Source: Paraflavitalea pollutisoli
GTDB taxonomy: Bacteria > Bacteroidota > Bacteroidia > Chitinophagales > Chitinophagaceae
Assembly (NCBI RefSeq): GCF_029360705.1
Contig: NZ_JARKMX010000002.1
Location: 186,001 to 250,000, forward strand
Reading direction: 5' to 3'
Length of the DNA stretch: 64,000 nt
Positions within the stretch are counted from its first letter, which is position 1. Each line of letters starts with the position of its first letter. Below the pieces are notes generated by a model, which did not search any database, was not told the origin of the DNA, and saw nothing but the letters and a program-made list of their open reading frames with translations. Position numbers and translations under genes: made by a program. Shown here one piece after another: positions 1-64,000 of the stretch.

Positions 1-276
1 AATGGGGTGATCGATGGCTATATCAAGTATGAGATTACCGCGGCCCATAGCCCCTGGCACCAGGTATTCTGGATCGTGGATGGCGGCGAAAAGGTGTTTT
101 TAGGCGGTGACGATGCCCCTCAACTGCAGCAAATGCGCAGCCGGTTTGTAGCTAAGTATGACTATGATGGGAAGAAATGCATGGAGTTAAGGCAGGAATG
201 GTGGAAGCAGGGAGAGGCGGAAAAGTGGACGTTTTTGTTCTATCATGACGTACAAAACCCCGTTTACCGGTTTTAG
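1..276 (+). CDS. 3' end of an unidentified protein gene (cut by window edge)
   Basis: The reading frame is open from base 1 to the TAG at 274-276, so the true start lies upstream of the window; the GTG at 7 is only the first possible start seen here. About 91 residues are visible. They are rich in tryptophan and aromatic residues (WHQVFWIVDGG near the start, EWWKQGEAEKWTFLFYH near the end) and end in PVYRF. I do not recognise a family. No signal or membrane segment is visible in this part. A bidirectional terminator follows about 95 bases downstream, which supports this being a real gene end. Confidence 0.6.
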   Translation, partial: NGVIDGYIKYEITAAHSPWHQVFWIVDGGEKVFLGGDDAPQLQQMRSRFVAKYDYDGKKCMELRQEWWKQGEAEKWTFLFYHDVQNPVYRF

Positions 277-369
277 GGCTAGTAAATACCCGTAGCCGGG
301 TATAGCGAATTCCGCAATTCATCAACGTAGATCTCCGTGCCTCATATCATAAATGGATATAATAAAAAA

Positions 370-400
370 GGGGCCCGGATAGAAATCCAGCCCCGTTTTT
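370..400 (+). terminator. Hairpin terminator after the partial first gene
   Basis: GGGGC (370-374) pairs with GCCCC (390-394), and GGAT (377-380) pairs with ATCC (385-388) around an AGAA loop. It is followed by TTTTT at 396-400 and preceded by an A-run, so it could work in both directions. The 277-604 gap otherwise holds only AT-rich sequence and the gldN terminator. Confidence 0.65.
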
Positions 401-550
401 AAAATCCAATATCCTATGAAAAACCATTGTAAAAATAGTGAATCAAACCCACAAAACAATACCTGATACTGGGTATTTTAAAAAAAAATCTTCCCGCTAT
501 CCGGGTGCAATTCTCCTCATTTTTAGCTCATTACGTAGTTCCTGAAATAA

Positions 551-583
551 AAAAGAAAAGGCACCGTAAAACTACGGTGCCTT
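551..583 (-). terminator. Terminator of the gldKLMN operon
   Basis: GGCACCGTA (560-568) and TACGGTGCC (573-581) form a perfect stem around AAAC. Read on the minus strand, the stem is followed by TTTTCTTTTTT. It lies about 22 bases past the gldN stop. Confidence 0.85.
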
Positions 584-604
584 CTTTTAGTATTATCATT
601 AATC

Positions 605-1639
605 TTAATAGGACCAGAGATCCTGTTCATAATTAAAGATCTTTTCCCGGACGTTCTCTCCTTCCAATAAGGCAAGGATCGGGTCTTTAATGTACCCTTT
701 AATGAACTCATCGTTGGGATTACTGATAGTCGATTTGATGATCCGGCTCGCAAACATGCGGCTTTCGAACAGCTCCTCCCAGCTCATGCGGGCTCCGTAG
801 TTTTTACCGTTGTACACTTCGTGTTTGGCAAATACAGGCCGCAGATCGGGGTAATACACCCAGAATACAGGCGTCACGTCGCGGAAAGATCCGTCATCGT
901 TCGTGATCGTCTTCAGGGGAGCGATACCGAGGATACGAACGTGCATCCTGGAAGACTCTCTGTCGAATACCCAGTCTTCTTTGATCCAGTATCTTTCGAC
1001 TTTATCAGGATTGAACTCTTCGGTGATGGTCGTGTCACGCATCAGGCCTTTAGAGCCATCTGGATCCTGTGCCAGGTCGGGCACAGAAATTACCTTGGGC
1101 TTGGAGACCAGCTGCTCAGAGATCTGAGCATAAGTAAATGGCGTGGTAAAACGATCATCTTCGGCAGAGAACGCTGTAATGCTATCGTTTTTGATAGCGC
1201 CCAGCAGGATATTGATGAACCGTTGGTTACCCTGATCATCATCTGCCTTGTAAACAAAAGGCAGGTTGATCTTTTCGTGTACATCGATCTCTCTCCATAC
1301 ACGTTGCATGTAAGCCGCATCATCTTCGCGAATGTGCTCATAAGTCAGCGGTATCCGGTCTTTGACCAGGTTCCGCTCGATGGCATTGTCATTCCGCAAT
1401 GACCTTTTGATCGTAGGTAACTTAATATCAGCCAGCACAGGAGCGGGCTTTACAGTATCAACAGGGGGTGGCGCAATGGCAGCCGGATTGGCGGCCGCAG
1501 CATTCCTGTTGGCAGTAGTACCCTTCTTTGCAGGCCGCTTGGTAGCGGTACGTTTAGGCTTTGCCTGAGCGTCGGCCTCGACAGTTGCAAATGCCATCAC
1601 TGTAAGCAGCAAACACAATTTGATAATACGGTTCTTCAT
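605..1639 (-). CDS. gldN: Gliding motility / type IX secretion protein GldN
   Basis: A 344-residue protein matching the GldN/PorN family in length and context. Residues 1-25 form a signal peptide ending near ADAQA. Residues 26-75 are a basic then Ala/Pro-rich linker, and the rest is the GldN domain with motifs such as KEDWVFDRESSRM and LFESRMFASRIIK. In the family, GldN/PorN binds the lipoprotein GldK/PorK to form the periplasmic ring of the type IX secretion system. It starts 23 bases after gldM and is the last gene of the gldK-L-M-N operon, followed by a strong terminator. The family and gene order make the call firm. Confidence 0.95.
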   Translation of the reverse strand: MKNRIIKLCLLLTVMAFATVEADAQAKPKRTATKRPAKKGTTANRNAAAANPAAIAPPPVDTVKPAPVLADIKLPTIKRSLRNDNAIERNLVKDRIPLTYEHIREDDAAYMQRVWREIDVHEKINLPFVYKADDDQGNQRFINILLGAIKNDSITAFSAEDDRFTTPFTYAQISEQLVSKPKVISVPDLAQDPDGSKGLMRDTTITEEFNPDKVERYWIKEDWVFDRESSRMHVRILGIAPLKTITNDDGSFRDVTPVFWVYYPDLRPVFAKHEVYNGKNYGARMSWEELFESRMFASRIIKSTISNPNDEFIKGYIKDPILALLEGENVREKIFNYEQDLWSY

Positions 1640-1662
1640 TATCCCAATTATTTAAAATATGA

Positions 1663-3246
1663 TTATTTAAGCTGGAACACCATGCTTGGAATTTCCTGTT
1701 GCCTTCCATCAGGACCTACCACCTGGATCGCATCGAAGAAGAGGCGTGTACCAGGACCAGAACGGCTGATCAGTGATTCAGCAGGGCCAGACCAACGGTT
1801 ACCGTTGTTTACTGCTTCAGCATAGATCTGGATAGGACCACCGACCGCACCTACTTTGTAGCTAACTACTTTGTAGGGAGCTTCGAAGTCAGAGTCAAGT
1901 TTGGCAATCACCGCACCGATCGCTTTCAGCTCGGCAGAGGAGATGGTACCGGATTTCTTGGCTCCTACGAAAGCCGTGGGAGGAGGCAGGAATTTAACCC
2001 GCATGGGGAACTCATAAGGCTTACCGTCAGCACTTACGATCACCTTCGCCTGACCGGGGGCCGTTGGCTTGATGGAGTAGCTGTCACCACCCTTGTTCGT
2101 TACAGGCACGCCGCCAGAGAAAGATACTTTCACCTTCTCGCGACCTACGCTACCACCGGAAACGGTGAGGGGGTTATCGACACCTACGTACAGTACGTTC
2201 ATCTTCTCGAGGAACACAGAGGCACCTGAAGGAAGACCTACAGTATAATTTACTTTCTTGTTAACAGTAGCCACAGAACCATCAGGTTTTGCGTACTCGA
2301 TTCGCACGTCTACAGCGTGGTCACCGGCTCCACCAGCGGTTGTTTTCCACTTGGCAGTACCATCAGGGTTCAACGTTTGAGCGGCACCATTGATGAAGAT
2401 CTTAGGCTGCGCAGCTGCACTGAAGGCGCCTACACCGGCTGTGATCTCGATCGCATCACCGGGCATCGCATAGCTGGTGTTAGCCTGCGCAATAGCCTGG
2501 AACTGGTCATACACGATCTTTACAGTACCGATCTGAGAATGGAGATAATCTACCATTTGCGCCTCAGAGCTCTTAACATCATTCTGGAACTTGCTCAGGA
2601 TGGTCATGGCAGCTACAGTAGGCGTCATGTGGAAGTAGTTGGTCGTCCAACCCTTCGCATCATTGCTGTACTCTTTACCGCTCTGGCTCTTGGGCACATT
2701 CACGTTGATGGGAAGATTCTTATTGAATGCTTCGATCTCTTTTTTCAGGTCAGCCTGAAACTTGGGATTGTCGGCAAATTCTTCGGGTTTCAGCACACCG
2801 ATCACATTCTTGCGATAAGCGACCAGTTTGTCGTACAGTTCTTTACCCTTGCTCTCCTTGTCCATCATGGCCGTAGGAGCATCCAGGTTATCTTCTGCAT
2901 AATGTTCAACACCATCTTTGATCTCCAGCTTGGAACGTTTTTTCATTTCCGTCTTGAGGTTCTCGATGTAATTGAACAGGTCAGCAGACATTTTTTTCAC
3001 CTCCTCTGCTTTAGGCGCCCAGATGGCGGCCTTTGCTTTTGTCTGATCGTCTTTCAACTTTTCAGCAAAAGAAGCATAAGTGGAGTTATTCTTTTCAGTG
3101 ATCACCGCGTTCGAGTTGGCGATACTGACATTGACTACTTTGAAAGCGTTAAGGATCTCAGATGATACGTTCAGTGCCAACATCGCTGTAAGCACCAGGT
3201 ACATCATATTGACCATTTTCTGCCGGGGCTCTTTGGGTAAACCCAT
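1663..3246 (-). CDS. gldM: Gliding motility / type IX secretion motor protein GldM
   Basis: A 527-residue protein with one N-terminal membrane helix (about residues 11-32, MVNMMYLVLTAMLALNVSSE) and a long periplasmic part of Ig-like domains ending in VPSMVFQLK. GldM is the rod of the proton-driven motor that powers type IX secretion and gliding; it spans the periplasm towards the GldK/GldN ring. The conserved basic residue ahead of the helix is present (Arg8 in KEPRQKM); in the family it pairs with a glutamate in GldL helix 2. It lies between gldL (84 bases upstream) and gldN (23 bases downstream). Length and order are normal. Confidence 0.97.
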   Translation of the reverse strand: MGLPKEPRQKMVNMMYLVLTAMLALNVSSEILNAFKVVNVSIANSNAVITEKNNSTYASFAEKLKDDQTKAKAAIWAPKAEEVKKMSADLFNYIENLKTEMKKRSKLEIKDGVEHYAEDNLDAPTAMMDKESKGKELYDKLVAYRKNVIGVLKPEEFADNPKFQADLKKEIEAFNKNLPINVNVPKSQSGKEYSNDAKGWTTNYFHMTPTVAAMTILSKFQNDVKSSEAQMVDYLHSQIGTVKIVYDQFQAIAQANTSYAMPGDAIEITAGVGAFSAAAQPKIFINGAAQTLNPDGTAKWKTTAGGAGDHAVDVRIEYAKPDGSVATVNKKVNYTVGLPSGASVFLEKMNVLYVGVDNPLTVSGGSVGREKVKVSFSGGVPVTNKGGDSYSIKPTAPGQAKVIVSADGKPYEFPMRVKFLPPPTAFVGAKKSGTISSAELKAIGAVIAKLDSDFEAPYKVVSYKVGAVGGPIQIYAEAVNNGNRWSGPAESLISRSGPGTRLFFDAIQVVGPDGRQQEIPSMVFQLK

Positions 3247-3330
3247 AGATTTAGGTTTTTCAGTTTAAACAATTCTTTTAATGGAGCTTCTTTGATTCAT
3301 GGATATCGGACTTGAATCACCATTTAACAA

Positions 3331-4101
3331 TTAACGACCTTGCATAGCATTGAGCATGTTGCCGTACACAGTGTTCAGACTGCTCAGGTTGTTGCTCAGC
3401 TTGGCAATTTGCTCATGCGCTTTCTTGGCATCATCTACGCTACCTTTCATGGTTTGAGATGCTTCAGCCAGATTGCTGTAGAAGCTGTTCATTGCTTTCA
3501 GGTGGTTGTTGGTGTCCTGCAGCTCAAGCTCATAGATCGCATTCAGCGAACCTAAGTTCTTGGTCAGTACCTGAACCTGCTCATGGAATTGTTTAGTGCT
3601 GTCGGCAGCGTGGTTGAAGTGCGTAATGGTAGCGGTAGCTCCCTGATAAGCATTCTTCATAGAGTCCAACGCTGCAGCAGCTTCTGAAGTTTTCTTGGAA
3701 TAGTCGTTGGTAGCTTTTACCACGTCAGAAACTTCGGCGATGTTGTGTACAGAAGTACCGAGTTTCTTGAAGCCATCGCTCAACTTAGCGAGGTTCGCAG
3801 GCGTGATATCAGCATCCTGCAGCATTTTGTCCATCTTTTCGAGTGCAGGATTACCGGCAGAGCCAGCGCCTCCGGCCAATTTAGGTAACGCTTCAGCCAG
3901 TGCATGCATATCATTTCCGGGAGGGGGCAGGATAGCGTACACGATGAAGATAACAGCTTCAGTTATAAGGCCGGCTGTTAAGAAGAAGTCAGCAAGCGCC
4001 TGGTGAGTAATTTTTTGCCAGGCACCAAAGATTACGATAGCAGCGCCCATACAAACTACTACATTCACCACTCTTTCGGTTGATTTAGAAACTCCAGCCA
4101 T
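3331..4101 (-). CDS. gldL: Gliding motility / type IX secretion motor protein GldL
   Basis: A 256-residue inner-membrane protein. Helix 1 covers about residues 11-28 (VVNVVVCMGAAIVIFGAW) and helix 2 about 39-57 (FFLTAGLITEAVIFIVYAI). The rest is a cytoplasmic, coiled-coil-rich tail. Glu48 inside helix 2 is at the place of the proton-pathway glutamate of the GldLM motor. In the family, five GldL copies surround two GldM helices. The gene sits between gldK and gldM on the same strand. Confidence 0.96.
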   Translation of the reverse strand: MAGVSKSTERVVNVVVCMGAAIVIFGAWQKITHQALADFFLTAGLITEAVIFIVYAILPPPGNDMHALAEALPKLAGGAGSAGNPALEKMDKMLQDADITPANLAKLSDGFKKLGTSVHNIAEVSDVVKATNDYSKKTSEAAAALDSMKNAYQGATATITHFNHAADSTKQFHEQVQVLTKNLGSLNAIYELELQDTNNHLKAMNSFYSNLAEASQTMKGSVDDAKKAHEQIAKLSNNLSSLNTVYGNMLNAMQGR

Positions 4102-4243
4102 AATTTTAAATTGTTTAAATGGTTAGAAAACGGATTTTATAGGGTTAAACTAGTGAAAACAATACTTTATAATGTTGATTCTGTGCCTGCGCACCAGCAT
4201 CAATTAACGTCTTAAGCAGCCAGTAAAGTACCCGTAAGCAGAA

Positions 4244-5527
4244 TTATTTTCTCTGCATAGGAGGTAAGTCAATTACACAACGGAAACCAATGTAAGACTT
4301 TGCAGTGTCCATGTATTCGTAGCTACGTGTGCTGGTTTGCAGGAAATATCCTACATCTTTCCAGCTACCACCACGAATAACTTTACGTTTCATACGGGGG
4401 GGATCGGCGTCATTCGCATTGAAGCGAACGTCGGGGTTCATATCGTGTTGGAAGTTATAGGCACCTTCGTAATACATCGATGAGGTCCATTCCGCAACGT
4501 TACCCGCCATGCAATACAGACCGAAGTCGTTGGGCCAGTAAGCATCGGCACGTACGGTATAGAAACCACCATCTTCAGGATAGTTACCACGACCAGGTTT
4601 GAAGTTGGCCAGCAGACATCCTTTCTTATTTCTCAGGTAATAGTTACCCCAGGGGAACATCGATTGTGAACGACCACCGCGGGCAGCGTACTCCCACTCA
4701 GCCTCGGTAGGCAGACGGAAGTCAGACTCGGTAGGCTGCTTTTTACGCTCCAGGTGTGAGTTCAGGTATTGCGTTCTCCACTCGCAGAAGGCAGTAGCCT
4801 GCTTCCAGCTAACACCTACAACAGGATAGTTTCCGAATGCAGGGTGCGAGAAATAACGCTTGGTCATCGGCTCGTTGTACGAGTAGCTGAAGTCGCGGAT
4901 CCAGATCAGCGTATCGGGATAGACTTTCTCGTCTTTCTTTACGATGAACTTGGAGCGGGGAACATTGGCATTCTCGCGGCGAGCTGCTTCTTTCAGGTTG
5001 AATATCTCGGAGTGATAGATGATCTTGGCGGGATCCAGATCTTTTTTACCAAACACCCGGTTTTCGGGCGTCAGGATCATCTGGTCGATCTTTTCAACAG
5101 TGGCCTTGTCATTCCACTTGATCGTCTTGGCTTTCTTCCAGTCGATCACGAAGACACCGTCTACTTCTTTACCGTATTGCAGTCTTACGGCACCAATGGA
5201 GTCACGAACCCATTGTACGAACTGACGATACTCGTTGTTGGTGATTTCTGTAGCGTCCATCCAGAAACCGTTGATAGACACTTGCTTATTTTTTGCAGTG
5301 TAAGCGTAGTTAACATCCTCGTCGCTGGGGCCCATATGGAAAGTTCCTGGTGGGACATATACCATCCCGGGCGGTTTTGACAGGTTGTACTTGCTTGCCG
5401 GCGATACACCATGAAGCTGGCCATCATCTGGCAAACCTTTAGACTTGCCTCCGAACTTACAACCTGTGGCAAAAGAAACCAGTGCCACCACAGCTGTTAA
5501 GGCGGATAGGTTTTTCATTTTCATCAT
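4244..5527 (-). CDS. gldK: Gliding motility lipoprotein GldK
   Basis: A protein of about 427 residues from the chosen ATG at 5527, with a lipoprotein signal (hydrophobic stretch then SFATGC, lipidated Cys23). The body is a formylglycine-generating-enzyme-like (sulfatase-modifying factor) fold: PPGTFHMGPSDED, NEYRQFVQWV, LPTEAEWEYAARGG, MAGNVAEWTSS, VIRGGSW and YIGFRCV. In GldK/PorK this fold is structural and builds the outer-membrane-attached ring with GldN. The frame stays open further upstream to 5572, but a TATTTTTG promoter element at 5544-5551 lies inside that extension, so the shorter start is preferred. It is the first gene of the operon. Confidence 0.94.
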   Translation of the reverse strand: MMKMKNLSALTAVVALVSFATGCKFGGKSKGLPDDGQLHGVSPASKYNLSKPPGMVYVPPGTFHMGPSDEDVNYAYTAKNKQVSINGFWMDATEITNNEYRQFVQWVRDSIGAVRLQYGKEVDGVFVIDWKKAKTIKWNDKATVEKIDQMILTPENRVFGKKDLDPAKIIYHSEIFNLKEAARRENANVPRSKFIVKKDEKVYPDTLIWIRDFSYSYNEPMTKRYFSHPAFGNYPVVGVSWKQATAFCEWRTQYLNSHLERKKQPTESDFRLPTEAEWEYAARGGRSQSMFPWGNYYLRNKKGCLLANFKPGRGNYPEDGGFYTVRADAYWPNDFGLYCMAGNVAEWTSSMYYEGAYNFQHDMNPDVRFNANDADPPRMKRKVIRGGSWKDVGYFLQTSTRSYEYMDTAKSYIGFRCVIDLPPMQRK

Positions 5528-5543
5528 ATTAAAGGGTATTGGG

Positions 5544-5575
5544 CAAAAATAATGTTTTACCGACTTCATCACAAG
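5544..5575 (-). promoter_or_regulatory. Promoter of gldKLMN (Bacteroidota type)
   Basis: On the minus strand, CTTG (5575-5572), a 20-base spacer and TATTTTTG (5551-5544) match the Bacteroidota pattern TTTG-N19-21-TAnnTTTG, with one mismatch in the upstream box. Transcription would begin near 5537, about 10 bases before the chosen gldK ATG. The short leader is a weak point. Confidence 0.5.
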
Positions 5576-5671
5576 TTTAGAATTTATTTTTTAGAACTGC
5601 AATACAGAACTCCAGCGTAGGAATAAACGACGTCCGAAACCTTATTATTGTATCCCAAAAAAGATTAAGTT

Positions 5672-7738
5672 TTACACATTATCTATCTGCCGCATCAACA
5701 TATCTACCTCATTTACAGGCTGTTGACAAGCATAATCCCGACACAGGAAAATGGCCGTGTCCGACGAATCAGGCTTGTTTACCAGCATGGGAAAATCCTG
5801 GTTTGTGGGTCCAGTGGGAGCGGATTGAAGTACGTGGATAGGCAGAAACCGGCGTAAAACATCCTCGCGATGCATTGCAAAATCCCCGCCAATAATCGCT
5901 ATCTCCGGGATCGTATAAATGAGTGCCTGGATCATCGTAGCCCATACTCCAAACGAACCAGGATACCGGCTGACCGTCTGCTGCAACAGGCTGCAGATCC
6001 TTACACTTCGTTCCCGCCAGGCCGGCACATCAAAAATGATACCCAGGGAATAGAGATTAATGGCCATCACCGCATTACCCGAGGGTACTGCCCCATCGTA
6101 CACTTCTTTCTTACGTACGATAATATCGGCCTGTCCGGTTGGTGTAAAGAAGAAAAAACCTGTTTCTGGCTCACTAAAGTGGTCAATTACCCGGCTGGCC
6201 AGGGCCTTGGCCGTATGCAAATACCCGGTATCACTGGTCACCTCCTGTAGCTGCAACAATGCCTGAATCAGGGCAGAATAGTCGTCCAGGAAGGCCGGAT
6301 ACCGTGCTACACCTTCTTTGTATGTATGATGAAAAGCGCCATCCGCCTGGTTGAATCGGCTTAGCAGGAAAGCCATATTGCGCACCGCCACATCCCGGTA
6401 ATGCTCGCTGCCCAGGGCCCCCGCCGCCTGGCTGAAGGCCAGGTTCATCAGGGCATTCCACCCCAGTAACTGTTTGTCATCGAGCAAAGGCCGGATACGC
6501 CGGTTCCGCACCTGCATTAATTTCCCCCGGCAACTGTCCATACGCCGCCACAACTCCTCCAGCGTAATCCCTTGTGCAGCAGCAAACGCAGCGGGTGCTA
6601 CCGGGCAATTCAGGATATTCTTATGCTCCCAGTTGCCTTCCGTCGTCACGTCGTAGAAGGCACAGAATAAGGTCGATTCTTCGCCCAGCAGGGCATCTAC
6701 CGTCGCTTTATCCCATACATAATACTTTCCTTCCTCCCCCTCACTATCGGCATCCAGGGCCGAATAAAAGCCATATTCCGGCGACAGCAGCTCCCGCTCC
6801 ACAAACGACAAGGTTTGCCTGATCGTTCGCTCGTACAGCGGATCACCCGTCAGCTGAAAGGCTTCACAGAGTACCGTCACCAGTAAAGCATTGTCATACA
6901 GCATCTTTTCAAAATGGGGCACCAGCCAGGCACCGTCGGTAGCATAACGGGCAAAGCCACCTCCCAGCTGGTCGTAGATACCGCCCTGGATCATCTTATC
7001 CAGGCTCAGACGAGCCTGCCGCAGGGCGTCCTCGTTCTTCGTATAGAAGTAATGATGGAGTAAAAACCGGATGGTAAAGGTTTGCGGAAACTTGGGCGCC
7101 TGTCCGAAGCCGCCCTCCTCCCGATCGGCATTTTTCATGACGTTGGTAAACAACAGGCGGGCTTTCTCCTTCGTGAAATGAGCTTCGAAGTCTTCGCCAA
7201 GTTCCTGCACGGATTGCAACCCAAATTCATTGGAGCGGACGAGGTGCTGGGTGAGGTTATCGGCCTGGGCCTCGATGGCGTCCTGTTTGTCGCGGTAAGC
7301 ATTGATCACTCCGTGCAGCACTTCCGTCCAGGAAGGCCGGTTGTACACTGCTTTGGGTGGAAAATAAGTGCCGCCATAAAAAGGCTTGCCGGCAGGTGTG
7401 AGAAAGACATTGAGCGGCCAGCCCCCACTCCCCGTCATCGTTTGCACGGCATCCATGTAGATGTGATCCAGATCGGGGCGCTCTTCGCGGTCGATCTTGA
7501 TGTTGATGAAATGCTCATTCATTATGGCGGCTGTAGCTTCGTCTTCAAAGCTCTCCTTCTCCATCACATGACACCAATGACAGGCGGCATAGCCAATACT
7601 GACGAGGATTGGCTTGTTTTCGGCGCGGGCACGACCAAGGGCCTCCTCCCCCCAGGGATACCAATCCACCGGGTTGTGAGCATGCTGCAATAAATACGGA
7701 CTACTTTCCTCGAATAACCGGTTGGTGAACTTACTCAT
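5672..7738 (-). CDS. DUF255 thioredoxin-fold protein (YyaL/SSP411 family)
   Basis: A protein of about 688 residues from the ATG at 7738 ([20 protein letters not shown]); the frame is open 15 codons further up but the family starts here. The N-terminal thioredoxin-like domain (about 1-165) carries [13 protein letters not shown] with Cys53 and Cys56, then [11 protein letters not shown] and [11 protein letters not shown]. The remainder is an (alpha/alpha)6-barrel of the N-acylglucosamine-2-epimerase type ([38 protein letters not shown]). The biochemical role of this family is not settled; a link to disulfide or carbohydrate chemistry is only suggested by the folds. It is preceded by hemD on the same strand. 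Confidence 0.9.
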
Positions 7739-7837
7739 GGTACGCTGTTGATAACATGATCGTGCCAGGTCGGTTACGGGCATTAATAGGCTGCTCGCTC
7801 ACGACAAGATCACTACATGCTGTTAATCAGCGTAAAG

Positions 7838-8647
7838 TTATTTCTTCTTCAACAGACCGGCGAGGTATTGTTCGAGGGCTGCCACCATCGAAGGAGCCTG
7901 CGGTTGAGGAGCTTTGATATCCAGCGTCAGGCCAGCCTCTTCGATCGCTTTACCAGTATTGCTACCAAAAGCGCCGATGCGCGTGCCATTCTGTTTGAAC
8001 TTGGGACAGTTGTCAAACAGGCTCTTTACACCACTGGGGGTAAAGAAACAGATGATATCAAATTCGGTCTGATCAAGTACTTCCTTTACATCGTTGCTGA
8101 TCGTGCGGTACATGAAGGGAGTGGCAAACCCGCAATTGTTGTTCTTGAGCCAGTTCACGATCTCATTGTCCTGCTGATTTTCGGAGCAGGGGTAGAGGAA
8201 CTTCTCGTTCTCTTTGTGTTTGTTGACCACATCGAACATGCTCTTGTTGGTACCGTCGGCACCATAAAACACTTTGCGTTTGCGGTAGAGGATGAATTTC
8301 TGGAGGTATAAAGCAACAGCTTCGGTGATGCAGAAGTACTTGGTGTCCTGAGAGACACTAACCTTCATTTCTTCACAGATGCGAAAAAAATGGTCAATAG
8401 CGTTGCGGCTGGTGAAGATCACAGCAGAGAACTGGGCAATTTCAATTTTCTGGCGGCGGAATTCCTTGGCAGGAATACCGTCGACACGGATGAAAGGATG
8501 AAACTGCAAGTCCACACTATACTTCTTCGCAAGCTCGAAGTACGGTGATTTGTCGGTCTCTGGTCTGGGTTGGGTGATCAATATTTTTTTAATCACACTA
8601 ATCGAATTAAGATCAGTTGCTACGTGTTTAGCCCCGTTTTTTACCAT
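7838..8647 (-). CDS. hemD: Uroporphyrinogen-III synthase
   Basis: A protein of about 269 residues from the ATG at 8647. The order VKKILITQPRPETDKSPYF, AVIFTSRNAIDHFF, VFYGADGTNKSMFD, FLYPCSENQQDNEIV, FDIICFFTPSGVKSLF and IGAFGSNTGKAIEEAGL matches the two-lobed HemD fold as found in Bacteroidota. The enzyme closes hydroxymethylbilane to uroporphyrinogen III in tetrapyrrole (heme) synthesis. A longer TTG-started form to 8692 would overlap the upstream DUF4271 gene. A TAATTTTG element at 8668-8675 supports the shorter start. Its position behind a DUF4271 gene is, as I recall, common in the phylum. Confidence 0.87.
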   Translation of the reverse strand: MVKNGAKHVATDLNSISVIKKILITQPRPETDKSPYFELAKKYSVDLQFHPFIRVDGIPAKEFRRQKIEIAQFSAVIFTSRNAIDHFFRICEEMKVSVSQDTKYFCITEAVALYLQKFILYRKRKVFYGADGTNKSMFDVVNKHKENEKFLYPCSENQQDNEIVNWLKNNNCGFATPFMYRTISNDVKEVLDQTEFDIICFFTPSGVKSLFDNCPKFKQNGTRIGAFGSNTGKAIEEAGLTLDIKAPQPQAPSMVAALEQYLAGLLKKK

Positions 8648-8667
8648 ATTTGTGCCGTATGGATTTG

Positions 8668-8693
8668 CAAAATTAATAACTTCTTTCCACAAA
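8668..8693 (-). promoter_or_regulatory. Possible promoter of hemD
   Basis: TAATTTTG on the minus strand (8675-8668) matches TAnnTTTG, with a TTTG at 8693-8690. The 14-base spacer is shorter than usual. A second element, TACCTTTG (8750-8743), lies within the end of the DUF4271 gene. Either could drive hemD separately from the gene upstream. Confidence 0.35.
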
Positions 8694-9731
8694 ATTCAAT
8701 AACACCTTGTAAATCAGCAATAGGGGTGCTATTTCGAAGGCGCAAAGGTATATAAAAAAATGGAACCGGCTTACCTTTATTTCGTTTCTAATTGGTTTAT
8801 AAGCTATTATGAATCTATAGACCAATGCCAACCCAAGTGTAATGAATGCCAGGGTAAGAATTACCGGTAAAAACTGCTGATAGGGGAACGCTATCATGAA
8901 CAACACGGGCAGCAATAAAATGCCGATCATCTTGTTGACCATAAAGATGACAAAGATGTAGGTATCGGTTGCATTGCTGACGTTGAATATCCACCCCACT
9001 ACCTTCAGGATAATAAACTTTCCCAGGTATACCGCCAGTACCAGACCGCAACAATACCCCCACAACAACCACAGATTTGGCTCCGGCACTAGTTGGTAAT
9101 GCAGCGCCACGAAGGCCAGGAACATCCCCCCCGCACAAAAGAAAAGGATATTCAGGAAAAGCGAAGGCAACGGCATTTGCGACAATTGCTCACGCAGTTG
9201 CTGCTGCCGCATACTGGCGCGAAAAAACAGGGTCATGATATCATGCAAGTACTTATGGTAGAACAGGCGAACGATCGCAAAATAAAAGACCAGTCCCAAC
9301 AGAAAATAAAAGATGCCATCGGTATTGAACGGACCGGAATCTTTCAGTAGCAGCACCCGGTTACCAGGCTTGGTATTATAATAAGGATGATTGCGTACAG
9401 TGGCCTGAAAGCCCGCCAGGGTGTTTTCCACCGGATGGGGCGCCGCCCCCTGCATTTGCGCTGTCATGGCACTGTCGCGTTGCCTGGCAGCCACCAGCGC
9501 CAACGAGTCGCGCTGCAGCGAATCACGGCGAGCCGCCGCCAATGCCTGGGCCACCCTTACCAGTGAATCGTTCTTTTTACGTACTACCGGCGCCTTGCGG
9601 ACGCCCGTATCCCTGATTGCCGGCACCGGCGCCGTCACTTGCGGAGGACGCGCCGTCGTATCCTGGTCTTGAGCAAAGGATAGCACCGAACACAGGATAC
9701 AGCCAACAACAAGTAGTACAATTTTTTTCAC
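8673..9731 (-). CDS. DUF4271 membrane protein
   Basis: A protein of about 352 residues from a GTG at 9731 (VKKIVLLVVGCILCSVLSFAQ, a clear signal peptide). An Ala/Arg/Ser-rich linker follows (about 22-120), then six or so membrane helices: FYFLLGLVFYFAIVRLF, LFLNILFFCAGGMFLAFV, LWLLWGYCCGLVLAVYLG, FVIFMVNKMIGILLLPVLFM, PVILTLAFITLGLALVY and FFIYLCAFEIAPLLLIYKVL. I recognise it as DUF4271; function unknown. The frame extends to an ATG at 9824, but that stretch is not signal-like and a near-perfect promoter (9750-9782) lies inside it, so the GTG is preferred. It lies immediately upstream of hemD. Confidence 0.82.
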   Translation of the reverse strand: MKKIVLLVVGCILCSVLSFAQDQDTTARPPQVTAPVPAIRDTGVRKAPVVRKKNDSLVRVAQALAAARRDSLQRDSLALVAARQRDSAMTAQMQGAAPHPVENTLAGFQATVRNHPYYNTKPGNRVLLLKDSGPFNTDGIFYFLLGLVFYFAIVRLFYHKYLHDIMTLFFRASMRQQQLREQLSQMPLPSLFLNILFFCAGGMFLAFVALHYQLVPEPNLWLLWGYCCGLVLAVYLGKFIILKVVGWIFNVSNATDTYIFVIFMVNKMIGILLLPVLFMIAFPYQQFLPVILTLAFITLGLALVYRFIIAYKPIRNEIKVSRFHFFIYLCAFEIAPLLLIYKVLLNFVERSY

Positions 9732-9749
9732 CAGCAATAATTGGGTGTG

Positions 9750-9782
9750 CAAAAGTATTAAGAATCTCTGGAGAACGACAAA
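9750..9782 (-). promoter_or_regulatory. Promoter of the DUF4271 gene
   Basis: TTTG (9782-9779), a 21-base spacer and TACTTTTG (9757-9750) on the minus strand match the Bacteroidota promoter in every fixed position. Transcription would start near 9743, about 12 bases before the GTG at 9731. This decides the gene start. Confidence 0.7.
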
Positions 9783-9861
9783 GTGGATCAATTCATTATT
9801 TGAAGTAGCAAGAAGTTTACGCAAAATGGCACAATAACAGGAATAACCCGCCTGCCGGACG

Positions 9862-11682
9862 CTAAAAGTAGTTTACATAACCAAAATGGATCTTCGATTG
9901 ACGCAAATTGAATTTGGCATCATCCCGTTTACCGGCCGCATAAGAGATGTTGAAGATACCCGCCTTGGTTTCGAAGGCCATCCCCACCCCTACCCCGAGA
10001 TATGTATTGCTCAGGGCTACGGTCGGCACTGAATTTTTCGCCCATCCAAGATCGCTGAACCCGAAGAAGAAAGAATTCTGTCCGATCAGGTATCGGTATT
10101 CCAGCGTTGCCACACCATATTGAGAGGCGAAAATGCTCTCTTCATCGAAACCACGCAACAGGCGGTAACCACCAATCTGAAACAATTCGTTGCGGAAGAT
10201 ATTCGGACTCTCGAACCAGCCGCCATTCAGTCCCAGCTTGAACGTAGATGCCCGGGATAGCCGGAAAAAATGGGCAGCCGCCAGTTTTACCCTGAACTGG
10301 TAACCTTTTAGCTTCACCGTATCATAAAGACTGTTGAAATCAAACGAAGGATCACCGGCGTCGTGCAACTTCACGATCGCACTATTCTTGTTGACGGTTT
10401 TGGTACCCGCCGACGTATTGATCATAAGCTCATTTCCCCTTCGTGGATTAAAGCGGTAATCCGTATTGAACCATTCGTAATTCACCCCAATGTTCACCGA
10501 CCGCACATCCGCTTCCACCGGCAGTCGCCGGGTGAACTTCACCGCATTGGTATCTACAGAGAGCAGGTTGGAAGTCAGGTTCTGAATATAGACACTCCCG
10601 CTATGATTGGAGGCCAGGGCATATTGCATGCCCAACAACAGGCTGATGTTGATGAAAGAAGAATCCTTCTTGAACAGGTTGAACCCAAAATTGATCCCAA
10701 AAGGCGAATTGAAAAGATAAGGATAGGCGAACGAAATATCGAGCCGCGGCGATTTTACCTGGATCTGCTGCCAGTTGAGCCCAATCGTTTCTCCAGCCCC
10801 CAGCGAATTTTTTAGGTTGATGGTAGCCTCGCCCGTCACCAGCAATTTGTTGTTGAGAAGCTGGTCATTGGCCGGTAGAAACCCGACCAGCACGTTGATC
10901 TGGCTACTCTTTTTCGGAGCCAGGTACACGTTGAGGATGGAGCCGGTGCCCAGCATGGTCATATCCCAGGGCTGCTGTTCCTGCACGTAAGGCAACTCAA
11001 AAATCTTTTTACTGACCGTCTGCAACCGGTCTTTGCGGAATATACTGCCGTTGGGAATACCCAGGTAATGTTGCAGAAAAGTGGAAGTAAGCTTGGCATT
11101 GCCCAGGTTGGAAATACTGTCGATCTTATACAGGGGCCCCTTATCGACCTTGAGCGTGGCTTCAAAAGTCTCCCCATCGAGGCGGATGCTGTCCAGCTGG
11201 ATCTTCGCAAATGGGTACCCGTTGTTTTCGAGGTAATCGAGCAACTTCTGTTGCAGGTTTTGCAGCGCCACGAAATCGACAGGCTTCGAAGTGCCCCCCT
11301 TTTTCGTTGACCAGTTGACCTGGTCCAGCAATTTCCGGTCGGCCGAATCGATGTGCAGCTTTGTCCAGGCCAGGGGCTCCCCCACGTACAACTGCAGGTC
11401 GGCAGATAAACTGTCATACCGCACACTGTCGATGGAAGCGCCTGGATAGCCCTTGCCGCTCAGTACCCCGGGCAGGGCATTCACATACCCGATACAGCCT
11501 TCCCGGTTCTTGAAATCGGTCTGCAGCTTCAGTTGGTGAATGAATAACGTATCCTTATCTACCGGAGTGATCTTCAATTGGTATTGCGCCCGGAGCAGGC
11601 AGGGCAACAGCAGCAGGGCAACGAAAAGGGTCCCTCCGCACATTTGCCGATATACTGCTACCTTTGTCCTCATCCGTTTCAT
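9862..11682 (-). CDS. BamA/TamA-family outer-membrane protein
   Basis: A protein of about 606 residues from the ATG at 11682, with a signal peptide (GGTLFVALLLLPCLLRAQ). The N-terminal half contains POTRA-like repeats (KLLDYLENNGYPFAKIQLDSI, then KVDKGPLYKIDSISNLGNAK). The C-terminal half is a 16-strand-type beta-barrel with RNELFQIGGYRLLRGFDEES (the RGF/L6 loop signature of the BamA/Omp85 superfamily), and it ends in HFGYVNYF with a terminal aromatic. It probably acts in outer-membrane protein or lipid transport, as TamA does, but is shorter than the main BamA. The frame runs 37 codons further up into hemW, without signal-like sequence. Confidence 0.85.
   Translation of the reverse strand: MKRMRTKVAVYRQMCGGTLFVALLLLPCLLRAQYQLKITPVDKDTLFIHQLKLQTDFKNREGCIGYVNALPGVLSGKGYPGASIDSVRYDSLSADLQLYVGEPLAWTKLHIDSADRKLLDQVNWSTKKGGTSKPVDFVALQNLQQKLLDYLENNGYPFAKIQLDSIRLDGETFEATLKVDKGPLYKIDSISNLGNAKLTSTFLQHYLGIPNGSIFRKDRLQTVSKKIFELPYVQEQQPWDMTMLGTGSILNVYLAPKKSSQINVLVGFLPANDQLLNNKLLVTGEATINLKNSLGAGETIGLNWQQIQVKSPRLDISFAYPYLFNSPFGINFGFNLFKKDSSFINISLLLGMQYALASNHSGSVYIQNLTSNLLSVDTNAVKFTRRLPVEADVRSVNIGVNYEWFNTDYRFNPRRGNELMINTSAGTKTVNKNSAIVKLHDAGDPSFDFNSLYDTVKLKGYQFRVKLAAAHFFRLSRASTFKLGLNGGWFESPNIFRNELFQIGGYRLLRGFDEESIFASQYGVATLEYRYLIGQNSFFFGFSDLGWAKNSVPTVALSNTYLGVGVGMAFETKAGIFNISYAAGKRDDAKFNLRQSKIHFGYVNYF
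11659..11666 (+). promoter_or_regulatory. Possible -7 element for hemW
   Basis: TACCTTTG matches TAnnTTTG exactly and would start transcription near 11673, 48 bases before the hemW ATG. It lies inside the 5' end of the divergent outer-membrane protein gene, and no TTTG sits at the right distance upstream, so support is moderate. Confidence 0.4.
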
Positions 11683-11720
11683 CAATTGACGTGTAATATC
11701 CGATAAAAATACGGAACCCA

Positions 11721-12842
11721 ATGGCAGGCATCTATCTCCACATACCCTTTTGCAAACATGCATGTCATTATTGTAATTTCCATTTTTCGACAACGCTACG
11801 ACTCAAGAACGATTTTGTCACGGCTTTATTGAAAGAGATTGCACTACAGCAACCCTACCTCGCCGGCGAGGTGGTGGAGACCATCTATTTTGGCGGTGGC
11901 ACCCCTTCCCTCCTGACCATCGAAGAACTGCAACAAATTCTTGCCGCGCTCGCCGCACAATTCACGATAGCGCCAGGTGCAGAGATCACGCTCGAAGCCA
12001 ACCCCGACGATATCACCGAGACCGCCCTCCTGCAATGGAAAGCCGCCGGTATCAACCGCCTCAGCATCGGTGTGCAATCCTTCTTCGAAGAAGACCTGCA
12101 ATGGATGAACCGGGCCCATACGGCCAGCCAGGCCATCGACAACCTGCAACTGGCGCGGCAGCATTTCGACAACATCACCATCGACCTGATCTACGGCACC
12201 CCCACCCTGTCGGATGAACGCTGGAAAGAAAACGTGATGCGGGCTATCGGACTGGGCATTACGCACCTCTCCTGTTATGCTTTGACGGTAGAGCCCAAAA
12301 CCGCGCTCGATAAAATGATCCGGCAACACAAGCTCAGCGATGTACAGCCCGAAGACCAGGCCAGGCAATTCCTGCTGCTGATGGAATGGACCGCCGCGGC
12401 AGGTTTTGAACACTATGAGATCTCCAATTTCGCCCGGCCCGGCCACCGCAGCCGCCACAACAGTGCTTACTGGCAGGGCAAACAATACCTGGGCCTTGGC
12501 CCTTCCGCGCATAGCTTCAACGGCAGAGGCCGGCAATGGAATATTGCCAACAACGCCCTGTATATACAATCACTGGCCAAAGACACGGTGCCCTTTGAAG
12601 AAGAAGTGCTAACGCCCGAACAGCGCGTAAACGAATACATCATGACCAGCCTGCGCACGGTAGAAGGCCTCGATCTGCAACAATTGCAGCGATTGGGCGG
12701 AGAGAAAATAGTGGGGGTGGTCCGGAAAGAAAGCCAGTCGTTTATCGACAAACAATGGCTGGTAGAAAGCGATGGATGCCTTGTACTTACCCGCCAGGGT
12801 AAACTATTTGCCGACGGCATTGCCGGCGACCTGTTTCAATAA
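11721..12842 (+). CDS. hemW: Radical SAM heme chaperone HemW
   Basis: A 373-residue protein starting MAGIYLHIPFC. The radical-SAM iron-sulfur motif CxxxCxxC is Cys11, Cys15 and Cys18 (CKHACHYC). It continues with IYFGGGTPSLL, LEANPDDIT, RLSIGVQSF, IDLIYGTP, HLSCYALTVEPKTAL and YEISNFARPGHRSRHN, all typical of HemW. HemW is the heme chaperone once called HemN-like coproporphyrinogen oxidase; the true HemN has an extra N-terminal region that is missing here. It is divergent from the outer-membrane protein gene, with only 38 bases between the starts. Confidence 0.93.
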   Translation: MAGIYLHIPFCKHACHYCNFHFSTTLRLKNDFVTALLKEIALQQPYLAGEVVETIYFGGGTPSLLTIEELQQILAALAAQFTIAPGAEITLEANPDDITETALLQWKAAGINRLSIGVQSFFEEDLQWMNRAHTASQAIDNLQLARQHFDNITIDLIYGTPTLSDERWKENVMRAIGLGITHLSCYALTVEPKTALDKMIRQHKLSDVQPEDQARQFLLLMEWTAAAGFEHYEISNFARPGHRSRHNSAYWQGKQYLGLGPSAHSFNGRGRQWNIANNALYIQSLAKDTVPFEEEVLTPEQRVNEYIMTSLRTVEGLDLQQLQRLGGEKIVGVVRKESQSFIDKQWLVESDGCLVLTRQGKLFADGIAGDLFQ

Positions 12843-12852
12843 TCAATATCGG

Positions 12853-12963
12853 TTAATGAGATTTGTTGTGCCCCTTCAGGTACTTGACCAGCTCTACAAT
12901 GGAGAGGATCCCAATAATGATCAGGACGGCAAAAGGACCATATGTGGAGTAAGAGAATGGCAT
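12853..12963 (-). CDS. Small single-helix membrane protein (36 aa)
   Basis: An ATG at 12963-12961 opens 36 codons ending in TAA at 12855-12853. The product starts MPFSYSTYGPFAVLIII, continues GILSIVELVKYLKGHN, and ends KSH. About residues 10-27 form one membrane helix, followed by a basic tail. It begins 23 bases after the gpsA stop on the same strand and ends just before the hemW stop, so it fills the gap neatly and is probably co-transcribed with gpsA. Codon use looks coding (GTC CTG ATC, GAG CTG GTC). I do not recognise a family. It is short enough to be overlooked. Confidence 0.6.
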   Translation of the reverse strand: MPFSYSTYGPFAVLIIIGILSIVELVKYLKGHNKSH

Positions 12964-12986
12964 AGCTTGTATGTAAGTTACATTAT

Positions 12987-14021
12987 TTAGACAAGTCCCT
13001 GTTCTATTTGTTTAAATCCAACCCCGGGTTTAACATTTTCCCATAAAATACGGTACACGGCCGTAGCGATCGGCATATCCGCCAGCACCGTTTGATTGAT
13101 GTCAAACATGCACTTACAGGCATAATACCCCTCCGCCACCATGTTCATTTCCAACTGCGTAGCCTTCACCGAATACCCTTTCCCAATCATATTGCCAAAA
13201 GTGCGGTTGCGGCTGTACAGCGAATAACAGGTCACCAGCAGGTCGCCCAGGTACACCGAAGCCGAGTAATTGGCCGACCGGCGATGCGTAACCGGGTCTT
13301 CTTCGTGGCTGCCCACTTCTATGTGCTGGATACCCACCTTTTTGAGAAACCCGGCCATCTCATCGGCACAGTTGGCGATCAGTACACTCAAAAAATTATC
13401 ACCATACTCAAGGCCATGGGCCACACCGGCGCCCAGCGCGTAGATATTCTTCAATATCGCCGCATACTGCACCCCATACACATCGTGGTTCACAATCGTA
13501 TTGATGTATTCCGTCTTGAAATAAGACGCGATTTCCTCGGTGGCGGTTACATCCACGCCCGAAAAAGTCAGGTAGGAGAGTTTTTCGGCGGCTACTTCCT
13601 CCGCATGGCAGGGACCCATAACGGTAAAATAGTCGCTTTGCGGGTGGTCATACTCCGCAGCCAGGTAATCATTCAGCAACAGGTTCTTTTGCGGTATGAT
13701 GCCTTTCACGGCAGAGATCACCTTTTTGCCCTTGAGCGCCCCTTTATCCAAAGGCTTGAGCGTGTCGAGTATATACGCGGAGGGCACCGCCAGCAGCAGG
13801 CAGTCGCTGGCAGCCACCACCGCATTGATATCGGTGCTGACCTGTAACAGGGAAGTATCGAACGATACGGAGTGCAGGTAGTGCGGATTGTGGTGCCGTT
13901 GCTGCAGGTGCCTGACGATCTCTTCCTTACGCACCCACCATTGGATCACGTTTTTATTGTCGGTCAGGATCTTTGCCAACGCTGTTGCCCAGCTTCCGCT
14001 GCCTATAACTCCTACTCTCAT
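12987..14021 (-). CDS. gpsA: NAD(P)-dependent glycerol-3-phosphate dehydrogenase
   Basis: A protein of about 344 residues from the ATG at 14021 (MRVGVIGSGSWATALAKIL), which gives the GxGxxA nucleotide-binding loop at the very N-terminus as usual. Other family marks are VSAVKGI-type (KKVISAVKGIIPQ), VMGPCHAEEVA, QYAAILKNIYALGAGVAHGL (with the catalytic Lys in LKNIYA) and RNRTFGNMIGKG. It makes sn-glycerol-3-phosphate from dihydroxyacetone phosphate for phospholipid synthesis in the cytoplasm. A good promoter at 14040-14070 supports this start over the longer frame to 14069. The small membrane gene follows. Confidence 0.95.
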   Translation of the reverse strand: MRVGVIGSGSWATALAKILTDNKNVIQWWVRKEEIVRHLQQRHHNPHYLHSVSFDTSLLQVSTDINAVVAASDCLLLAVPSAYILDTLKPLDKGALKGKKVISAVKGIIPQKNLLLNDYLAAEYDHPQSDYFTVMGPCHAEEVAAEKLSYLTFSGVDVTATEEIASYFKTEYINTIVNHDVYGVQYAAILKNIYALGAGVAHGLEYGDNFLSVLIANCADEMAGFLKKVGIQHIEVGSHEEDPVTHRRSANYSASVYLGDLLVTCYSLYSRNRTFGNMIGKGYSVKATQLEMNMVAEGYYACKCMFDINQTVLADMPIATAVYRILWENVKPGVGFKQIEQGLV

Positions 14022-14039
14022 GGATATCGTTATTTGCCT

Positions 14040-14070
14040 CAAAAGTAAGCAAACGGGTGCAAGGTACAAG
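14040..14070 (-). promoter_or_regulatory. Promoter of gpsA
   Basis: On the minus strand, CTTG (14070-14067), a 19-base spacer and TACTTTTG (14047-14040) match the Bacteroidota promoter. The start point would be near 14033, 12 bases before the gpsA ATG. The CTTG box sits inside the left arm of the palindrome at 14061-14100. Confidence 0.6.
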
Positions 14071-14100
14071 GCCCGGGCAATTGCCCGGGCCTTGTACCTT
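14061..14100. repeat. 40-bp perfect palindrome between gpsA and the adaptor gene
   Basis: The half-site AAGGTACAAGGCCCGGGCAA (14061-14080) is followed at once by its exact reverse complement (14081-14100), so there is no loop beyond what folding forces. It lies 55 bases past the end of the adaptor gene and covers the upstream box of the gpsA promoter. It could be the end of the TolC-adaptor transcript, but no T-run follows on the minus strand. An operator for a dimeric or tetrameric regulator is the alternative. Confidence 0.85.
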
Positions 14101-14155
14101 CTTGAAAATTATTTATTTGTGCGTCAGGCGGCGTTCATCTGCCCGCCGTCATCCG

Positions 14156-15532
14156 CTACTTTTTCGTTTCAAACAATTTGTCGGCCGGCACTACCTGTAC
14201 CTTGGCGCCATCCTTTAGCGTTTTACTGATCAGGTTATAAGGCGCCGTTACGATCTCCTCGCCTTCTTTTAAGCCGCCCAGAATTTCAATATAATTGATA
14301 TCCTGTATACCGGTGCGCACCTTTGTTTTCTTTACAGTACCGTCTTTCTGCATCACGAATACCACTTCATCCAGGTCGCTGGACAAACCGGCTTTCGTTT
14401 CCTGCTGCATGCCTTCTTCCTCTTTCTTATCGGCCTGGTTGTTGGCCACTTTATCGGTACCCTTCTCACGCGTGGTTACCGCATTGATGGCAGCAGCCAG
14501 CACATTGGTCTTGGTGAGTGTCTGAATATCCGCACTGGCGTTCATACCCGGGCGGAAAGGGAATTTCTTGGGCTTGGCAGGATCGATGAGGTCCAGGTAA
14601 GACTCCTTCAGAATCCGGATATGTACCTTATAATTGGTAACGTCATTGCTGGTGGCAGTGGCCGCAGCACTGGCTGCAGTCGTATTGCTACTGGCGATCT
14701 TGGTGACGATGCCTTTAAATTTACGGTTGTTATAAGCATCCACTTCGATCAGCGCCGAATCGCCCAGGTTTACCTTGGGGATATCGTTCTCGCCTACATC
14801 CACCTGCACTTCCATCACGCTGAGGTCTGCAATGCGCATCATTTCGGTACCTGCCATCATGGAATTACCAACTACCCGCTCTCCTTTCTTCACATTCATG
14901 AGCGACACCACGCCATGCATGGTAGCCAGTACGGCGGTACGGCTAAGGTCTTTATCGGCTCTTTCGAGGCTGGCACGGGCGCTGGCAATCGACGCCTGGC
15001 CACTACGGATATTCTGCAAAGCTGCATCATAGTTCGCCTGCGCCGTACGCAAACCATTCTCCGCCTGGTCGAATTCTGCCGCCGAGATCACCTTTTCATC
15101 CCGCAGTTGCTTTTGTCTGTCATAAGTACGTTTGGCCAGATCGCGTGCTGATAACAGACTGGCCAGTTGCGCCTGGCTGTTGGCCACCGTAGCCTGTTGC
15201 TGATCAACGACAGCAGCAGCCTGCGTACGTTGTGAAGAATAGATATCGGCATAGATACGTGCCAGCACGGCCCCTTTCTTTACACTATCACCTTCATCAT
15301 AGTTCAACTCCACGATCTCCCCCGAAATATCCGGGCTGATCTTTACTTCCACTTCGGGATATACTTTGCCACTGGCATTGACCGTCTCTATGATTGTTCT
15401 TTTTACCACCTTCTCTGTAGACACCTTGATCCCTTCTTCCTTACCGATCACACCACCCGACTTCAGGCCCAACAACAGCAGGACCAGGGCAATGATGATA
15501 ATAATGATCCACAGGAGTTTTTTCTTCTTCAT
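14156..15532 (-). CDS. Periplasmic adaptor subunit (HlyD/MacA-type) of an efflux system
   Basis: A 458-residue protein with an N-terminal membrane anchor (about 6-23, run of Ile/Leu after KKKK). It then shows the barrel/lipoyl domain (ETVNASGKVYPEVEVKISPD and EGDSVKKGAVLARI), a long helical hairpin (about 95-200), the second lipoyl half (TAVLATMHGVVSLMNVKKGERV) and a beta-barrel (VMEVQVDVGENDIPKV). The C-terminal membrane-proximal domain includes VKKTKVRTGIQDINYIEIL. Such proteins join an inner-membrane pump to a TolC channel. The TolC gene is 66 bases upstream, but no pump gene (RND or MacB-type) is next to either, which is unusual. Confidence 0.9.
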   Translation of the reverse strand: MKKKKLLWIIIIIIALVLLLLGLKSGGVIGKEEGIKVSTEKVVKRTIIETVNASGKVYPEVEVKISPDISGEIVELNYDEGDSVKKGAVLARIYADIYSSQRTQAAAVVDQQQATVANSQAQLASLLSARDLAKRTYDRQKQLRDEKVISAAEFDQAENGLRTAQANYDAALQNIRSGQASIASARASLERADKDLSRTAVLATMHGVVSLMNVKKGERVVGNSMMAGTEMMRIADLSVMEVQVDVGENDIPKVNLGDSALIEVDAYNNRKFKGIVTKIASSNTTAASAAATATSNDVTNYKVHIRILKESYLDLIDPAKPKKFPFRPGMNASADIQTLTKTNVLAAAINAVTTREKGTDKVANNQADKKEEEGMQQETKAGLSSDLDEVVFVMQKDGTVKKTKVRTGIQDINYIEILGGLKEGEEIVTAPYNLISKTLKDGAKVQVVPADKLFETKK

Positions 15533-15598
15533 AATACGTTTATTGGTTGTTCAGTTAGTCAGTCTTTTCTCATTTACCGGATTGCCGGTGCGATGCGT

Positions 15599-17062
15599 CT
15601 ATTTCGTCAACCTGATGCCCTCTCCTTTATAGAACTCCAGCACTTTCATCTTAAACACATAGTCAAACTCGGCAGAAGCCTTGTCGACCTTGGCACGGTT
15701 CAGGTTGTTTTGGGTGATCAGCAGCTCGTAAGGATTCAACAAGCCCACTTCATATCTTTTGTTGGCAAAATCAAAGGTCCGTTGGTTGATCTCAACCGAC
15801 TTTTTAGAGGCATTTAACTTTTGCAGGGCCGCAGAGGCACTGTAATAGGCTTTATAGATATCATTTTTCAATGTCTGATCGATCAGCTCCTTCGTCACCT
15901 GCGCCCCTTTCAGGTTCAGTTTGGCACGTTGGTAATTGAACCTGGCCTGTCCGCCACTCAGGATCGGTACGGCGATCTGAAAGCCGAGGTTTTGACCAAA
16001 GTTGTTGTTGAGCTGGCTGCCCCAGCCACTCCAGATATCGCCAAACGACTTACGTCCGGTGGCCTGCGTAAACCTGGGCACATATACCGGATAGGTAACG
16101 GTGGGGCTCTGTTGCGCATAACCAATCAAATCGGCGCCCGCGAGAACGGGATCGCCAACCACTGTTTTGGTGGGACTGGCGAAGTTGGTACCCAGGCCTC
16201 CAAAAACAGAAATGGTAGGATAGGTCGCCGCACGCGCTACCTTGAGGGAGGTCTCCATCGACTGAATCCTGAAGGCGATCGCCTTCTGGGCCGGTTGACT
16301 TTTCGTCGCAATATTGAAAACCGACTCCGGCTGCAATTGAAGGATCGGATCAACCGGAATATCCTCTACAGCGGGATTCTCGATATCGAACGGAGCACCC
16401 GCATCGATATTCAGCGCCACTTTCAGCGTCAGCATCGCCTGGTCAATATTGGCCATAGCCCCGATATAGGCGGAGCTATCGGTAGCATACTGGCCTTCCA
16501 GTGTCAACGCGTCCAGCTCTGGTACCGTACCCGCTTCTACCCGTTTGCGGGTAAAATCGATCTGGCTCTTGGTCTGCTCCATGGTTACGCGGGTAATTTC
16601 CATTTGCTTACGCGCCAGTAATACCTGGAGGAAATAAGTGGCCACATTCAACGCCACATCATTTTTGGATTTCTCCACATCCATCTGGGCGGCGCTGTTG
16701 AGTTGACGGGTAGCGAGAATGTTATTCTTGATGCGCAGCCAGTTGAAGACAGTTACACCGGCACTCGCATTAAAGCTCTGGAATACATTGGAGACGTTGG
16801 TATATACGTTGGTGGTACGATCGATCGAGCGGCCCCACTGCACACCCGTACTCGTATTGAAATCGACCCCGGGGTACTGCTGCCATTTGCTTTGCTTCAG
16901 GTCGACATCGGCAATTTCCTTGTCGATCGTACTCTGCTTGATCGTAATGTTATTGGCCCACGCATACTCCACGCAACGTTGCAGGCCCCACTTTTCCTGT
17001 GCCGCAGCCGTACCCACCAGTCCTAATTGCAGTAAAACGGGTAATAGAATCTGTTTTCTCAT
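15599..17062 (-). CDS. TolC-family outer-membrane efflux channel
   Basis: A 487-residue protein with a signal peptide (MRKQILLPVLLQLGLVGTAAAQ). Two long helical repeats carry family marks: WGLQRCVEYAWANNITIKQS at the N-terminus, VALNVATYFLQVLLARKQME, and in the second repeat NFGQNLGFQIAVPILSGGQA and FANKRYEVGLLNPYELLITQ. TolC forms the outer-membrane and periplasmic tunnel for efflux. It is the first gene of a pair with the adaptor at 14156-15532. Confidence 0.92.
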   Translation of the reverse strand: MRKQILLPVLLQLGLVGTAAAQEKWGLQRCVEYAWANNITIKQSTIDKEIADVDLKQSKWQQYPGVDFNTSTGVQWGRSIDRTTNVYTNVSNVFQSFNASAGVTVFNWLRIKNNILATRQLNSAAQMDVEKSKNDVALNVATYFLQVLLARKQMEITRVTMEQTKSQIDFTRKRVEAGTVPELDALTLEGQYATDSSAYIGAMANIDQAMLTLKVALNIDAGAPFDIENPAVEDIPVDPILQLQPESVFNIATKSQPAQKAIAFRIQSMETSLKVARAATYPTISVFGGLGTNFASPTKTVVGDPVLAGADLIGYAQQSPTVTYPVYVPRFTQATGRKSFGDIWSGWGSQLNNNFGQNLGFQIAVPILSGGQARFNYQRAKLNLKGAQVTKELIDQTLKNDIYKAYYSASAALQKLNASKKSVEINQRTFDFANKRYEVGLLNPYELLITQNNLNRAKVDKASAEFDYVFKMKVLEFYKGEGIRLTK

Positions 17063-17298
17063 AGAACAAATCAGTAATTAATAGTTTTTACAGTTGCAGG
17101 GTACTTCACAGGCAGATTAACAGCGAGTCTAACCCCACAAAATACTGCATGGGTGCCAAAGCAGGAAAAAAAATCCCGTTAAAATTGATGCACGGTATGG
17201 CCCTGAAGGCGATGACCAGCCATTTCCTCCTGCTGAAATGACTTGAACTGACCATCGGCGATGGCCAGTCTACGGGTTGCTATCAGCAGTATCAGACA
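17063..17298. other. Intergenic region before the TolC gene
   Basis: It contains a hairpin about 30 bases past the PLP-enzyme stop: ACTGACCAT (17247-17255) and ATGGCCAGT (17261-17269) with one G-U pair, but no T-run. The promoter of the TolC gene must lie here; I see only an imperfect TATTTTG on the minus strand. No gene is seen. Confidence 0.4.
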
Positions 17299-18477
17299 CT
17301 AGCGGCCGACGGCAGCCAATGCCTGATCGAGATCGGCGATCAGGTATTCCGGCTCTTCGAGACCTACATAGATCCGAAGCATGCGGTGGTCCCTAACAGC
17401 AGGATCAAAGGCCTCCGGTTGCAAAGAAGCACACTTGGGAATGATCAGGCTTTCGTATCCACCCCAGCTGACGGCCATCATAATATGTCGCAGTGATTCA
17501 CAGAAGGTTACAATTTCCTGCATCTTTTTTGCTTGCAGAACGATCGTCAGCAGGCCACAGGCCCCTTTCATTTGGGAACGGGCCAGGTCATATTGGGCAA
17601 AACCCGGATCGAGCGGGAAGACCACCTCCTCTACCAACGGATGCTGTTGAAGGTGAGCGATCACCTTGTGCGTGGTGGCCGTGATCCGCTCCAGGCGCGC
17701 CGGCAGGGTACGCAGGCCCCTGATCAGCAGCCAGGCATTGAAGGGCGTGACCCCATTGCCCATATTGAGCAGTTCGTTGTCGAAGATCTTTTTCATCATG
17801 GCGTTGGAGCCGGTCAATACGCCGGCTACCACATCGCTGTGCCCCCCGATGTATTTGGTGGCAGACTGCAGCACCATGTCGATGCCCAGTTCGATAGGCT
17901 TCTGGTAAAGCGGTGTGCAATAGCTGTTGTCGACGATGGTCACGATGCCCTTCGAGCGCGCCAGCTGGGCCACCGCTTTCAGGTCCTGGATGGCATAATC
18001 CCAGCTATTGGGCGATTCGAGGTAAATGACTTTGGTATTGGGTTGAATGGCCCGTTCGAAGTTGTCGATATTTGTGCCGTCCACATAGGTTGTTGACACC
18101 TGAAAGCGGGGCAATGTATTGTCAAACATCTTCTGCGCCCAGGTATAGGGCTTGTTGACCGACACGATGTGGTCGCCCGATTGCACGTTGGCAAATACCG
18201 AAGCGAAAATGGCAGAGGCGCCGCTGTTGAATACGAGGCAATCTTCTGCCCCGTCGAGGGCAGCCAGCTTTTTCCGCAGGATATCGACCGTAGGGTTCAG
18301 CCCCCTTGTATAGAGATAATTGCTGTATTCGTCTTCAAATACCTTGCGCAGGTCATCCACTTTCTTGAAAGCGAAATTGCTGGTTTGCATGATGGGAGGC
18401 GCAATCGCACGAAAATACTGGTCGCGGTCTTCTCCGAGTTCATTCAAAATGTACGACAGGTCATGTTCTGGTAGCAT
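17299..18477 (-). CDS. Cys/Met-metabolism PLP-dependent enzyme (cystathionine gamma-synthase/beta-lyase family)
   Basis: A 392-residue protein of the trans-sulfuration PLP family. Lys208 in QSATKYIGGHSD is the PLP-binding lysine, with Tyr56 in YTRGLNPT and Asp183 in IVDNSYCTPL. Cytoplasmic. The exact reaction (cystathionine beta-lyase, gamma-synthase or methionine gamma-lyase) cannot be settled from motifs. An amino-acid permease ends only two bases before its ATG, so the two are one operon, which suggests uptake and breakdown or conversion of a sulfur amino acid. Confidence 0.88.
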   Translation of the reverse strand: MLPEHDLSYILNELGEDRDQYFRAIAPPIMQTSNFAFKKVDDLRKVFEDEYSNYLYTRGLNPTVDILRKKLAALDGAEDCLVFNSGASAIFASVFANVQSGDHIVSVNKPYTWAQKMFDNTLPRFQVSTTYVDGTNIDNFERAIQPNTKVIYLESPNSWDYAIQDLKAVAQLARSKGIVTIVDNSYCTPLYQKPIELGIDMVLQSATKYIGGHSDVVAGVLTGSNAMMKKIFDNELLNMGNGVTPFNAWLLIRGLRTLPARLERITATTHKVIAHLQQHPLVEEVVFPLDPGFAQYDLARSQMKGACGLLTIVLQAKKMQEIVTFCESLRHIMMAVSWGGYESLIIPKCASLQPEAFDPAVRDHRMLRIYVGLEEPEYLIADLDQALAAVGR

Positions 18478-18479
18478 AA

Positions 18480-19817
18480 CTAGTTTTCAGTTTTCGTTGG
18501 GCTTCTTTTCGGCATTAAAAAATAGAGCAACATAAATCCGGCCAGCACCGTCACACCGATCAGGGCAGTCATGGGTTTGTTGATGATGATACTGATGCTG
18601 ACGAATATATAGGCTGCGATGAAAATGAGGGGTTGCAAAGGATACAGCTTCATGGAATAGATACCCGTGCCGTCGAGGTGCCTGGTGCGTTTCCTCAACA
18701 TGAAGATCGACCCGGCAGACAGGGCCATCCCGAAACAATCGAGGAAGATGGTAAAGCTCAGGATCTCATCGAAGGTCTTGGCAAAAAACAGTACAATGAT
18801 ACAGATCACCGTAAAGACCGTGAGCGACATCACAGCCACTTCGTTTTGCGATGACTTCTTCTTGAACACAGCCGGCAATACCCCATCTTCACTCATCGCC
18901 AGCATCACCCGGGGATTACTTAACAGGTTTACATTCACATACGCCAGCACTGACAGGAACAGCAGTCCGGAAAAAACATCGGCACCATCCTGGCCGAAGA
19001 GTTTGCCGGCGATCACCGAAGCAATCTCATTGGTATTTTTCAGGTTCTCAAAACCAACGATCTTATAGTAACTATAATTGACAGCGAGGTACAACGCGAT
19101 GATGGCCGTAATACCGATGAAAATACCCCGGGGAATATTGCGCGAAGCATTGTTCACCTCATGCCCGAAATTGATCGTCTGCTGGTAGCCTCCGTAGGTA
19201 AACGAGACTGCCACCAGGCTCAGGCCAAATGATTTGATGTATTGGTCCCAGCCCGCATCGACCGGCGGCGCCACGATGGTGGTGCTGTTGTCGTGGTACA
19301 GCGCAGGGAAAAACAAAGCCGCGATCAGCATCAGGACCATCCCGATCTTGATCACCATAAGCACATTCTGGGTTTTTGCACTCATCCGCAACCCCAGCAG
19401 GTTGACCCCATAAAAGATGATCACCCCCACGGCGGCAATCCCTACCTTGGTCAGGTCAGATACCGGTCCGGAAAAGATCACCTTGCTGATATACCCCGCT
19501 CCGATCAAGGCCACGCCCGATAAGGAGCCGGCATTGGATACCAGGATGAGGCAGTTGATGGAAAAAGCCAGTGAGGGGTGATAAGCATAAGAAAAGATGC
19601 GATAGTAACCACCGGTGGCCGGATGCCGAGACCCTATTTCGGCATAGGTAAGGGCGCCACAGAGCGCCACCAGCCCACCTACAATCCAGGCTGCAAAAAA
19701 TACAGTCGGGGTTAAAGCGTCTTTAGCAGAGTTCGAAGCAGTTCGGAAGATACCCATACCGATCACCAGTCCAATGACGATCATGGTGAGATCGAACAGG
19801 CTTAGTTTGGCCTTCAT
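18480..19817 (-). CDS. APC-family amino-acid permease
   Basis: A protein of about 445 residues from the ATG at 19817 (MKAKLSLFDLTMIVIGLVIG), with about 12 membrane helices. The first helix region carries the APC signature VIGLVIGMGIFRTASNSA, followed by GALTYAEIGSRHPATGGYYR and SFTYGGYQQTINFGHEV. It moves amino acids across the inner membrane; the substrate is not predictable, but the abutting PLP enzyme gene points to a sulfur amino acid. The frame is open to 19865; the extension (MEGVKINSFLYLPR) is not typical of the family but cannot be excluded. Confidence 0.9.
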   Translation of the reverse strand: MKAKLSLFDLTMIVIGLVIGMGIFRTASNSAKDALTPTVFFAAWIVGGLVALCGALTYAEIGSRHPATGGYYRIFSYAYHPSLAFSINCLILVSNAGSLSGVALIGAGYISKVIFSGPVSDLTKVGIAAVGVIIFYGVNLLGLRMSAKTQNVLMVIKIGMVLMLIAALFFPALYHDNSTTIVAPPVDAGWDQYIKSFGLSLVAVSFTYGGYQQTINFGHEVNNASRNIPRGIFIGITAIIALYLAVNYSYYKIVGFENLKNTNEIASVIAGKLFGQDGADVFSGLLFLSVLAYVNVNLLSNPRVMLAMSEDGVLPAVFKKKSSQNEVAVMSLTVFTVICIIVLFFAKTFDEILSFTIFLDCFGMALSAGSIFMLRKRTRHLDGTGIYSMKLYPLQPLIFIAAYIFVSISIIINKPMTALIGVTVLAGFMLLYFLMPKRSPTKTEN

Positions 19818-19946
19818 CCGCGGAAGATAAAGAAAACTGTTGATCTTTACCCCTTCCATTTTCAACCTGATCCGTTACAGGTATTAGTTAGTATCCAGCT
19901 GCTGTTTTTGTGTATTTTTACCCTACAAATACATGCAAACCCTCTG

Positions 19947-21995
19947 ATGAAGAACATCGTACTATTGCTGCTGACTGTATTGACGGCCATGGCCACTACT
20001 GCGCAACAAACGCCGGCAACCGACACGGCCGGCAACCTGCAATCCGTTACCGTAAAAGCCTACGAACAAAACCGGCAATTGAAGGAAGTATCCGGCGCCA
20101 TCAATTATATCGGCAAACCCCAGCTGGAACGGTTCAATAATACCAGCCTGTTGCCCGCCCTGAACAGTACGCCTGGTGTGCACATGGAAGAACGGTCGCC
20201 CGGCAGTTTCCGCCTCAACATACGCGGAAGCACCTTGCGCTCGCCCTTCGGCGTTCGCAACATCAAGATTTACTGGAATGGTATTCCTTTTACCGATCCC
20301 GGCGGCAATACCTACCTCAATCAACTCAGCTACTACAACCTCAACTCCATCGAAGTGATCAAAGGACCGGCCGGCAGCCTGTATGGCGCCGGAACGGGCG
20401 GGGCAGTATTGCTCAACAGCCAGCCCGACACCTGGACCCGCGGGGTCGATGTCGGCTATATTCATGGCAGTTACAACCTTAACAACCTCAATGCGCAGGT
20501 GCGCGTGGGCGGTGACGACAACCGCAATAGCTTTGGCTTCACCCACCAGACCAGCGATGGGTACCGTGACCATACCAATATGCGGCGCGATGTGGCCACC
20601 TGGGAAACCAGCCTCAAGATCAACGACCGGCAAACCCTGCAAGCCAGCGTGCTCTATGGCGATCTTTTTTATCAAACGCCCGGTGGTTTGACGAAAACCG
20701 AATTTCAGAACAACCCACGGGGTACCCGTCCCAACGCCGATGCACTCAAGGCGGCGATTTACCAGCAAACTTTTCTGGCCGGTCTCTCGCACCAGTACCG
20801 GATCAGCGAGCAACTCGATAACCAATCGGTCGTCTATGGCGCCTTCTCCGTCATCAAAAACCCGACGTTCCGCAACTACGAGAAGAGAACGGAGCCACAT
20901 TTTGGCGGCCGTACCGTATTCAACTGGAACCAGCATTGGAAGGGTACACACCTGAAGATCTCTGCCGGCGCCGAAGCCCAGAAAGGATTTTTCAATACCA
21001 AGACCTTCCAGAACAAAGCCGGCAACCCCGACTCAGTATTAACCGACGACGATATCAACAACTGGCTCTATTCCGTTTTCGCGCAGGCTTCGTTACGGCT
21101 GCCCGGCAACTGGAGCCTCGATGCGGGCGCCAGCTTCAACCAGTCTAGCATTACCATTACCCGGTTGTCGGTGCCTTCATTTGTACCGGTCAAACGTACT
21201 TATAGCAACGAATGGGCACCGCGGGTGGCGTTGTCCAAAAAGCTGATCCCCGAACTGCTGGTGTATGCCAGCGTAGCGAAAGGTTTCTCACCGCCCACCA
21301 CCCAGGAGGTACTGCCTTCTACTTCGGTGATCAGTACCGGCCTCAATGCGGAACGTGGCGTGAGCTATGAAGCAGGCATCAAAAGCAGTTGGCTGCAACA
21401 ACGGTTGTATGTTGAAGTGAATGTATTCGACTACCGCCTCCGCAATGCCATTGTGCAGCGCCGCGACGCCAGCAATGCAGACTATTTTGTCAATGCCGGG
21501 TCTACCAAACAATTCGGTATCGAATCGCAGGCTTATTATCAACTGCTACCCGGCCGGGGCGGATTTGTTTCTGCAGCCCGCCTGTGGGTAAGCCATACCT
21601 GGAGCCAGTTTGAATACAACGATTTCAAACAGGGCAGTACTGATTTTTCGGGTAAGCAATTGCCGAGCGTGGCGCCGCATGTCGTGGCGGCGGGCCTGGA
21701 TATCACCACACGCCCCGGCCTGTATGCCAACCTCACCTGGTATTACAATGACCCTATTGCGCTCAATGATGCCAATACGGAGATAGCTTCATCGTATCAG
21801 CTATCGGGCGGCCGCATTGGCTGGCGTACCCGGCTGGCCGGCGGCCTGGCAGCCGACTTCTTTGCCGGTGCCGATAACCTCTTCGATGTTCGTTACAGCC
21901 TGGGCAATGATATCAATGCCGCCGCCGGCCGCTATTACAATGCGGCTGCAGCCGCCAATTTTTATGGTGGCATCATCCTCAAGTATGTAAAATAG
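19947..21995 (+). CDS. TonB-dependent outer-membrane receptor (siderophore/metal type)
   Basis: A 682-residue protein with a signal peptide (MKNIVLLLLTVLTAMATTAQ). It lacks the carboxypeptidase-like N-terminal domain of SusC proteins. The plug (about 25-150) shows LQSVTVKAYEQNRQLKEVSG, STPGVHMEERSPGSFRLNIR, GSTLRSPFGVRNIKIYWNGI and SIEVIKGPAGSLYGAGTGG. The 22-strand barrel ends in FYGGIILKYVK. The type resembles receptors for iron chelates, but the ligand is unknown. It is divergent from the permease gene. A terminator follows at 22027-22051, so it is a single-gene unit. Confidence 0.88.
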   Translation: MKNIVLLLLTVLTAMATTAQQTPATDTAGNLQSVTVKAYEQNRQLKEVSGAINYIGKPQLERFNNTSLLPALNSTPGVHMEERSPGSFRLNIRGSTLRSPFGVRNIKIYWNGIPFTDPGGNTYLNQLSYYNLNSIEVIKGPAGSLYGAGTGGAVLLNSQPDTWTRGVDVGYIHGSYNLNNLNAQVRVGGDDNRNSFGFTHQTSDGYRDHTNMRRDVATWETSLKINDRQTLQASVLYGDLFYQTPGGLTKTEFQNNPRGTRPNADALKAAIYQQTFLAGLSHQYRISEQLDNQSVVYGAFSVIKNPTFRNYEKRTEPHFGGRTVFNWNQHWKGTHLKISAGAEAQKGFFNTKTFQNKAGNPDSVLTDDDINNWLYSVFAQASLRLPGNWSLDAGASFNQSSITITRLSVPSFVPVKRTYSNEWAPRVALSKKLIPELLVYASVAKGFSPPTTQEVLPSTSVISTGLNAERGVSYEAGIKSSWLQQRLYVEVNVFDYRLRNAIVQRRDASNADYFVNAGSTKQFGIESQAYYQLLPGRGGFVSAARLWVSHTWSQFEYNDFKQGSTDFSGKQLPSVAPHVVAAGLDITTRPGLYANLTWYYNDPIALNDANTEIASSYQLSGGRIGWRTRLAGGLAADFFAGADNLFDVRYSLGNDINAAAGRYYNAAAAANFYGGIILKYVK

Positions 21996-22026
21996 ATATA
22001 GGATACACCCGAGATCAACGAATACA

Positions 22027-22051
22027 GGGACCGCCAGCCGGCCCCTTTTTT
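22027..22051 (+). terminator. Terminator after the TonB receptor gene
   Basis: GGGACCG (22027-22033) pairs with CGGCCCC-type sequence (22039-22045) around CCAGC with one A/C mismatch, then six Ts (22046-22051). Confidence 0.7.
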
Positions 22052-22203
22052 ATGCCCTTCGTTCCTTACCTGTACGGCGATGGACCTACCTCCCACCCGC
22101 GATGCTCCACCACCCGGCAGCGACTGTTCTACAACTTCTCTGGTTATTGCCTAAACCCCGTCTTTCTATAGGGCAAGTTGTAGGCGGAGTGGTGGCTGGG
22201 CCC

Positions 22204-22313
22204 AGAGGATATTTAGAGGACCCATCGACGACCTACCGAGAACCTATCGAGGATCTAAAGCCCGGGACCAGCTCGGCAGTACCTCGGCATGAGCTCGGCA
22301 ATAGCTCGGCAGT
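22204..22313. repeat. Intergenic array of ten 11-bp units
   Basis: The stretch divides without any slip into ten 11-base units. Units 1-5 resemble each other (AGAGGATATTT, AGAGGACCCAT, CGACGACCTAC, CGAGAACCTAT, CGAGGATCTAA). Unit 6 is AGCCCGGGACC. Units 7-10 form a second subtype (AGCTCGGCAGT, ACCTCGGCATG, AGCTCGGCAAT, AGCTCGGCAGT). No gene crosses it. The period is close to one turn of DNA and not a multiple of three, so it is not a coding repeat. Confidence 0.75.
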
Positions 22314-22572
22314 AAATAAAATATAACGATATTTAAACAATTATAAATATTTGATTATGTATCTGCTTGAGGTGCGATTTAGCAAAAAGCAGGCATAAAA
22401 ATTCTACCCTGTTTGGAGTCTTTTGATCTGCAACTGGAACCTCCTCCGGCGGCAGAAATTGTTTAGTTAGAACCAATCCCCTTGTTTGGCATGCTCAATT
22501 GATCGCATACAGGCACCCCGCCGCGATACCGATAACAGGCATTCATAATTAGCAGGCATTAAAACTCTTTAT
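22314..22572. other. AT-rich spacer before the cobalamin riboswitch
   Basis: Strongly AT-rich to about 22360, then mixed sequence. I see no gene, RNA or repeat here apart from the array just before it. Confidence 0.4.
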
Positions 22573-22580
22573 TACATTTG
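22573..22580 (+). promoter_or_regulatory. Promoter element before the cobalamin riboswitch
   Basis: TACATTTG matches TAnnTTTG. A weak TTAG lies at 22549-22552, 20 bases upstream. Transcription would begin near 22588, exactly at the start of the riboswitch. Confidence 0.55.
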
Positions 22581-22589
22581 CCGCCGTAA

Positions 22590-22803
22590 TTGGTTTCTAC
22601 GCACCCCATGGGTGGCGTGGATTAAAAGGGAAACCGGTGTAAATCCGGTGCTATCCCCGTAGCTGTAAGTTTTGGAGGAACTGTTGCCTGGCGGGTTATG
22701 CCGCCTTGGACAACGATCTCCTATACGTTCAATCTTCAAACCACTGTCGCGTGCGATGGGAAGGTGTTGAACGGTGAAACGAGCCAGAAGACCTGCCAGT
22801 TAT
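22590..22803 (+). ncRNA. Cobalamin (AdoCbl-type) riboswitch
   Basis: The conserved core is clear: AAAAGGGAAACCGGTG from 22624, then AAATCCGGTGCTATCCCCGT and AGCTGTAAG. The B12 box GCCAGAAGACCTGCC lies at 22783-22797, and the peripheral arms between 22680 and 22780 are consistent. In this class, adenosylcobalamin binding lowers expression of the genes downstream. The leader ends about 130 bases before the receptor ATG at 22934, and it heads the B12 cluster. The exact ends are estimates. Confidence 0.95.
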
Positions 22804-22933
22804 ACGCATCGACATCGACGAGCTTTCGGGTGAAAAGCCGGGATGAAAGGGTCTTATTGCTACAGACTTTTCATTTCTGTTTGTGTTCTATTTTTTATTC
22901 CGAAGGTTCATAGTTCATCATTTCAAACAAACT

Positions 22934-24922
22934 ATGAGCATGACAAAAAGGTTACTCTCTCTTACTGCCCTGCTGGCTGCCATGGCCGCACAGGCGCAGG
23001 ATTCTACAACAACAAAGTCGATGGACGAAGTTGTCGTTACTGGCTCCAAGTATCCCAAAAAGACCTCCGAAACTGGTAAAGTGATCACTGTGATCACGCG
23101 GGCGCAACTGGATCGCAGCGCTGGCAAAGACCTCTCGCAACTGCTGAACGAGCAAGCTGGCATCTACGTCAACGGTGCCAACAGCAACCCCGGCAAAGAC
23201 AAGGCAGTATACCTGCGTGGAGCCAAGGCCGATTATACCCTGATCATGGTGGATGGGGTACCGGTGTACGACGCAACAGGTACCACCAGCAATTTTGACC
23301 TTCGCATGATGCCCATCGACAACATCGAGCGCATCGAAATATTGAAAGGCAGCCAATCTACCCTCTACGGCTCCGATGCGATGGCTGGCGTTATCAATAT
23401 CATTACCCGCCAGGGCGGTGGTCAAAAGGTGGTATCACCCTACGCAACTGCTACTTACGGCAGCTACGAGACCCGCAAGATCAATGCAGGTGCCAATGGC
23501 GGCGCGGGCATCTTTACCTATAATGTAGGCCTCACCCATTTCAAGACCAATGGGATCAGCGAAGCGACCGATGCCGGCAATACCGGTAAGTTTGACAAGG
23601 ATGGGTATGAACAAAACTCCGTGCTGGCCAACTTCGGTTTCAGCATTCCCAACTTTGGCAAAATATCCCCCTACCTGCGCTACAGCAAGTTCAACAGCCA
23701 GCTGGATGCCGGGGCTTTCGCCGATGACCAGGATTACACCTATAACCAGGATAACCTGCAAACCGGTTTACGCGGCGAGTTCAATATCGGCAGGGCCAAA
23801 CTGAACCTGCTGTACAACTATACCCGTACTGAAAGAAACTTCCTCGACGACTCTACGATCAAGGAATCGCCCTTCGATGGTTACCTCAGCGGGTTCTACA
23901 AAAGCAACGAGCAATTCGTCGACGCCTATGTACACCTGCCTATCGCTGGTGGCCTTAGCTTTACCGGCGGCGCTGATTTTCGCAGCAGCCTGATCGACGT
24001 CCAAACAACAGGTGCCTACAAATACATGGACCAGGGTGTCATCCAAACCGGTACTTACGGCAGCACCATCGACGCAGATTCGGCGAAGCAAAACCAGGTA
24101 GGCATTTACGGTGCTTTCAACTACAGCAAAGGTGGTTTTAATGTGGAAGCCGGTGGCCGATTCAACCATCATTCGGTGTATGGCAGCAATGGCGTTTTCA
24201 ACTTCAACCCTTCGTACCTGATCAACCGCCAGTTCAAGGTATTTGCCAATTTCTCATCTGCCTACAAAGTACCGACCCTGTACCAGTTGTACTCGGAGTA
24301 CCAGAACCCTTATACAGACCTGAAACCAGAGAAAGCCATCACCTACGAAGGTGGCGTGCAGTATTTCTCCACCAATAACCTGGTCAATGCACGGGTGGCT
24401 GTGTTCAAACGCGATGTGAAAGATGCGATCGTGTTCTATAGCAACCCCACCACCTGGGCCAGCTATTACATCAACCAGGACAAACAGAATGACTGGGGTT
24501 TCGAAATCGAGCCGACGATCAACTTCAAGGATAAGATCAAGCTGATCCTCTCCTATTCGTATGTAGATGGTGAAGTGACTACCAAAAATGGCGCGAAGGA
24601 TACAACCTACTTCAACCTGCTGCGCAGACCCAAAAGCAGTTTTGGTGCTACCCTGAACTATCATATCACGAAAAAGCTGTTTGCGAGTGCCGGTGTACAA
24701 AGTTTTGGCAAACGTCAGGACATCGACTTCAGCACTACGCCCAGCTCCATCGCCGATATGAAGGCGTACACCCTGGTCAATTTCTACGCAGAATACCAGG
24801 TTATCAGACAATTGAAGTTATTCGTCGATGTGAAGAATATTACCAATACTTCCTACAACGAGGTGCTTGGTTATAACACACTTGGACGTAACTTCAATGC
24901 AGGATTATCCGTACGTTTGTAA
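22934..24922 (+). CDS. btuB: BtuB-like TonB-dependent corrinoid receptor
   Basis: A protein of about 662 residues from the ATG at 22934 (MSMTKRLLSLTALLAAMAAQ, signal peptide). Plug domain: KSMDEVVVTGSKYPKKTSET, AGKDLSQLLNEQAGIYVNGA, VYLRGAKADYTLIMVDGVPV and NIERIEILKGSQSTLYGSDA, then MAGVINIITRQGG. The barrel ends in NAGLSVRL. The plug pattern is that of BtuB. The gene directly follows a cobalamin riboswitch, so the ligand is very probably cobalamin or another corrinoid. The frame extends upstream to 22883 but without a signal peptide at that position. Confidence 0.93.
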   Translation: MSMTKRLLSLTALLAAMAAQAQDSTTTKSMDEVVVTGSKYPKKTSETGKVITVITRAQLDRSAGKDLSQLLNEQAGIYVNGANSNPGKDKAVYLRGAKADYTLIMVDGVPVYDATGTTSNFDLRMMPIDNIERIEILKGSQSTLYGSDAMAGVINIITRQGGGQKVVSPYATATYGSYETRKINAGANGGAGIFTYNVGLTHFKTNGISEATDAGNTGKFDKDGYEQNSVLANFGFSIPNFGKISPYLRYSKFNSQLDAGAFADDQDYTYNQDNLQTGLRGEFNIGRAKLNLLYNYTRTERNFLDDSTIKESPFDGYLSGFYKSNEQFVDAYVHLPIAGGLSFTGGADFRSSLIDVQTTGAYKYMDQGVIQTGTYGSTIDADSAKQNQVGIYGAFNYSKGGFNVEAGGRFNHHSVYGSNGVFNFNPSYLINRQFKVFANFSSAYKVPTLYQLYSEYQNPYTDLKPEKAITYEGGVQYFSTNNLVNARVAVFKRDVKDAIVFYSNPTTWASYYINQDKQNDWGFEIEPTINFKDKIKLILSYSYVDGEVTTKNGAKDTTYFNLLRRPKSSFGATLNYHITKKLFASAGVQSFGKRQDIDFSTTPSSIADMKAYTLVNFYAEYQVIRQLKLFVDVKNITNTSYNEVLGYNTLGRNFNAGLSVRL

Positions 24923-24941
24923 ATCAGTAAATCAACAAGAT

Positions 24942-25532
24942 ATGTCTCTGAAGCAATTCAATCCCCGCATGCTGATCCTGCTGGCTTTTATGCTGGTAGT
25001 AGCTGCCTGGCGGATATTCCTGTCGAAGGAAGCCACGATGAGCCCGCTGGCCACGTTTACCCCACTCGGTGCCATGGCCCTGTTTGGCGGCACGTATTTC
25101 AGCAAAAGCTATAAAGCCGTGCTTTTCCCCCTGCTCACGCTGTGGCTCAGCGACATCTTCCTCAACCGGATGGTGTACTATGGCGAATGGCGTTTCTTCT
25201 ATGAAGGTTTCTACTGGACCTATGGCTCTTTTGCCCTGATGGCCCTGGTAGCTCCCTGGATCATCAAGAAGGTGAACATTACCAATATCGTGCTGGCTGC
25301 TTTTGTGGCCACGCTGATCCACTGGATCGGTACCAGTCCGGGCTGCTTTATGGTAGAAAACTCGATCTATCCTAAAACATGGGGCGGTTATTTTACCAGC
25401 CTTTGGGCAGCTATTCCTTACGAAAGGAATTTCCTGGTAGGCACAGCCGTGTATAGCGGTATCCTGTTTGGTGGTTTTGAACTGTTGCAGAAAAGATATT
25501 CGCTGTTGCAGATCGCTCAGCCAAAAGCTTAA
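24942..25532 (+). CDS. DUF6580 multi-helix membrane protein in the B12 cluster
   Basis: A 196-residue inner-membrane protein starting MSLKQFNPRMLILLAFMLVV, 19 bases after the receptor stop. It has about five helices. After the first comes TFTPLGAMALFGGTYFSKSY, a motif reminiscent of small vitamin-binding S components of ECF transporters. Later helices carry WTYGSFALMALVAPWII, NIVLAAFVATLIHWIGTSP and LVGTAVYSGILFGGFELL. I recognise the family as DUF6580, annotated as putative transport. The place under the riboswitch, directly after BtuB, suggests a corrinoid permease role; that is inference. No ATPase or EcfT partner is present in the window. Confidence 0.75.
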   Translation: MSLKQFNPRMLILLAFMLVVAAWRIFLSKEATMSPLATFTPLGAMALFGGTYFSKSYKAVLFPLLTLWLSDIFLNRMVYYGEWRFFYEGFYWTYGSFALMALVAPWIIKKVNITNIVLAAFVATLIHWIGTSPGCFMVENSIYPKTWGGYFTSLWAAIPYERNFLVGTAVYSGILFGGFELLQKRYSLLQIAQPKA

Positions 25533-25747
25533 TCTACAATAAGCGGAAGCCGGTGGCGGGTGGTTGGCAGCGAAGCGCGGCAGGCCACTTTCCACTGGCT
25601 TTCTTCATGTAAGCATTACCGCTTTTGATACGCCGCCATCGAAATTGGTATTTCAGTAGGTTGACAATGCTGAGAGTTTTTCACCACCCATCGCCGGCAA
25701 ATACCCGATCAGAGAAAAAGGTTCTCTTCACCAAACAATTTGACCGC

Positions 25748-26689
25748 ATGATTGCCTGTTCTTTTTTACCGGCCGCTACCCAGATGATTTATGATATGAA
25801 CCTGCAGCACCTGTTGCACGGCATCACCTTTGAATGCCCGCCGACCGCCCTGGCTGAAAAAAGCAAGGTGGTGCGCTGCGTGCTGGAAGGCAAGCAATAC
25901 AGCAGCATCGAGATCGACCGCATCTTCTCCGCCTCCAAGGCGCAGGGCAAGAGCCTGTATTACGTCGATGAAGAGCTGTTGCAATCCATTCGTCCCGATG
26001 TGATCTTTACGCAGGACGTGTGTGAAGTATGTCAGATCGATACCGCCTGTACCGCAGCTGCCGTATCCAAACTGGACAAGCAGCCAGAACTGATCGCCCT
26101 TACCCCCAATAACCTGCAGGATGTTTTTGAAACGGCCATCACGATCGCTACGGCCCTGGGGCAGGAAGAAGCGGCCTACACCTATCTCGCTGCCCTGCAG
26201 GCCCGCATCGATGTGATCATCGATACCTTACGCGCCCACAAAGCGCCGCCCAAACGGGTGATGGTGATGGAGTGGGTAGAACCTATTTACAACTGCGGTC
26301 ACTGGATACCGTACCAGGTCGCTTATGCCGGCGGTATCGACATGCTGTCTAACCCGGCAGGCGACAGCATCGTGACGCCCTGGGAAAAGATCGTACGGTA
26401 CAACCCGGAAGTACTGGTGATTGCACCTTGTGGGTTTACCGTATCACGCACGATGGAAGAACTGCACCTGCTGACCAGCAAGCCCGAGTGGCAGGGACTG
26501 GCGGCGGTACAACAACAGGCAGTACATATTGCCGACTATGACCTATTCACGCAACCCAGCGCCAGCACCCTGGTGGATGGTATCGAGGTACTGGCAGCGA
26601 TGTTTCACCCAACCTTGTTCAATGTGCCCGCTCACTTGCAACACAAATGTGCCCCGCTGTCTAAAACCATGACCCATGTGCAAGCATGA
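25748..26689 (+). CDS. BtuF-like cobalamin-binding protein without signal peptide
   Basis: A protein of about 313 residues from the ATG at 25748 (MIACSFLPAATQMIYDMNL), the usual first strand of the periplasmic-binding fold. It contains RPDVIFTQDVCEVCQIDT with Cys-x-x-Cys, a mark of a BtuF-like subgroup, then RVMVMEWVEPIYNCGHWIPY and NPEVLVIAPCGFTVSRTMEE. The fold is that of ABC substrate-binding proteins for corrinoids. No signal peptide or lipobox can be found, even when the frame is followed up to 25625, so it may act in the cytoplasm. The start is uncertain. It overlaps the next gene by 14 bases. Confidence 0.75.
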   Translation: MIACSFLPAATQMIYDMNLQHLLHGITFECPPTALAEKSKVVRCVLEGKQYSSIEIDRIFSASKAQGKSLYYVDEELLQSIRPDVIFTQDVCEVCQIDTACTAAAVSKLDKQPELIALTPNNLQDVFETAITIATALGQEEAAYTYLAALQARIDVIIDTLRAHKAPPKRVMVMEWVEPIYNCGHWIPYQVAYAGGIDMLSNPAGDSIVTPWEKIVRYNPEVLVIAPCGFTVSRTMEELHLLTSKPEWQGLAAVQQQAVHIADYDLFTQPSASTLVDGIEVLAAMFHPTLFNVPAHLQHKCAPLSKTMTHVQA

Positions 26690-26900
26690 ACCCAAAAGCT
26701 GTCCACGCTGCCAGCAACCATTTGAGTGCAAGGTGGGCGATGTGCTGCATTGCCAGTGTTTCGGCATTTCCTTCAATGAGGAAGAAAAGGCCTATATCGA
26801 GGGTCGCTACCAGGATTGCCTTTGCCGTAAATGCCTGCTGGAACTGAAACAGCAACCTGTTTTATTTACCGAGAAATATTCATTGGATGCCAATAAATGA
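26676..26900 (+). CDS. Cysteine-rich CWC-type small protein
   Basis: A 74-residue protein with nine cysteines: Cys2, then CPRC (9-12), Cys18, CQC (26-28) and CLCRKC (48-53). The pattern fits the cysteine-rich CWC family (probable metal binding). Function unknown. It overlaps both neighbours (14 bases with the BtuF-like gene and 14 with cobU), so it is translated with the B12 operon. A role in metal or corrinoid handling is inferred from position only. Confidence 0.72.
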   Translation: MCKHEPKSCPRCQQPFECKVGDVLHCQCFGISFNEEEKAYIEGRYQDCLCRKCLLELKQQPVLFTEKYSLDANK

Positions 26901-27417
26901 CCTGCAGCCCGGCATCATCTTCGTAACCGGTGGCGCCCGCAGTGGCAAAAGCCGTTATGCGCAGGAACTGGCGCTGCAACTGAGTCCCACCCCTACCTAT
27001 ATCGCCACCGCCCGTAAATGGGACCCTGAATTTCAGCAACGCATCGACCGGCACCAGGCCGACCGCGATGAACGCTGGACATCCATTGAAGCAGAAAAAC
27101 AGATCAGCCAACTGCCACTAACCGGCAAGGTAGCGGTGATCGATTGTGTAACCCTGTGGCTCACCAATTTCTTTGTCGATCACCAATATGATATCGAGGC
27201 CTGCCTGGCCGACTGCAAACAGGAAATAGAAAATCTGCTGCAGCAAGCGGGCACTTTTATCATCATCAGCAACGAGATCGGCATGGGCGTACATGCCGAA
27301 ACGGAGATCGGGCGTAAGTTTACCGACCTGCAGGGCTGGATGAACCAGTTCATTGCAGCGAGGGCCCACCAGGTTGTATTCATGGTGAGTGGTATCCCGA
27401 TGGTGATCAAACAATAA
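26887..27417 (+). CDS. cobU: Adenosylcobinamide kinase / adenosylcobinamide-phosphate guanylyltransferase
   Basis: A 176-residue protein with the P-loop GGARSGKS at residues 15-22, then YIATARKWDPEFQQRIDRHQ, RDERWTSIEAE, VIDCVTLWLTNFF and SNEIGMGVHAETEIGRKFTD, the full CobU signature. It phosphorylates adenosylcobinamide and transfers GMP to give AdoCbi-GDP, the partner for CobS. Cytoplasmic. It sits between the CWC gene and the DUF71 gene in the B12 cluster. Confidence 0.95.
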   Translation: MPINDLQPGIIFVTGGARSGKSRYAQELALQLSPTPTYIATARKWDPEFQQRIDRHQADRDERWTSIEAEKQISQLPLTGKVAVIDCVTLWLTNFFVDHQYDIEACLADCKQEIENLLQQAGTFIIISNEIGMGVHAETEIGRKFTDLQGWMNQFIAARAHQVVFMVSGIPMVIKQ

Positions 27418-27479
27418 TAACAGCAAGGCTGCGGGAAAGGCACTTGCGGTCGGCCTATGGCTGTCCAACAACAAACAAC

Positions 27480-28196
27480 ATGCTCAAATCATACATGAAC
27501 TGGAGCGGAGGCAAAGACTCTTCGCTGTGCTTACACCGGATATTGCAGGATGATCGCCATGCTGTGGGTAGCCTGCTCACCAGTGTCAATGCTGTGCACA
27601 ACCGAGTTTCGATGCATGGTGTGCGCCGGGAGCTGCTGGAAGCGCAGGCGAGGTCGATCGGCCTACCCTTGCACACCATCGAGCTGCCCGAACAGCCTGG
27701 CATGGCGGAATACGAACAGGCCATGCAGGAGCAGGTATTGTCGTTGAAAGCAGATGGCTATACCCACGCCGCGTTTGGTGATATCTTTCTCGAAGACCTC
27801 CGCATATACCGCGAACAAAAACTGGCCGATATTGGCCTGGAAACGGTATTTCCGCTGTGGCAGATCCCAACGGATGTACTGATGCAGGAGTTTCTGTCGC
27901 TGGGTTTCAAGGCCATCATCGTGTGTGTGAATGAAAAGTACCTCGATAAAAGTTTCTGTGGCCGGGTGATCGATGCGTCCTTTGTACAGGATCTACCAGA
28001 CCATGTTGACGTATGTGGCGAGAACGGCGAGTACCATTCGTTTGTATTCGACGGACCTATATTCCGTCAACCAATACCTTTTACCAAAGGAGAGTCTGTT
28101 TACAGGCGGTACGACGCCCCTCAAACCAGTCAAACCAACAATGCCATGGATCAACCGTCTTCCTATGGCTTTTACTTTTGTGATCTATTACCATGA
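27480..28196 (+). CDS. DUF71/COG2102 PP-loop ATPase (diphthine-ammonia ligase-like)
   Basis: A 238-residue protein from the ATG at 27480. The PP-loop SGGKDSS is at residues 9-15. Further marks are YTHAAFGDIFLEDLR and the C-terminal GENGEYHSFVFDGP. In eukaryotes and archaea the family makes diphthamide, which bacteria lack. A comparative-genomics study of DUF71/COG2102 proposed a bacterial subgroup in B12 salvage, which fits this position: it ends in an ATGA overlap with cobT and follows cobU. The reaction in bacteria is not known to me; ATP-dependent amide chemistry on a corrinoid is a guess. Confidence 0.85.
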   Translation: MLKSYMNWSGGKDSSLCLHRILQDDRHAVGSLLTSVNAVHNRVSMHGVRRELLEAQARSIGLPLHTIELPEQPGMAEYEQAMQEQVLSLKADGYTHAAFGDIFLEDLRIYREQKLADIGLETVFPLWQIPTDVLMQEFLSLGFKAIIVCVNEKYLDKSFCGRVIDASFVQDLPDHVDVCGENGEYHSFVFDGPIFRQPIPFTKGESVYRRYDAPQTSQTNNAMDQPSSYGFYFCDLLP

Positions 28197-29263
28197 CAAC
28201 AAATATTGCTACCACATCGCTGCAGGCAGCTCTGCAGCACAAGATCGACAACAAGACCAAACCACTGGGTGCCTTGGGCATGTTGGAAACGCTGGCGCTT
28301 CAGTTGGGGCTAATACAACAAACCACCTCGCCGGTCATCCGTGCGCCGCATATCGTAGTGTTTGCCGGTGACCATGGCATTGCCGCCACGGGACTGGTAA
28401 ATCCTTATCCGCAAGCGGTAACAGCCCAGATGGTGCTCAACTTTTTGCGGGGTGGTGCTGCCATCAATGTATTCTGCCGTCAACACCAGATCGCCCTGCA
28501 GGTGGTAGATGCCGGTGTGAATGCAGACCTGTCGGCGGCAGCCGCTGCACTGAAAGAACCAGCGGTGTTTATCAACGCCAGCATGGGGCCAGGCACCAAC
28601 AATTACCTGGAAGGCCCTGCCATGCCGGAAGCTGCTGTGCTGTCGGCCATCGACAAGGGTCGCGCCATTGTACGCACCATTGCCGACCGGGGCAGCAATT
28701 GCATTGGCTTTGGTGAGATGGGCATTGGCAACACCTCTTCGGCTTCGCTGATCATGAGTGCTGTAACCGGCATTCCTGTGGCAGCCTGTGTTGGCCGGGG
28801 CACTGGCGTCAACAATGAGCAACTCGATACCAAGATCAAAACACTGGAACAGGTACACGCACTGCATCAGTTGACCCAACTGCACAACCAGCCCATTGCG
28901 TTGCTCTCGAAAGTGGGCGGTTTTGAGATTGCGATGATGACAGGCGCTTATCTCGAAGCGGCTGCCCGGCAGCTGGTGATCGTGGTGGATGGCTTCATTA
29001 CGACAGCCGCCCTGCTGTTGACCAGGCAGCTCGATCCGACAGTGATGAATTATTGCTTCTTTGCCCATACCAGTGGCGAGTTGGGTCATGAAAAAATGCT
29101 GGCTTTTCTGAAAGCCGATACGCTGTTGCACCTGGGCATGCGGCTGGGTGAAGGTACCGGTGCGGCATTGGCGATCCCCTTGATCCAATCGGCGGCAGCT
29201 TTTCTCGAAGAGATGGCTTCTTTTGAATCGGCCGGGGTTTCGAATAAGGAGGGGGGCATATGA
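28193..29263 (+). CDS. cobT: Nicotinate-nucleotide--dimethylbenzimidazole phosphoribosyltransferase
   Basis: A 356-residue protein with the CobT signatures KTKPLGALGMLETLALQLG, VFAGDHGIAATGLVNPYPQA, GFGEMGIGNTSSASLIMSAV and LRLGEGTGAALA-type (GMRLGEGTGAALAIPLIQSA) with the catalytic Glu. It activates the lower ligand base to alpha-ribazole-5'-phosphate. The start ATG overlaps the DUF71 stop (ATGA), and the end overlaps cobS in the same way. Confidence 0.96.
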   Translation: MTTNIATTSLQAALQHKIDNKTKPLGALGMLETLALQLGLIQQTTSPVIRAPHIVVFAGDHGIAATGLVNPYPQAVTAQMVLNFLRGGAAINVFCRQHQIALQVVDAGVNADLSAAAAALKEPAVFINASMGPGTNNYLEGPAMPEAAVLSAIDKGRAIVRTIADRGSNCIGFGEMGIGNTSSASLIMSAVTGIPVAACVGRGTGVNNEQLDTKIKTLEQVHALHQLTQLHNQPIALLSKVGGFEIAMMTGAYLEAAARQLVIVVDGFITTAALLLTRQLDPTVMNYCFFAHTSGELGHEKMLAFLKADTLLHLGMRLGEGTGAALAIPLIQSAAAFLEEMASFESAGVSNKEGGI

Positions 29264-30072
29264 AAAAAGAAATACGCATCTTCTTTACGGCTATGATGTT
29301 CCTGACGCGCCTGCCAGTGCCGAAGATGACCGATCATTCGCAGGAGTACCTGGAGAAATCGGCCCGTTACTTTCCCCTCATCGGCTGGATGGTGGCAATC
29401 ATCAGCGGCGTGACTTTTCTGGTATTCAACAAATACGTGGGTGAAGACATAGCTATTCTTGCCTCTATCATTGCCGGCATTCTGACCACCGGCGCCTTTC
29501 ATGAAGATGGCTTTGCCGATGTATGCGATGCCTTTGGGGGCGGCTGGACAAAAGAAAAGATTTTGCTGATCATGAAAGACAGCCGGCTGGGCACTTATGG
29601 TGTGATCGGACTGATCAGTATCCTGGGGGCCAAATTCCTCCTGCTAAAAGAGCTGCCCAAGTTTACCCCTGATATCGCCAATCCATCGATCAATATCTTT
29701 TACAACTACCGGCATTTCCTGTTGCTGTTAATAGCGGCGCATGCCATCAGTCGGTTGATGGGTGTATTCACTATATCCCTGTTTGACTATGTAACCGACC
29801 CGGATGGCAGCAAATCGAAGCCCGTTACTGCCCGGCGACCTTCGGTGGTGACGATCCTGGTGGCGGTGTTGTGTGCGGGCCTGCCCGTTGTTTTCCTCAG
29901 CTGGCATTTTGCGCTCGCGATCGTACCTGTGATTATAGTGGCTTATCAACTGGCCCGATATTTTAAGAAATGGATCGGTGGGTATACGGGCGATTGCCTG
30001 GGCGCCATTCAGCAGGTGAGTGAATTGACCTTTTACCTGTCGGCCCTGATCATCTGGCGTTTTGTACTTTGA
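29260..30072 (+). CDS. cobS: Adenosylcobinamide-GDP ribazoletransferase (cobalamin synthase)
   Basis: A 270-residue inner-membrane protein. After FFTAMMFLTRLPVPKMTDHS come YFPLIGWMVAIISGVTFLVF, TTGAFHEDGFADVCDAFGGG and IMKDSRLGTYGVIGLI, the conserved acidic and active-site regions of CobS, then about four more helices. It joins AdoCbi-GDP (from CobU) to alpha-ribazole phosphate (from CobT). ATGA overlap with cobT shows coupled translation. Confidence 0.95.
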   Translation: MKKEIRIFFTAMMFLTRLPVPKMTDHSQEYLEKSARYFPLIGWMVAIISGVTFLVFNKYVGEDIAILASIIAGILTTGAFHEDGFADVCDAFGGGWTKEKILLIMKDSRLGTYGVIGLISILGAKFLLLKELPKFTPDIANPSINIFYNYRHFLLLLIAAHAISRLMGVFTISLFDYVTDPDGSKSKPVTARRPSVVTILVAVLCAGLPVVFLSWHFALAIVPVIIVAYQLARYFKKWIGGYTGDCLGAIQQVSELTFYLSALIIWRFVL

Positions 30073-30104
30073 GTGTAGGCTATTGAATTCCTTATTATTG
30101 TACC

Positions 30105-30710
30105 ATGAGTATTTACGTGATCCGTCATACGACACCGTTGATCGAGAAAGGCACCTGCTATGGGCAGGCTGATATTGGTGTGACGGACGCTTTTGCGGAA
30201 GAGGCGGCCATTATCCGGCAGCATATTCCCCCACACCTGCAGGCGGTGTACAGCAGCCCCCTGCAACGCTGCAGCCGGCTGGCGGCCGAGCTGTTTCCCA
30301 GTTACGATGTCATCCATGAAGACAACCTGAAGGAGATCAATTGCGGTGAGTGGGAGCTGCAACGCTGGGACGATATACCCCGCGAAGTCGTCGATCCGTG
30401 GATGAATGATTTTGTGAATGTGTGTATTCCGGGTGGCGAAAGTTATGTGGACGTTTTTGAGCGGGTGCGCCGTTGCTTTGAAGCCGTGGCAGCCCGTGGG
30501 GTGCCCTCGGCGATTGTTACACATGGCGGAGTGATCCGAAGCATTCTGGCGCATATCACGCAAACACCGCTGAAAGATTCATTCGGGGCCTTCTCGCTGC
30601 ACTATGGCTGCGTGGTAAAGATCGACCGGGCCGGAGCGGGTTTCCGCTACGAGATGCTGTCGAATATTTTTACCGGCAAAGAACAGCACAAACCGAGTGC
30701 GCGGCAGTAG
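30105..30710 (+). CDS. cobC: Alpha-ribazole phosphatase (histidine phosphatase family)
   Basis: A 201-residue protein. The histidine-phosphatase marks are YVIRHTTPLIEKGTCYGQAD (catalytic His in RHT), YSSPLQRCSRLA, KEINCGEWE and AIVTHGGVIRSILAHI. The RHTTP and CYGQ pattern is typical of CobC. It removes the 5'-phosphate in the last steps of nucleotide-loop assembly. It is the last gene of the B12 cluster, 32 bases after cobS. Confidence 0.9.
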   Translation: MSIYVIRHTTPLIEKGTCYGQADIGVTDAFAEEAAIIRQHIPPHLQAVYSSPLQRCSRLAAELFPSYDVIHEDNLKEINCGEWELQRWDDIPREVVDPWMNDFVNVCIPGGESYVDVFERVRRCFEAVAARGVPSAIVTHGGVIRSILAHITQTPLKDSFGAFSLHYGCVVKIDRAGAGFRYEMLSNIFTGKEQHKPSARQ

Positions 30711-30769
30711 TGTGGCAACACGCCTTATCTGCCCGCCGGGGCCAGGCTTCCCATTTGCCGGGTGACCCG

Positions 30770-30777
30770 TACCTTTG
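30770..30777 (+). promoter_or_regulatory. Promoter element of marC
   Basis: TACCTTTG matches TAnnTTTG and is followed by CACC, placing the start near 30784, about 24 bases before the marC ATG at 30808. A TTTG at 30754-30757 is too close to be the usual upstream box. Confidence 0.5.
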
Positions 30778-30807
30778 CACCATCAATTGCTGTATAAATC
30801 GAAGGCT

Positions 30808-31386
30808 ATGGAATTAAGATTGGACGATGTGATCACCGTGACTTTCACGTTGTTTGCCATCATCGATATCCTGGGATCTATTCCCCTGCTGATCAGTCTG
30901 AAGAAAAAGATGGGCGGCATCGATGAAGCCAAGGCGACTGGTATCTCAGGCGGTTTAATGTTGCTCTTCTTGCTGACGGGTGAGCAGTTTTTAAAGGTAT
31001 TGGGACTTGATGTAGGTTCCTTTGCGGTGGGCGGCTCGATCGTGATCTTTATCCTTGGCCTGGAGATGGTGCTGGGCGTGGAGTTTATCAAGAGCGATGC
31101 GGATCATAAATCGGGCACGGTAGTGCCGATTGCCTTTCCCCTCATTGCGGGTTCGGGTACGCTCACAACGATCATCTCGCTATCGGCCAACTACAGCAAG
31201 TGGACTGTTTTTATAGGTATTTTGCTGAATCTCATAATTGTTTTCCTGGTTTTGAAATCCCTGAACTATATTGCGAAGCTTTTGGGACCAGCAGGATTGT
31301 TAGCGGTGAGAAAGTTTTTTGGCGTAATTTTGCTGGCCATTGCCGTAAAGATCTTCGCGAGCAATGTAGGAGGACTGCTGAAATAA
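30808..31386 (+). CDS. MarC-family integral membrane protein
   Basis: A 192-residue protein from the ATG at 30808 (MELRLDDVITVTFTLFAIID) with about six membrane helices. Family marks are FTLFAIIDILGSIPLLI, FAVGGSIVIFILGLEMVLGV, TVVPIAFPLIAGSGTLTTII and FFGVILLAIAVKIFASNVGG. Despite the name, MarC proteins have no proven role in antibiotic resistance and their function is unknown. The frame extends to 30775, but a TACCTTTG promoter just upstream favours the 30808 start. Confidence 0.9.
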   Translation: MELRLDDVITVTFTLFAIIDILGSIPLLISLKKKMGGIDEAKATGISGGLMLLFLLTGEQFLKVLGLDVGSFAVGGSIVIFILGLEMVLGVEFIKSDADHKSGTVVPIAFPLIAGSGTLTTIISLSANYSKWTVFIGILLNLIIVFLVLKSLNYIAKLLGPAGLLAVRKFFGVILLAIAVKIFASNVGGLLK

Positions 31387-31426
31387 GGATCGACAGCGTT
31401 CTCTGAGACCCCTTTCGATCTTTTTT

Positions 31427-31501
31427 GGCTTCGTAGTACAATGGATAGTATAAGAGTTTCCGAAGCTCCAGATCCAGGTTCGATTCCTGGCGAAGCCACC
31501 A
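31427..31501 (+). tRNA. tRNA-Arg (anticodon CCG)
   Basis: A full cloverleaf is visible. The acceptor stem is GGCTTCG with CGAAGCC (31491-31497), and the D stem is GTAC with GTAT. The anticodon loop TTCCGAA has anticodon CCG at 31460-31462. The T arm is CCAGG-TTCGATT-CCTGG, and A plus CCA (31498-31501) is encoded. The first anticodon-stem pair (A/C) is a mismatch. It reads CGG arginine codons. Confidence 0.95.
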
Positions 31502-31509
31502 GCCTGACA

Positions 31510-31540
31510 AACCCGCTACAAAGTAGCGGGTTTTCTTATT
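31510..31540 (+). terminator. Terminator after tRNA-Arg
   Basis: AACCCGCTAC (31510-31519) and GTAGCGGGTT (31523-31532) form a perfect stem around AAA, followed by a T-rich tail. Confidence 0.9.
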
Positions 31541-31764
31541 TAAGGAATTTCCGGTTCCTTACCTGGCTGTTCATCCGAACACCAGCCCTGCTTTCCCCTG
31601 ATTTCATATCCAGTATTTATTAAGACTTGCATAGTTGCCGTAAAACATAGATTTTTGAGGGGTGCTCAGTTGCCTTCCGGCCAGTCTGAACCAGCCGAAA
31701 CAGTAGCTGAACTGATATCGGATCTGTAAACGGGCTGGCGGCCGGATATACCAGACTATGTAGT

Positions 31765-33699
31765 ATGAAGTATACGCTTATCATATCATGGCTTATGTTG
31801 CTGGCGACGAACTCCGGCGCGCAGGAACATTACGACCAGCAAAAAGCATCTCGGTTGCTGGGCTTGCCCGATGATACAGCCAAGGTAAACCAACTGAACA
31901 ATTACGCACGCAACATCCAATCAGCTTCCCCGCAAAACGCGATATCCATACTGAACCTGACGGCCGACCTCTCCCGCAAACTGAGGTATGACTATGGTCT
32001 GGCTTCGTCGCAGTTCCTTCGGTCGAGCATGTACTTCTACGAAATGAAACTGGACAGCAGCCGCCTGCTGATGGAGCAGGCTTCCGGTTTGCTGGCCGGC
32101 AAAACCGACTCTGCGTCCAGGGATCTGTATGCCTCCCTGCTAATGCGGAAGGCCGGGCTGTTTCAGCAGCATCAAAACACCGATTCGGCCATTTACTATT
32201 ATTTGCAGGCAGCTACCACCTATGCCGATAAGAGCATCATTGCCTACTACAATATATCCGGCATCTATCGCTATTTGAATGATACCAGCCGGGCGCTTGC
32301 CTATGCCCGGCAAACCCATTCCATTGCCGCTGCCACCAACAATCCCGTATACGTGCTGCGTAGCCTGATCGTATTGGGCGACGCCTTTGTGCTGGCCGGG
32401 CAAAGAGATAGTGTGTGGTCGATCGCCCAAACGGGCATGCCCATGGCCTCCACCCTCAACATGCCCTTCGCCACGGGTATGTTTCATGCTCAGCTGGGCC
32501 AGTATTATTCGGATGATATTACCCGCTACGATTCTGCCGTGAGCCATTACCGTGCCGCGCTCGACATCTTTACCGGCTACAGTTTGTCCTTTGAACAGGC
32601 ATTGGTATTACAACATCTTGGCAATCTCTACCTGAAAAAAGGGGACTATGAAGGAGCGATCGGCCACCTGAAAAAAGCGACCGAACTGGCCAGGCGCCTG
32701 GACCTGAACCAGGTATTGTTTTACACCTTGAAAGACCTCTCCCTTGCGCTCGAGAAAACCGGCAGTCTGGCAGAAAGCAGTCAATACCTGCGCGAACTGC
32801 TCGCCGTGAATGATACCTTACAAGAACGCAACAACCGGAAAACGGTGATGGAACTGGAAGCCCGGTACCAGGTACAAAAGAAGGAAGCCTACCTCGCCAT
32901 ACAGGAAAAGGATATCCAGCAAAAAAAGTTCACGATCTGGTTTCTCCTCTGGGGGCTCGCCACGCTGGTCGTTATTTCACTATTGCTATACCGCAACTAT
33001 CACCATAAGCAAAAACTACAGCAGGCGAAAATTGAAGAACTCGAAGCCGACAAGCAACTGGCCGCCACCGAAACCGTGCTCAAAGGCGAAGCGCAGGAAC
33101 GCACCCGCCTGGCCAAGGACCTGCACGATGGCCTGGGCGGTATGCTCAGTAGCATCAAGCACTCCTTAAGTACGTTGAAAACCAACCTGACGATGACACC
33201 AGACCATGCACAGGCTATGGAGCGCAGTATAGACATGCTCGACAGCTCCATCCTGGAGATGCGTCGCGTAGCGCACAACATGATGCCTGAGATCCTCGTC
33301 AAATATGGGCTCGATGCAGCACTGAAGGACTTTTGCCATGACATCAACCAAAGCGGCGCCTTGCAGGTAAACTACCAGTATATCGGCACGCACTATAAGG
33401 AGCCGGATCAAACCACGGCCATCAATGTGTACCGTATCGTACAGGAACTACTGAACAACATCATCAAACATGCGGGCGCCCAAAACGCCCTGGTGCAGGT
33501 ATCAGACAATGAAGACATAGTGTCTTTGACCGTAGAGGATGATGGCAAAGGGTTCGATACAAAAACCCTCTCGTACCAGGGAGGCATGGGCTGGAGCAAT
33601 ATCCAAAGCCGTGTCGACTACCTGAAAGGGAAGCTGGATATAATGTCTGAGCCCGGCAAGGGCACTTCGGTGTGGATAGAGTTTAATACAGGTGCGTAA
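31765..33699 (+). CDS. TPR-containing sensor histidine kinase (NarL/HisKA_3 type)
   Basis: A 644-residue protein with a short signal sequence (MKYTLIISWLMLLATNSGAQ). Tetratricopeptide repeats follow (about 30-370, for example QHLGNLYLKKGDYEGAIGHL), then a short coiled coil, one membrane helix (about 391-411, WFLLWGLATLVVISLLLY), the HisKA_3 box with His454 (ERTRLAKDLHDGLGGMLSSI) and a HATPase with YRIVQELLNNIIKHAG, VEDDGKGFD and GMGWSNIQSRV. It senses in the periplasm through TPRs and autophosphorylates in the cytoplasm. No response-regulator gene is adjacent, so it is an orphan kinase. Confidence 0.93.
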   Translation: MKYTLIISWLMLLATNSGAQEHYDQQKASRLLGLPDDTAKVNQLNNYARNIQSASPQNAISILNLTADLSRKLRYDYGLASSQFLRSSMYFYEMKLDSSRLLMEQASGLLAGKTDSASRDLYASLLMRKAGLFQQHQNTDSAIYYYLQAATTYADKSIIAYYNISGIYRYLNDTSRALAYARQTHSIAAATNNPVYVLRSLIVLGDAFVLAGQRDSVWSIAQTGMPMASTLNMPFATGMFHAQLGQYYSDDITRYDSAVSHYRAALDIFTGYSLSFEQALVLQHLGNLYLKKGDYEGAIGHLKKATELARRLDLNQVLFYTLKDLSLALEKTGSLAESSQYLRELLAVNDTLQERNNRKTVMELEARYQVQKKEAYLAIQEKDIQQKKFTIWFLLWGLATLVVISLLLYRNYHHKQKLQQAKIEELEADKQLAATETVLKGEAQERTRLAKDLHDGLGGMLSSIKHSLSTLKTNLTMTPDHAQAMERSIDMLDSSILEMRRVAHNMMPEILVKYGLDAALKDFCHDINQSGALQVNYQYIGTHYKEPDQTTAINVYRIVQELLNNIIKHAGAQNALVQVSDNEDIVSLTVEDDGKGFDTKTLSYQGGMGWSNIQSRVDYLKGKLDIMSEPGKGTSVWIEFNTGA

Positions 33700-33781
33700 C
33701 CCCACAACAGGCTGGCATATCGTCGAACGGTTGTCACACCCCTCGCTACTCAATATTACTTGCCCTTGCGGCAGACAACCT

Positions 33782-33827
33782 ATAAAATGCGAAGACCGGC
33801 GCAGGAGCGCCGGTCTTCGCATTTTAT
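33782..33827. terminator. Bidirectional terminator between the kinase and susD genes
   Basis: A perfect 21-bp stem (33782-33802 with 33807-33827) around AGGA. The core is GCGAAGACCGGCGC, and the outer part is A/T-rich, giving T-runs on both strands. It serves the converging histidine-kinase and SusD genes. Confidence 0.92.
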
Positions 33828-33844
33828 CGCCAATAGTATATCTA

Positions 33845-35308
33845 TTAATAATCGGGGTTCTGCTGTGCCTGAATGCCGGGGTTGGCATTGATCTCTGCCT
33901 GCGAGATCGGCAACAGTGTTTTATAGAATGTTCTGTCGATTGTTTTAGGGCGTGTGGCTACTGAGATGCCGATGACCTCATCGTTGAAGGTGATCGACTT
34001 GTTTAGCCGGATCATATCAAAGAACCTTTGTCCTTCACCATACAGCTCTTTGCTTCTTTCATCGAGGATCATATCCACCGAAACGGTCAGCGCAGTGGCC
34101 GGTGCCAGCGCAGGAGCACGCTTGCGGATGGCATTGAGGTAGGTCGCTGCTTTCAACGCATCGGTCGGCAAGGCAGCTTCCGCAGCAATCAGGTAGATCT
34201 CCGACAACCTGATCAACTTCAGATTGACTGCTGTAGCCGTTGCTTTACCATCACCCGCCAGTGCCGTGTTTCCACTAAACTTATACAAAGACCCTTTTCT
34301 GGGCTTGGTCGTCGTAGAGAGCTCGTCATCATTCATCACGCCCCATCGTACGTCCGTAGCATCTTGTTTCAGCCTGTCGAGGAAATAATCGCTGGCGATG
34401 AACCAACCCAAAATGGTGCTGCCACCATCTCCCTTCTTCCTGTGGTAGGCTCCGATAGAACCCGCGCCCAGGTCACCTTCGAGGGGGTAAACACCAATCT
34501 CAAAGATGGACTCTGATCCAAATTGCGCTTTCCAGGAATCGAGCCAGGCCGCATTGCTGTACAATGTATACACATTACTCGTAATGATCTCTTCCGCTGC
34601 TTTCAAGGCATTGGGGTAGTCTTTCATATACAGATAGACCCTGGCTTGCAATGCGAGGTTACCGTAGTAATTGATAAAGCCATTGGCTTTCGTTTTCCCC
34701 AGTAATGGAGCTGCAGCTGTGAGATCGGAAAGAACTTGTGTATAGTTTTCATTCACCTTATTTCTGAGCGGCTGTGCCGACGGCTTCAAGGGCGTTGTGA
34801 CGTTGGGAACACCGAAGGCGTTCTTGTCCAGGTCATAGGTCTTTCCATACAACCGTACGAGGTCAAAATACATCATCGCACGCAGTGTCAGTGCTTGCCC
34901 TTTAAAACTGTTGTAGCCGGTAGCACCCGTGGCTTCCAACCGGGCGATATTTTCCAGCAGGTTATTCACCTGCAGCAGGGAAAAATAAATCTGTGACCAG
35001 TATCCGGAGTAGCTGCCGCTGGTAGCCGAGTGGTTGAAAGTATACAAGGCATCGTTGCCCCTTCCCTGTGAAGGGATGGTCATATCACCCCCCTTTGCAT
35101 CACCGTAGAGCAGGAAATTCCTTCCGTAGTAATCGGCGCTGCCCATGCTGCGCACAATACCATTGATCATGATCTGGGCATCGGCAGGCGTTTTAATGGA
35201 TTCATCGGCGTTTACCTGGTTGGTAGGTACTACATCGAGTGTTTTATTACAGGCAAACAAGCCCATTGCCAACACGCTGAACATATATATTCTCAGTATA
35301 TTTTTCAT
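33845..35308 (-). CDS. SusD/RagB-family nutrient-binding lipoprotein
   Basis: A 487-residue lipoprotein (MKNILRIYMFSVLAMGLFAC, lipidated Cys20). Family marks are TLDVVPTNQVNADESIKTPA, GQALTLRAMMYFDLVRLYGK, LSEIYLIAAEA and DERSKELYGEGQRFFDMIRL. It forms the surface lid over the SusC channel encoded 19 bases upstream. Substrate is unknown, but the GH32 gene nearby suggests fructan or a fructose-containing sugar. Confidence 0.93.
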   Translation of the reverse strand: MKNILRIYMFSVLAMGLFACNKTLDVVPTNQVNADESIKTPADAQIMINGIVRSMGSADYYGRNFLLYGDAKGGDMTIPSQGRGNDALYTFNHSATSGSYSGYWSQIYFSLLQVNNLLENIARLEATGATGYNSFKGQALTLRAMMYFDLVRLYGKTYDLDKNAFGVPNVTTPLKPSAQPLRNKVNENYTQVLSDLTAAAPLLGKTKANGFINYYGNLALQARVYLYMKDYPNALKAAEEIITSNVYTLYSNAAWLDSWKAQFGSESIFEIGVYPLEGDLGAGSIGAYHRKKGDGGSTILGWFIASDYFLDRLKQDATDVRWGVMNDDELSTTTKPRKGSLYKFSGNTALAGDGKATATAVNLKLIRLSEIYLIAAEAALPTDALKAATYLNAIRKRAPALAPATALTVSVDMILDERSKELYGEGQRFFDMIRLNKSITFNDEVIGISVATRPKTIDRTFYKTLLPISQAEINANPGIQAQQNPDY

Positions 35309-35327
35309 CTTTTAAAGCATTTAATAA

Positions 35328-38300
35328 TTAGAAATTAAGCTCGATCCCGAAGGTGTAGGTTTTCCCGAAGGGCGTTTCCCAGCCACGGGTTCCATACTGA
35401 TTTACTTCCGGATCGGCATTTTTATACTTTGAGAACGTCAGCAAATTAGTTCCGTTGAAGAATACCCTTGCCGTGGAAATGCCCACTTTACCAATCACAT
35501 TCCTGGGCAGGTCGTACGACAGGTTGATATTTTTCAACCGCAGGAAGCTGGCACTGGACATTTGCCGGGTGCTGTATTGCATGGGATCGGTCAGATCGGT
35601 ACCTCTGAGGAGGGGCATCGTACCGCCTGTGTTTTCGGGTGTCCACATATCACCATACAAAGATTTCACACGGATCCGCTCCCAGTAGTAACCATCATCT
35701 GCCACATCCTTGAAGGCACCGTCGTACAACTTGCCACCAATTTTGTAGATGAAGTTGAAGCCCAGTGTAATTCCTTTGTAGGAGACATCTGTATTCAACC
35801 CCCCATACACATCGGGCATGGCATCGCCGATAATTTTATAGTTGGCCTTGTTGAACGTGTACGTAGCGCCTCTGTCATTGTATAAGAAGTCGCCTGCCTT
35901 TGCATCCGTTGGATTGTTCACATACCACACGTTGTTGCCATTCTTTGGATCGACCCCTGCCCACTCATAGCCATAGTAGCTCAGGGTAGAGGAACCTTCC
36001 CGGTAAATGAACTGTGCCCTGGAATCACCCCCTGTCGGATCGTACCAGATGATATCGCGACCACCATACAATTTGGTCACTTTGGAGGTAATGAAGGAAG
36101 CATTCACCGAAGCGCTCCACCTAAACGTTTTGTTGTCGATGATATCTCCACCGAGCTCCAATTCGATACCCTTGTTGTTGATCTCTCCTACGTTGGCCAG
36201 GTTGCTGGAAAAGCCGGTAGTCGTAGAGGTTGGAACATCCTGTAAGAGATCTCTGGAATCGCGGTTGAAATATTCAATGGTACCTGTTAAACGTTGCTTG
36301 AACAAACCAAACTCCAATGCGATGTTGGTGGTATAGTTTGTTTCCCAGGTAAGATCCGGGTTGGCATTGGTAGACAGGAAACCACCTGCATTGCCATTGT
36401 AGCGCAGTGTGTAGCTGGTCAATGATCTCCATCCAAAATTCTGTGTAGGCAAGGTACCATTGATACCGTAAGAACCCCGCAGCCTTAAATTGCTGAGGAA
36501 TGTAATGTTCTTCATGAATTCTTCGTTGCTGATCTTCCAGGAGCCAGCCACTGACCAGAAATTACCCCAGCGGGTTTCAGGCGCCAGTTTGGAGGAGCCA
36601 TCCCGGCGGTATGATCCGGACAGGAAGTATTTCTGGTTGTAGTTGTACTCCACCCGCGATAAGAGCGACACGATGGAATTACCATACTCAAAGCCACTCG
36701 CCGTAAAAGCACCTGCCGGAGACAAGGTGGTCAATACGCTGGAGGGGAGGTTGGTTCCTATGGAGTTTTGGAAGTTCGTTCTATTTTTCTCTACCTCGAA
36801 ACCGCCCAATACACTCACATTATGTAGTCCGAAGTTCTTCGCATAATTGGCGGTATTGGAGGATACCAGTTTTGTAATCGTGGTACCCGTTTCCGAGATA
36901 GTTCCATTCGTTGCCACGCCGTTGTAATGCGTGGGGCTGTAATACAAATGATCCTTGATCTCGGAGTTATCGAAGGAGAATACCGACTTGATGTTCAACT
37001 CCGGCAGGATATTTAGCTGCACCGTTTCGTTGATAGAAAAACGCTTGGTAATAGAACTGTTGTCCCATTGATCATTGTAGTAGAGGTTGTTCTGCGCCAG
37101 GCTTCCGTACCGTGCGGTAAAGGGCAGCCCTGTTTTGTAGTCGGTGGGCCAATAGAAGGGCCAAAGCAGGTTTCTTACCTGGAAGAAGTAGTTGGCACCA
37201 GTATTTCGGGTATCATTGAAGCCTACCTGCTTGTTGCGGGCAATACCGATATTGGTGGTAAACTCCAGGTACTTACCGACCTTCTGCGACAGATTGACCC
37301 GACCAGAAATACGGTCAAACTTATTTATCCGGACCCTATTCTGGTCTTTGGTATAGTTCAGCGAGGTATAATAGGTGGTATTCTGGTCACCGCCGCTTAC
37401 CGACAGATCGTTTGTCTGGTAGATACCGGTTCCAAAATAGGCATCGTCCCAATCGAAGTAAGTACCCTCACGGTTTACCAGGCCGTCGGTCATACCGGCA
37501 ATGTTCACATTGTCGGACAGCGCCGTACCAGCGGTAGAGAATTTATAACCGTGTCTGTTGAATTTGGAGTTGAGCTGACCGAGCGCATAGGTATTGGCCT
37601 GTGCGGCAGTTTGTCCGGCAGACGTTTTGTTATCGTATAAGATCCTATACAACATATTGATCTGCTCCTGCGCTCCGCCTACTTCATAGTTGTCGGTAGC
37701 CCATGAAGGGGTGATACCTACTGATGAGGCCAGGTGTACGACAGGTTTTCCTTTTTTACCGCGCTTGGTGGTGATCAGCACAACACCGTTGGCTGCCCTG
37801 GATCCATACAGGGAGGAGGCCGCCGCATCTTTCAGGATGGTGATGGTTTCAATATCGGCAGGATTCAGCGTATTCATGATGTTGTTGGAACCGATGTAAG
37901 AGCCGCTCAGGTTGCCCTGATCACCAGAGATCATGGGAACCCCATCGATCACATATAAGGGCTCGTTGCTGGCATTGATGGACCCAATGCCCCGGATACG
38001 TATGCTGGGTGTGGCGCCGGCCTGACCGCTTGGAGCCGTTACCTGCACACCGGGCACTCTACCCACCAGGGCACCCTGGAAGGAGGTATTCGGTGGATCT
38101 TTGATCTCGCTTCCCTTGATCACGTTAGCAGAGCCTGTATAGGTACCTTTTTTGGCAGTACCATAAGCGACTACCATTACTTCGTCTAGCGAGCTCCAGT
38201 CTGTTTCCAGGGCAACATTGATCTCGGTACGGCCACCAACAGTCACTTCTTTTGGAATATAACCGGTCACCATAAATACCAGGGTGGTAGCTTGAGCAGG

Positions 38301-38492
38301 AAGGGTGATTTCATAACTGCCATCCGTACGGGTAATGACGGCTGTTGACGTTCCTTTGACCTGTACTGTGGCTGATGGAACCGGGCTCTTGGTGGTGTTA
38401 TCAGTAACGACACCTCTGATACTGGTTTGGGCAAAAGTTGTAAGACTCCCCGTTACGAGTACAAACAATAGGACCAGCATTTGTTTGTTCAT
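35328..38492 (-). CDS. SusC/RagA-family TonB-linked outer-membrane channel
   Basis: A 1054-residue protein with a signal peptide (MNKQMLVLLFVLVTGSLTTF). It has the carboxypeptidase-like domain (SIRGVVTDNTTKSPVPSATV) and a TonB box region (SSLDEVMVVAYGTAKKGTYT). The plug follows (RIRGIGSINASNEPLYVIDG, then ILKDAAASSLYGSRAANGVV), and then the barrel, ending in FGKTYTFGIELNF. It imports an oligosaccharide with its SusD partner. No FecI/FecR pair is next to it, so control is not of that type. Full length, no break seen. Confidence 0.95.
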   Translation of the reverse strand: MNKQMLVLLFVLVTGSLTTFAQTSIRGVVTDNTTKSPVPSATVQVKGTSTAVITRTDGSYEITLPAQATTLVFMVTGYIPKEVTVGGRTEINVALETDWSSLDEVMVVAYGTAKKGTYTGSANVIKGSEIKDPPNTSFQGALVGRVPGVQVTAPSGQAGATPSIRIRGIGSINASNEPLYVIDGVPMISGDQGNLSGSYIGSNNIMNTLNPADIETITILKDAAASSLYGSRAANGVVLITTKRGKKGKPVVHLASSVGITPSWATDNYEVGGAQEQINMLYRILYDNKTSAGQTAAQANTYALGQLNSKFNRHGYKFSTAGTALSDNVNIAGMTDGLVNREGTYFDWDDAYFGTGIYQTNDLSVSGGDQNTTYYTSLNYTKDQNRVRINKFDRISGRVNLSQKVGKYLEFTTNIGIARNKQVGFNDTRNTGANYFFQVRNLLWPFYWPTDYKTGLPFTARYGSLAQNNLYYNDQWDNSSITKRFSINETVQLNILPELNIKSVFSFDNSEIKDHLYYSPTHYNGVATNGTISETGTTITKLVSSNTANYAKNFGLHNVSVLGGFEVEKNRTNFQNSIGTNLPSSVLTTLSPAGAFTASGFEYGNSIVSLLSRVEYNYNQKYFLSGSYRRDGSSKLAPETRWGNFWSVAGSWKISNEEFMKNITFLSNLRLRGSYGINGTLPTQNFGWRSLTSYTLRYNGNAGGFLSTNANPDLTWETNYTTNIALEFGLFKQRLTGTIEYFNRDSRDLLQDVPTSTTTGFSSNLANVGEINNKGIELELGGDIIDNKTFRWSASVNASFITSKVTKLYGGRDIIWYDPTGGDSRAQFIYREGSSTLSYYGYEWAGVDPKNGNNVWYVNNPTDAKAGDFLYNDRGATYTFNKANYKIIGDAMPDVYGGLNTDVSYKGITLGFNFIYKIGGKLYDGAFKDVADDGYYWERIRVKSLYGDMWTPENTGGTMPLLRGTDLTDPMQYSTRQMSSASFLRLKNINLSYDLPRNVIGKVGISTARVFFNGTNLLTFSKYKNADPEVNQYGTRGWETPFGKTYTFGIELNF

Positions 38493-38966
38493 AGCTAGCG
38501 TTTTGGTTAATTAATGTTTTTACGAAAGGTTCCTATGCGATCAGATGCATGCTACACAGGACCCGGACCAGCCTCTGCACAACACCTGAGCTTGCGTATT
38601 TGTGTCGAAAACTGCTGCTTTACAGTAATATGAGAATAAATCACAACTTGTCCGAAAATCCTGAGTCAGGTAAACTTAACTAAAAAATGCACACCTAACC
38701 ATTTATTCTACCCGCAAAAACCTGCAAAACGCTCACATGTAATTCTGTTTTACTGCAATAAACACAGAGAAAGTTGCAGCGGAGGAAATGGCTTGACGGG
38801 TGATGCACCCGGTAGTCCGTGCGTTGGGGCATTATTCCCGACAGTTGAGGAGGTACTATTGGCTGTTCGGCGGTTTGAAACGCATGTGGCTGGAACCGGC
38901 ACCCATATAAAAAAAGCCCGGGGCTTGCTTGCCCCGGGCTTCCTCAATGACATTATAGATCGTTGT
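38493..38966. other. Intergenic region upstream of susC
   Basis: It should contain the susC promoter; the nearest match is a TAAGTTTA (one mismatch) on the minus strand around 38669-38676, without a clear upstream box. The terminator of the small membrane gene lies at 38911-38941. No gene is visible. Confidence 0.4.
38911..38941 (-). terminator. Terminator of the small membrane-protein gene
   Basis: AAGCCCGGGGC (38914-38924) and GCCCCGGGCTT (38931-38941) form a perfect stem. On the minus strand it is followed by seven Ts. Confidence 0.9.
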
Positions 38967-39497
38967 TTACTTTGCTTTTTCTCCTTCTTTGCCTGCCACT
39001 TTCTCCAGTGCAGACTCTACGGCATTGCCCCGGCTTCTGCCAAATACGGTTTTAAGGTATACATCCCGGCCGTTGTGGCCCATCCGCTCGCTTATTTCGG
39101 AGTTTTTTCGCAGCCTATCCACTTTAGCCCTGGCGAGCTTCATGGTGAGCCCTTCTTCGTACAACTCTCCTTTCTTTTCCATCTCGTATACTTTGGATTC
39201 GGACTTGCCGAATTTGAAGTTCATGAGCTCGTACTTAGGTACATAAAACTCCATGGAATCGTTGTCGATGGCCTTTAGTTTGAACGGCTGGTCGCCGTCA
39301 CCGATCAGGCCCCTGAACACGAAGTAATCGCCCGGCTCGGGGTTTTCGATGATGGCATTTTCCTGGTGTGTGTTGATGTAGAAATTGCAGGTAGCAACGG
39401 TGAGAATCGGAACCAGGATCACGACCCAGGAAAGGATCTTCTTTTTGCGTTGGGCTTTTTCCTGTCGTTCCTGTTGTTCGTACTCTTCGATGTTCAT
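38967..39497 (-). CDS. Unrecognised single-pass membrane protein
   Basis: A 176-residue protein. The N-terminus is a charged stretch rich in Glu, Gln, Arg and Lys (MNIEEYEQQERQEKAQRKKK), then one membrane helix (about 22-39, LSWVVILVPILTVATCNFYI). An outer part follows with PEPGDYFVFRGLIGDGDQPF and many Lys and Glu residues up to the end. I do not recognise a family. It stands alone between its own terminator (38911-38941) and that of the GH32 gene (39621-39656), so it has its own promoter. The frame and the strong terminator support a real gene. Confidence 0.7.
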   Translation of the reverse strand: MNIEEYEQQERQEKAQRKKKILSWVVILVPILTVATCNFYINTHQENAIIENPEPGDYFVFRGLIGDGDQPFKLKAIDNDSMEFYVPKYELMNFKFGKSESKVYEMEKKGELYEEGLTMKLARAKVDRLRKNSEISERMGHNGRDVYLKTVFGRSRGNAVESALEKVAGKEGEKAK

Positions 39498-39620
39498 AAG
39501 ATTGGATTGTAGAGTTGGGTTATATTAGTTTTAAAGGCGGGATGATCGCGCATACCCTGCCGCCGTCAAGAGTACAAAAACTTACTGATATGTACTAGCG
39601 TGCGCAGCAAATCCTATCAA

Positions 39621-39656
39621 CAAAAAAGGCTCCGGATCATTTCCTGATCCGGAGCC
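39621..39656 (-). terminator. Terminator of the GH32 gene
   Basis: GGCTCCGGATCA (39628-39639) and TGATCCGGAGCC (39645-39656) form a perfect 12-bp stem, followed on the minus strand by TTTTTTG. Confidence 0.9.
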
Positions 39657-39705
39657 CCTATTGCCAGCGGTGTATTGAACATTTATTGCCAGGTAGTTAC
39701 CGTCG

Positions 39706-41382
39706 CTATTGCCAAGCTGTTTGCAGGCTGTACACGTCCAACTGCGTAAACCTGGCTTTACCACCTTTGGCAGTAACCGATAGTTCCTTTGTGGTCAGGT
39801 TCTTGTTGACCGGCATAAATACCAGCCCATTGTTGCCGAAGATCTCCATGCCTGTGCGGTCAACATAGATGGTCAACTGCAGCTGTCCTTTTTGCAGGGG
39901 CAGGGTGGCCTTCAATCCGTCTACACGCAGTTGCTGCGCCACGACGTCATACACCAGGTCCAGCCCATTGACCTGGATGGTGACCTGCCTGGCCTTACCT
40001 GGTTCGAGGGTAGCTTGTATCTCTAACCCGTCTTCTTTGATGTCCTTTAGTGGATTGACCGTCTTCTCTGTCAGTGTCCGGACTCCGGTGATCAGGGTCT
40101 TTGACCGCAGGGACTGCAGTTCTTTCACCGGGGTGCGCGTCATGCGGATACCATCCGGTGTTGTTACCAGTTTGAGTTCCATGGGAATGCTCATACTCTG
40201 GTTGAAGTTCATGTTCTCTTTGGCGGTATTCGTTCTCCACCAACCAATCTCTATCCGCCGGCCGGTAGGATCATTGCTGATGGTTTGTGCTGCATAGTAG
40301 TCTCGCCCGAACTGGCCCAGCAAGCGCTCTTCCTCCGGGGTAAAGGTGTTGCCATCGAAGCGGCCGATGGCATACATTGTATTCGCAGCCGACAGTACCC
40401 ATTTCTTATTGGCGGGATTACCATCTACGGGTAATTCAAAAAAGTCGGGGCATTCGAACAGGTAGCGATCGTTGCCCGTACCGCCTTTTACGATGCTGGT
40501 CGGTGTCCAGTCTTTCAGGTTATCGGAACGCAGGAATTGCTGCGTATGCAAGCCACCTTCCCGCTCTACCCAGAACAACATGACCCAATGCTTGCCTGGC
40601 TCGTACCAGAACACTTTCGGGTCACGGTTATCCTTGTTGATGCGCGGTACCGCTGCACGGTCGAGTTTATTGAAATGTACACCATCGTTGGTCCAGGCCA
40701 ATCCCTGGCACCAGCAGGTTGCTCCTGTAAAAAACATCACCAGGGCGGGATCGCCGGGTTTGCCAAAGCCACTGGTATTCTGACTATCTACGATAGCCGA
40801 GCCACTGAACATGGGTCCGTAGCCATCCGGATGGATCGCATCGCCTATTTCTTTCCAGTGGATCATATCCTTGCTGACGGCATGCCCCCAGGTCATATTG
40901 CCCCATTCGCGGCCGTAGGGATTGTGTTGATAGAACAGGTGGTATTGCCCCTTGTAGTAGCTCAATCCGTTGGGATCATTCATCCATCCCCGTTTGGGCG
41001 AAAAGTGAAACTGTCCCCGAAATTGCTCGGCATAAGGTGTTCCTTCCAGGACATCTTCATCGCTTTGCAGAATGGGTCGGAAGGCCTTTGCTTCTTTCGG
41101 TAGTTTGTCTACCCGTATTTCCAGTGACTTGCCTTTCCACGCACTGATATCGAGGTAGGCGTACCAATCTGGGGTGCCTTCTGCCAATTCCATATCGAAG
41201 AAGCGTACACGCACACCGTCTTTCCAGATCTCCAGGTTTCTTTTGGGTGCGCCATTCTTTACGGGCAGTTGGAGAAACTTCTTTTCGGCGGTAAAATACT
41301 GATCGAAGGAGGGTTGAGCGGCCAGGGTACCGCCTGCCAGGAGCAAGGTAATCACGTAAGCGAATCGTCGTAACTGTGTCAT
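39706..41382 (-). CDS. Glycoside hydrolase family 32 (fructan/levan/sucrose hydrolase), secreted
   Basis: A 558-residue protein with a signal peptide (MTQLRRFAYVITLLLAGGTL, cleaved near AAQ). Residues 25-115 are an extra N-terminal beta domain. The GH32 five-blade propeller begins at HFSPKRGWMNDPNGLSYY (nucleophile Asp136), with RDPKVFWYE (transition-state Asp254) and ECPDFFELP (acid/base Glu310). The C-terminal beta-sandwich (from about 400) carries VYVDRTGMEIFGN-like sequence (LTIYVDRTGMEIFGNNGLVF). It releases fructose from levan, inulin or sucrose; which one cannot be told. The adjacent SusC/SusD pair suggests a small fructan locus. Confidence 0.94.
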   Translation of the reverse strand: MTQLRRFAYVITLLLAGGTLAAQPSFDQYFTAEKKFLQLPVKNGAPKRNLEIWKDGVRVRFFDMELAEGTPDWYAYLDISAWKGKSLEIRVDKLPKEAKAFRPILQSDEDVLEGTPYAEQFRGQFHFSPKRGWMNDPNGLSYYKGQYHLFYQHNPYGREWGNMTWGHAVSKDMIHWKEIGDAIHPDGYGPMFSGSAIVDSQNTSGFGKPGDPALVMFFTGATCWCQGLAWTNDGVHFNKLDRAAVPRINKDNRDPKVFWYEPGKHWVMLFWVEREGGLHTQQFLRSDNLKDWTPTSIVKGGTGNDRYLFECPDFFELPVDGNPANKKWVLSAANTMYAIGRFDGNTFTPEEERLLGQFGRDYYAAQTISNDPTGRRIEIGWWRTNTAKENMNFNQSMSIPMELKLVTTPDGIRMTRTPVKELQSLRSKTLITGVRTLTEKTVNPLKDIKEDGLEIQATLEPGKARQVTIQVNGLDLVYDVVAQQLRVDGLKATLPLQKGQLQLTIYVDRTGMEIFGNNGLVFMPVNKNLTTKELSVTAKGGKARFTQLDVYSLQTAWQ

Positions 41383-41481
41383 ACTGTTGTTTGTTGCCCT
41401 ACTGTGTGAAGTGGCGATAAAGCGTGGGGCAGTCGGTACAAAATAGGTGTTTTAACGGTAGACGACAACAGGACGGCTTTC

Positions 41482-41489
41482 TAGTTTTG
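41482..41489 (+). promoter_or_regulatory. Possible promoter element of the adenosine deaminase unit
   Basis: TAGTTTTG matches TAnnTTTG, 38 bases before the ATG at 41528. No TTTG box is seen at the right distance upstream. Confidence 0.4.
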
Positions 41490-41527
41490 GCTGTGCTGGC
41501 TGGTATCGTCTGGCCGAACGACTTACT

Positions 41528-43234
41528 ATGTATCAACTACGGCTACTTCCTACTGTCGTCTTATCGCTGCTGCTATCGCTGGTAGTGTTGCATTATTTTG
41601 TTCCGTGGAACGGCTTTATCTATGCAGGGCTGGGCACCGCCTTATTGTTGTTGTGCCTGCTTATGCTTGCCAAGGAGATGACGATCACCACCCACCCTTC
41701 TTTTCGCACCTGGGCACATCTGATACTATTCCTCATCGCGTCGATCTCCTTGATTTACTGGATCTTCCAATTGCTGGCACCTGCCCGGGGAACCACTAAC
41801 CGGCAGCTATCTTTTGGAATGGATGGCTATTTTGAAAAGATCCGCAGCAACGAGGCCGCGCTCACCGCTTTCTTTTCCCAAATGCCAAAAGGGGGTGATC
41901 TGCATAGTCATTTTACCGGTGCCATTTACACGGAAACGTTGATCGAGGAGGCGATCAGGCAGCATCTCTGGATTAATATAGTCACCTTTAAATTGCATAG
42001 CGATAGCAACAGTTTTAAGATAAGGGTGAAACCGGAAAAGGAACAAAAAGACCAAAAAAAGAACAAGGCGAATAGCTTCATACCTGACCCAAACGTACTT
42101 CGACTGGACACGCTTGTCAACAAAAAGGAATATAGCTGGCTGCGCCAACGCCTGATGCTGGAGTGGAGTGTGAAAGATTATTATGATGCCTTCAGTCCTT
42201 CGGACAAGCACTTCTTTGATGCGTTTGGTAAGTTCCCGAGCATGCCTGAGGCGAAAGGGCTTTGGGAACTGAAAGAACGGGCAAAGAAAGAACACGTGCA
42301 ATATATCGAACTGATGACGTGGAGTATACCTGGCAAACAATATGCTACCCGCGAGTATTTACCAGAGGATAGCCTGTTAATGCTCGCGATGCGCCTACAA
42401 GATATGGCCCGCCTTGACACGCTTTTCACAAAGCTTTATGTGGCTTTGTGTGATAGTACGGCAGACTCAGCAAGAAAGTACTGCCGGCAACTCCGGCGGT
42501 TTCATGCAGGCATCGATGACTCCGATTTCACGATGCGCTACCAGGCCAATATACGCCGGGAGAAACGCCCGGTGGAAGTATTCAGGGACCTGATCGCAGT
42601 ATTTGAAGCCGCCAGCCAGGATTCGCTGGTAGTAGGCGTCAACATCGTTAACCGGGAAGACGGACCACTCTCCATGCGCGACTATGCCCTGCACATGAAG
42701 ATGTTTCAATACATGCATACCATCTACCCTGCGGTGCGCTATAGCATGCACGCCGGAGAGCTTACAATGGGCACGGTAAAGCCGGAAGACCTGAGCTGGC
42801 ATATCAGTGACGCGGTGTATACCGCGGGCGCCCGTCGCATTGGCCACGGGGTAGATATCGCTTATGAGCGAGACAACCTGGCGTTGCTGAAGCATATGCG
42901 TGATAAAAAGATCGCTGTGGAGATCAACCTGGTCAGCAATGAATTTATTCTGAAGGTAAAGGGCCAGCGTCACCCGGTAACGCTTTACGCAGACCACGGC
43001 GTACCGATCGTCATCAGTACAGACGACGCGGGCATCTTAAGGACCAATCACACGGAACAGTTTGTGCTGCTGGCGCTGCGTTATCCTTCGTTCCGGTACA
43101 GTGATATCAGACAATTCATCGTAAACAGCATTGAATACAGCTTTATCAAAGAGCCTGCTTTGAAAGCCAGTCTGCTGAAAAAGCTGGAGCAGGACCTGGA
43201 CGATTTCGAAGACCGCATACTAGCAGCTCAATAA
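41528..43234 (+). CDS. Membrane-anchored adenosine deaminase-family enzyme
   Basis: A 568-residue protein with three N-terminal membrane helices (about 5-22, 30-48 and 62-82), then an adenosine/AMP deaminase TIM barrel. The metal and catalytic residues are all visible: GGDLHSHFTGA (His126, His128), MHAGE (His408, Glu411), RIGHGVDI (His440) and ISTDDAGIL (Asp499, Asp500). A charged insertion rich in Lys, Glu and Gln (about 160-190) separates the first motif from the rest of the barrel. Cytoplasmic adenosine deaminases are about 330-360 residues, so the membrane domain and insertions are extra. It should deaminate adenosine or a related nucleoside; which side of the membrane is unclear. The partner gene starts 11 bases later. 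Confidence 0.88.
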   Translation: MYQLRLLPTVVLSLLLSLVVLHYFVPWNGFIYAGLGTALLLLCLLMLAKEMTITTHPSFRTWAHLILFLIASISLIYWIFQLLAPARGTTNRQLSFGMDGYFEKIRSNEAALTAFFSQMPKGGDLHSHFTGAIYTETLIEEAIRQHLWINIVTFKLHSDSNSFKIRVKPEKEQKDQKKNKANSFIPDPNVLRLDTLVNKKEYSWLRQRLMLEWSVKDYYDAFSPSDKHFFDAFGKFPSMPEAKGLWELKERAKKEHVQYIELMTWSIPGKQYATREYLPEDSLLMLAMRLQDMARLDTLFTKLYVALCDSTADSARKYCRQLRRFHAGIDDSDFTMRYQANIRREKRPVEVFRDLIAVFEAASQDSLVVGVNIVNREDGPLSMRDYALHMKMFQYMHTIYPAVRYSMHAGELTMGTVKPEDLSWHISDAVYTAGARRIGHGVDIAYERDNLALLKHMRDKKIAVEINLVSNEFILKVKGQRHPVTLYADHGVPIVISTDDAGILRTNHTEQFVLLALRYPSFRYSDIRQFIVNSIEYSFIKEPALKASLLKKLEQDLDDFEDRILAAQ

Positions 43235-43245
43235 AAATAATACCC

Positions 43246-44010
43246 ATGAGCACCAACCGACTTTATTTGTTTTATGGCTGTATACTCTCGCTGACCCTAC
43301 TGGTGGCTTTATTTGCTATGCGTCTGTACCAGCCGACATTGCTGGATATCGACGTAAAATGGTTGGTGGTGGCTGCGCTGCCGATCCTGATCGCGTTGGT
43401 GGTGGGGCGGTTTATCCATGGATTCAAGGGGTTTGGGGTGGAGCTCTCGGTGGCTGCGGAGGCAGCAAAACCAATTATCAGCAGCCAGTCAATCAAGAAA
43501 AATGTAGAGTCTATAGAACCAACAGGCGTAATGGAAAAACTGGGCATCGAAGCTTTAGAAAACATTCCGGAAGTAAGCAAACAGAAAGTAACTGTACTAA
43601 CCTTCGTGCTGGGCAAATTTGACTACTACAAATTGCAAGTGGTGAAAGAATATCTACGAAAGCTCCCTAACGTCAAATATTTCGCGGTTGTAGACCAAAA
43701 TCATGAGTTCATCGCACTAGTTCCACTCCCAGAAAATGGAGAAAAGAGTAGGAAAGATCAATTCATTTCTTCATTCCTCAGGATGATCGAAGAAAACAGC
43801 TTAACAAACTTCAATTTTTCCTATTCAAAAGAATACGTTCCGGAAACAGAAACCGTAATAGATACGCTGAGGCTGCTCCACAGATCTGTACATCCATTTA
43901 TTGCAGTTGTAAATAAGGAGATGACATTTGTAGGGTATGCTACAGAAACCAGTCTTCAAAAGGCACTAGCAGACGCCGTTCTGAAAGATTACGACAACAA
44001 ACAGGGCTAA
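43246..44010 (+). CDS. Two-helix membrane protein with CBS-like C-terminal region
   Basis: A 254-residue protein with two N-terminal helices (about 7-25, LYLFYGCILSLTLLVALFAM, and 38-58, VKWLVVAALPILIALVVGRF), then a soluble part. Two similar segments, VKYFAVVDQNHEFIALVPL and HPFIAVVNKEMTFVGYATE followed by TSLQKALADAVL, look like the strand-strand-helix of CBS domains, which often bind adenosine nucleotides. I do not recognise the family with certainty. From about 43550 the gene is clearly more AT-rich than its neighbours. It lies 11 bases after the membrane adenosine deaminase and is probably its partner. Confidence 0.65.
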   Translation: MSTNRLYLFYGCILSLTLLVALFAMRLYQPTLLDIDVKWLVVAALPILIALVVGRFIHGFKGFGVELSVAAEAAKPIISSQSIKKNVESIEPTGVMEKLGIEALENIPEVSKQKVTVLTFVLGKFDYYKLQVVKEYLRKLPNVKYFAVVDQNHEFIALVPLPENGEKSRKDQFISSFLRMIEENSLTNFNFSYSKEYVPETETVIDTLRLLHRSVHPFIAVVNKEMTFVGYATETSLQKALADAVLKDYDNKQG

Positions 44011-44305
44011 CCGTTAACGATCAAACATGCTGGAAGGGCCGGCATCATGCCCCTCTGTTGTAACGCTACCAGGTAGAGTTCATCGCTGAAGCATGCCACA
44101 GGAACCGGACCAGACTGCCGCTGTCCTATGATATGCATACCTTACGGCAGGCCCACCAACCCGCCTACACGATATTTAGTGCATCCACTCAGAAATTCAC
44201 GAAATACAGTGAGCCTAACCTTGCCAGAAGTCATCTAAACAACTCATTCCTAGCATCTTACTGTTTGGCGTATAGCTTGCCTTTCCTTAGGCTAAATACG
44301 CTTAC
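44011..44305. other. Intergenic region with nothing recognised
   Basis: No hairpin terminator, RNA or convincing gene is visible. Short open stretches exist but lack a start and coding look. Confidence 0.4.
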
Positions 44306-44776
44306 ATGTTAACTACAGGCATTGCCGCTCCCGATTTTGAACTTTACCAGACACCCGACAGCCGACTGCGTTTAAGCAACCTGCGTGGTAAGAATGTCAT
44401 TCTAGCTTTTTATCCCGCCGACTGGAGCCCGGTATGCGGTGACCAGATGAGTTTGTACAATGAGATGGAAACTTTCTTCACGCGGCAACAGGCGCAACTG
44501 ATCGGCATCTCCGTCGACAGCCGCTGGAGCCACGCCGCCTACAGCGAACAGCACGGATTCTATTTCCCCTTACTGGCCGACTTCGAACCGAAAGGCGCCG
44601 TGAGCAAACTGTACGATGCCTTCGACGAAAGCACCGGTGAGTGCCGGCGCGCGCTCTACGTGATCGATGGCGACGGCATCATCCGCTGGAGCTATCTCTC
44701 CCCCATCGGCATCAACCCCGGCGCCGACGGTATCCTGACCGCTTTAGAAACCATCCATACAAACAACCAACCATGA
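44306..44776 (+). CDS. Peroxiredoxin (AhpC/TSA-Bcp type)
   Basis: A 156-residue thioredoxin-fold peroxidase. IAAPDFELYQTPDSRLRLSN leads to NVILAFYPADWSPVCGDQMS with the peroxidatic Cys44 in the PxxxPVC-like context, then LIGISVDSRWSHAAYSEQHG and FPLLADFEPKGAVSKLYDAF. A second cysteine in STGECRRALYVID may be resolving. It reduces hydrogen peroxide or organic peroxides in the cytoplasm. Its stop overlaps the next start (ATGA), linking it to the DsbA-like gene. Confidence 0.9.
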   Translation: MLTTGIAAPDFELYQTPDSRLRLSNLRGKNVILAFYPADWSPVCGDQMSLYNEMETFFTRQQAQLIGISVDSRWSHAAYSEQHGFYFPLLADFEPKGAVSKLYDAFDESTGECRRALYVIDGDGIIRWSYLSPIGINPGADGILTALETIHTNNQP

Positions 44777-45324
44777 GTAGTAGCTTCCTTACCCCATCGA
44801 TAGGCCCGCAAGATCATGTATACGGCAACGAAAACGCCGTCATCGAACTGGTTGAGTATGGCGATTATCAATGTCCCTACTGTGGGCGCGCGTACCCGAT
44901 CATTAAAAACATTCAGGAGCAATTGGGGTCTGCCCTTCGTTTCGGGTTCCGGAATTTCCCTTTATCGAAGGTGCACCCCAACGCCTTTGACGCCGCTGTT
45001 GCCGCGGAAGCGGCTGCGCTTCAGGGTAAATTCTGGGAGATGCACGATATCATTTTCGAAAACCAGCACTCGCTCGAGTTGGGCAATATCGTTCAGCTTG
45101 CCCGATCCATCGGATTGAACACGGATCGGTTTAAAGAAGACCTGCAATTGCCGGCCGTTATCGGAAAAGTGAAAAGCGATTTTGAAAGTGGCGTACGGAG
45201 TGGCGTGAACAGAACGCCCTCCTTCTTCATCAACGGCAACCTGTACACCGGCGACTGGCAGGGCGTCGTATTGCTGGAATACCTGAAAAATCAATTACCC
45301 CACCGCTTAAATGGTCAGCTGTAA
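44773..45324 (+). CDS. DsbA-family thioredoxin-like protein
   Basis: A 183-residue protein from the ATG at 44773. The active site is CPYC (Cys34, Cys37) in VEYGDYQCPYCGRAYPI. The DsbA helical insertion and RFGFRNFPLSKVHPNAFDAA, then SGVRSGVNRTPSFFINGNLY with the cis-Pro loop (RTPSFFING), confirm the family. No signal peptide is present, so it should work in the cytoplasm, unlike classical DsbA. It overlaps the peroxiredoxin (ATGA) and bestrophin (TAATG) genes, which suggests a shared redox task. Confidence 0.9.
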   Translation: MSSSFLTPSIGPQDHVYGNENAVIELVEYGDYQCPYCGRAYPIIKNIQEQLGSALRFGFRNFPLSKVHPNAFDAAVAAEAAALQGKFWEMHDIIFENQHSLELGNIVQLARSIGLNTDRFKEDLQLPAVIGKVKSDFESGVRSGVNRTPSFFINGNLYTGDWQGVVLLEYLKNQLPHRLNGQL

Positions 45325-46331
45325 TGCATACCGGCAAATCATACGGGCTTGCTGAATTCCTCCATTGGACCCGCCGAAGTATTGGTTGGCTGTTGCTGAT
45401 CGGCACCATCCCGACCGTTCTCTACGAGGTGTTTGGGCTGCACTGGCTGACGGTACCCTGGCCCGTCGTGGCCATGCTGGGCACGGCCACCGCTTTTATC
45501 GTCGGCTTTAAAAATGCGCAATCGTATAGCCGTACCTGGGAAGCCCGACAGATATGGGGTGGCGCCGTCGGCGCCTGCCGCGCATGGGCTATGATGAGCC
45601 GGGATTTGCTGCACGATCCAGCCTTGAGCAGGGAATTGATCTATCGCCAACTGGCCTGGCTTACGGCCCTGCGCTACCAATTGCGCTCGCACCGCGGCTG
45701 GGAAAGCTCGAACAAATCGTACAACAAAGAATACCAGCAACGCTTTACGGTTCCTGAAAATGAGACACCCCTGGAGCAGGAACTGGCGAAATACCTTTCA
45801 CCTGCCGACCTTGCGCGGATATGGTCGGGTAACAACCGGGCTACCCAATTGCTGAGCCTGCAAGGTGAAAGGCTGAAGGAGTTCAATGAACAAGGTTATC
45901 TCGAACATTTCCGGTTTCTCGACATGCATGCGGCGCTGCGGGAATTCACCGGTCACCAGGGTAAAAGCGAGCGCATCAAGAACTTTCCTTATCCCCGTCA
46001 ATATGCGACCATCAACCGGCTCTTCGTGCAACTCTTTGCCTTGCTGTTGCCCTTTGCCTTGCTGGAAGAATTCGCGGCGCTGGATCAACATGTAACGGGC
46101 CTGCTGAAAGGTCATATGGTTTGGCTGGCGATCCCTTTCAGTGCGCTGATCTCCTGGGTCTATACATCCCTGGAACAGGTAGGTGCGAGTACCGAGAACC
46201 CTTTTGAGGGCAGCGCGAACAGCATTCCTATTTCTCAAATGAGCCGTGCGGCAGAGATCGATATGCTGGAGATGCTGGGTGAAACCGACCTGCCACCGGC
46301 CCTGCAACCACGCAACAATATCGTGTTGTAA
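45324..46331 (+). CDS. Bestrophin-family anion channel
   Basis: A 335-residue membrane protein. N-terminal helices include WLLLIGTIPTVLYEVFGL and WPVVAMLGTATAFIVGFKNA, followed by QSYSRTWEARQIWGGAVGAC, the family signature (YxRxWExRxxWG). Later helices are LFVQLFALLLPFALLEEFAA and MVWLAIPFSALISWVYTSLE, then ENPFEGSANSIPISQMSRAA-type (the ExPFG-like motif). Bestrophins are pentameric chloride or bicarbonate channels. The start shares one base with the DsbA-like stop. Confidence 0.9.
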   Translation: MHTGKSYGLAEFLHWTRRSIGWLLLIGTIPTVLYEVFGLHWLTVPWPVVAMLGTATAFIVGFKNAQSYSRTWEARQIWGGAVGACRAWAMMSRDLLHDPALSRELIYRQLAWLTALRYQLRSHRGWESSNKSYNKEYQQRFTVPENETPLEQELAKYLSPADLARIWSGNNRATQLLSLQGERLKEFNEQGYLEHFRFLDMHAALREFTGHQGKSERIKNFPYPRQYATINRLFVQLFALLLPFALLEEFAALDQHVTGLLKGHMVWLAIPFSALISWVYTSLEQVGASTENPFEGSANSIPISQMSRAAEIDMLEMLGETDLPPALQPRNNIVL

Positions 46332-46521
46332 CCCGGGCATGTGAGTGTCCACCCCGGGCAATACTACCGGCAGCACCTATCGTGTCGTGACGATCCTATG
46401 CTACGAACAAGGCTTCTACCGGTTGTGATGAATCACTATTGATGGAACTTACACGAGCCGCCCTATCGCTTTTGGTGCAAGAGATTGATTTAGAAAAGTT
46501 GTGCTATTTTCATTACACTTC

Positions 46522-46576
46522 CATGGGAGCGCCATGGGAGCGCCATGGGAGCGGTACGGAAGCGAGTAGGGAGCGG
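46522..46576. repeat. Intergenic array of five 11-bp units (first of two)
   Basis: Units are CATGGGAGCGC, CATGGGAGCGC, CATGGGAGCGG, TACGGAAGCGA and GTAGGGAGCGG, back to back without slips and followed by CACC. It is in the 46332-46908 gap, where I find no convincing gene. Confidence 0.8.
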
Positions 46577-46690
46577 CACCCTTCCGGCCATGCTCAACTA
46601 CTTGTTTTTGTCCTTTCCCGTTGTAACCCGGCATATCTACCCCGTCCGTTTTTAGTGAAAATGGACTCGTTTTAAACATTGAGCTATCTA

Positions 46691-46745
46691 TACGGGTTCG
46701 ATACGGGAACGGTACGGGATGGGTACGGGAACGCCTGGGGTACGG
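46691..46745. repeat. Intergenic array of five 11-bp units (second of two)
   Basis: Units are TACGGGTTCGA, TACGGGAACGG, TACGGGATGGG, TACGGGAACGC and CTGGGGTACGG, also followed by CACC. The unit is related to that of the array at 46522-46576 (shared YAYGGGARCGS). Also non-coding. Confidence 0.8.
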
Positions 46746-46908
46746 CACCTGCACAACCAGGTTGAAACGGTGCAAATGTACGGTCACCACCAGGCCTTTT
46801 CCAACTACTGCATAAAATGTCATGACATTTGTCGCCCTGTTGCAAAGGGTTGCGGTTAAGCGCTTACCCGGTACGGGAAAGGGCAAGACAGGCAACAGGC
46901 ACCACGCT

Positions 46909-48417
46909 TTATTTGCCGGGCTGGCGCACAAATACGATGCGTTCCGGCACGTCATAAAACAAACCGCTTAAGGCGATGACACGCCCTTGTGCATCTTCGG
47001 TAGCTGTCAGTGTGCCGCCGGGCACGTCGGCTTTGAAGGTATTGTTGCCGGCGGGTTTGCAGGTAAACGTTGCTTCATTGTGGGTGGCCACCAGTTTTCC
47101 ATCCACCAGGGCAAGCTTGATAAATCCATAGCCAGGGTGGTAGTAAGTGCCGGCATAAGATTGCAGGGGCCATGTCATGGCAGGTGCCGGTGCGGGGCTG
47201 GCGGATGCAGCTTGCGCATTTTGTGTGGTGACCGGATGTTGCCGCCGCCACAACAAACCATTCCAATCTTTGTAGGGTAATTCCAGCAGCCGGTCGGCAA
47301 GGCTATAACTGATCAGTTCCGGCACGGTTGCATTGAATTTATTGGCGAGCACTACTATACCGATGCTATCTGTGGGGTAAAAGGCCGTATTGCTGGAAAA
47401 CAAGGGCAGGTCTCCACTGTGCTCTACCTGGAAATGACCTCTATAGGCATGTATATTCCATCCATAACCGAGATCACCGAAGAGATGATCGGGGTAGGCC
47501 GGAAAGTTGGGATTGGGCCGTGACGGTGTACTCATCTGCGGCATCGATGCTTCGCGTACAAACCTGGCCGGTAGTACCTGCAAACCCTTGTAGACACCGT
47601 TGTTAATCCATGCCATCAACCAATGACTCATGTCCCATACCGATGCATTGAGGCTTCCAGCTGCATTGGCTCCCTCCTTTGGTGGCCCCCAGGTAGCGAA
47701 TGTATCGGCGCGTAGCGTGTAGCCCTTGCTGTATTCCTTGCTGTCGTATAGTTTATTGAAAGCGGCACTGCTTTCCTCCATCTGCAGGGGTATGAATATC
47801 TTTTCCTGTATCAGGCTTTCCCAGGATTTTCCGGTGACTTTACTGGTTAGTTCGCCGAGTGCCATATACAGCAGGTTGTTGTATTGTACTTCGTCGCGAA
47901 AGGTTTTGGAAGGCGGCAGGTAGCGGATCCGACGGATCACTGTATCCATCGGCAAGGGATCTTTGGCATGGGTGGCCCAATCGTGTCGGGGGAGGCCGGT
48001 GCGGTGCAGCAACATGTCTTTTGCCGTGACATCGCTGGTAAGCTGCGGTGTATAAAATGCCAGCTCCGGAAAATAGTCCCGCACCGGCTTGCCGATATCG
48101 AGTAGCTGCTGATCGGCAGCCATGCCCACCAACATGGCGGTGAATGCTTTTGAACAGGATGCTATGTGAAAAACGGTGTGTGGCGTAACGGGCAACTTGT
48201 TTTCCAGATCGCGGTAACCAAATCCCTGCGTATATAAGAGCTGGTCTTTATATACGACGGCGATGGCAATACCCGGAACTTTCCAATCGCTCATCACACG
48301 CTGCACGAGCGTATCAATCCCTTTTAACCTGTTTTTAAGCTGTGTGGATCTGTCGGCCTGGGCCCACAGAGACATGGGTAGGCAAGCAAGCAGGAGCAAG
48401 AGTTTTGTTTTATTCAT
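46909..48417 (-). CDS. Serine hydrolase of the class C beta-lactamase / penicillin-binding family
   Basis: A 502-residue protein with a signal peptide (MNKTKLLLLLACLPMSLWAQ). The catalytic SxxK is Ser87-Lys90 (HIASCSKAFTAMLVGMAA), the Tyr-Asn motif is Tyr179-Asn181 (VQYNNLLYMALGEL), and the third motif is the HSG in FQVEHSGDLPLFSS. A C-terminal DUF3471-like beta domain (about 400-502) ends in ERIVFVRQPGK. Such proteins are mostly peptidases or esterases; a true resistance role is unlikely to be read from sequence. It is divergent from the LacI-type regulator gene. Confidence 0.9.
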   Translation of the reverse strand: MNKTKLLLLLACLPMSLWAQADRSTQLKNRLKGIDTLVQRVMSDWKVPGIAIAVVYKDQLLYTQGFGYRDLENKLPVTPHTVFHIASCSKAFTAMLVGMAADQQLLDIGKPVRDYFPELAFYTPQLTSDVTAKDMLLHRTGLPRHDWATHAKDPLPMDTVIRRIRYLPPSKTFRDEVQYNNLLYMALGELTSKVTGKSWESLIQEKIFIPLQMEESSAAFNKLYDSKEYSKGYTLRADTFATWGPPKEGANAAGSLNASVWDMSHWLMAWINNGVYKGLQVLPARFVREASMPQMSTPSRPNPNFPAYPDHLFGDLGYGWNIHAYRGHFQVEHSGDLPLFSSNTAFYPTDSIGIVVLANKFNATVPELISYSLADRLLELPYKDWNGLLWRRQHPVTTQNAQAASASPAPAPAMTWPLQSYAGTYYHPGYGFIKLALVDGKLVATHNEATFTCKPAGNNTFKADVPGGTLTATEDAQGRVIALSGLFYDVPERIVFVRQPGK

Positions 48418-48531
48418 GGCTTGAAGATTTGGCTGTGCGAGTCAGTTCACTGGTGATGTCACTTTAGCGGGTTCCCCAAGGTCCCGGAAACAAAGCACAC
48501 CCGTTTCGACTGTCCTAAATATAACAATTCC

Positions 48532-48539
48532 TATCTTTA
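48532..48539 (+). promoter_or_regulatory. Possible promoter element of the LacI-type regulator gene
   Basis: TATCTTTA differs from TAnnTTTG in one base and would start transcription near 48547, 35 bases before the ATG at 48582. Confidence 0.3.
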
Positions 48540-48581
48540 GTTTTTCTGCCCCTGAGGGTGGGTTTGTCAAATCAGCGCTTC

Positions 48582-49595
48582 ATGCCACACTTTGTGACGA
48601 TCAAGGACATTGCACGTGAACTCAACATATCCGTATCTACCGTTTCCCGGGCGATGCGTGACACCTATGATGTAAGTAAAGAGACCAGGGATAAAGTGCT
48701 GGCCATGGCGGCCAAACTGCATTACAAGCCTAATTTCAACGCGACGGGTCTTGCCAAGGGCAGCACCCATAATATCGGCATCCTGCTGCCCCGCGTTACC
48801 AACTATTATTTCTCTACTGCCATTACCGGTATTCAGCAGGTAGCCCTGGAGAAAGGTTATCATATCATCCTCTACCTGACGGATGATTCGCCCGAACGGG
48901 AACTGGATATTCTGCACAACCTGTCGCTGACCAGTGTGGATGGTTTATTGGTCTCTACTTCGTCTGCGGCTGAAACGTCTGCTCATTTCCAGGAAGTGAT
49001 CAAAGAGGGGGTGCCCGTCGTTTTCTTTGACCGGGTGGCGACCAATATTTATACTTCTAAAGTGATGCAGGATGATTTCAATGGCGCTTTTGCGACTGTT
49101 GAACACCTGATCGAGCAAGGCTACCGGAAGATCGCCCATGTATCCGGGCCAGTGGGACTGGCCATGAGCGCCCAACGACTGCGGGGCTATTTCGCAGCGC
49201 TGGAAAAACACCAGTTGCCCATCCGGGAAGAATGGGTACTTTTTTCCGGCTTTTCGCAGGAGGAAGGTGAGCAGGATGCTGAACGCCTGCTGGCTTTACC
49301 TGAAAGACCAGATGCTATCTTTGCCGCCAATGACCGCAAAGCCATCGGCTGTATGCTTACCCTCAAAAAGCATGGTATTGCCATCGGTCCTGAGATCGGT
49401 GTAGCTGGCTTTACGGGTGACCCGGTTTCTAAACTCATCACGCCAACGCTGACTACGATGGCAGAGCCCGCCTTCGAGATCGGGCGAAAAAGCTGTGAGC
49501 TGCTGCTCAAGCATATTGGCAAGAAAAATTTTATCCCCGAAGAGATTACTCTTCCCGGCACTTTATTTATCGGAGATTCTACAAAGAGGGGTTAA
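48582..49595 (+). CDS. LacI-family transcriptional regulator
   Basis: A protein of about 337 residues from the ATG at 48582 (MPHFVTIKDIARELNISVST). The N-terminal helix-turn-helix and hinge helix (DIARELNISVSTVSRAMRDT then KPNFNATGLAKGSTHNIGIL) are followed by a periplasmic-binding-type sensor domain (SVDGLLVSTSSAAETSAHF, VFFDRVATNIYTSKVMQDD, ERPDAIFAANDRKAIGCMLT). It should bind a palindromic operator with a central CG and release it on binding a sugar or sugar phosphate. The position next to the amino-sugar genes suggests it controls them. Its 3' end overlaps the converging Gfo/Idh gene by 17 bases. Confidence 0.93.
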   Translation: MPHFVTIKDIARELNISVSTVSRAMRDTYDVSKETRDKVLAMAAKLHYKPNFNATGLAKGSTHNIGILLPRVTNYYFSTAITGIQQVALEKGYHIILYLTDDSPERELDILHNLSLTSVDGLLVSTSSAAETSAHFQEVIKEGVPVVFFDRVATNIYTSKVMQDDFNGAFATVEHLIEQGYRKIAHVSGPVGLAMSAQRLRGYFAALEKHQLPIREEWVLFSGFSQEEGEQDAERLLALPERPDAIFAANDRKAIGCMLTLKKHGIAIGPEIGVAGFTGDPVSKLITPTLTTMAEPAFEIGRKSCELLLKHIGKKNFIPEEITLPGTLFIGDSTKRG

Positions 49596-50793
49596 TACCA
49601 TACTCAGGTTTCCATATTTGCGTAGTACCTGTTTCGATGGCCTTATTGGCCATGTGTACACCAATGGCGGCTATTTTACCGGTGGTCACGTTGGAGGCTG
49701 GCTGTTTGCCCTCCCGGATACAAACCGCGAAATCAATCAGGGCCGAGGTGGTAGGTTCATCGATGCCTTTGTTGTCGAACTTCAAGGGCACGGCATCACC
49801 CTGCGACCAGTTGGACACGGTAGCACCGGTAACGCCATCGACCACGCCTGTTGCTTTCTTCGCCCCTTCGGCATACAGGAATGCTTCTTCCCGTTGTATC
49901 TCGAGGGTGGCTTTAGTGCCGAGCACACGAATGGAATAACCACGGAACGCGTTGGACAATATGGAAGAGAAAGTAGCTTTTACGCCACCGGGGTATTGAA
50001 AGATCGTACGGATATTGTCCCAGGTCTCCCGTCCATCCTTCCAGTAGTCGATACCGCCCATACCTATTACTTTGAGGGGATGTTTATCGAGCATATAGTT
50101 GACCATGTCGAGTTGGTGCGCGCAGAGCTCGGCCATCAGTCCACCGGAATATTGTTTATACATACGCCAGTTCACGGCCCGCTCCATCGACGGTTCGGGT
50201 ACGGGGAAACGCCAGTTGGAGTTGCGGTGATACTGACATTCAAACTGTGTGACTTCCCCCAGCCATCCCGCGTCGATCACTTCCTTTGCCCGGTGGTAGA
50301 GCGCGTAGTACCGGTACTGGTGGCCGACCTGCAATACTTTCTTTTGCTTTCTGACAGCTTTCTCCAGTTCAATAGCCTGTGGTATGGAGTAGGTCATCGA
50401 CTTTTCGAGGTATACATGCTTGCCGGCATTGAGTGCATCGATGGCCATGGGATAATGCAGGTACAGCGGAGTGGCGATGATCACTGCTTCTATCTCCTTA
50501 TTCGCGAGCAGGGCTTTGTGGTCTTTGTAGGATTGGGCGCCAGGTGCAGCCAGAGCCATTGTTTTGGTAAGGCTGGGCTCATAGGTATCGCAGCAGGCAA
50601 CGAGTTGCAAGCCGGGCACGTTCTTCAGCAGGCGGGCAATACCGCCACCACGGGTGCCGCAGCCGATCAATCCTATTTTAACGGGTGTTGCTGCACCGGC
50701 TTGCATCCAGGCCGGCATGCCCGCTGCTAAGGCTGTACCGGTCAGGGCCAGCGCACCGGTTCCGAGAAAGGCTCTTCTTGTATATGGTTTCAT
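49579..50793 (-). CDS. Gfo/Idh/MocA-family oxidoreductase with Tat signal
   Basis: A 404-residue protein with a twin-arginine signal (YTRRAFLGTGALALTGTALA). The nucleotide-binding domain begins VKIGLIGCGTRGGGIARLL, and the sugar side carries IEAVIIATPLYLHYPMAIDA, HVYLEKSMTYSIPQAIELEK and VGHQYRYYALYHRAKEVIDA. These proteins bind NAD(P) and act on sugars or sugar-like compounds, here probably exported to the periplasm folded with its cofactor. The substrate is unknown. It is the last gene of a minus-strand operon after nagA (4-base overlap). Confidence 0.9.
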   Translation of the reverse strand: MKPYTRRAFLGTGALALTGTALAAGMPAWMQAGAATPVKIGLIGCGTRGGGIARLLKNVPGLQLVACCDTYEPSLTKTMALAAPGAQSYKDHKALLANKEIEAVIIATPLYLHYPMAIDALNAGKHVYLEKSMTYSIPQAIELEKAVRKQKKVLQVGHQYRYYALYHRAKEVIDAGWLGEVTQFECQYHRNSNWRFPVPEPSMERAVNWRMYKQYSGGLMAELCAHQLDMVNYMLDKHPLKVIGMGGIDYWKDGRETWDNIRTIFQYPGGVKATFSSILSNAFRGYSIRVLGTKATLEIQREEAFLYAEGAKKATGVVDGVTGATVSNWSQGDAVPLKFDNKGIDEPTTSALIDFAVCIREGKQPASNVTTGKIAAIGVHMANKAIETGTTQIWKPEYGINPSL

Positions 50794-51986
50794 ACTGCTG
50801 CGGTTTGTGTGGTGTAGACGGTGTGTCCCTTTACGATCGTTGTATCGATGTTGATGTTGTCGTCGAAGATAATGATATCTGCGTCGCGGTCTTTTGTGAG
50901 CGCACCCTTTGTATCGGCTATCCCCATTACGCGGGCAGGATTTTCTGTCATCATTTTTACGGCATCCTCCAATGAGACACCGGCCAGGCGGAGCATGGTA
51001 CGTATCAGGCGGTCGGCGGTGGCGATGCTGCCGGCAAAGGAGGTTCTATCGGGCAACATGGCCACCTCTTCATCTACGAGCACTTCCAATCCGCCCTCCA
51101 GCGGCCCCAGTATGCTTTTGCCGGGCGGCATCCCCGCCGCCCGCATGGCATCAGTGATGAGGACGGTATGTGCGATCCCTTTCACCTTGATGATAAGTTG
51201 CAGCAGGGCGGCGGGCAGGTGTACACCATCTGCTATGATCTCTGCATCGATATCATCCAGGAGGTATACCGATTCGATCACGCCGGCATAACGGCGCATG
51301 TCTTTGCGCGTAACGCCCGACATGGCCGAATAAAAATGTGTAGCCAGGGTATAACCTACTGCGCGTGCCTTTACCACATCGTCGTACAAGGCATCTGTAT
51401 GGGCGATGGCGGGCAAGATGCCGCGCTCTTTGATATATCGTCCAAACTCGATGGCTCCCGGCAGTTCAGGCGCAGCGCTCCAGCGTACAATATGCGGTGA
51501 ATAATCGAGTATAGCGCGGTATTCGGCGGGATCAGGATTCCGGATGTATCTCGGATCCTGGGCACCACGCTGGTTGAGCGCGAAGTAAGGACCTTCGAGG
51601 TGCATACCGATGAGATCAGCTCCCAGGTACTGCATCCCCTTTACCATGTCGTACGCGTCGAGCGTCTTGTAGAGTCCGCTTGCTTCGGCCGTGAGGGTGG
51701 TGGGCGTCATGCTCGTGGTACCATGGCGTGCATGGGTAGCAGCTATCTGTATAAAGGCTTCGGGGGTGGCATCCATGAAATCCGCATTGCCGCCACCGTG
51801 CACGTGTATATCGATAAAGCCGGGCGTAATATACTTACCGGCTGCGTCGACTGATGTATAATCCGCTGCGTCTGTATGCCGGTCGCTCACCTCCACGATC
51901 TTCCCGTTTTCGACATACACGATACCATCTCGAAGCCGGCCGCGGGGCGTCAGCACTGTGCCGTTGAATATTTTAAGCTTTTGCAT
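50790..51986 (-). CDS. nagA: N-acetylglucosamine-6-phosphate deacetylase
   Basis: A 398-residue amidohydrolase from the ATG at 51986 (MQKLKIFNGTVLTPRGRL); an ATG three codons upstream is also possible. Metal and catalytic motifs are FIDIHVHGGGNADFMD, GMHLEGPYFALNQRGAQDP, AIAHTDALYDDVVKARA, ATHFYSAMSGV and VLITDAMRAAGMPPG. It removes acetate from GlcNAc-6-phosphate to give glucosamine-6-phosphate in the cytoplasm. It overlaps the upstream permease gene and the downstream Gfo/Idh gene, so the three form one operon. Confidence 0.94.
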   Translation of the reverse strand: MQKLKIFNGTVLTPRGRLRDGIVYVENGKIVEVSDRHTDAADYTSVDAAGKYITPGFIDIHVHGGGNADFMDATPEAFIQIAATHARHGTTSMTPTTLTAEASGLYKTLDAYDMVKGMQYLGADLIGMHLEGPYFALNQRGAQDPRYIRNPDPAEYRAILDYSPHIVRWSAAPELPGAIEFGRYIKERGILPAIAHTDALYDDVVKARAVGYTLATHFYSAMSGVTRKDMRRYAGVIESVYLLDDIDAEIIADGVHLPAALLQLIIKVKGIAHTVLITDAMRAAGMPPGKSILGPLEGGLEVLVDEEVAMLPDRTSFAGSIATADRLIRTMLRLAGVSLEDAVKMMTENPARVMGIADTKGALTKDRDADIIIFDDNINIDTTIVKGHTVYTTQTAAV

Positions 51987-53328
51987 AGGGGGCATTCCCG
52001 TTTGTCTGTTTAAAGTTCCACTTTTTCAACCGGTATCCACGGAATGCATAAAAAATAAGGTAGGCATAGCAGGGAGCCAGTACCCAATAGGCGTCACGTA
52101 CGTGAAATTTATCGGCAAAATAACCGTAGAGCAGGGGCAGGATGGCATTGCCACAGAGGCCCATGACCATGATGGAGCCACCTAGTTTGGTAAAGCGCCC
52201 CAACTCCCGCAGGGCCTGCGACCAGATACCTGGCCATACGAGTGAATTGGCCAGGCCCAGCAATACAACAAACCAGATAGAGATATCCGTTTCGTGACCA
52301 AGGATATTCACCTTGCCGTGGGTCAGCACAATGAAACAGGTAAGTACCAGTCCGAGGATCACACAAAAACGGAAGGCGGTGAGCTGGCTTACGAACCGGG
52401 GCACGATCCAGATGCCGATGAAATACCCGGTGATGGTGGCGAATAAAGTATAGGAAGGAAATGTTTTGGCTTCGAGCAAGGTGAGCCCCATGGAACCGGC
52501 ATAACCAATGATGGTATCGATGGCGATGACCTGTGTACCTACGTGCACAAAGATGGCAATGGCGCCCAGTATGAGGTAGGGGAACTGGAAGATGCTGGTC
52601 TTACCCTGGTTCTGCTCGGCCACCGAGGCCGATTCTTTTTCCGTATCGATCTCGGGCAGGGGTGAATAACGCACCATCACGCCGAGGAGGAATAACACAC
52701 TGCCAACAATGGAATAGGGTACCACTACCCTTCTGATCAGCTGGTCGAGGGTCTGGGCCCGTTCGGCCTCTGCCATCAACGGAATACTTTTAAACAGCTC
52801 CGCATCGGTCGAGCGCAGGATAATGGCTGCAAAGATGATCGGCGCAATGATGCCCGCGCCTTTGTTGCAGATGCCCATGATGCTGAATCGTTGTGTCGCC
52901 TTCTCTATTGGACCCAGGATGGTGATGTAGGGATTGGCAGCCGTTTGCAGTACTGCCAACCCGGCGCCCAGTGAGAACAAGCCTACCAGGAAGATCCAGT
53001 AGGTACGGAAAAAAGCGGCGGGCACAAAAATGAAGGCGCCGACGGCCATGATCCAGAAGCCAATCATAATGCCTTTCTTGAACCCGATCTTTTTGAGCAG
53101 AAAAGAAGACGGAACGGAAATGAGCAAATACGATATGTAAAAGGCAAAGGCGACGAGGTAGGATTGAAAGTTGGTCAGCTCGCAGGCGATCTTGAAATAG
53201 GGGATGAGGATAGCGTTGATCCAGGAAACGAAACCAAAAATAAAGAAGAGCACACCGATGATGAGCATGGAGATCATGGTGTCGCGCCGGGAGAGCAAAG
53301 CAATATCGCCAGTAGCCTGTTGTTGCAT
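51973..53328 (-). CDS. MFS sugar permease (FucP/NagP-like)
   Basis: A 451-residue protein with about 12 helices. The opening IGVLFFIFGFVSWINAILIP and the FYISYLLISVPSSFLLKKIG, KKGIMIGFWIMAVGAFIFVP and SLGAGLAVLQTAANPYITIL segments are typical of the FucP/glucose-galactose/NagP branch, which are proton symporters. Given nagA directly downstream in the same operon and nagB in the divergent one, N-acetylglucosamine or N-acetylgalactosamine is the likely cargo. The upstream region with the divergent GH109 gene carries the 15-bp operator. Confidence 0.9.
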   Translation of the reverse strand: MQQQATGDIALLSRRDTMISMLIIGVLFFIFGFVSWINAILIPYFKIACELTNFQSYLVAFAFYISYLLISVPSSFLLKKIGFKKGIMIGFWIMAVGAFIFVPAAFFRTYWIFLVGLFSLGAGLAVLQTAANPYITILGPIEKATQRFSIMGICNKGAGIIAPIIFAAIILRSTDAELFKSIPLMAEAERAQTLDQLIRRVVVPYSIVGSVLFLLGVMVRYSPLPEIDTEKESASVAEQNQGKTSIFQFPYLILGAIAIFVHVGTQVIAIDTIIGYAGSMGLTLLEAKTFPSYTLFATITGYFIGIWIVPRFVSQLTAFRFCVILGLVLTCFIVLTHGKVNILGHETDISIWFVVLLGLANSLVWPGIWSQALRELGRFTKLGGSIMVMGLCGNAILPLLYGYFADKFHVRDAYWVLAPCYAYLIFYAFRGYRLKKWNFKQTNGNAPYAKA

Positions 53329-53428
53329 GTTGATGAGTACGTTTTTGGGGATCGAAACCTGTTATTGTGCCGATTTCTAAATTATGGATTATCGGGCTGT
53401 TGCCAGCCCTGCGGACCCGATAAATAAG

Positions 53429-53443
53429 CGAGAACGTTATCGG
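53429..53443. promoter_or_regulatory. LacI-type operator, copy 1 (amino-sugar divergent promoter)
   Basis: The 15-mer CGAGAACGTTATCGG core (53429-53443) is near-palindromic around the central CG (CGA.AACGTT.TCG). It lies in the 186-base space between the divergent permease and GH109-type genes. The same 15-mer recurs at 61026, 63721 and 63743. Confidence 0.75.
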
Positions 53444-53486
53444 TCATTTATTCGCTGTTGCCCGTCCTTCCGACGGTGTGAATTGA

Positions 53487-53494
53487 TACATTTG
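53487..53494 (+). promoter_or_regulatory. Promoter element of the GH109-type gene
   Basis: TACATTTG matches TAnnTTTG, with the start near 53502, 12 bases before the ATG at 53514. Operator copy 1 lies about 45 bases upstream of it. Confidence 0.5.
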
Positions 53495-53513
53495 GAGGTT
53501 AAATGACTTACTG

Positions 53514-54926
53514 ATGAACAATACGCGCAGGAATTTTCTCAAACTATCAGGCGCCCTGGGTGCCGGGCTGGCCAGCGGCGGCTTTTCGGGCGTACTGGGT
53601 GCAGAGCAGGCGATCGACACGTTTTATGCCGAGGAGGGCCAACCAGCCGTCTTCAATATGTGTGGGTTTGCGGCGCCCAAACTGGATACTGTCCGCATTG
53701 GTTTTATCGGTACGGGCAACCGGGGAAAGGCTGCGGTACGTCGTATGTCATTTATCGAAGGCGTGGAGGTAAAAGGTATCTGCGACCTGCGGCCGGAAAA
53801 AGCCCAGGGTGCGGCCAAAGATATGCGCCCGGGTCATCAGCCCACCTTTTACACAGACCAGGAGGATGCCTGGAAGAAAATGTGCGACCGCAACGATATC
53901 GACCTCATCTACATTGCTACGCCCTGGGCGCTGCACACGCCGATGGCCGTGTATGCGATGCAGCATGGCAAACATGTGTGCGTGGAAGTACCTGCTGCCA
54001 AGACCATCGAGGAATGCTGGCAGTTGGTGAACACGTCTGAAAAAACGAAGAAACATTGCATTATCCTCGAGAATTGCTGTTATGACTTCTTCGAGATGCT
54101 GACCCTCAATATGGCCCGTCAGGGTTTCTTTGGGGATATCGTGCATTGCGAAGGCGCGTATATCCATGATCTGGCAGCCGGCAATTTCTCGAAAGACAAA
54201 TACTATAAGCTCTGGCGACTGGAAGAGAACAGCAAACGCAATGGCAATCTCTACCCTACCCATGGTCTTGGGCCTGTAAGTCAGATCATGAACCTGAACC
54301 GCGGCGACAAGATGGATTACCTGGTGTCGCTGCAGAGCAATGATTTCATGATGGGTGCGATGGAAAAGGAACTGCTGGAAAAAGACAAGGCTACCTATGC
54401 TCCCTACGCCAACCGACATTTCCGGGGCAATATGAATACCAGCGTAGTGAAGACCGCCAAGGGCCGCTCGATCATGATACAACATGATGTGACCACACCA
54501 CGGCCCTACTCCCGCCTGCACCTCGTAAGCGGCACAAAAGCGATGGCCCAGAAATATCCGTTGCCCGAACGCATTGCCGTAGGTGATGACTGGATGAAGG
54601 AAGCCGAACTGGATGAACTGAAGAAAAAATTCCAACCGGCCATCACCAACTTAATGGGTGATATTGCCCGCAAGTTTGGTGGGCACGGCGGCATGGACTT
54701 CCTGATGGACTGGCGTACCATCGACTGCCTGCGCAACGGTCTGCCCGTGGACATGGATGTATATGATGCGGCGGCATGGAGCTGCATCGGCCCGCTGAGT
54801 GAATGGTCGGTAGCCCATCGTTCCAACTCGATCGATGTACCTGATTTTACCCGGGGCGCCTGGAAAACCAATAATCCGGTAGACATTTTACTCACCCAAG
54901 CCGGCAGTACCAAAGTGATCGTTTAA
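53514..54926 (+). CDS. GH109-like Gfo/Idh family protein (alpha-N-acetylgalactosaminidase-like), Tat-exported
   Basis: A 470-residue protein with a Tat signal (NTRRNFLKLSGALGAGLASG). It shows the GH109 pattern: VRIGFIGTGNRGKAAVRRMS, VKGICDLRPEKA, LIYIATPWALHTPMAVYAM, KHVCVEVPAAKTIEECWQLV and CIILENCCYDFFEMLTLNMA, then YPTHGLGPVSQIMNLNRGDK. GH109 enzymes use bound NAD to cleave alpha-N-acetylgalactosamine by an oxidation-elimination route. Whether this one is a hydrolase or only an oxidoreductase is not proven by motifs. It is followed 32 bases later by nagB. Confidence 0.85.
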   Translation: MNNTRRNFLKLSGALGAGLASGGFSGVLGAEQAIDTFYAEEGQPAVFNMCGFAAPKLDTVRIGFIGTGNRGKAAVRRMSFIEGVEVKGICDLRPEKAQGAAKDMRPGHQPTFYTDQEDAWKKMCDRNDIDLIYIATPWALHTPMAVYAMQHGKHVCVEVPAAKTIEECWQLVNTSEKTKKHCIILENCCYDFFEMLTLNMARQGFFGDIVHCEGAYIHDLAAGNFSKDKYYKLWRLEENSKRNGNLYPTHGLGPVSQIMNLNRGDKMDYLVSLQSNDFMMGAMEKELLEKDKATYAPYANRHFRGNMNTSVVKTAKGRSIMIQHDVTTPRPYSRLHLVSGTKAMAQKYPLPERIAVGDDWMKEAELDELKKKFQPAITNLMGDIARKFGGHGGMDFLMDWRTIDCLRNGLPVDMDVYDAAAWSCIGPLSEWSVAHRSNSIDVPDFTRGAWKTNNPVDILLTQAGSTKVIV

Positions 54927-54958
54927 AACAATTATTAAACCTATAATCTCCGCGTAAC

Positions 54959-55717
54959 ATGAAGATTGTTGTAAAAGAAACTCCGGCAGCGCTTGGCGCA
55001 GCCGCGGGAAAGGATGCTGCTGACCGTATCCGAACGGTGATCGCCGAAAAAGGACAGGCCAATGTGATCCTGGCCACCGGTACGAGTCAGTTTGAAACCC
55101 TGCGTTACCTGATCGATCAAACCGATATCGATTGGAGTAAGGTGGTGATGTTTCACCTCGACGAATACATAGGACTGCCGGTGACGGCCCCCGCCAGTTT
55201 CCGCAAATACCTGCAGGAGCGTTTCCTGGACAAGGTAGCTCCGCTGAAAGCCGCTTATCTCGTGAACGGCGAGGCGGCCGATATCGAGGCAGAGTGCAAC
55301 CGCCTGGGCAAGCTGATCACCGAACACCCCATCGATATAGCGCTGGTCGGTGTTGGCGAAAATGGACACCTGGCCTTCAACGATCCTCCCGCCGACTTCG
55401 CTACTCCTGCTCCTTATATCGTCGTGAACCTCGACGCCCAATGCCGCAACCAGCAATTTGCCGAAGGTTGGTTTGCGACGATCGATGACGTTCCGAAACA
55501 AGCGATCAGCATGTCGGTACGCCAGATCATGAAGTCGAAAGCGATCATCTGTTCTGTACCGGATGAAAGAAAGGCTACTGCGGTACGCAACTGCCTCGAG
55601 CGTGAGATCAGTAATCAATTCCCGGCCAGTATTCTGCGCGAACATGCGGATTGCGCGTACTATCTCGATAGCGCTTCAGCTTCGTTGCTGCAGCCAGCGG
55701 GCGAAAAAGTATTGTAG
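54959..55717 (+). CDS. nagB: Glucosamine-6-phosphate deaminase
   Basis: A 252-residue protein. Family motifs are VILATGTSQFETLRYL, VVMFHLDEYIGLPVTAPASF (catalytic Asp) and ALVGVGENGHLAFNDPPADF (active-site loop). It converts glucosamine-6-phosphate to fructose-6-phosphate plus ammonia, the step after NagA. It is in one unit with the GH109-like gene. The hexosamine kinase needed before NagA is not in the window. Confidence 0.93.
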   Translation: MKIVVKETPAALGAAAGKDAADRIRTVIAEKGQANVILATGTSQFETLRYLIDQTDIDWSKVVMFHLDEYIGLPVTAPASFRKYLQERFLDKVAPLKAAYLVNGEAADIEAECNRLGKLITEHPIDIALVGVGENGHLAFNDPPADFATPAPYIVVNLDAQCRNQQFAEGWFATIDDVPKQAISMSVRQIMKSKAIICSVPDERKATAVRNCLEREISNQFPASILREHADCAYYLDSASASLLQPAGEKVL

Positions 55718-55810
55718 TTTTTAAGGACTGGCCTGTACCGATCAGGTGTGGGCCGGTTCACTGTTGGTCATAAGTACCCGTTTGATGACAAATGCACAGG
55801 AGAACCACCT

Positions 55811-55855
55811 GCAAAAAATCAACGGCCGCCCAGTTTGGACGGCCGTCTTCGTTTT
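55811..55855. terminator. Bidirectional terminator between nagB and susD
   Basis: ACGGCCG-C-CCA (55822-55832) and TGG-A-CGGCCGT (55836-55846) form a stem with one mismatch around GTT. It has an A-run on the left and a T-rich tail on the right, between converging genes. Confidence 0.8.
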
Positions 55856-55870
55856 CGGTAGTGACAGATC

Positions 55871-57652
55871 TTAATATCCGTAGTCTTGCGAAAGACGGTA
55901 GTTGGACTCGATGGCCGATTGCGGTATGGGCATCAGCTCTCCTTTATTGGGCGTAAACAATTGCGCCACATTGGTGACCCAGGCGCTGGTAATAGACGCT
56001 ACCCAGTTGATGCGGGTAAATCCACTGATCGCCGATGGTGATGCTTTGTACAACGAATTACCATAGACGATGGTGGCGGAGCCCGTCTTGTAAAACATGT
56101 GCTGGGGCACTTTATCATAGGGTGCCTGCCGGTTCAATAGCTTCGTATAGTTGGCCCTGGTCTCTTCGATCTTCTGTGCGAGCAGGTTCCAGCGGATGAG
56201 ATCGTATTTACGAATCCCTTCTCCGCCAAATTCCCAGAACCGCTCGTTTACAATAGCCGTAAAGAAGGCAGCCTTATCGGTGGGTGTGGCACCGATGTTA
56301 CCCGCATTGGCCCCAAACCCTCTCTTCCTGACTTCTTCATAGGCCGCTGTGGCAGCGGGGGTAGGCCCATTGTTTAATTCATTCTCCGCTTCCGCGAACA
56401 TCAGCAACACATCCGAGAAACGCAGCAAAGGCCAGTTGATGCCCAGTTGCTGGGTAGTAGAGGTGGGCGCCGGATTGATCCAGTCGGCCCGAAACTTTCC
56501 ACTGGTCATGTTGACCAGCGTCTGCAAGGTCTTGGTTTTATCGGCGTTGTTGTAATAGGGCGCCGTCGTCACATCGCGGCGCTGGTCGAGCGAATCAAAG
56601 GAATAAAAATACGTAGGCACGATCCGGATAGAACTATTGCCGAGCTGACCAGAATTACCTTCTACATAGAAGCGTGGCCCATCGTAATATCCAAGATTAC
56701 CCGTAAGTCCCTTGGCCATGGCCAGTTCAAAGATCACCTCGCCGAAGGGGTCTATTTTGTACGAGTCGAGACCATCTTTGAAGACTGACTGAAAGCTGGG
56801 ATTGAGGGTATGAATATCGCGGCGCTGCATGATATCGAAGCATTCATCGCGGGCGATCTTATAATAAGTCGGGAAGTCGGACCGCCGTTCCATTTGGTTG
56901 GAACCACGGCGTAACGAGTAACCACCCCGGAAGAGCGCAATACGGGCACGCAATCCTTTCACCGCCGCTTTCGTGATCCGCTCATCGATGTTCACACCGG
57001 CTTCATTGCGCCAGGGCACGAGGTCCGCAGCCGTTTTGAGATCAGCGAGTAGCCGATCGTAAATACTGTCCCTGTCTGCTTTGGGCAGGAACAGGTCGAC
57101 CTGGTCGATGGAAGGTTCAAACTGTGCCGGCACATCGCCCCAGTTGCGGATCAGTTCGAGGTAATACAAGGCGCGCAGTGTCAGCGCTTCACCCTGCAGG
57201 CGTTTTAGTTGTTGCTGTTCCAGCGCGCTGCCACCCGTGTACTGCTGCATACCCGGGATGTTCTTGATGCAGGTATTGGCGCGTTCGATGCCCACATAGA
57301 GCAGCTGGAAAGGGCCGGGTAGTTGTGCATTCGTTGACCGGTAGTTGTACCGGGAGAGATCGCGTGAACTGTTGTCGGGCGCCGAGGTATTGGTCACCCC
57401 GATCATTTCGTCGGTATCGTAGGGATACATGAGGCTCAGACGGCTGCCATAGCCCTGCAACCCGGTAACGGCTTCATAGGCGCCCATTACCGCCGACGTA
57501 GCATTGGCTACACTATTGAATACATATTCTTCATCAAAGGCCGACTTAGGTTCTTTGTTGAGCAGCTTCTTGCAGGAGGTGGTGGTGATGAACAAGCAGG
57601 CACCGGCGGTGATCCAGGCTGCTGCAGTGCGATATAGGGAAAGTGTGTTCAT
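55871..57652 (-). CDS. SusD/RagB-family nutrient-binding lipoprotein (pectin locus)
   Basis: A 593-residue lipoprotein (signal then TTTSCKK, lipidated Cys27). Family marks are LQGEALTLRALYYLELIRNW, LRFSDVLLMFAEAENELNNG and NERFWEFGGEGIRKYDLIRW. It forms the lid over the SusC channel encoded 15 bases upstream. The neighbouring PL1 lyase and esterase suggest pectic oligosaccharides as ligand. Confidence 0.93.
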   Translation of the reverse strand: MNTLSLYRTAAAWITAGACLFITTTSCKKLLNKEPKSAFDEEYVFNSVANATSAVMGAYEAVTGLQGYGSRLSLMYPYDTDEMIGVTNTSAPDNSSRDLSRYNYRSTNAQLPGPFQLLYVGIERANTCIKNIPGMQQYTGGSALEQQQLKRLQGEALTLRALYYLELIRNWGDVPAQFEPSIDQVDLFLPKADRDSIYDRLLADLKTAADLVPWRNEAGVNIDERITKAAVKGLRARIALFRGGYSLRRGSNQMERRSDFPTYYKIARDECFDIMQRRDIHTLNPSFQSVFKDGLDSYKIDPFGEVIFELAMAKGLTGNLGYYDGPRFYVEGNSGQLGNSSIRIVPTYFYSFDSLDQRRDVTTAPYYNNADKTKTLQTLVNMTSGKFRADWINPAPTSTTQQLGINWPLLRFSDVLLMFAEAENELNNGPTPAATAAYEEVRKRGFGANAGNIGATPTDKAAFFTAIVNERFWEFGGEGIRKYDLIRWNLLAQKIEETRANYTKLLNRQAPYDKVPQHMFYKTGSATIVYGNSLYKASPSAISGFTRINWVASITSAWVTNVAQLFTPNKGELMPIPQSAIESNYRLSQDYGY

Positions 57653-57667
57653 TGGTTCAGATTTGCA

Positions 57668-60600
57668 TTATAAGGAAAGATTGAGACCGAAGAAGAAGGC
57701 ACGGCTTCTTGGATAGGCCGAATAATCGACACCAGGCGTTAGCGGTGTTTGCCTTCGTGCATTCACTTCCGGATCGTAGCCACTGTAGCCGGTAAGTACG
57801 GCAATGTTATTGACCGTGACATAAGCACGCAGGTTACCCATCTTTGCTTTCTTCAAAAGGCTTTGCGGGAAGGCATATCCGAGGGTAATGTTGTTGAGGC
57901 GCAGGAAGGAGCCGTCTTCCATGACCCAGGAGGTCGGATAGAAGGCCCCAGCACCGGCGATGGGTTGCCAGATCTGTGCATTCTTGTTCAGTTCCGCCAG
58001 TAGGTCGGGCGCCACGCCGGTCACCACTTGTTTGCCACCAACTGTCGTTACGCGCTGTACGATATCACCCGCGTCATCCACGGTACGCCAGCGGTCCTTC
58101 ATGATCTCGAGCATATTGGTGTGGCGGGAATAAGCGTTGGTAAACTCAATCTTGTTGGCGTTGTAGATGGTATTTCCATATACAAAGTTGACGAATATGC
58201 TGAGGTCGAAGTTTTTGTAATTGAACTGGTTCAACCAGCCTCCTTCGAATTTGGGCGTAGCATTACCAATGATGGTCTTATCGCTCTCATCGATGATGCC
58301 GTTGCCATCGAGGTCTTTGAGCTTCATCCAGCCGGGTTGGGCGATCCCGATTGCTCCGCCGACATCGGTCACCCCTTTCTTCAGGGTATAGGTAGTGGTA
58401 GCCACATCGTAATCGAAGTCATTGACGGTGTAGAAACCATCATTTACATACCCATACATGGAGCCTACCGGGGACCCTGTTTTCACGATAAAATCTGCCG
58501 GCTGGCCCGAAATACCAAAACCCGAACTGGCATAGAAGTAATCGAGATAACCTGTCAGTTTCTCCACTTTGTTGCGGTTGAAGGCGATATTGAAATTGCT
58601 GTTCCAGGAAAAACTCTTTGCCTGCACGATGGCTGCACTAAGGTTGAGTTCAATTCCTGTATTGGAGGTGGTTCCTACATTCTGCAATTGTTCGATCTGT
58701 CCGGAACTGACTGGGATGCGAATCGGAATGAGCAGATCATGCACGGTATTCTTGTAGGCGTCTGCCGTTAACTGGATGCGGTTGTTGAAGAGGGCGACAT
58801 CGAGGCCAATGTTCCTCGACACAGTGGTTTCCCATTTGAGGCGGCTGTTGGCCAAACTATTGGCTACATAGCCGGGATTGAGTCCTTCATTGAGCGGATA
58901 TTGCACCGTGGCTGAATAGGTATTGAGGTAGAGGTAATCATCGATGCGGTTATTTCCTGCCTGTCCGTAGCTCGCCCGCAGTTTGAGATCGGACAGCCAG
59001 GTCATTTTATCCATAAAGGATTCTTTGGAGATGCGCCAGGCGAGCGAAGCCGAGGGGAAATATCCCCAACGCTGGTCTTCGGCAAATTTGGAGGAACCAT
59101 CTGCCCGGATGCTGACACTCGCAATATATTTCCCGTCAAAATCATAATCAGCCCGGGAGAAGAAAGACAGCAGGGCGCTTTCTGTAATACGCGACTGTGG
59201 ATACAGTGGCACCGTTGATCCCAGACTCAACTGGCCAAAGGCTTTTTCCGGGGTCACCGATTCGGGGAAATAGCGCAGCCTGCTTTCTTCCCTGTGGGTG
59301 TTGGTGGTATACAGTTCCTGTCCCGCCATTACAGAGAGTCGGGAGTTGCCCGCTGTATGTTTGAAGGTCAGTACGTTTGAATTGTTGAAGGAGGTGCGGG
59401 GCAACTCGATCATCGAGATCAGGGGCAGTGAGGCTCCGTTGAGGCGTGCATTGGAGGTAATGCTACCGTCGAAAGAGCGTCTGTCTTGCGTATTTCGGTC
59501 TACCCCAACCGTTGACCGGAAGGAGAACTGCTTGCTGATGGCGTAGTTGAGGTATCCGCCAATGTTTACTACCTCGGTCCTTCTTTCGCGCCACTGTGCA
59601 TTGTTGAGCAGGATGGGGTTGATGATGCCCAGCCCATTGCCGGTATTGGTAGCATCGTAGTAATCTTCGTCATCTACCACCTCGACATTGCCTTCTTCCA
59701 GCATGAAAGGACGGTACTTGACCGTATGACGCAATCCATTGTAGGTAGATCCGCCTTCGTCGGAAGAGCCGGCCCCGGTGATGTTTTCGCGGCTATAGCG
59801 AAAGTTTAGTCCTACGCGTAATTTATTATTTGCCTTGTGATCGAGCTTGAAGTTGAACAGGGTTCGCTTGAGGCCCGAGTTGATCATAATACCATCTTCC
59901 TCATTGTGCGTAAAGCTGAGGTTGAACTGTGTTGTTTTGTTGCCGCCCGACAGCCCCACATTGTGGGTTTGCATGAGGGCGTTGCGGCCGAATATTTTAT
60001 CCTGCCAATCTACGGCTGGTATTGTTTTGTAGCGTTCCAGATCATCGCCATACAGGGTGGTGAAAGCATTGGTTTCTTCGTTGGTAAACCGGCTGCGTTC
60101 AAACTGGTAGCTGATAAAATCGGAAGGACTCAGGAGTTTGAGCGACCGGGGCAACTGGCGGATGCCCGCCATGCCATTGTAGGTCAATTTTGTTTTGCCC
60201 TCTTTTCCACTTTTGGTGGTGATGATCACCACGCCATTGGCGCCGCGTGCGCCATAGATGGCTGTAGACGCAACATCTTTCAAAACATCGACTGATTCTA
60301 TGTCTTGCGGTGACAAGCCGGCAAAGCCATCTTCTACCTGTACGCCGTCGATGATATAGAGTGGCGAATTGTCTTGAGTAATGGAGCCGCCGCCACGGAT
60401 CCTGATGGAAAAATCGGAACCGGGCTGTCCTTCCGCACTGGTGATGCGAACACCGGCGAGGCGACCGGTCAGGGCTTCGGCTACGGAATTGACGGGTACA
60501 TCGCGCAGCTGTTTGGCCCCGACGGAGGAGACGGCACCAGTGAGGTCTTTTCTTTTCACGGTGGTATAACCTATTACCACCACATCCTCAATCTCTTTGA

Positions 60601-60949
60601 TATCGATGGCCAATTGGATGGAGAGTTCCGTTCTTCCTTTTACCGCTTCTTCCAGGGTGGTAAAACCCGCGTGCGAAAATACCAGTACGGTGTTGGTTCC
60701 ATCCGCCTTGATGGTGAAGGCGCCTTGCTGATCGGTTAGTGCGGAGGTCGTGCCGCCCTTGATTTTCACGGTGACACCAGCGATGGGTTTATTGTCTTCG
60801 GCGGATGTAACAACGCCTTTAACGGTCGTTGGCGTTTGCGCGATGGTAAGCATTGGGTGGAGCAAGCAGGCAAGCAGTAACAGGACACCACTTAACCACC
60901 GGTGGCAAGCAAGCATTCGTACGCAGGCATAATGTTCCAAATACCTCAT
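57668..60949 (-). CDS. SusC/RagA-family TonB-linked outer-membrane channel (pectin locus)
   Basis: A protein of about 1093 residues; an internal ATG at 60916 (MLACHRWLSGVLLLLACLLH) is an equally good start, giving a tighter signal peptide. It shows the carboxypeptidase-like domain (TTVKGVVTSAEDNKPIAGVT), a TonB box area (IEDVVVIGYTTVKRKDLTGA), the plug (IRIRGGGSITQDNSPLYIID, then DVLKDVASTAIYGARGANGV) and a barrel ending in SRAFFFGLNLSL. It imports sugar fragments with its SusD partner. The 15-bp operator copy at 61026-61040 lies 77 bases upstream of the start, in the correct place to control it. Confidence 0.94.
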   Translation of the reverse strand: MRYLEHYACVRMLACHRWLSGVLLLLACLLHPMLTIAQTPTTVKGVVTSAEDNKPIAGVTVKIKGGTTSALTDQQGAFTIKADGTNTVLVFSHAGFTTLEEAVKGRTELSIQLAIDIKEIEDVVVIGYTTVKRKDLTGAVSSVGAKQLRDVPVNSVAEALTGRLAGVRITSAEGQPGSDFSIRIRGGGSITQDNSPLYIIDGVQVEDGFAGLSPQDIESVDVLKDVASTAIYGARGANGVVIITTKSGKEGKTKLTYNGMAGIRQLPRSLKLLSPSDFISYQFERSRFTNEETNAFTTLYGDDLERYKTIPAVDWQDKIFGRNALMQTHNVGLSGGNKTTQFNLSFTHNEEDGIMINSGLKRTLFNFKLDHKANNKLRVGLNFRYSRENITGAGSSDEGGSTYNGLRHTVKYRPFMLEEGNVEVVDDEDYYDATNTGNGLGIINPILLNNAQWRERRTEVVNIGGYLNYAISKQFSFRSTVGVDRNTQDRRSFDGSITSNARLNGASLPLISMIELPRTSFNNSNVLTFKHTAGNSRLSVMAGQELYTTNTHREESRLRYFPESVTPEKAFGQLSLGSTVPLYPQSRITESALLSFFSRADYDFDGKYIASVSIRADGSSKFAEDQRWGYFPSASLAWRISKESFMDKMTWLSDLKLRASYGQAGNNRIDDYLYLNTYSATVQYPLNEGLNPGYVANSLANSRLKWETTVSRNIGLDVALFNNRIQLTADAYKNTVHDLLIPIRIPVSSGQIEQLQNVGTTSNTGIELNLSAAIVQAKSFSWNSNFNIAFNRNKVEKLTGYLDYFYASSGFGISGQPADFIVKTGSPVGSMYGYVNDGFYTVNDFDYDVATTTYTLKKGVTDVGGAIGIAQPGWMKLKDLDGNGIIDESDKTIIGNATPKFEGGWLNQFNYKNFDLSIFVNFVYGNTIYNANKIEFTNAYSRHTNMLEIMKDRWRTVDDAGDIVQRVTTVGGKQVVTGVAPDLLAELNKNAQIWQPIAGAGAFYPTSWVMEDGSFLRLNNITLGYAFPQSLLKKAKMGNLRAYVTVNNIAVLTGYSGYDPEVNARRQTPLTPGVDYSAYPRSRAFFFGLNLSL

Positions 60950-61025
60950 AATTCAAGAGTTAGTGGTGAATAACAAGTTTAATCAGATATTCAATAGGAG
61001 GAGGTAGAATGGCCTGGTTTATTCG

Positions 61026-61040
61026 CGGTAACGTTCTCGG
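61026..61040. promoter_or_regulatory. LacI-type operator, copy 2 (before susC of the pectin locus)
   Basis: CGGTAACGTTCTCGG, whose reverse complement CCGAGAACGTTACCG matches copy 3 in all but one base. It is in the 106-base gap between the PL1 gene and the SusC gene, upstream of the latter. Confidence 0.75.
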
Positions 61041-61055
61041 TATTTCAGGCTGCCA

Positions 61056-63644
61056 TTATTGTCTGACGAACACGGTTTTTTCCTGCTGTTGTCCATTCCG
61101 GAAAATAAGTACATAGGTCCCTTGCAACAACTGGTCTATGTTGATGCTGGTGCGATCACGGCCTGCAGGCACTGCTTGCTCAGCTACCTGGTTACCGGTG
61201 ATGGTGAAGATACGGATGCGGGCCTGTACGGCAGCGGGTTGGTGCTTTACAAACAACTGTTTCCCGGCAGGATTGGGATAAACGGTGAGTGCCGGTATCG
61301 CCGCCTCGCCGGCAACTGCGTGTACAGCGGATTGCAGTACCGGTTTTGTGGTAAGCAATTCGTGGGCGTTGTTCACCGATTGCGTAGCGCTGAATACCGT
61401 GCTACCCGTACCATCGATGCGCTGGCTGCCGATCTTGTAATAGAGCTGTTGTGCAGGAGCTGCATAATCGTCGAATGCATATCGCACCGTATTGATGTTG
61501 GCATCCGTCTCGCTGAGTTTGGTGAAGTTCACATTGTCTGTTGAACGGTAAAGGGCCAACCGGAACTGGTCTTTGGCCCAATCGGTCTGAACTGTCAGGC
61601 GAACACTGTCTGCCCCCACGATGGCAGCCTGTACGGTTGTGAATGCCACGGGCTGATCGGGCGATTGAACGCCATTTAGGTAGTTCTCCAATTGTGTAAA
61701 TCCATTTATGGCCCAGTCATTCGCATTGACCCCGAGTGTATCGTTGTTGCCTTTAACCATGGCTTCCCACCAGTTGGGAAGCCCATCGTTATCGGTATCG
61801 TCGGCGTAAGTGGTCGACGACAATACCGGCCATCCCCCTACGCTGTTCTGGCTGTCGATCATGCCGGAAGGGGTACCCATCCCTGCTGCCTGGTAGCTGC
61901 TGTCGCCATAGGTAGCAGTGCCGGTACGGGTTTCGTGTATGATGCGTCGGTCGACGGTATCGCGGCGTGGCAGGGAAGCGCCGGCAGTGGCCGTGACGGA
62001 TTCAAAAGCGGCCACTGCTGTTTCTGTAATTACGGGTGCGATGTGGAAGGCCGTATCGGATTTGCCAGCGGCCAGGGCCACCGCGGCACCGGGCGAACTA
62101 TCGGGGTGTACACCAAAACGCCAGTTATTGGTGGCCGTGTCGGTGGTTTCAATGACACAGCTATAGCCATCGACGTAATTCCCTTTGATGTAAAACTTAC
62201 CGCCTCGGGTGGTATCGCCACCGGTTACGGTATAGGTTGTGTACAAGAGGATCCGATGCCGGCGATTGGACGTAGCGCAACTGCTACTGCCGGTGGTAGC
62301 TGGCCCGGGTTTGTAATAATTATTGACCATATTGTGCTGACCACCTGTGCCACCGTAGGCGGAGCCTACCCAATTGTAGACGACGTTGTTGCGGAAGTCG
62401 ACGTATTCTTTTTCCGGCTGCCCGGTAGCTGCGCTGCCAGAGAAACGCGGATTGCGGTTGCCATTGTGGGCAATGAGGTTGTGGTGGAAGGAGGCATTTT
62501 GTCCACCCCAGATACCTCCGTAGCCGTGCGGTGTGGCTTTGTCGTGAATGGATTGGTACAAGGCTTCGCTGAGCATGCTCCATTGCAGGGTAAAATCGGC
62601 AATGGCATAGAACGACCCCAACTCATCGGTCGACCAACTCAGCGAACAATGATCGATGATGATGTTGCGGTAGGGGTTACTGGCCGGACTGCCGAAGCTG
62701 TTGTACATCGCGTCGACCACTTTGGTCGTATCGCCGGGATTGATGATGATATCACCCGGACGACTGCGCAGATAACGGATGATGATATTATTGGCCATGA
62801 TGCGTACGCCATAGTTGGCGAGGCAGATGCCATCTCCCGGGGCTGTTTGCCCGGCAATGGTGATATTGTCGCGCTGCATTGTAAGGGGCGATAGCAGGTT
62901 GATGGTACCAGACACTTTGAAGAGAATGGTACGATTGGGCTGGCTCACGGCATCGCGTAAGCTGCCGGCGCCACTGTTGTTGAGGTTGGTCACATAGTAA
63001 ATGCTGCCTCCTCTGCCGCCACTGCTATGACGGCCGCCCCCTTCTGCACCCGGGAAGGCGACCTGCAGCGAATCAGCCGTCATGCCGGCAATCTGTACAT
63101 CTTTCGAAACGAGGTATCGGCCTGTCAACGCGGTGGTCGTCCAGGGATATACCCGCAGGCGAAAGGTATTGCCGGCTGGCACTGCGATATTCAGTCCGCT
63201 GTAGGTAAGTGCCGAGGGAACGCTACCAGACACCAGGGTTTGTGCGGCGGCCAGGTCATTGAATGTGGTACCATTTACCGACCAGCAGATACGGGCCCGG
63301 CCTGCAGAAGAAGAATTGAAGCTTAGTGACAGGCCGATCGTATTGATGTAGTAATTGGCTACGCCGTTGGGGGCTACGGTATATTCCACGTAGCGACTGT
63401 TGTTGAAGCCCGTTTCGGCAGGCCACGCGCCGGTGCCATCGGGCAGTATGCGTTGCCCTCCATTGGCGGAGAGGTAATTGTTAACGACAAGTCCGGTGAG
63501 TGTTTGTGCACCGGCTGAGAGTTGGCCGGAGACCGTTGACTGCTGGGTCGCCGTCAACGGCCAGGACGCGGTAGCCTGTGCGGAAGCATGGTGGTATCCG
63601 ATCGCTGTTGCCAGCGATAATAGCAATGCCTTAACCTGAACCAT
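61056..63644 (-). CDS. Secreted PL1-type pectate lyase with type IX sorting domain
   Basis: An 862-residue protein with a signal peptide (MVQVKALLLSLATAIGYHHA). Residues about 25-190 are a beta-sandwich module. The pectate-lyase beta-helix runs from about 195 (AFPGAEGGGRHSSGGRGG) to about 640, with LRDAVSQPNRTILFKVSGTI, NNIIIRYLRSRPGDIIINPG and IIIDHCSLSWSTDELGSFY. A fibronectin-III-like segment follows (about 665-770). The last 75 residues, from LTVYPNPAGKQLFVKHQPA to QQQEKTVFVRQ, are a type A type IX secretion sorting domain. It should be exported through the machinery to which gldKLMN belong and cleave homogalacturonan at the cell surface or outside. Confidence 0.92.
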   Translation of the reverse strand: MVQVKALLLSLATAIGYHHASAQATASWPLTATQQSTVSGQLSAGAQTLTGLVVNNYLSANGGQRILPDGTGAWPAETGFNNSRYVEYTVAPNGVANYYINTIGLSLSFNSSSAGRARICWSVNGTTFNDLAAAQTLVSGSVPSALTYSGLNIAVPAGNTFRLRVYPWTTTALTGRYLVSKDVQIAGMTADSLQVAFPGAEGGGRHSSGGRGGSIYYVTNLNNSGAGSLRDAVSQPNRTILFKVSGTINLLSPLTMQRDNITIAGQTAPGDGICLANYGVRIMANNIIIRYLRSRPGDIIINPGDTTKVVDAMYNSFGSPASNPYRNIIIDHCSLSWSTDELGSFYAIADFTLQWSMLSEALYQSIHDKATPHGYGGIWGGQNASFHHNLIAHNGNRNPRFSGSAATGQPEKEYVDFRNNVVYNWVGSAYGGTGGQHNMVNNYYKPGPATTGSSSCATSNRRHRILLYTTYTVTGGDTTRGGKFYIKGNYVDGYSCVIETTDTATNNWRFGVHPDSSPGAAVALAAGKSDTAFHIAPVITETAVAAFESVTATAGASLPRRDTVDRRIIHETRTGTATYGDSSYQAAGMGTPSGMIDSQNSVGGWPVLSSTTYADDTDNDGLPNWWEAMVKGNNDTLGVNANDWAINGFTQLENYLNGVQSPDQPVAFTTVQAAIVGADSVRLTVQTDWAKDQFRLALYRSTDNVNFTKLSETDANINTVRYAFDDYAAPAQQLYYKIGSQRIDGTGSTVFSATQSVNNAHELLTTKPVLQSAVHAVAGEAAIPALTVYPNPAGKQLFVKHQPAAVQARIRIFTITGNQVAEQAVPAGRDRTSINIDQLLQGTYVLIFRNGQQQEKTVFVRQ

Positions 63645-63720
63645 AACCAGTCTTTTTTTGGTTCCTTCAAGTCTACGCCCTTATTTCTGTTTTCCGATAC
63701 ACCGGACAGGGGTTTATCTC

Positions 63721-63735
63721 CGGTAGCGTTCTCGA
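63721..63735. promoter_or_regulatory. LacI-type operator, copy 4
   Basis: CGGTAGCGTTCTCGA; its reverse complement TCGAGAACGCTACCG fits the motif with one change in the centre. It lies between the divergent lyase and esterase genes. Confidence 0.65.
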
Positions 63736-63742
63736 AATGGTG

Positions 63743-63757
63743 CCGAGAACGTTGCCG
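63743..63757. promoter_or_regulatory. LacI-type operator, copy 3
   Basis: CCGAGAACGTTGCCG, in inverted orientation to copy 4 with centres 22 bases apart, about two DNA turns. Both copies lie between the divergent lyase and esterase genes. Confidence 0.7.
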
Positions 63758-63813
63758 GACTTTTATGGATCATTTTAACACGGGTACCCCTATCTTGCTG
63801 AAAACTGTTTCGT

Positions 63814-64000
63814 ATGCGTATTGCTACCTGCCTGCTTTTTGCTGTTGTTTTTGTAGCACTGGCTGCATTCATCGCGCCCGGTAAGAAAACCAGGATCATT
63901 TCCATTGGCGACTCTACCATGGCGGAGGCTTCACCGGCAGACAATTATCCGGGCAGAGGGTGGATGCAGTTGGCTCGCCCGTACTATTCGAACGATGTGG
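63814..64000 (+). CDS. Start of a GDSL/SGNH esterase (rhamnogalacturonan acetylesterase-like, CE12), cut by window end
   Basis: The first 62 codons are present. A signal peptide (MRIATCLLFAVVFVALAAFI) is followed by KKTRIISIGDSTMAEASPAD with the SGNH block I serine in GDSTM, then NYPGRGWMQLARPYYSNDV. The GDSTMA plus GRGWMQ pattern is that of CE12 rhamnogalacturonan acetylesterases, which remove acetyl groups from pectin side regions. It is divergent from the PL1 lyase gene and shares its operator pair. The rest lies outside the window. Confidence 0.85.
   Translation, partial: MRIATCLLFAVVFVALAAFIAPGKKTRIISIGDSTMAEASPADNYPGRGWMQLARPYYSNDV

Follow-up and report, generated by a model that had tools for sequence, protein, structure and literature searches.

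The stretch of DNA analysed here, a window of 64,000 nucleotides, carries four copies of one short near-palindrome spread among amino-sugar and pectin-type genes, and the question raised by this locus is which regulator owns the four sites and how two such sets of genes came to share them. The main reading, which we consider likely as a whole, is that a pectin-type locus has been rewired to an amino-sugar repressor of the LacI family. The gene cluster extends from 48.6 kb to approximately 570 bp beyond the window end, in the order lacI (forward), gfo, nagA and nagP (reverse), GH109 and nagB (forward), susD, susC and a PL1-like lyase gene (reverse), and an esterase gene (forward). Each of five inferred transcription units has one of the four sites facing its start, and the two loci distinguished in a preliminary description of this DNA are therefore treated as one 16-kb cluster with the following features.

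48582..49595, plus strand: LacI-family regulator, proposed cluster repressor; ATG at 48582, open reading frame (ORF) from GTG 48558; Pfam LacI HTH and Peripla_BP_3 above cut-off
49579..50793, minus strand: Gfo/Idh/MocA-family oxidoreductase (gfo), by Pfam; a 65% homologue adjoins the LacI gene in relative G177
50790..51995, minus strand: nagA, N-acetylglucosamine-6-phosphate deacetylase; TIGR00221 above cut-off
51973..53328, minus strand: nagP-like MFS transporter; best NCBIfam match NagP_SO3503, below cut-off; gluP subfamily model above cut-off
53429..53442, plus strand: operator 1, between nagP-nagA-gfo and GH109-nagB; exact match, second-highest relatives-only matrix score
53514..54926, plus strand: GH109-family protein (Gfo/Idh fold); PF21252 and Tat signal
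54959..55717, plus strand: nagB-like glucosamine-6-phosphate deaminase; PF01182; best NCBIfam hit TIGR00502, under its cut-off
55871..57652, minus strand: SusD-like protein; PF07980
57668..60949, minus strand: SusC-like TonB-linked outer membrane transporter; TIGR04056 above cut-off, and SusC tree
61026..61039, minus strand: operator 2, 76 bp upstream of susC; exact match, highest relatives-only matrix score
61056..63644, minus strand: PL1-like lyase, 862 aa, with T9SS sorting tail above cut-off; phmmer match to PfPL1 (9buj), E 3e-56; PelZ model below cut-off
63721..63734, minus strand: operator 3, 76 bp upstream of the lyase gene; exact match, also matrix-scored
63744..63757, plus strand: operator 4, 56 bp upstream of the esterase gene; exact match, also matrix-scored
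63814..64000, plus strand, running about 572 bp past the window: SGNH/CE12-like esterase, 252 aa, read across the window end

The LacI-family gene was found as the preliminary description had placed it, save for the possible GTG start, and its product has an N-terminal helix-turn-helix and a periplasmic-binding-like effector domain (PF00356 and PF13377, both above cut-off). Standing 100 bp upstream of nagP and 71 bp upstream of GH109, operator 1 faces both nagP-nagA-gfo and GH109-nagB, which places an operator before nagA, nagB and nagP as in a NagR-type regulon; no site was found upstream of lacI itself, which counts against the main reading. The adjacent SusC/SusD pair together with degradative enzymes makes the cluster a polysaccharide utilization locus. 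The gene after GH109 is nagB-like and on the plus strand, correcting a minus-strand ORF at 54941-55645 that overlaps it, has no family match and is probably spurious. The esterase matched YxiM (2o14) and rhamnogalacturonan acetylesterase (1deo) in phmmer searches and is presumably SGNH/CE12-like. The genes that follow downstream (for a sigma factor, a protein that Pfam does not match and an M28 peptidase) look unrelated to the cluster.

A pattern scan detected four exact copies of CGAGAACGYTRYCG in the window, each intergenic, and no further exact copy in the 8.76-Mb genome (16 contigs). These correspond to the four intergenic 15-mers reported earlier upstream of locus genes, from which they differ by one end base only, leaving a 14-bp core. 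They are near-palindromes with a central CG upstream of genes, and the resemblance to LacI-family operators that had been pointed out was seen in the window and in relatives alike. The earlier statement that no copy occurs elsewhere in the window held for exact copies only, as a weaker match with one mismatch is present at 31391-31404; this was rejected as a fifth operator on its low matrix score of 12.5. At up to two mismatches the window contains eight matches to the core (one place being counted on both strands), compared with a mean of 2.03 and a largest value of 6 in 100 shuffled windows.

The genome scan that the preliminary description had proposed as a check spoke for the exact copies and against the weaker matches. 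With at most one mismatch 22 places were found, the four exact ones being the window sites, and a reversed control pattern gave 26, so that the 18 one-mismatch places stand at chance level. The wider palindrome CGRBAACGYTVYCG gave 15 strand matches versus 7 for its control, at nine distinct places, namely the four window sites and five others. Off-site places inspected (the 18 with one mismatch and three from the wider-palindrome scan) fell within an ORF in 18 of 21 cases, and the one-mismatch places were rejected as extra regulon members because of their chance-level frequency and mostly coding position. One of them, L005 (G000:C1:360011), is intergenic and stands before a gene that from its start we take to encode a 6-phosphogluconate dehydrogenase; its membership of the regulon is unproven and the match may be due to chance. 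A matrix built from sites of relatives only (23 intergenic sites, with two more in called ORFs omitted) ranked the four window sites first, at 21.2-24.2 with the next best at 12.9, with some circularity in the result, since a window-derived pattern had served to collect the relatives' sites. Inspection by eye for promoter boxes near the sites gave no clear result.

The genome has 18 LacI-family genes, and comparison with relatives strongly supports the local one as putative owner of the four sites. In this respect the earlier proposal of one regulator over two loci is supported, but the loci proved to be one contiguous cluster whose parts also occur together in relatives. The window LacI is matched at E ≤1e-90 in 14 of the 294 genomes of the family sample, its own among them, and the 13 orthologues, 53-67% identical to it, form with it one 14-member clade with support 100/100 in a tree of 56 LacI proteins. 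None of the four other sampled genomes of the same genus has a close orthologue (best 40%), which counts against the main reading, and a scan of named genomes, reaching close relatives only, returned one locus, a 40% relative in Odoribacter. The DNA around the 13 LacI orthologues, 236,875 bp of which 89.9% is coding, contains 13 palindrome sites, every one between genes or at a gene edge; 200 shuffles gave a mean of 0.065 and a maximum of 2, and 46 control loci (some overlapping) around other LacI genes gave one site in 168,408 bp. In 9 of the 13 relatives the fetched DNA around LacI contains a match to CGAKAACGYTRYCG with no more than one mismatch. Three others (G213, G257 and G094) have two-mismatch sites only, before nagB, and G277 has no site near LacI, all of which counts against the main reading. 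A one-mismatch site upstream of nagP was seen on contig 1 of G277 (L206), a contig other than that of the LacI gene, and suggests that the LacI may act there in trans.

An order-wide search matched the window LacI in 8 of 396 genomes, of which five were already known and three were new and served as a held-out set. All three held-out orthologues have a site adjoining LacI (one exact, two with one mismatch), and conservation of the site in relatives with the same regulator, an earlier suggestion, was thus seen in both samples. One of the three, G544, belongs to another family (48% identity), and nothing in its 10.8 kb matched a nag gene, which counts against the main reading; in G569, also one of the three, nagB itself contains an additional one-mismatch match. 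Relatives yielded 25 sites with one mismatch or none, of which this and one other lie inside called ORFs, again a point against; the other is in G122, where the ORF was probably called too long. Among the NagP loci (the 30 best of those listed with a locus), the site occurs in 5 of 14 from genomes with a window-type LacI and in 0 of 16 from genomes without one; its absence from the remaining nine, which counts against the main reading, is in part because the operon starts elsewhere.

SusC homologues with 43-60% identity were found in 99 of the 294 genomes (the window's included) at E ≤1e-250. The family's pectin-type locus, as seen on contig C14 of the same genome and in relatives, is like that of the window in its homologous SusC and SusD and, among ten homologous regions fetched, in a lyase homologue (eight) and an esterase homologue (five). 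It differs in its operator, CGGGAACGATTGCG, in often having another LacI, and in a pectinesterase, confirmed as such in both genes tested (G216 and C14). On C14 the LacI own_L028 lies beside a locus with an exact CGGGAACGATTGCG, the pectinesterase and a lyase, plus GH28 and an altronate-dehydratase-family gene within approximately 30 kb. An orthologue of own_L028 (66-96%) is close by in six of the ten fetched regions, and none was found within 20 kb in the other four. The best 30 SusC loci comprise four of the window clade and 26 others, and of these 26, 24 have CGGGAACGATTGCG with two mismatches or fewer in the 700 bp before SusC (20 exact), in a count that includes some loci off which the consensus was read and several close relatives (five of genus g15). 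The exceptions are G207, which has no CGGGAACGATTGCG, and G049, with an exact copy further upstream. The pectin-type loci of the family are probably controlled by another LacI, and the C14 LacI likely has a wider pectin regulon.

On the SusC tree, which has a midpoint root and weakly supported deep forks, the proteins of the window, G177, G099 and G122 form a clade (support 100/99) inside the pectin-type group. With at most two mismatches and within 700 bp upstream, none of these four loci has CGGGAACGATTGCG; G122 has a three-mismatch match, and the window susC has no match there even at three mismatches, in which it departs from the LacI-controlled pectin-type loci of the family. All four carry an amino-sugar-type site with 0-1 mismatch, and the combination of lacking CGGGAACGATTGCG and carrying this site was found in 4/4 of the clade and 0/26 of the others. 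Both operators are missing from G207, the sister of the clade, a point against the main reading, and likewise from a second SusC homologue of the own genome, on C6. On another branch, the site before susC in G164 is three mismatches from both consensuses and is possibly an intermediate. The pattern fits a single replacement of the operator, and a replaced operator would therefore mean a replaced regulator. The coupling of GalNAc/GlcNAc with pectin use claimed in the preliminary description accordingly narrows to one pectin-type locus, possibly still acting on pectin, that the regulator appears to have taken over; since homologous loci have a different operator, and often a different LacI, the regulator does not couple the two uses generally.

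The composition of the cluster in relatives is variable. Homologues of all ten window genes, including lacI, gfo, nagA, nagP, nagB, the GH109-family protein and the esterase, are present in G177, with identities of 60% for SusC, 68% for SusD and 56% over 850 aa for the lyase. The same SusCD and esterase occur beside lacI, nagP, nagA and nagB in G122 and G099, with no lyase match in the fetched DNA of either. In the fetched DNA of the 13 relatives, nagB homologues were found in 11, nagA in seven and nagP in seven, and the SusCD modules attached to the regulator's loci differ.

In the mechanism proposed, the LacI encoded at 48582-49595 would be a NagR-like repressor, scattered among genomes of the family, that binds the 14-bp near-palindrome CGAKAACGTTRYCG before each of the five inferred transcription units; an amino-sugar-derived signal, perhaps GlcNAc/GalNAc or a 6-phosphate, would release it. 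The SusCD-lyase-esterase part would be related to the family's common pectin-type locus with operator CGGGAACGATTGCG, and in the one SusC lineage of the window, G177, G099 and G122 the amino-sugar operator would have come to stand in place of CGGGAACGATTGCG, moving a pectin-type locus into the amino-sugar regulon. The sites, the LacI clade, their co-occurrence and the operator difference along the SusC tree were computed directly; from these we infer binding, repression, effector, substrate and direction of change.

That the motif is merely clustered by chance is hardly credible: one-mismatch matches do occur at chance level genome-wide, but four exact intergenic sites fall within approximately 10.3 kb and are repeated beside orthologous regulators, held-out ones included, and the shuffle and held-out tests already oppose it. 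The sites before susC, the lyase and the esterase might instead be bound by the C14 LacI own_L028, or by both proteins, with the amino-sugar LacI controlling the nagP and GH109 units only. The helix-turn-helix segments of the two LacI proteins are similar, and the arm adjoining the pectin operator, e.g. TGATAACGTTGCCG, resembles the amino-sugar operator, occurring with one mismatch in 9 of the 26 canonical SusC loci; this counts against the main reading, and the two proteins may therefore overlap in specificity. Several canonical loci have the pectin operator overlapping the amino-sugar-like arm at a 12-bp shift, an overlap through which the switch could have arisen and which may allow cross-binding. 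We nevertheless think binding by the C14 LacI unlikely, as the half-site CGAGAACG is common to the four window sites and in relatives is also found beside the amino-sugar LacI or nag genes, and CGGGAACGATTGCG has no match anywhere in the window at up to one mismatch. Upstream of susC in L120-L144 and L150-L157, CGGGAACGATTGCG is conserved in most, in several as a double site with 12-bp-shifted overlapping arms, and amino-sugar-type sites at the same 12-bp spacing were seen in G099 (L094:1186-1211, 6734-6771).

A different substrate is conceivable, namely that the cluster is a dedicated system for a glycan of uronic acid and N-acetylhexosamine, not pectin, whose regulator senses a component of that glycan. 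This is a tentative proposal, compatible with the rewiring of a pectin-type locus, and the probabilities of the two overlap. In G200 (L098:9573-19951, L108:48-7780), SusCD, an esterase-like protein, GH109, nagB, nagA and nagP are joined in one direction, behind an amino-sugar operator, with galacturonate-type catabolic genes. Of the products of these, a tagaturonate reductase passes its NCBIfam cut-off, a second protein is placed by Pfam in the altronate dehydratase family, and a third resembles KDG kinase but scores below the cut-offs. The G200 SusC lies outside the window clade, and the latter groups with pectin-type loci, which speaks for pectin. The window cluster proteins have no pectinesterase or GH28 match in Pfam, unlike C14. 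The second match of the lyase, a weak one, is VexL, the structure of which contains an N-acetylgalacturonic acid trisaccharide product according to the excerpt of PMC11229556, but the lyase is far nearer to PfPL1 (9buj), pectin-active according to the same excerpt (3e-56, over residues 193-451, versus 2e-4 by phmmer), and its R397-N-P-R400 aligns with PfPL1 and the canonical-locus lyases as the R-x-P-R of PL1 pectate/pectin lyases. It is also possible, though we would not favour it, that the amino-sugar repressor captured the pectin-type locus because the two LacI operators share half-sites, that the locus now serves a glycan of galacturonate and N-acetylhexosamine, and that G200 shows the same strategy with its genes arranged differently.

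LacI control of N-acetylglucosamine genes in Proteobacteria and of uronate genes in Bacteroides is already known from the excerpted sources. According to excerpts of PMC5343134 and PMC2996990, NagR is a LacI-family repressor of N-acetylglucosamine genes in Proteobacteria (Shewanella and Xanthomonas), with TonB-dependent receptors in the regulon of two Xanthomonas species, in which nagAB and nagP are under NagQ and not NagR. The regulon proposed here differs from that of NagR in its SusCD, PL1-like lyase, esterase and GH109. In Bacteroides, regulators of uronate or amino-sugar genes include the LacI proteins UxaR, KdgR and UxuR and the ROK protein NanR (excerpts of PMC3878776 and PMC4052901); there the sialic acid/GlcNAc regulator is of the ROK type and a hybrid two-component system governs the pectin locus, whereas one LacI is proposed here for both. 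A literature search of titles and abstract openings gave, among the matches listed, no description of this LacI clade, of its operator or of the operator change. In this cluster the exchange of repressor at a polysaccharide locus would be traceable, as a tree shows both the old operator and the new; the cluster predicts the kind of signal for the LacI clade and is a candidate system for using a glycan that mixes uronate and amino sugar.

In relatives, GHL15-family and GH42-like proteins are encoded near nagB (L089:2893-4122, L090:13663-16975, L094:2482-4557) and are candidate enzymes acting on an amino-sugar glycan. In the own genome, the pectin operator pattern with at most two mismatches gave 14 strand matches versus 1 for its control, and one exact copy besides that of C14 lies on C15 (G000:C15:2858596-2858612).
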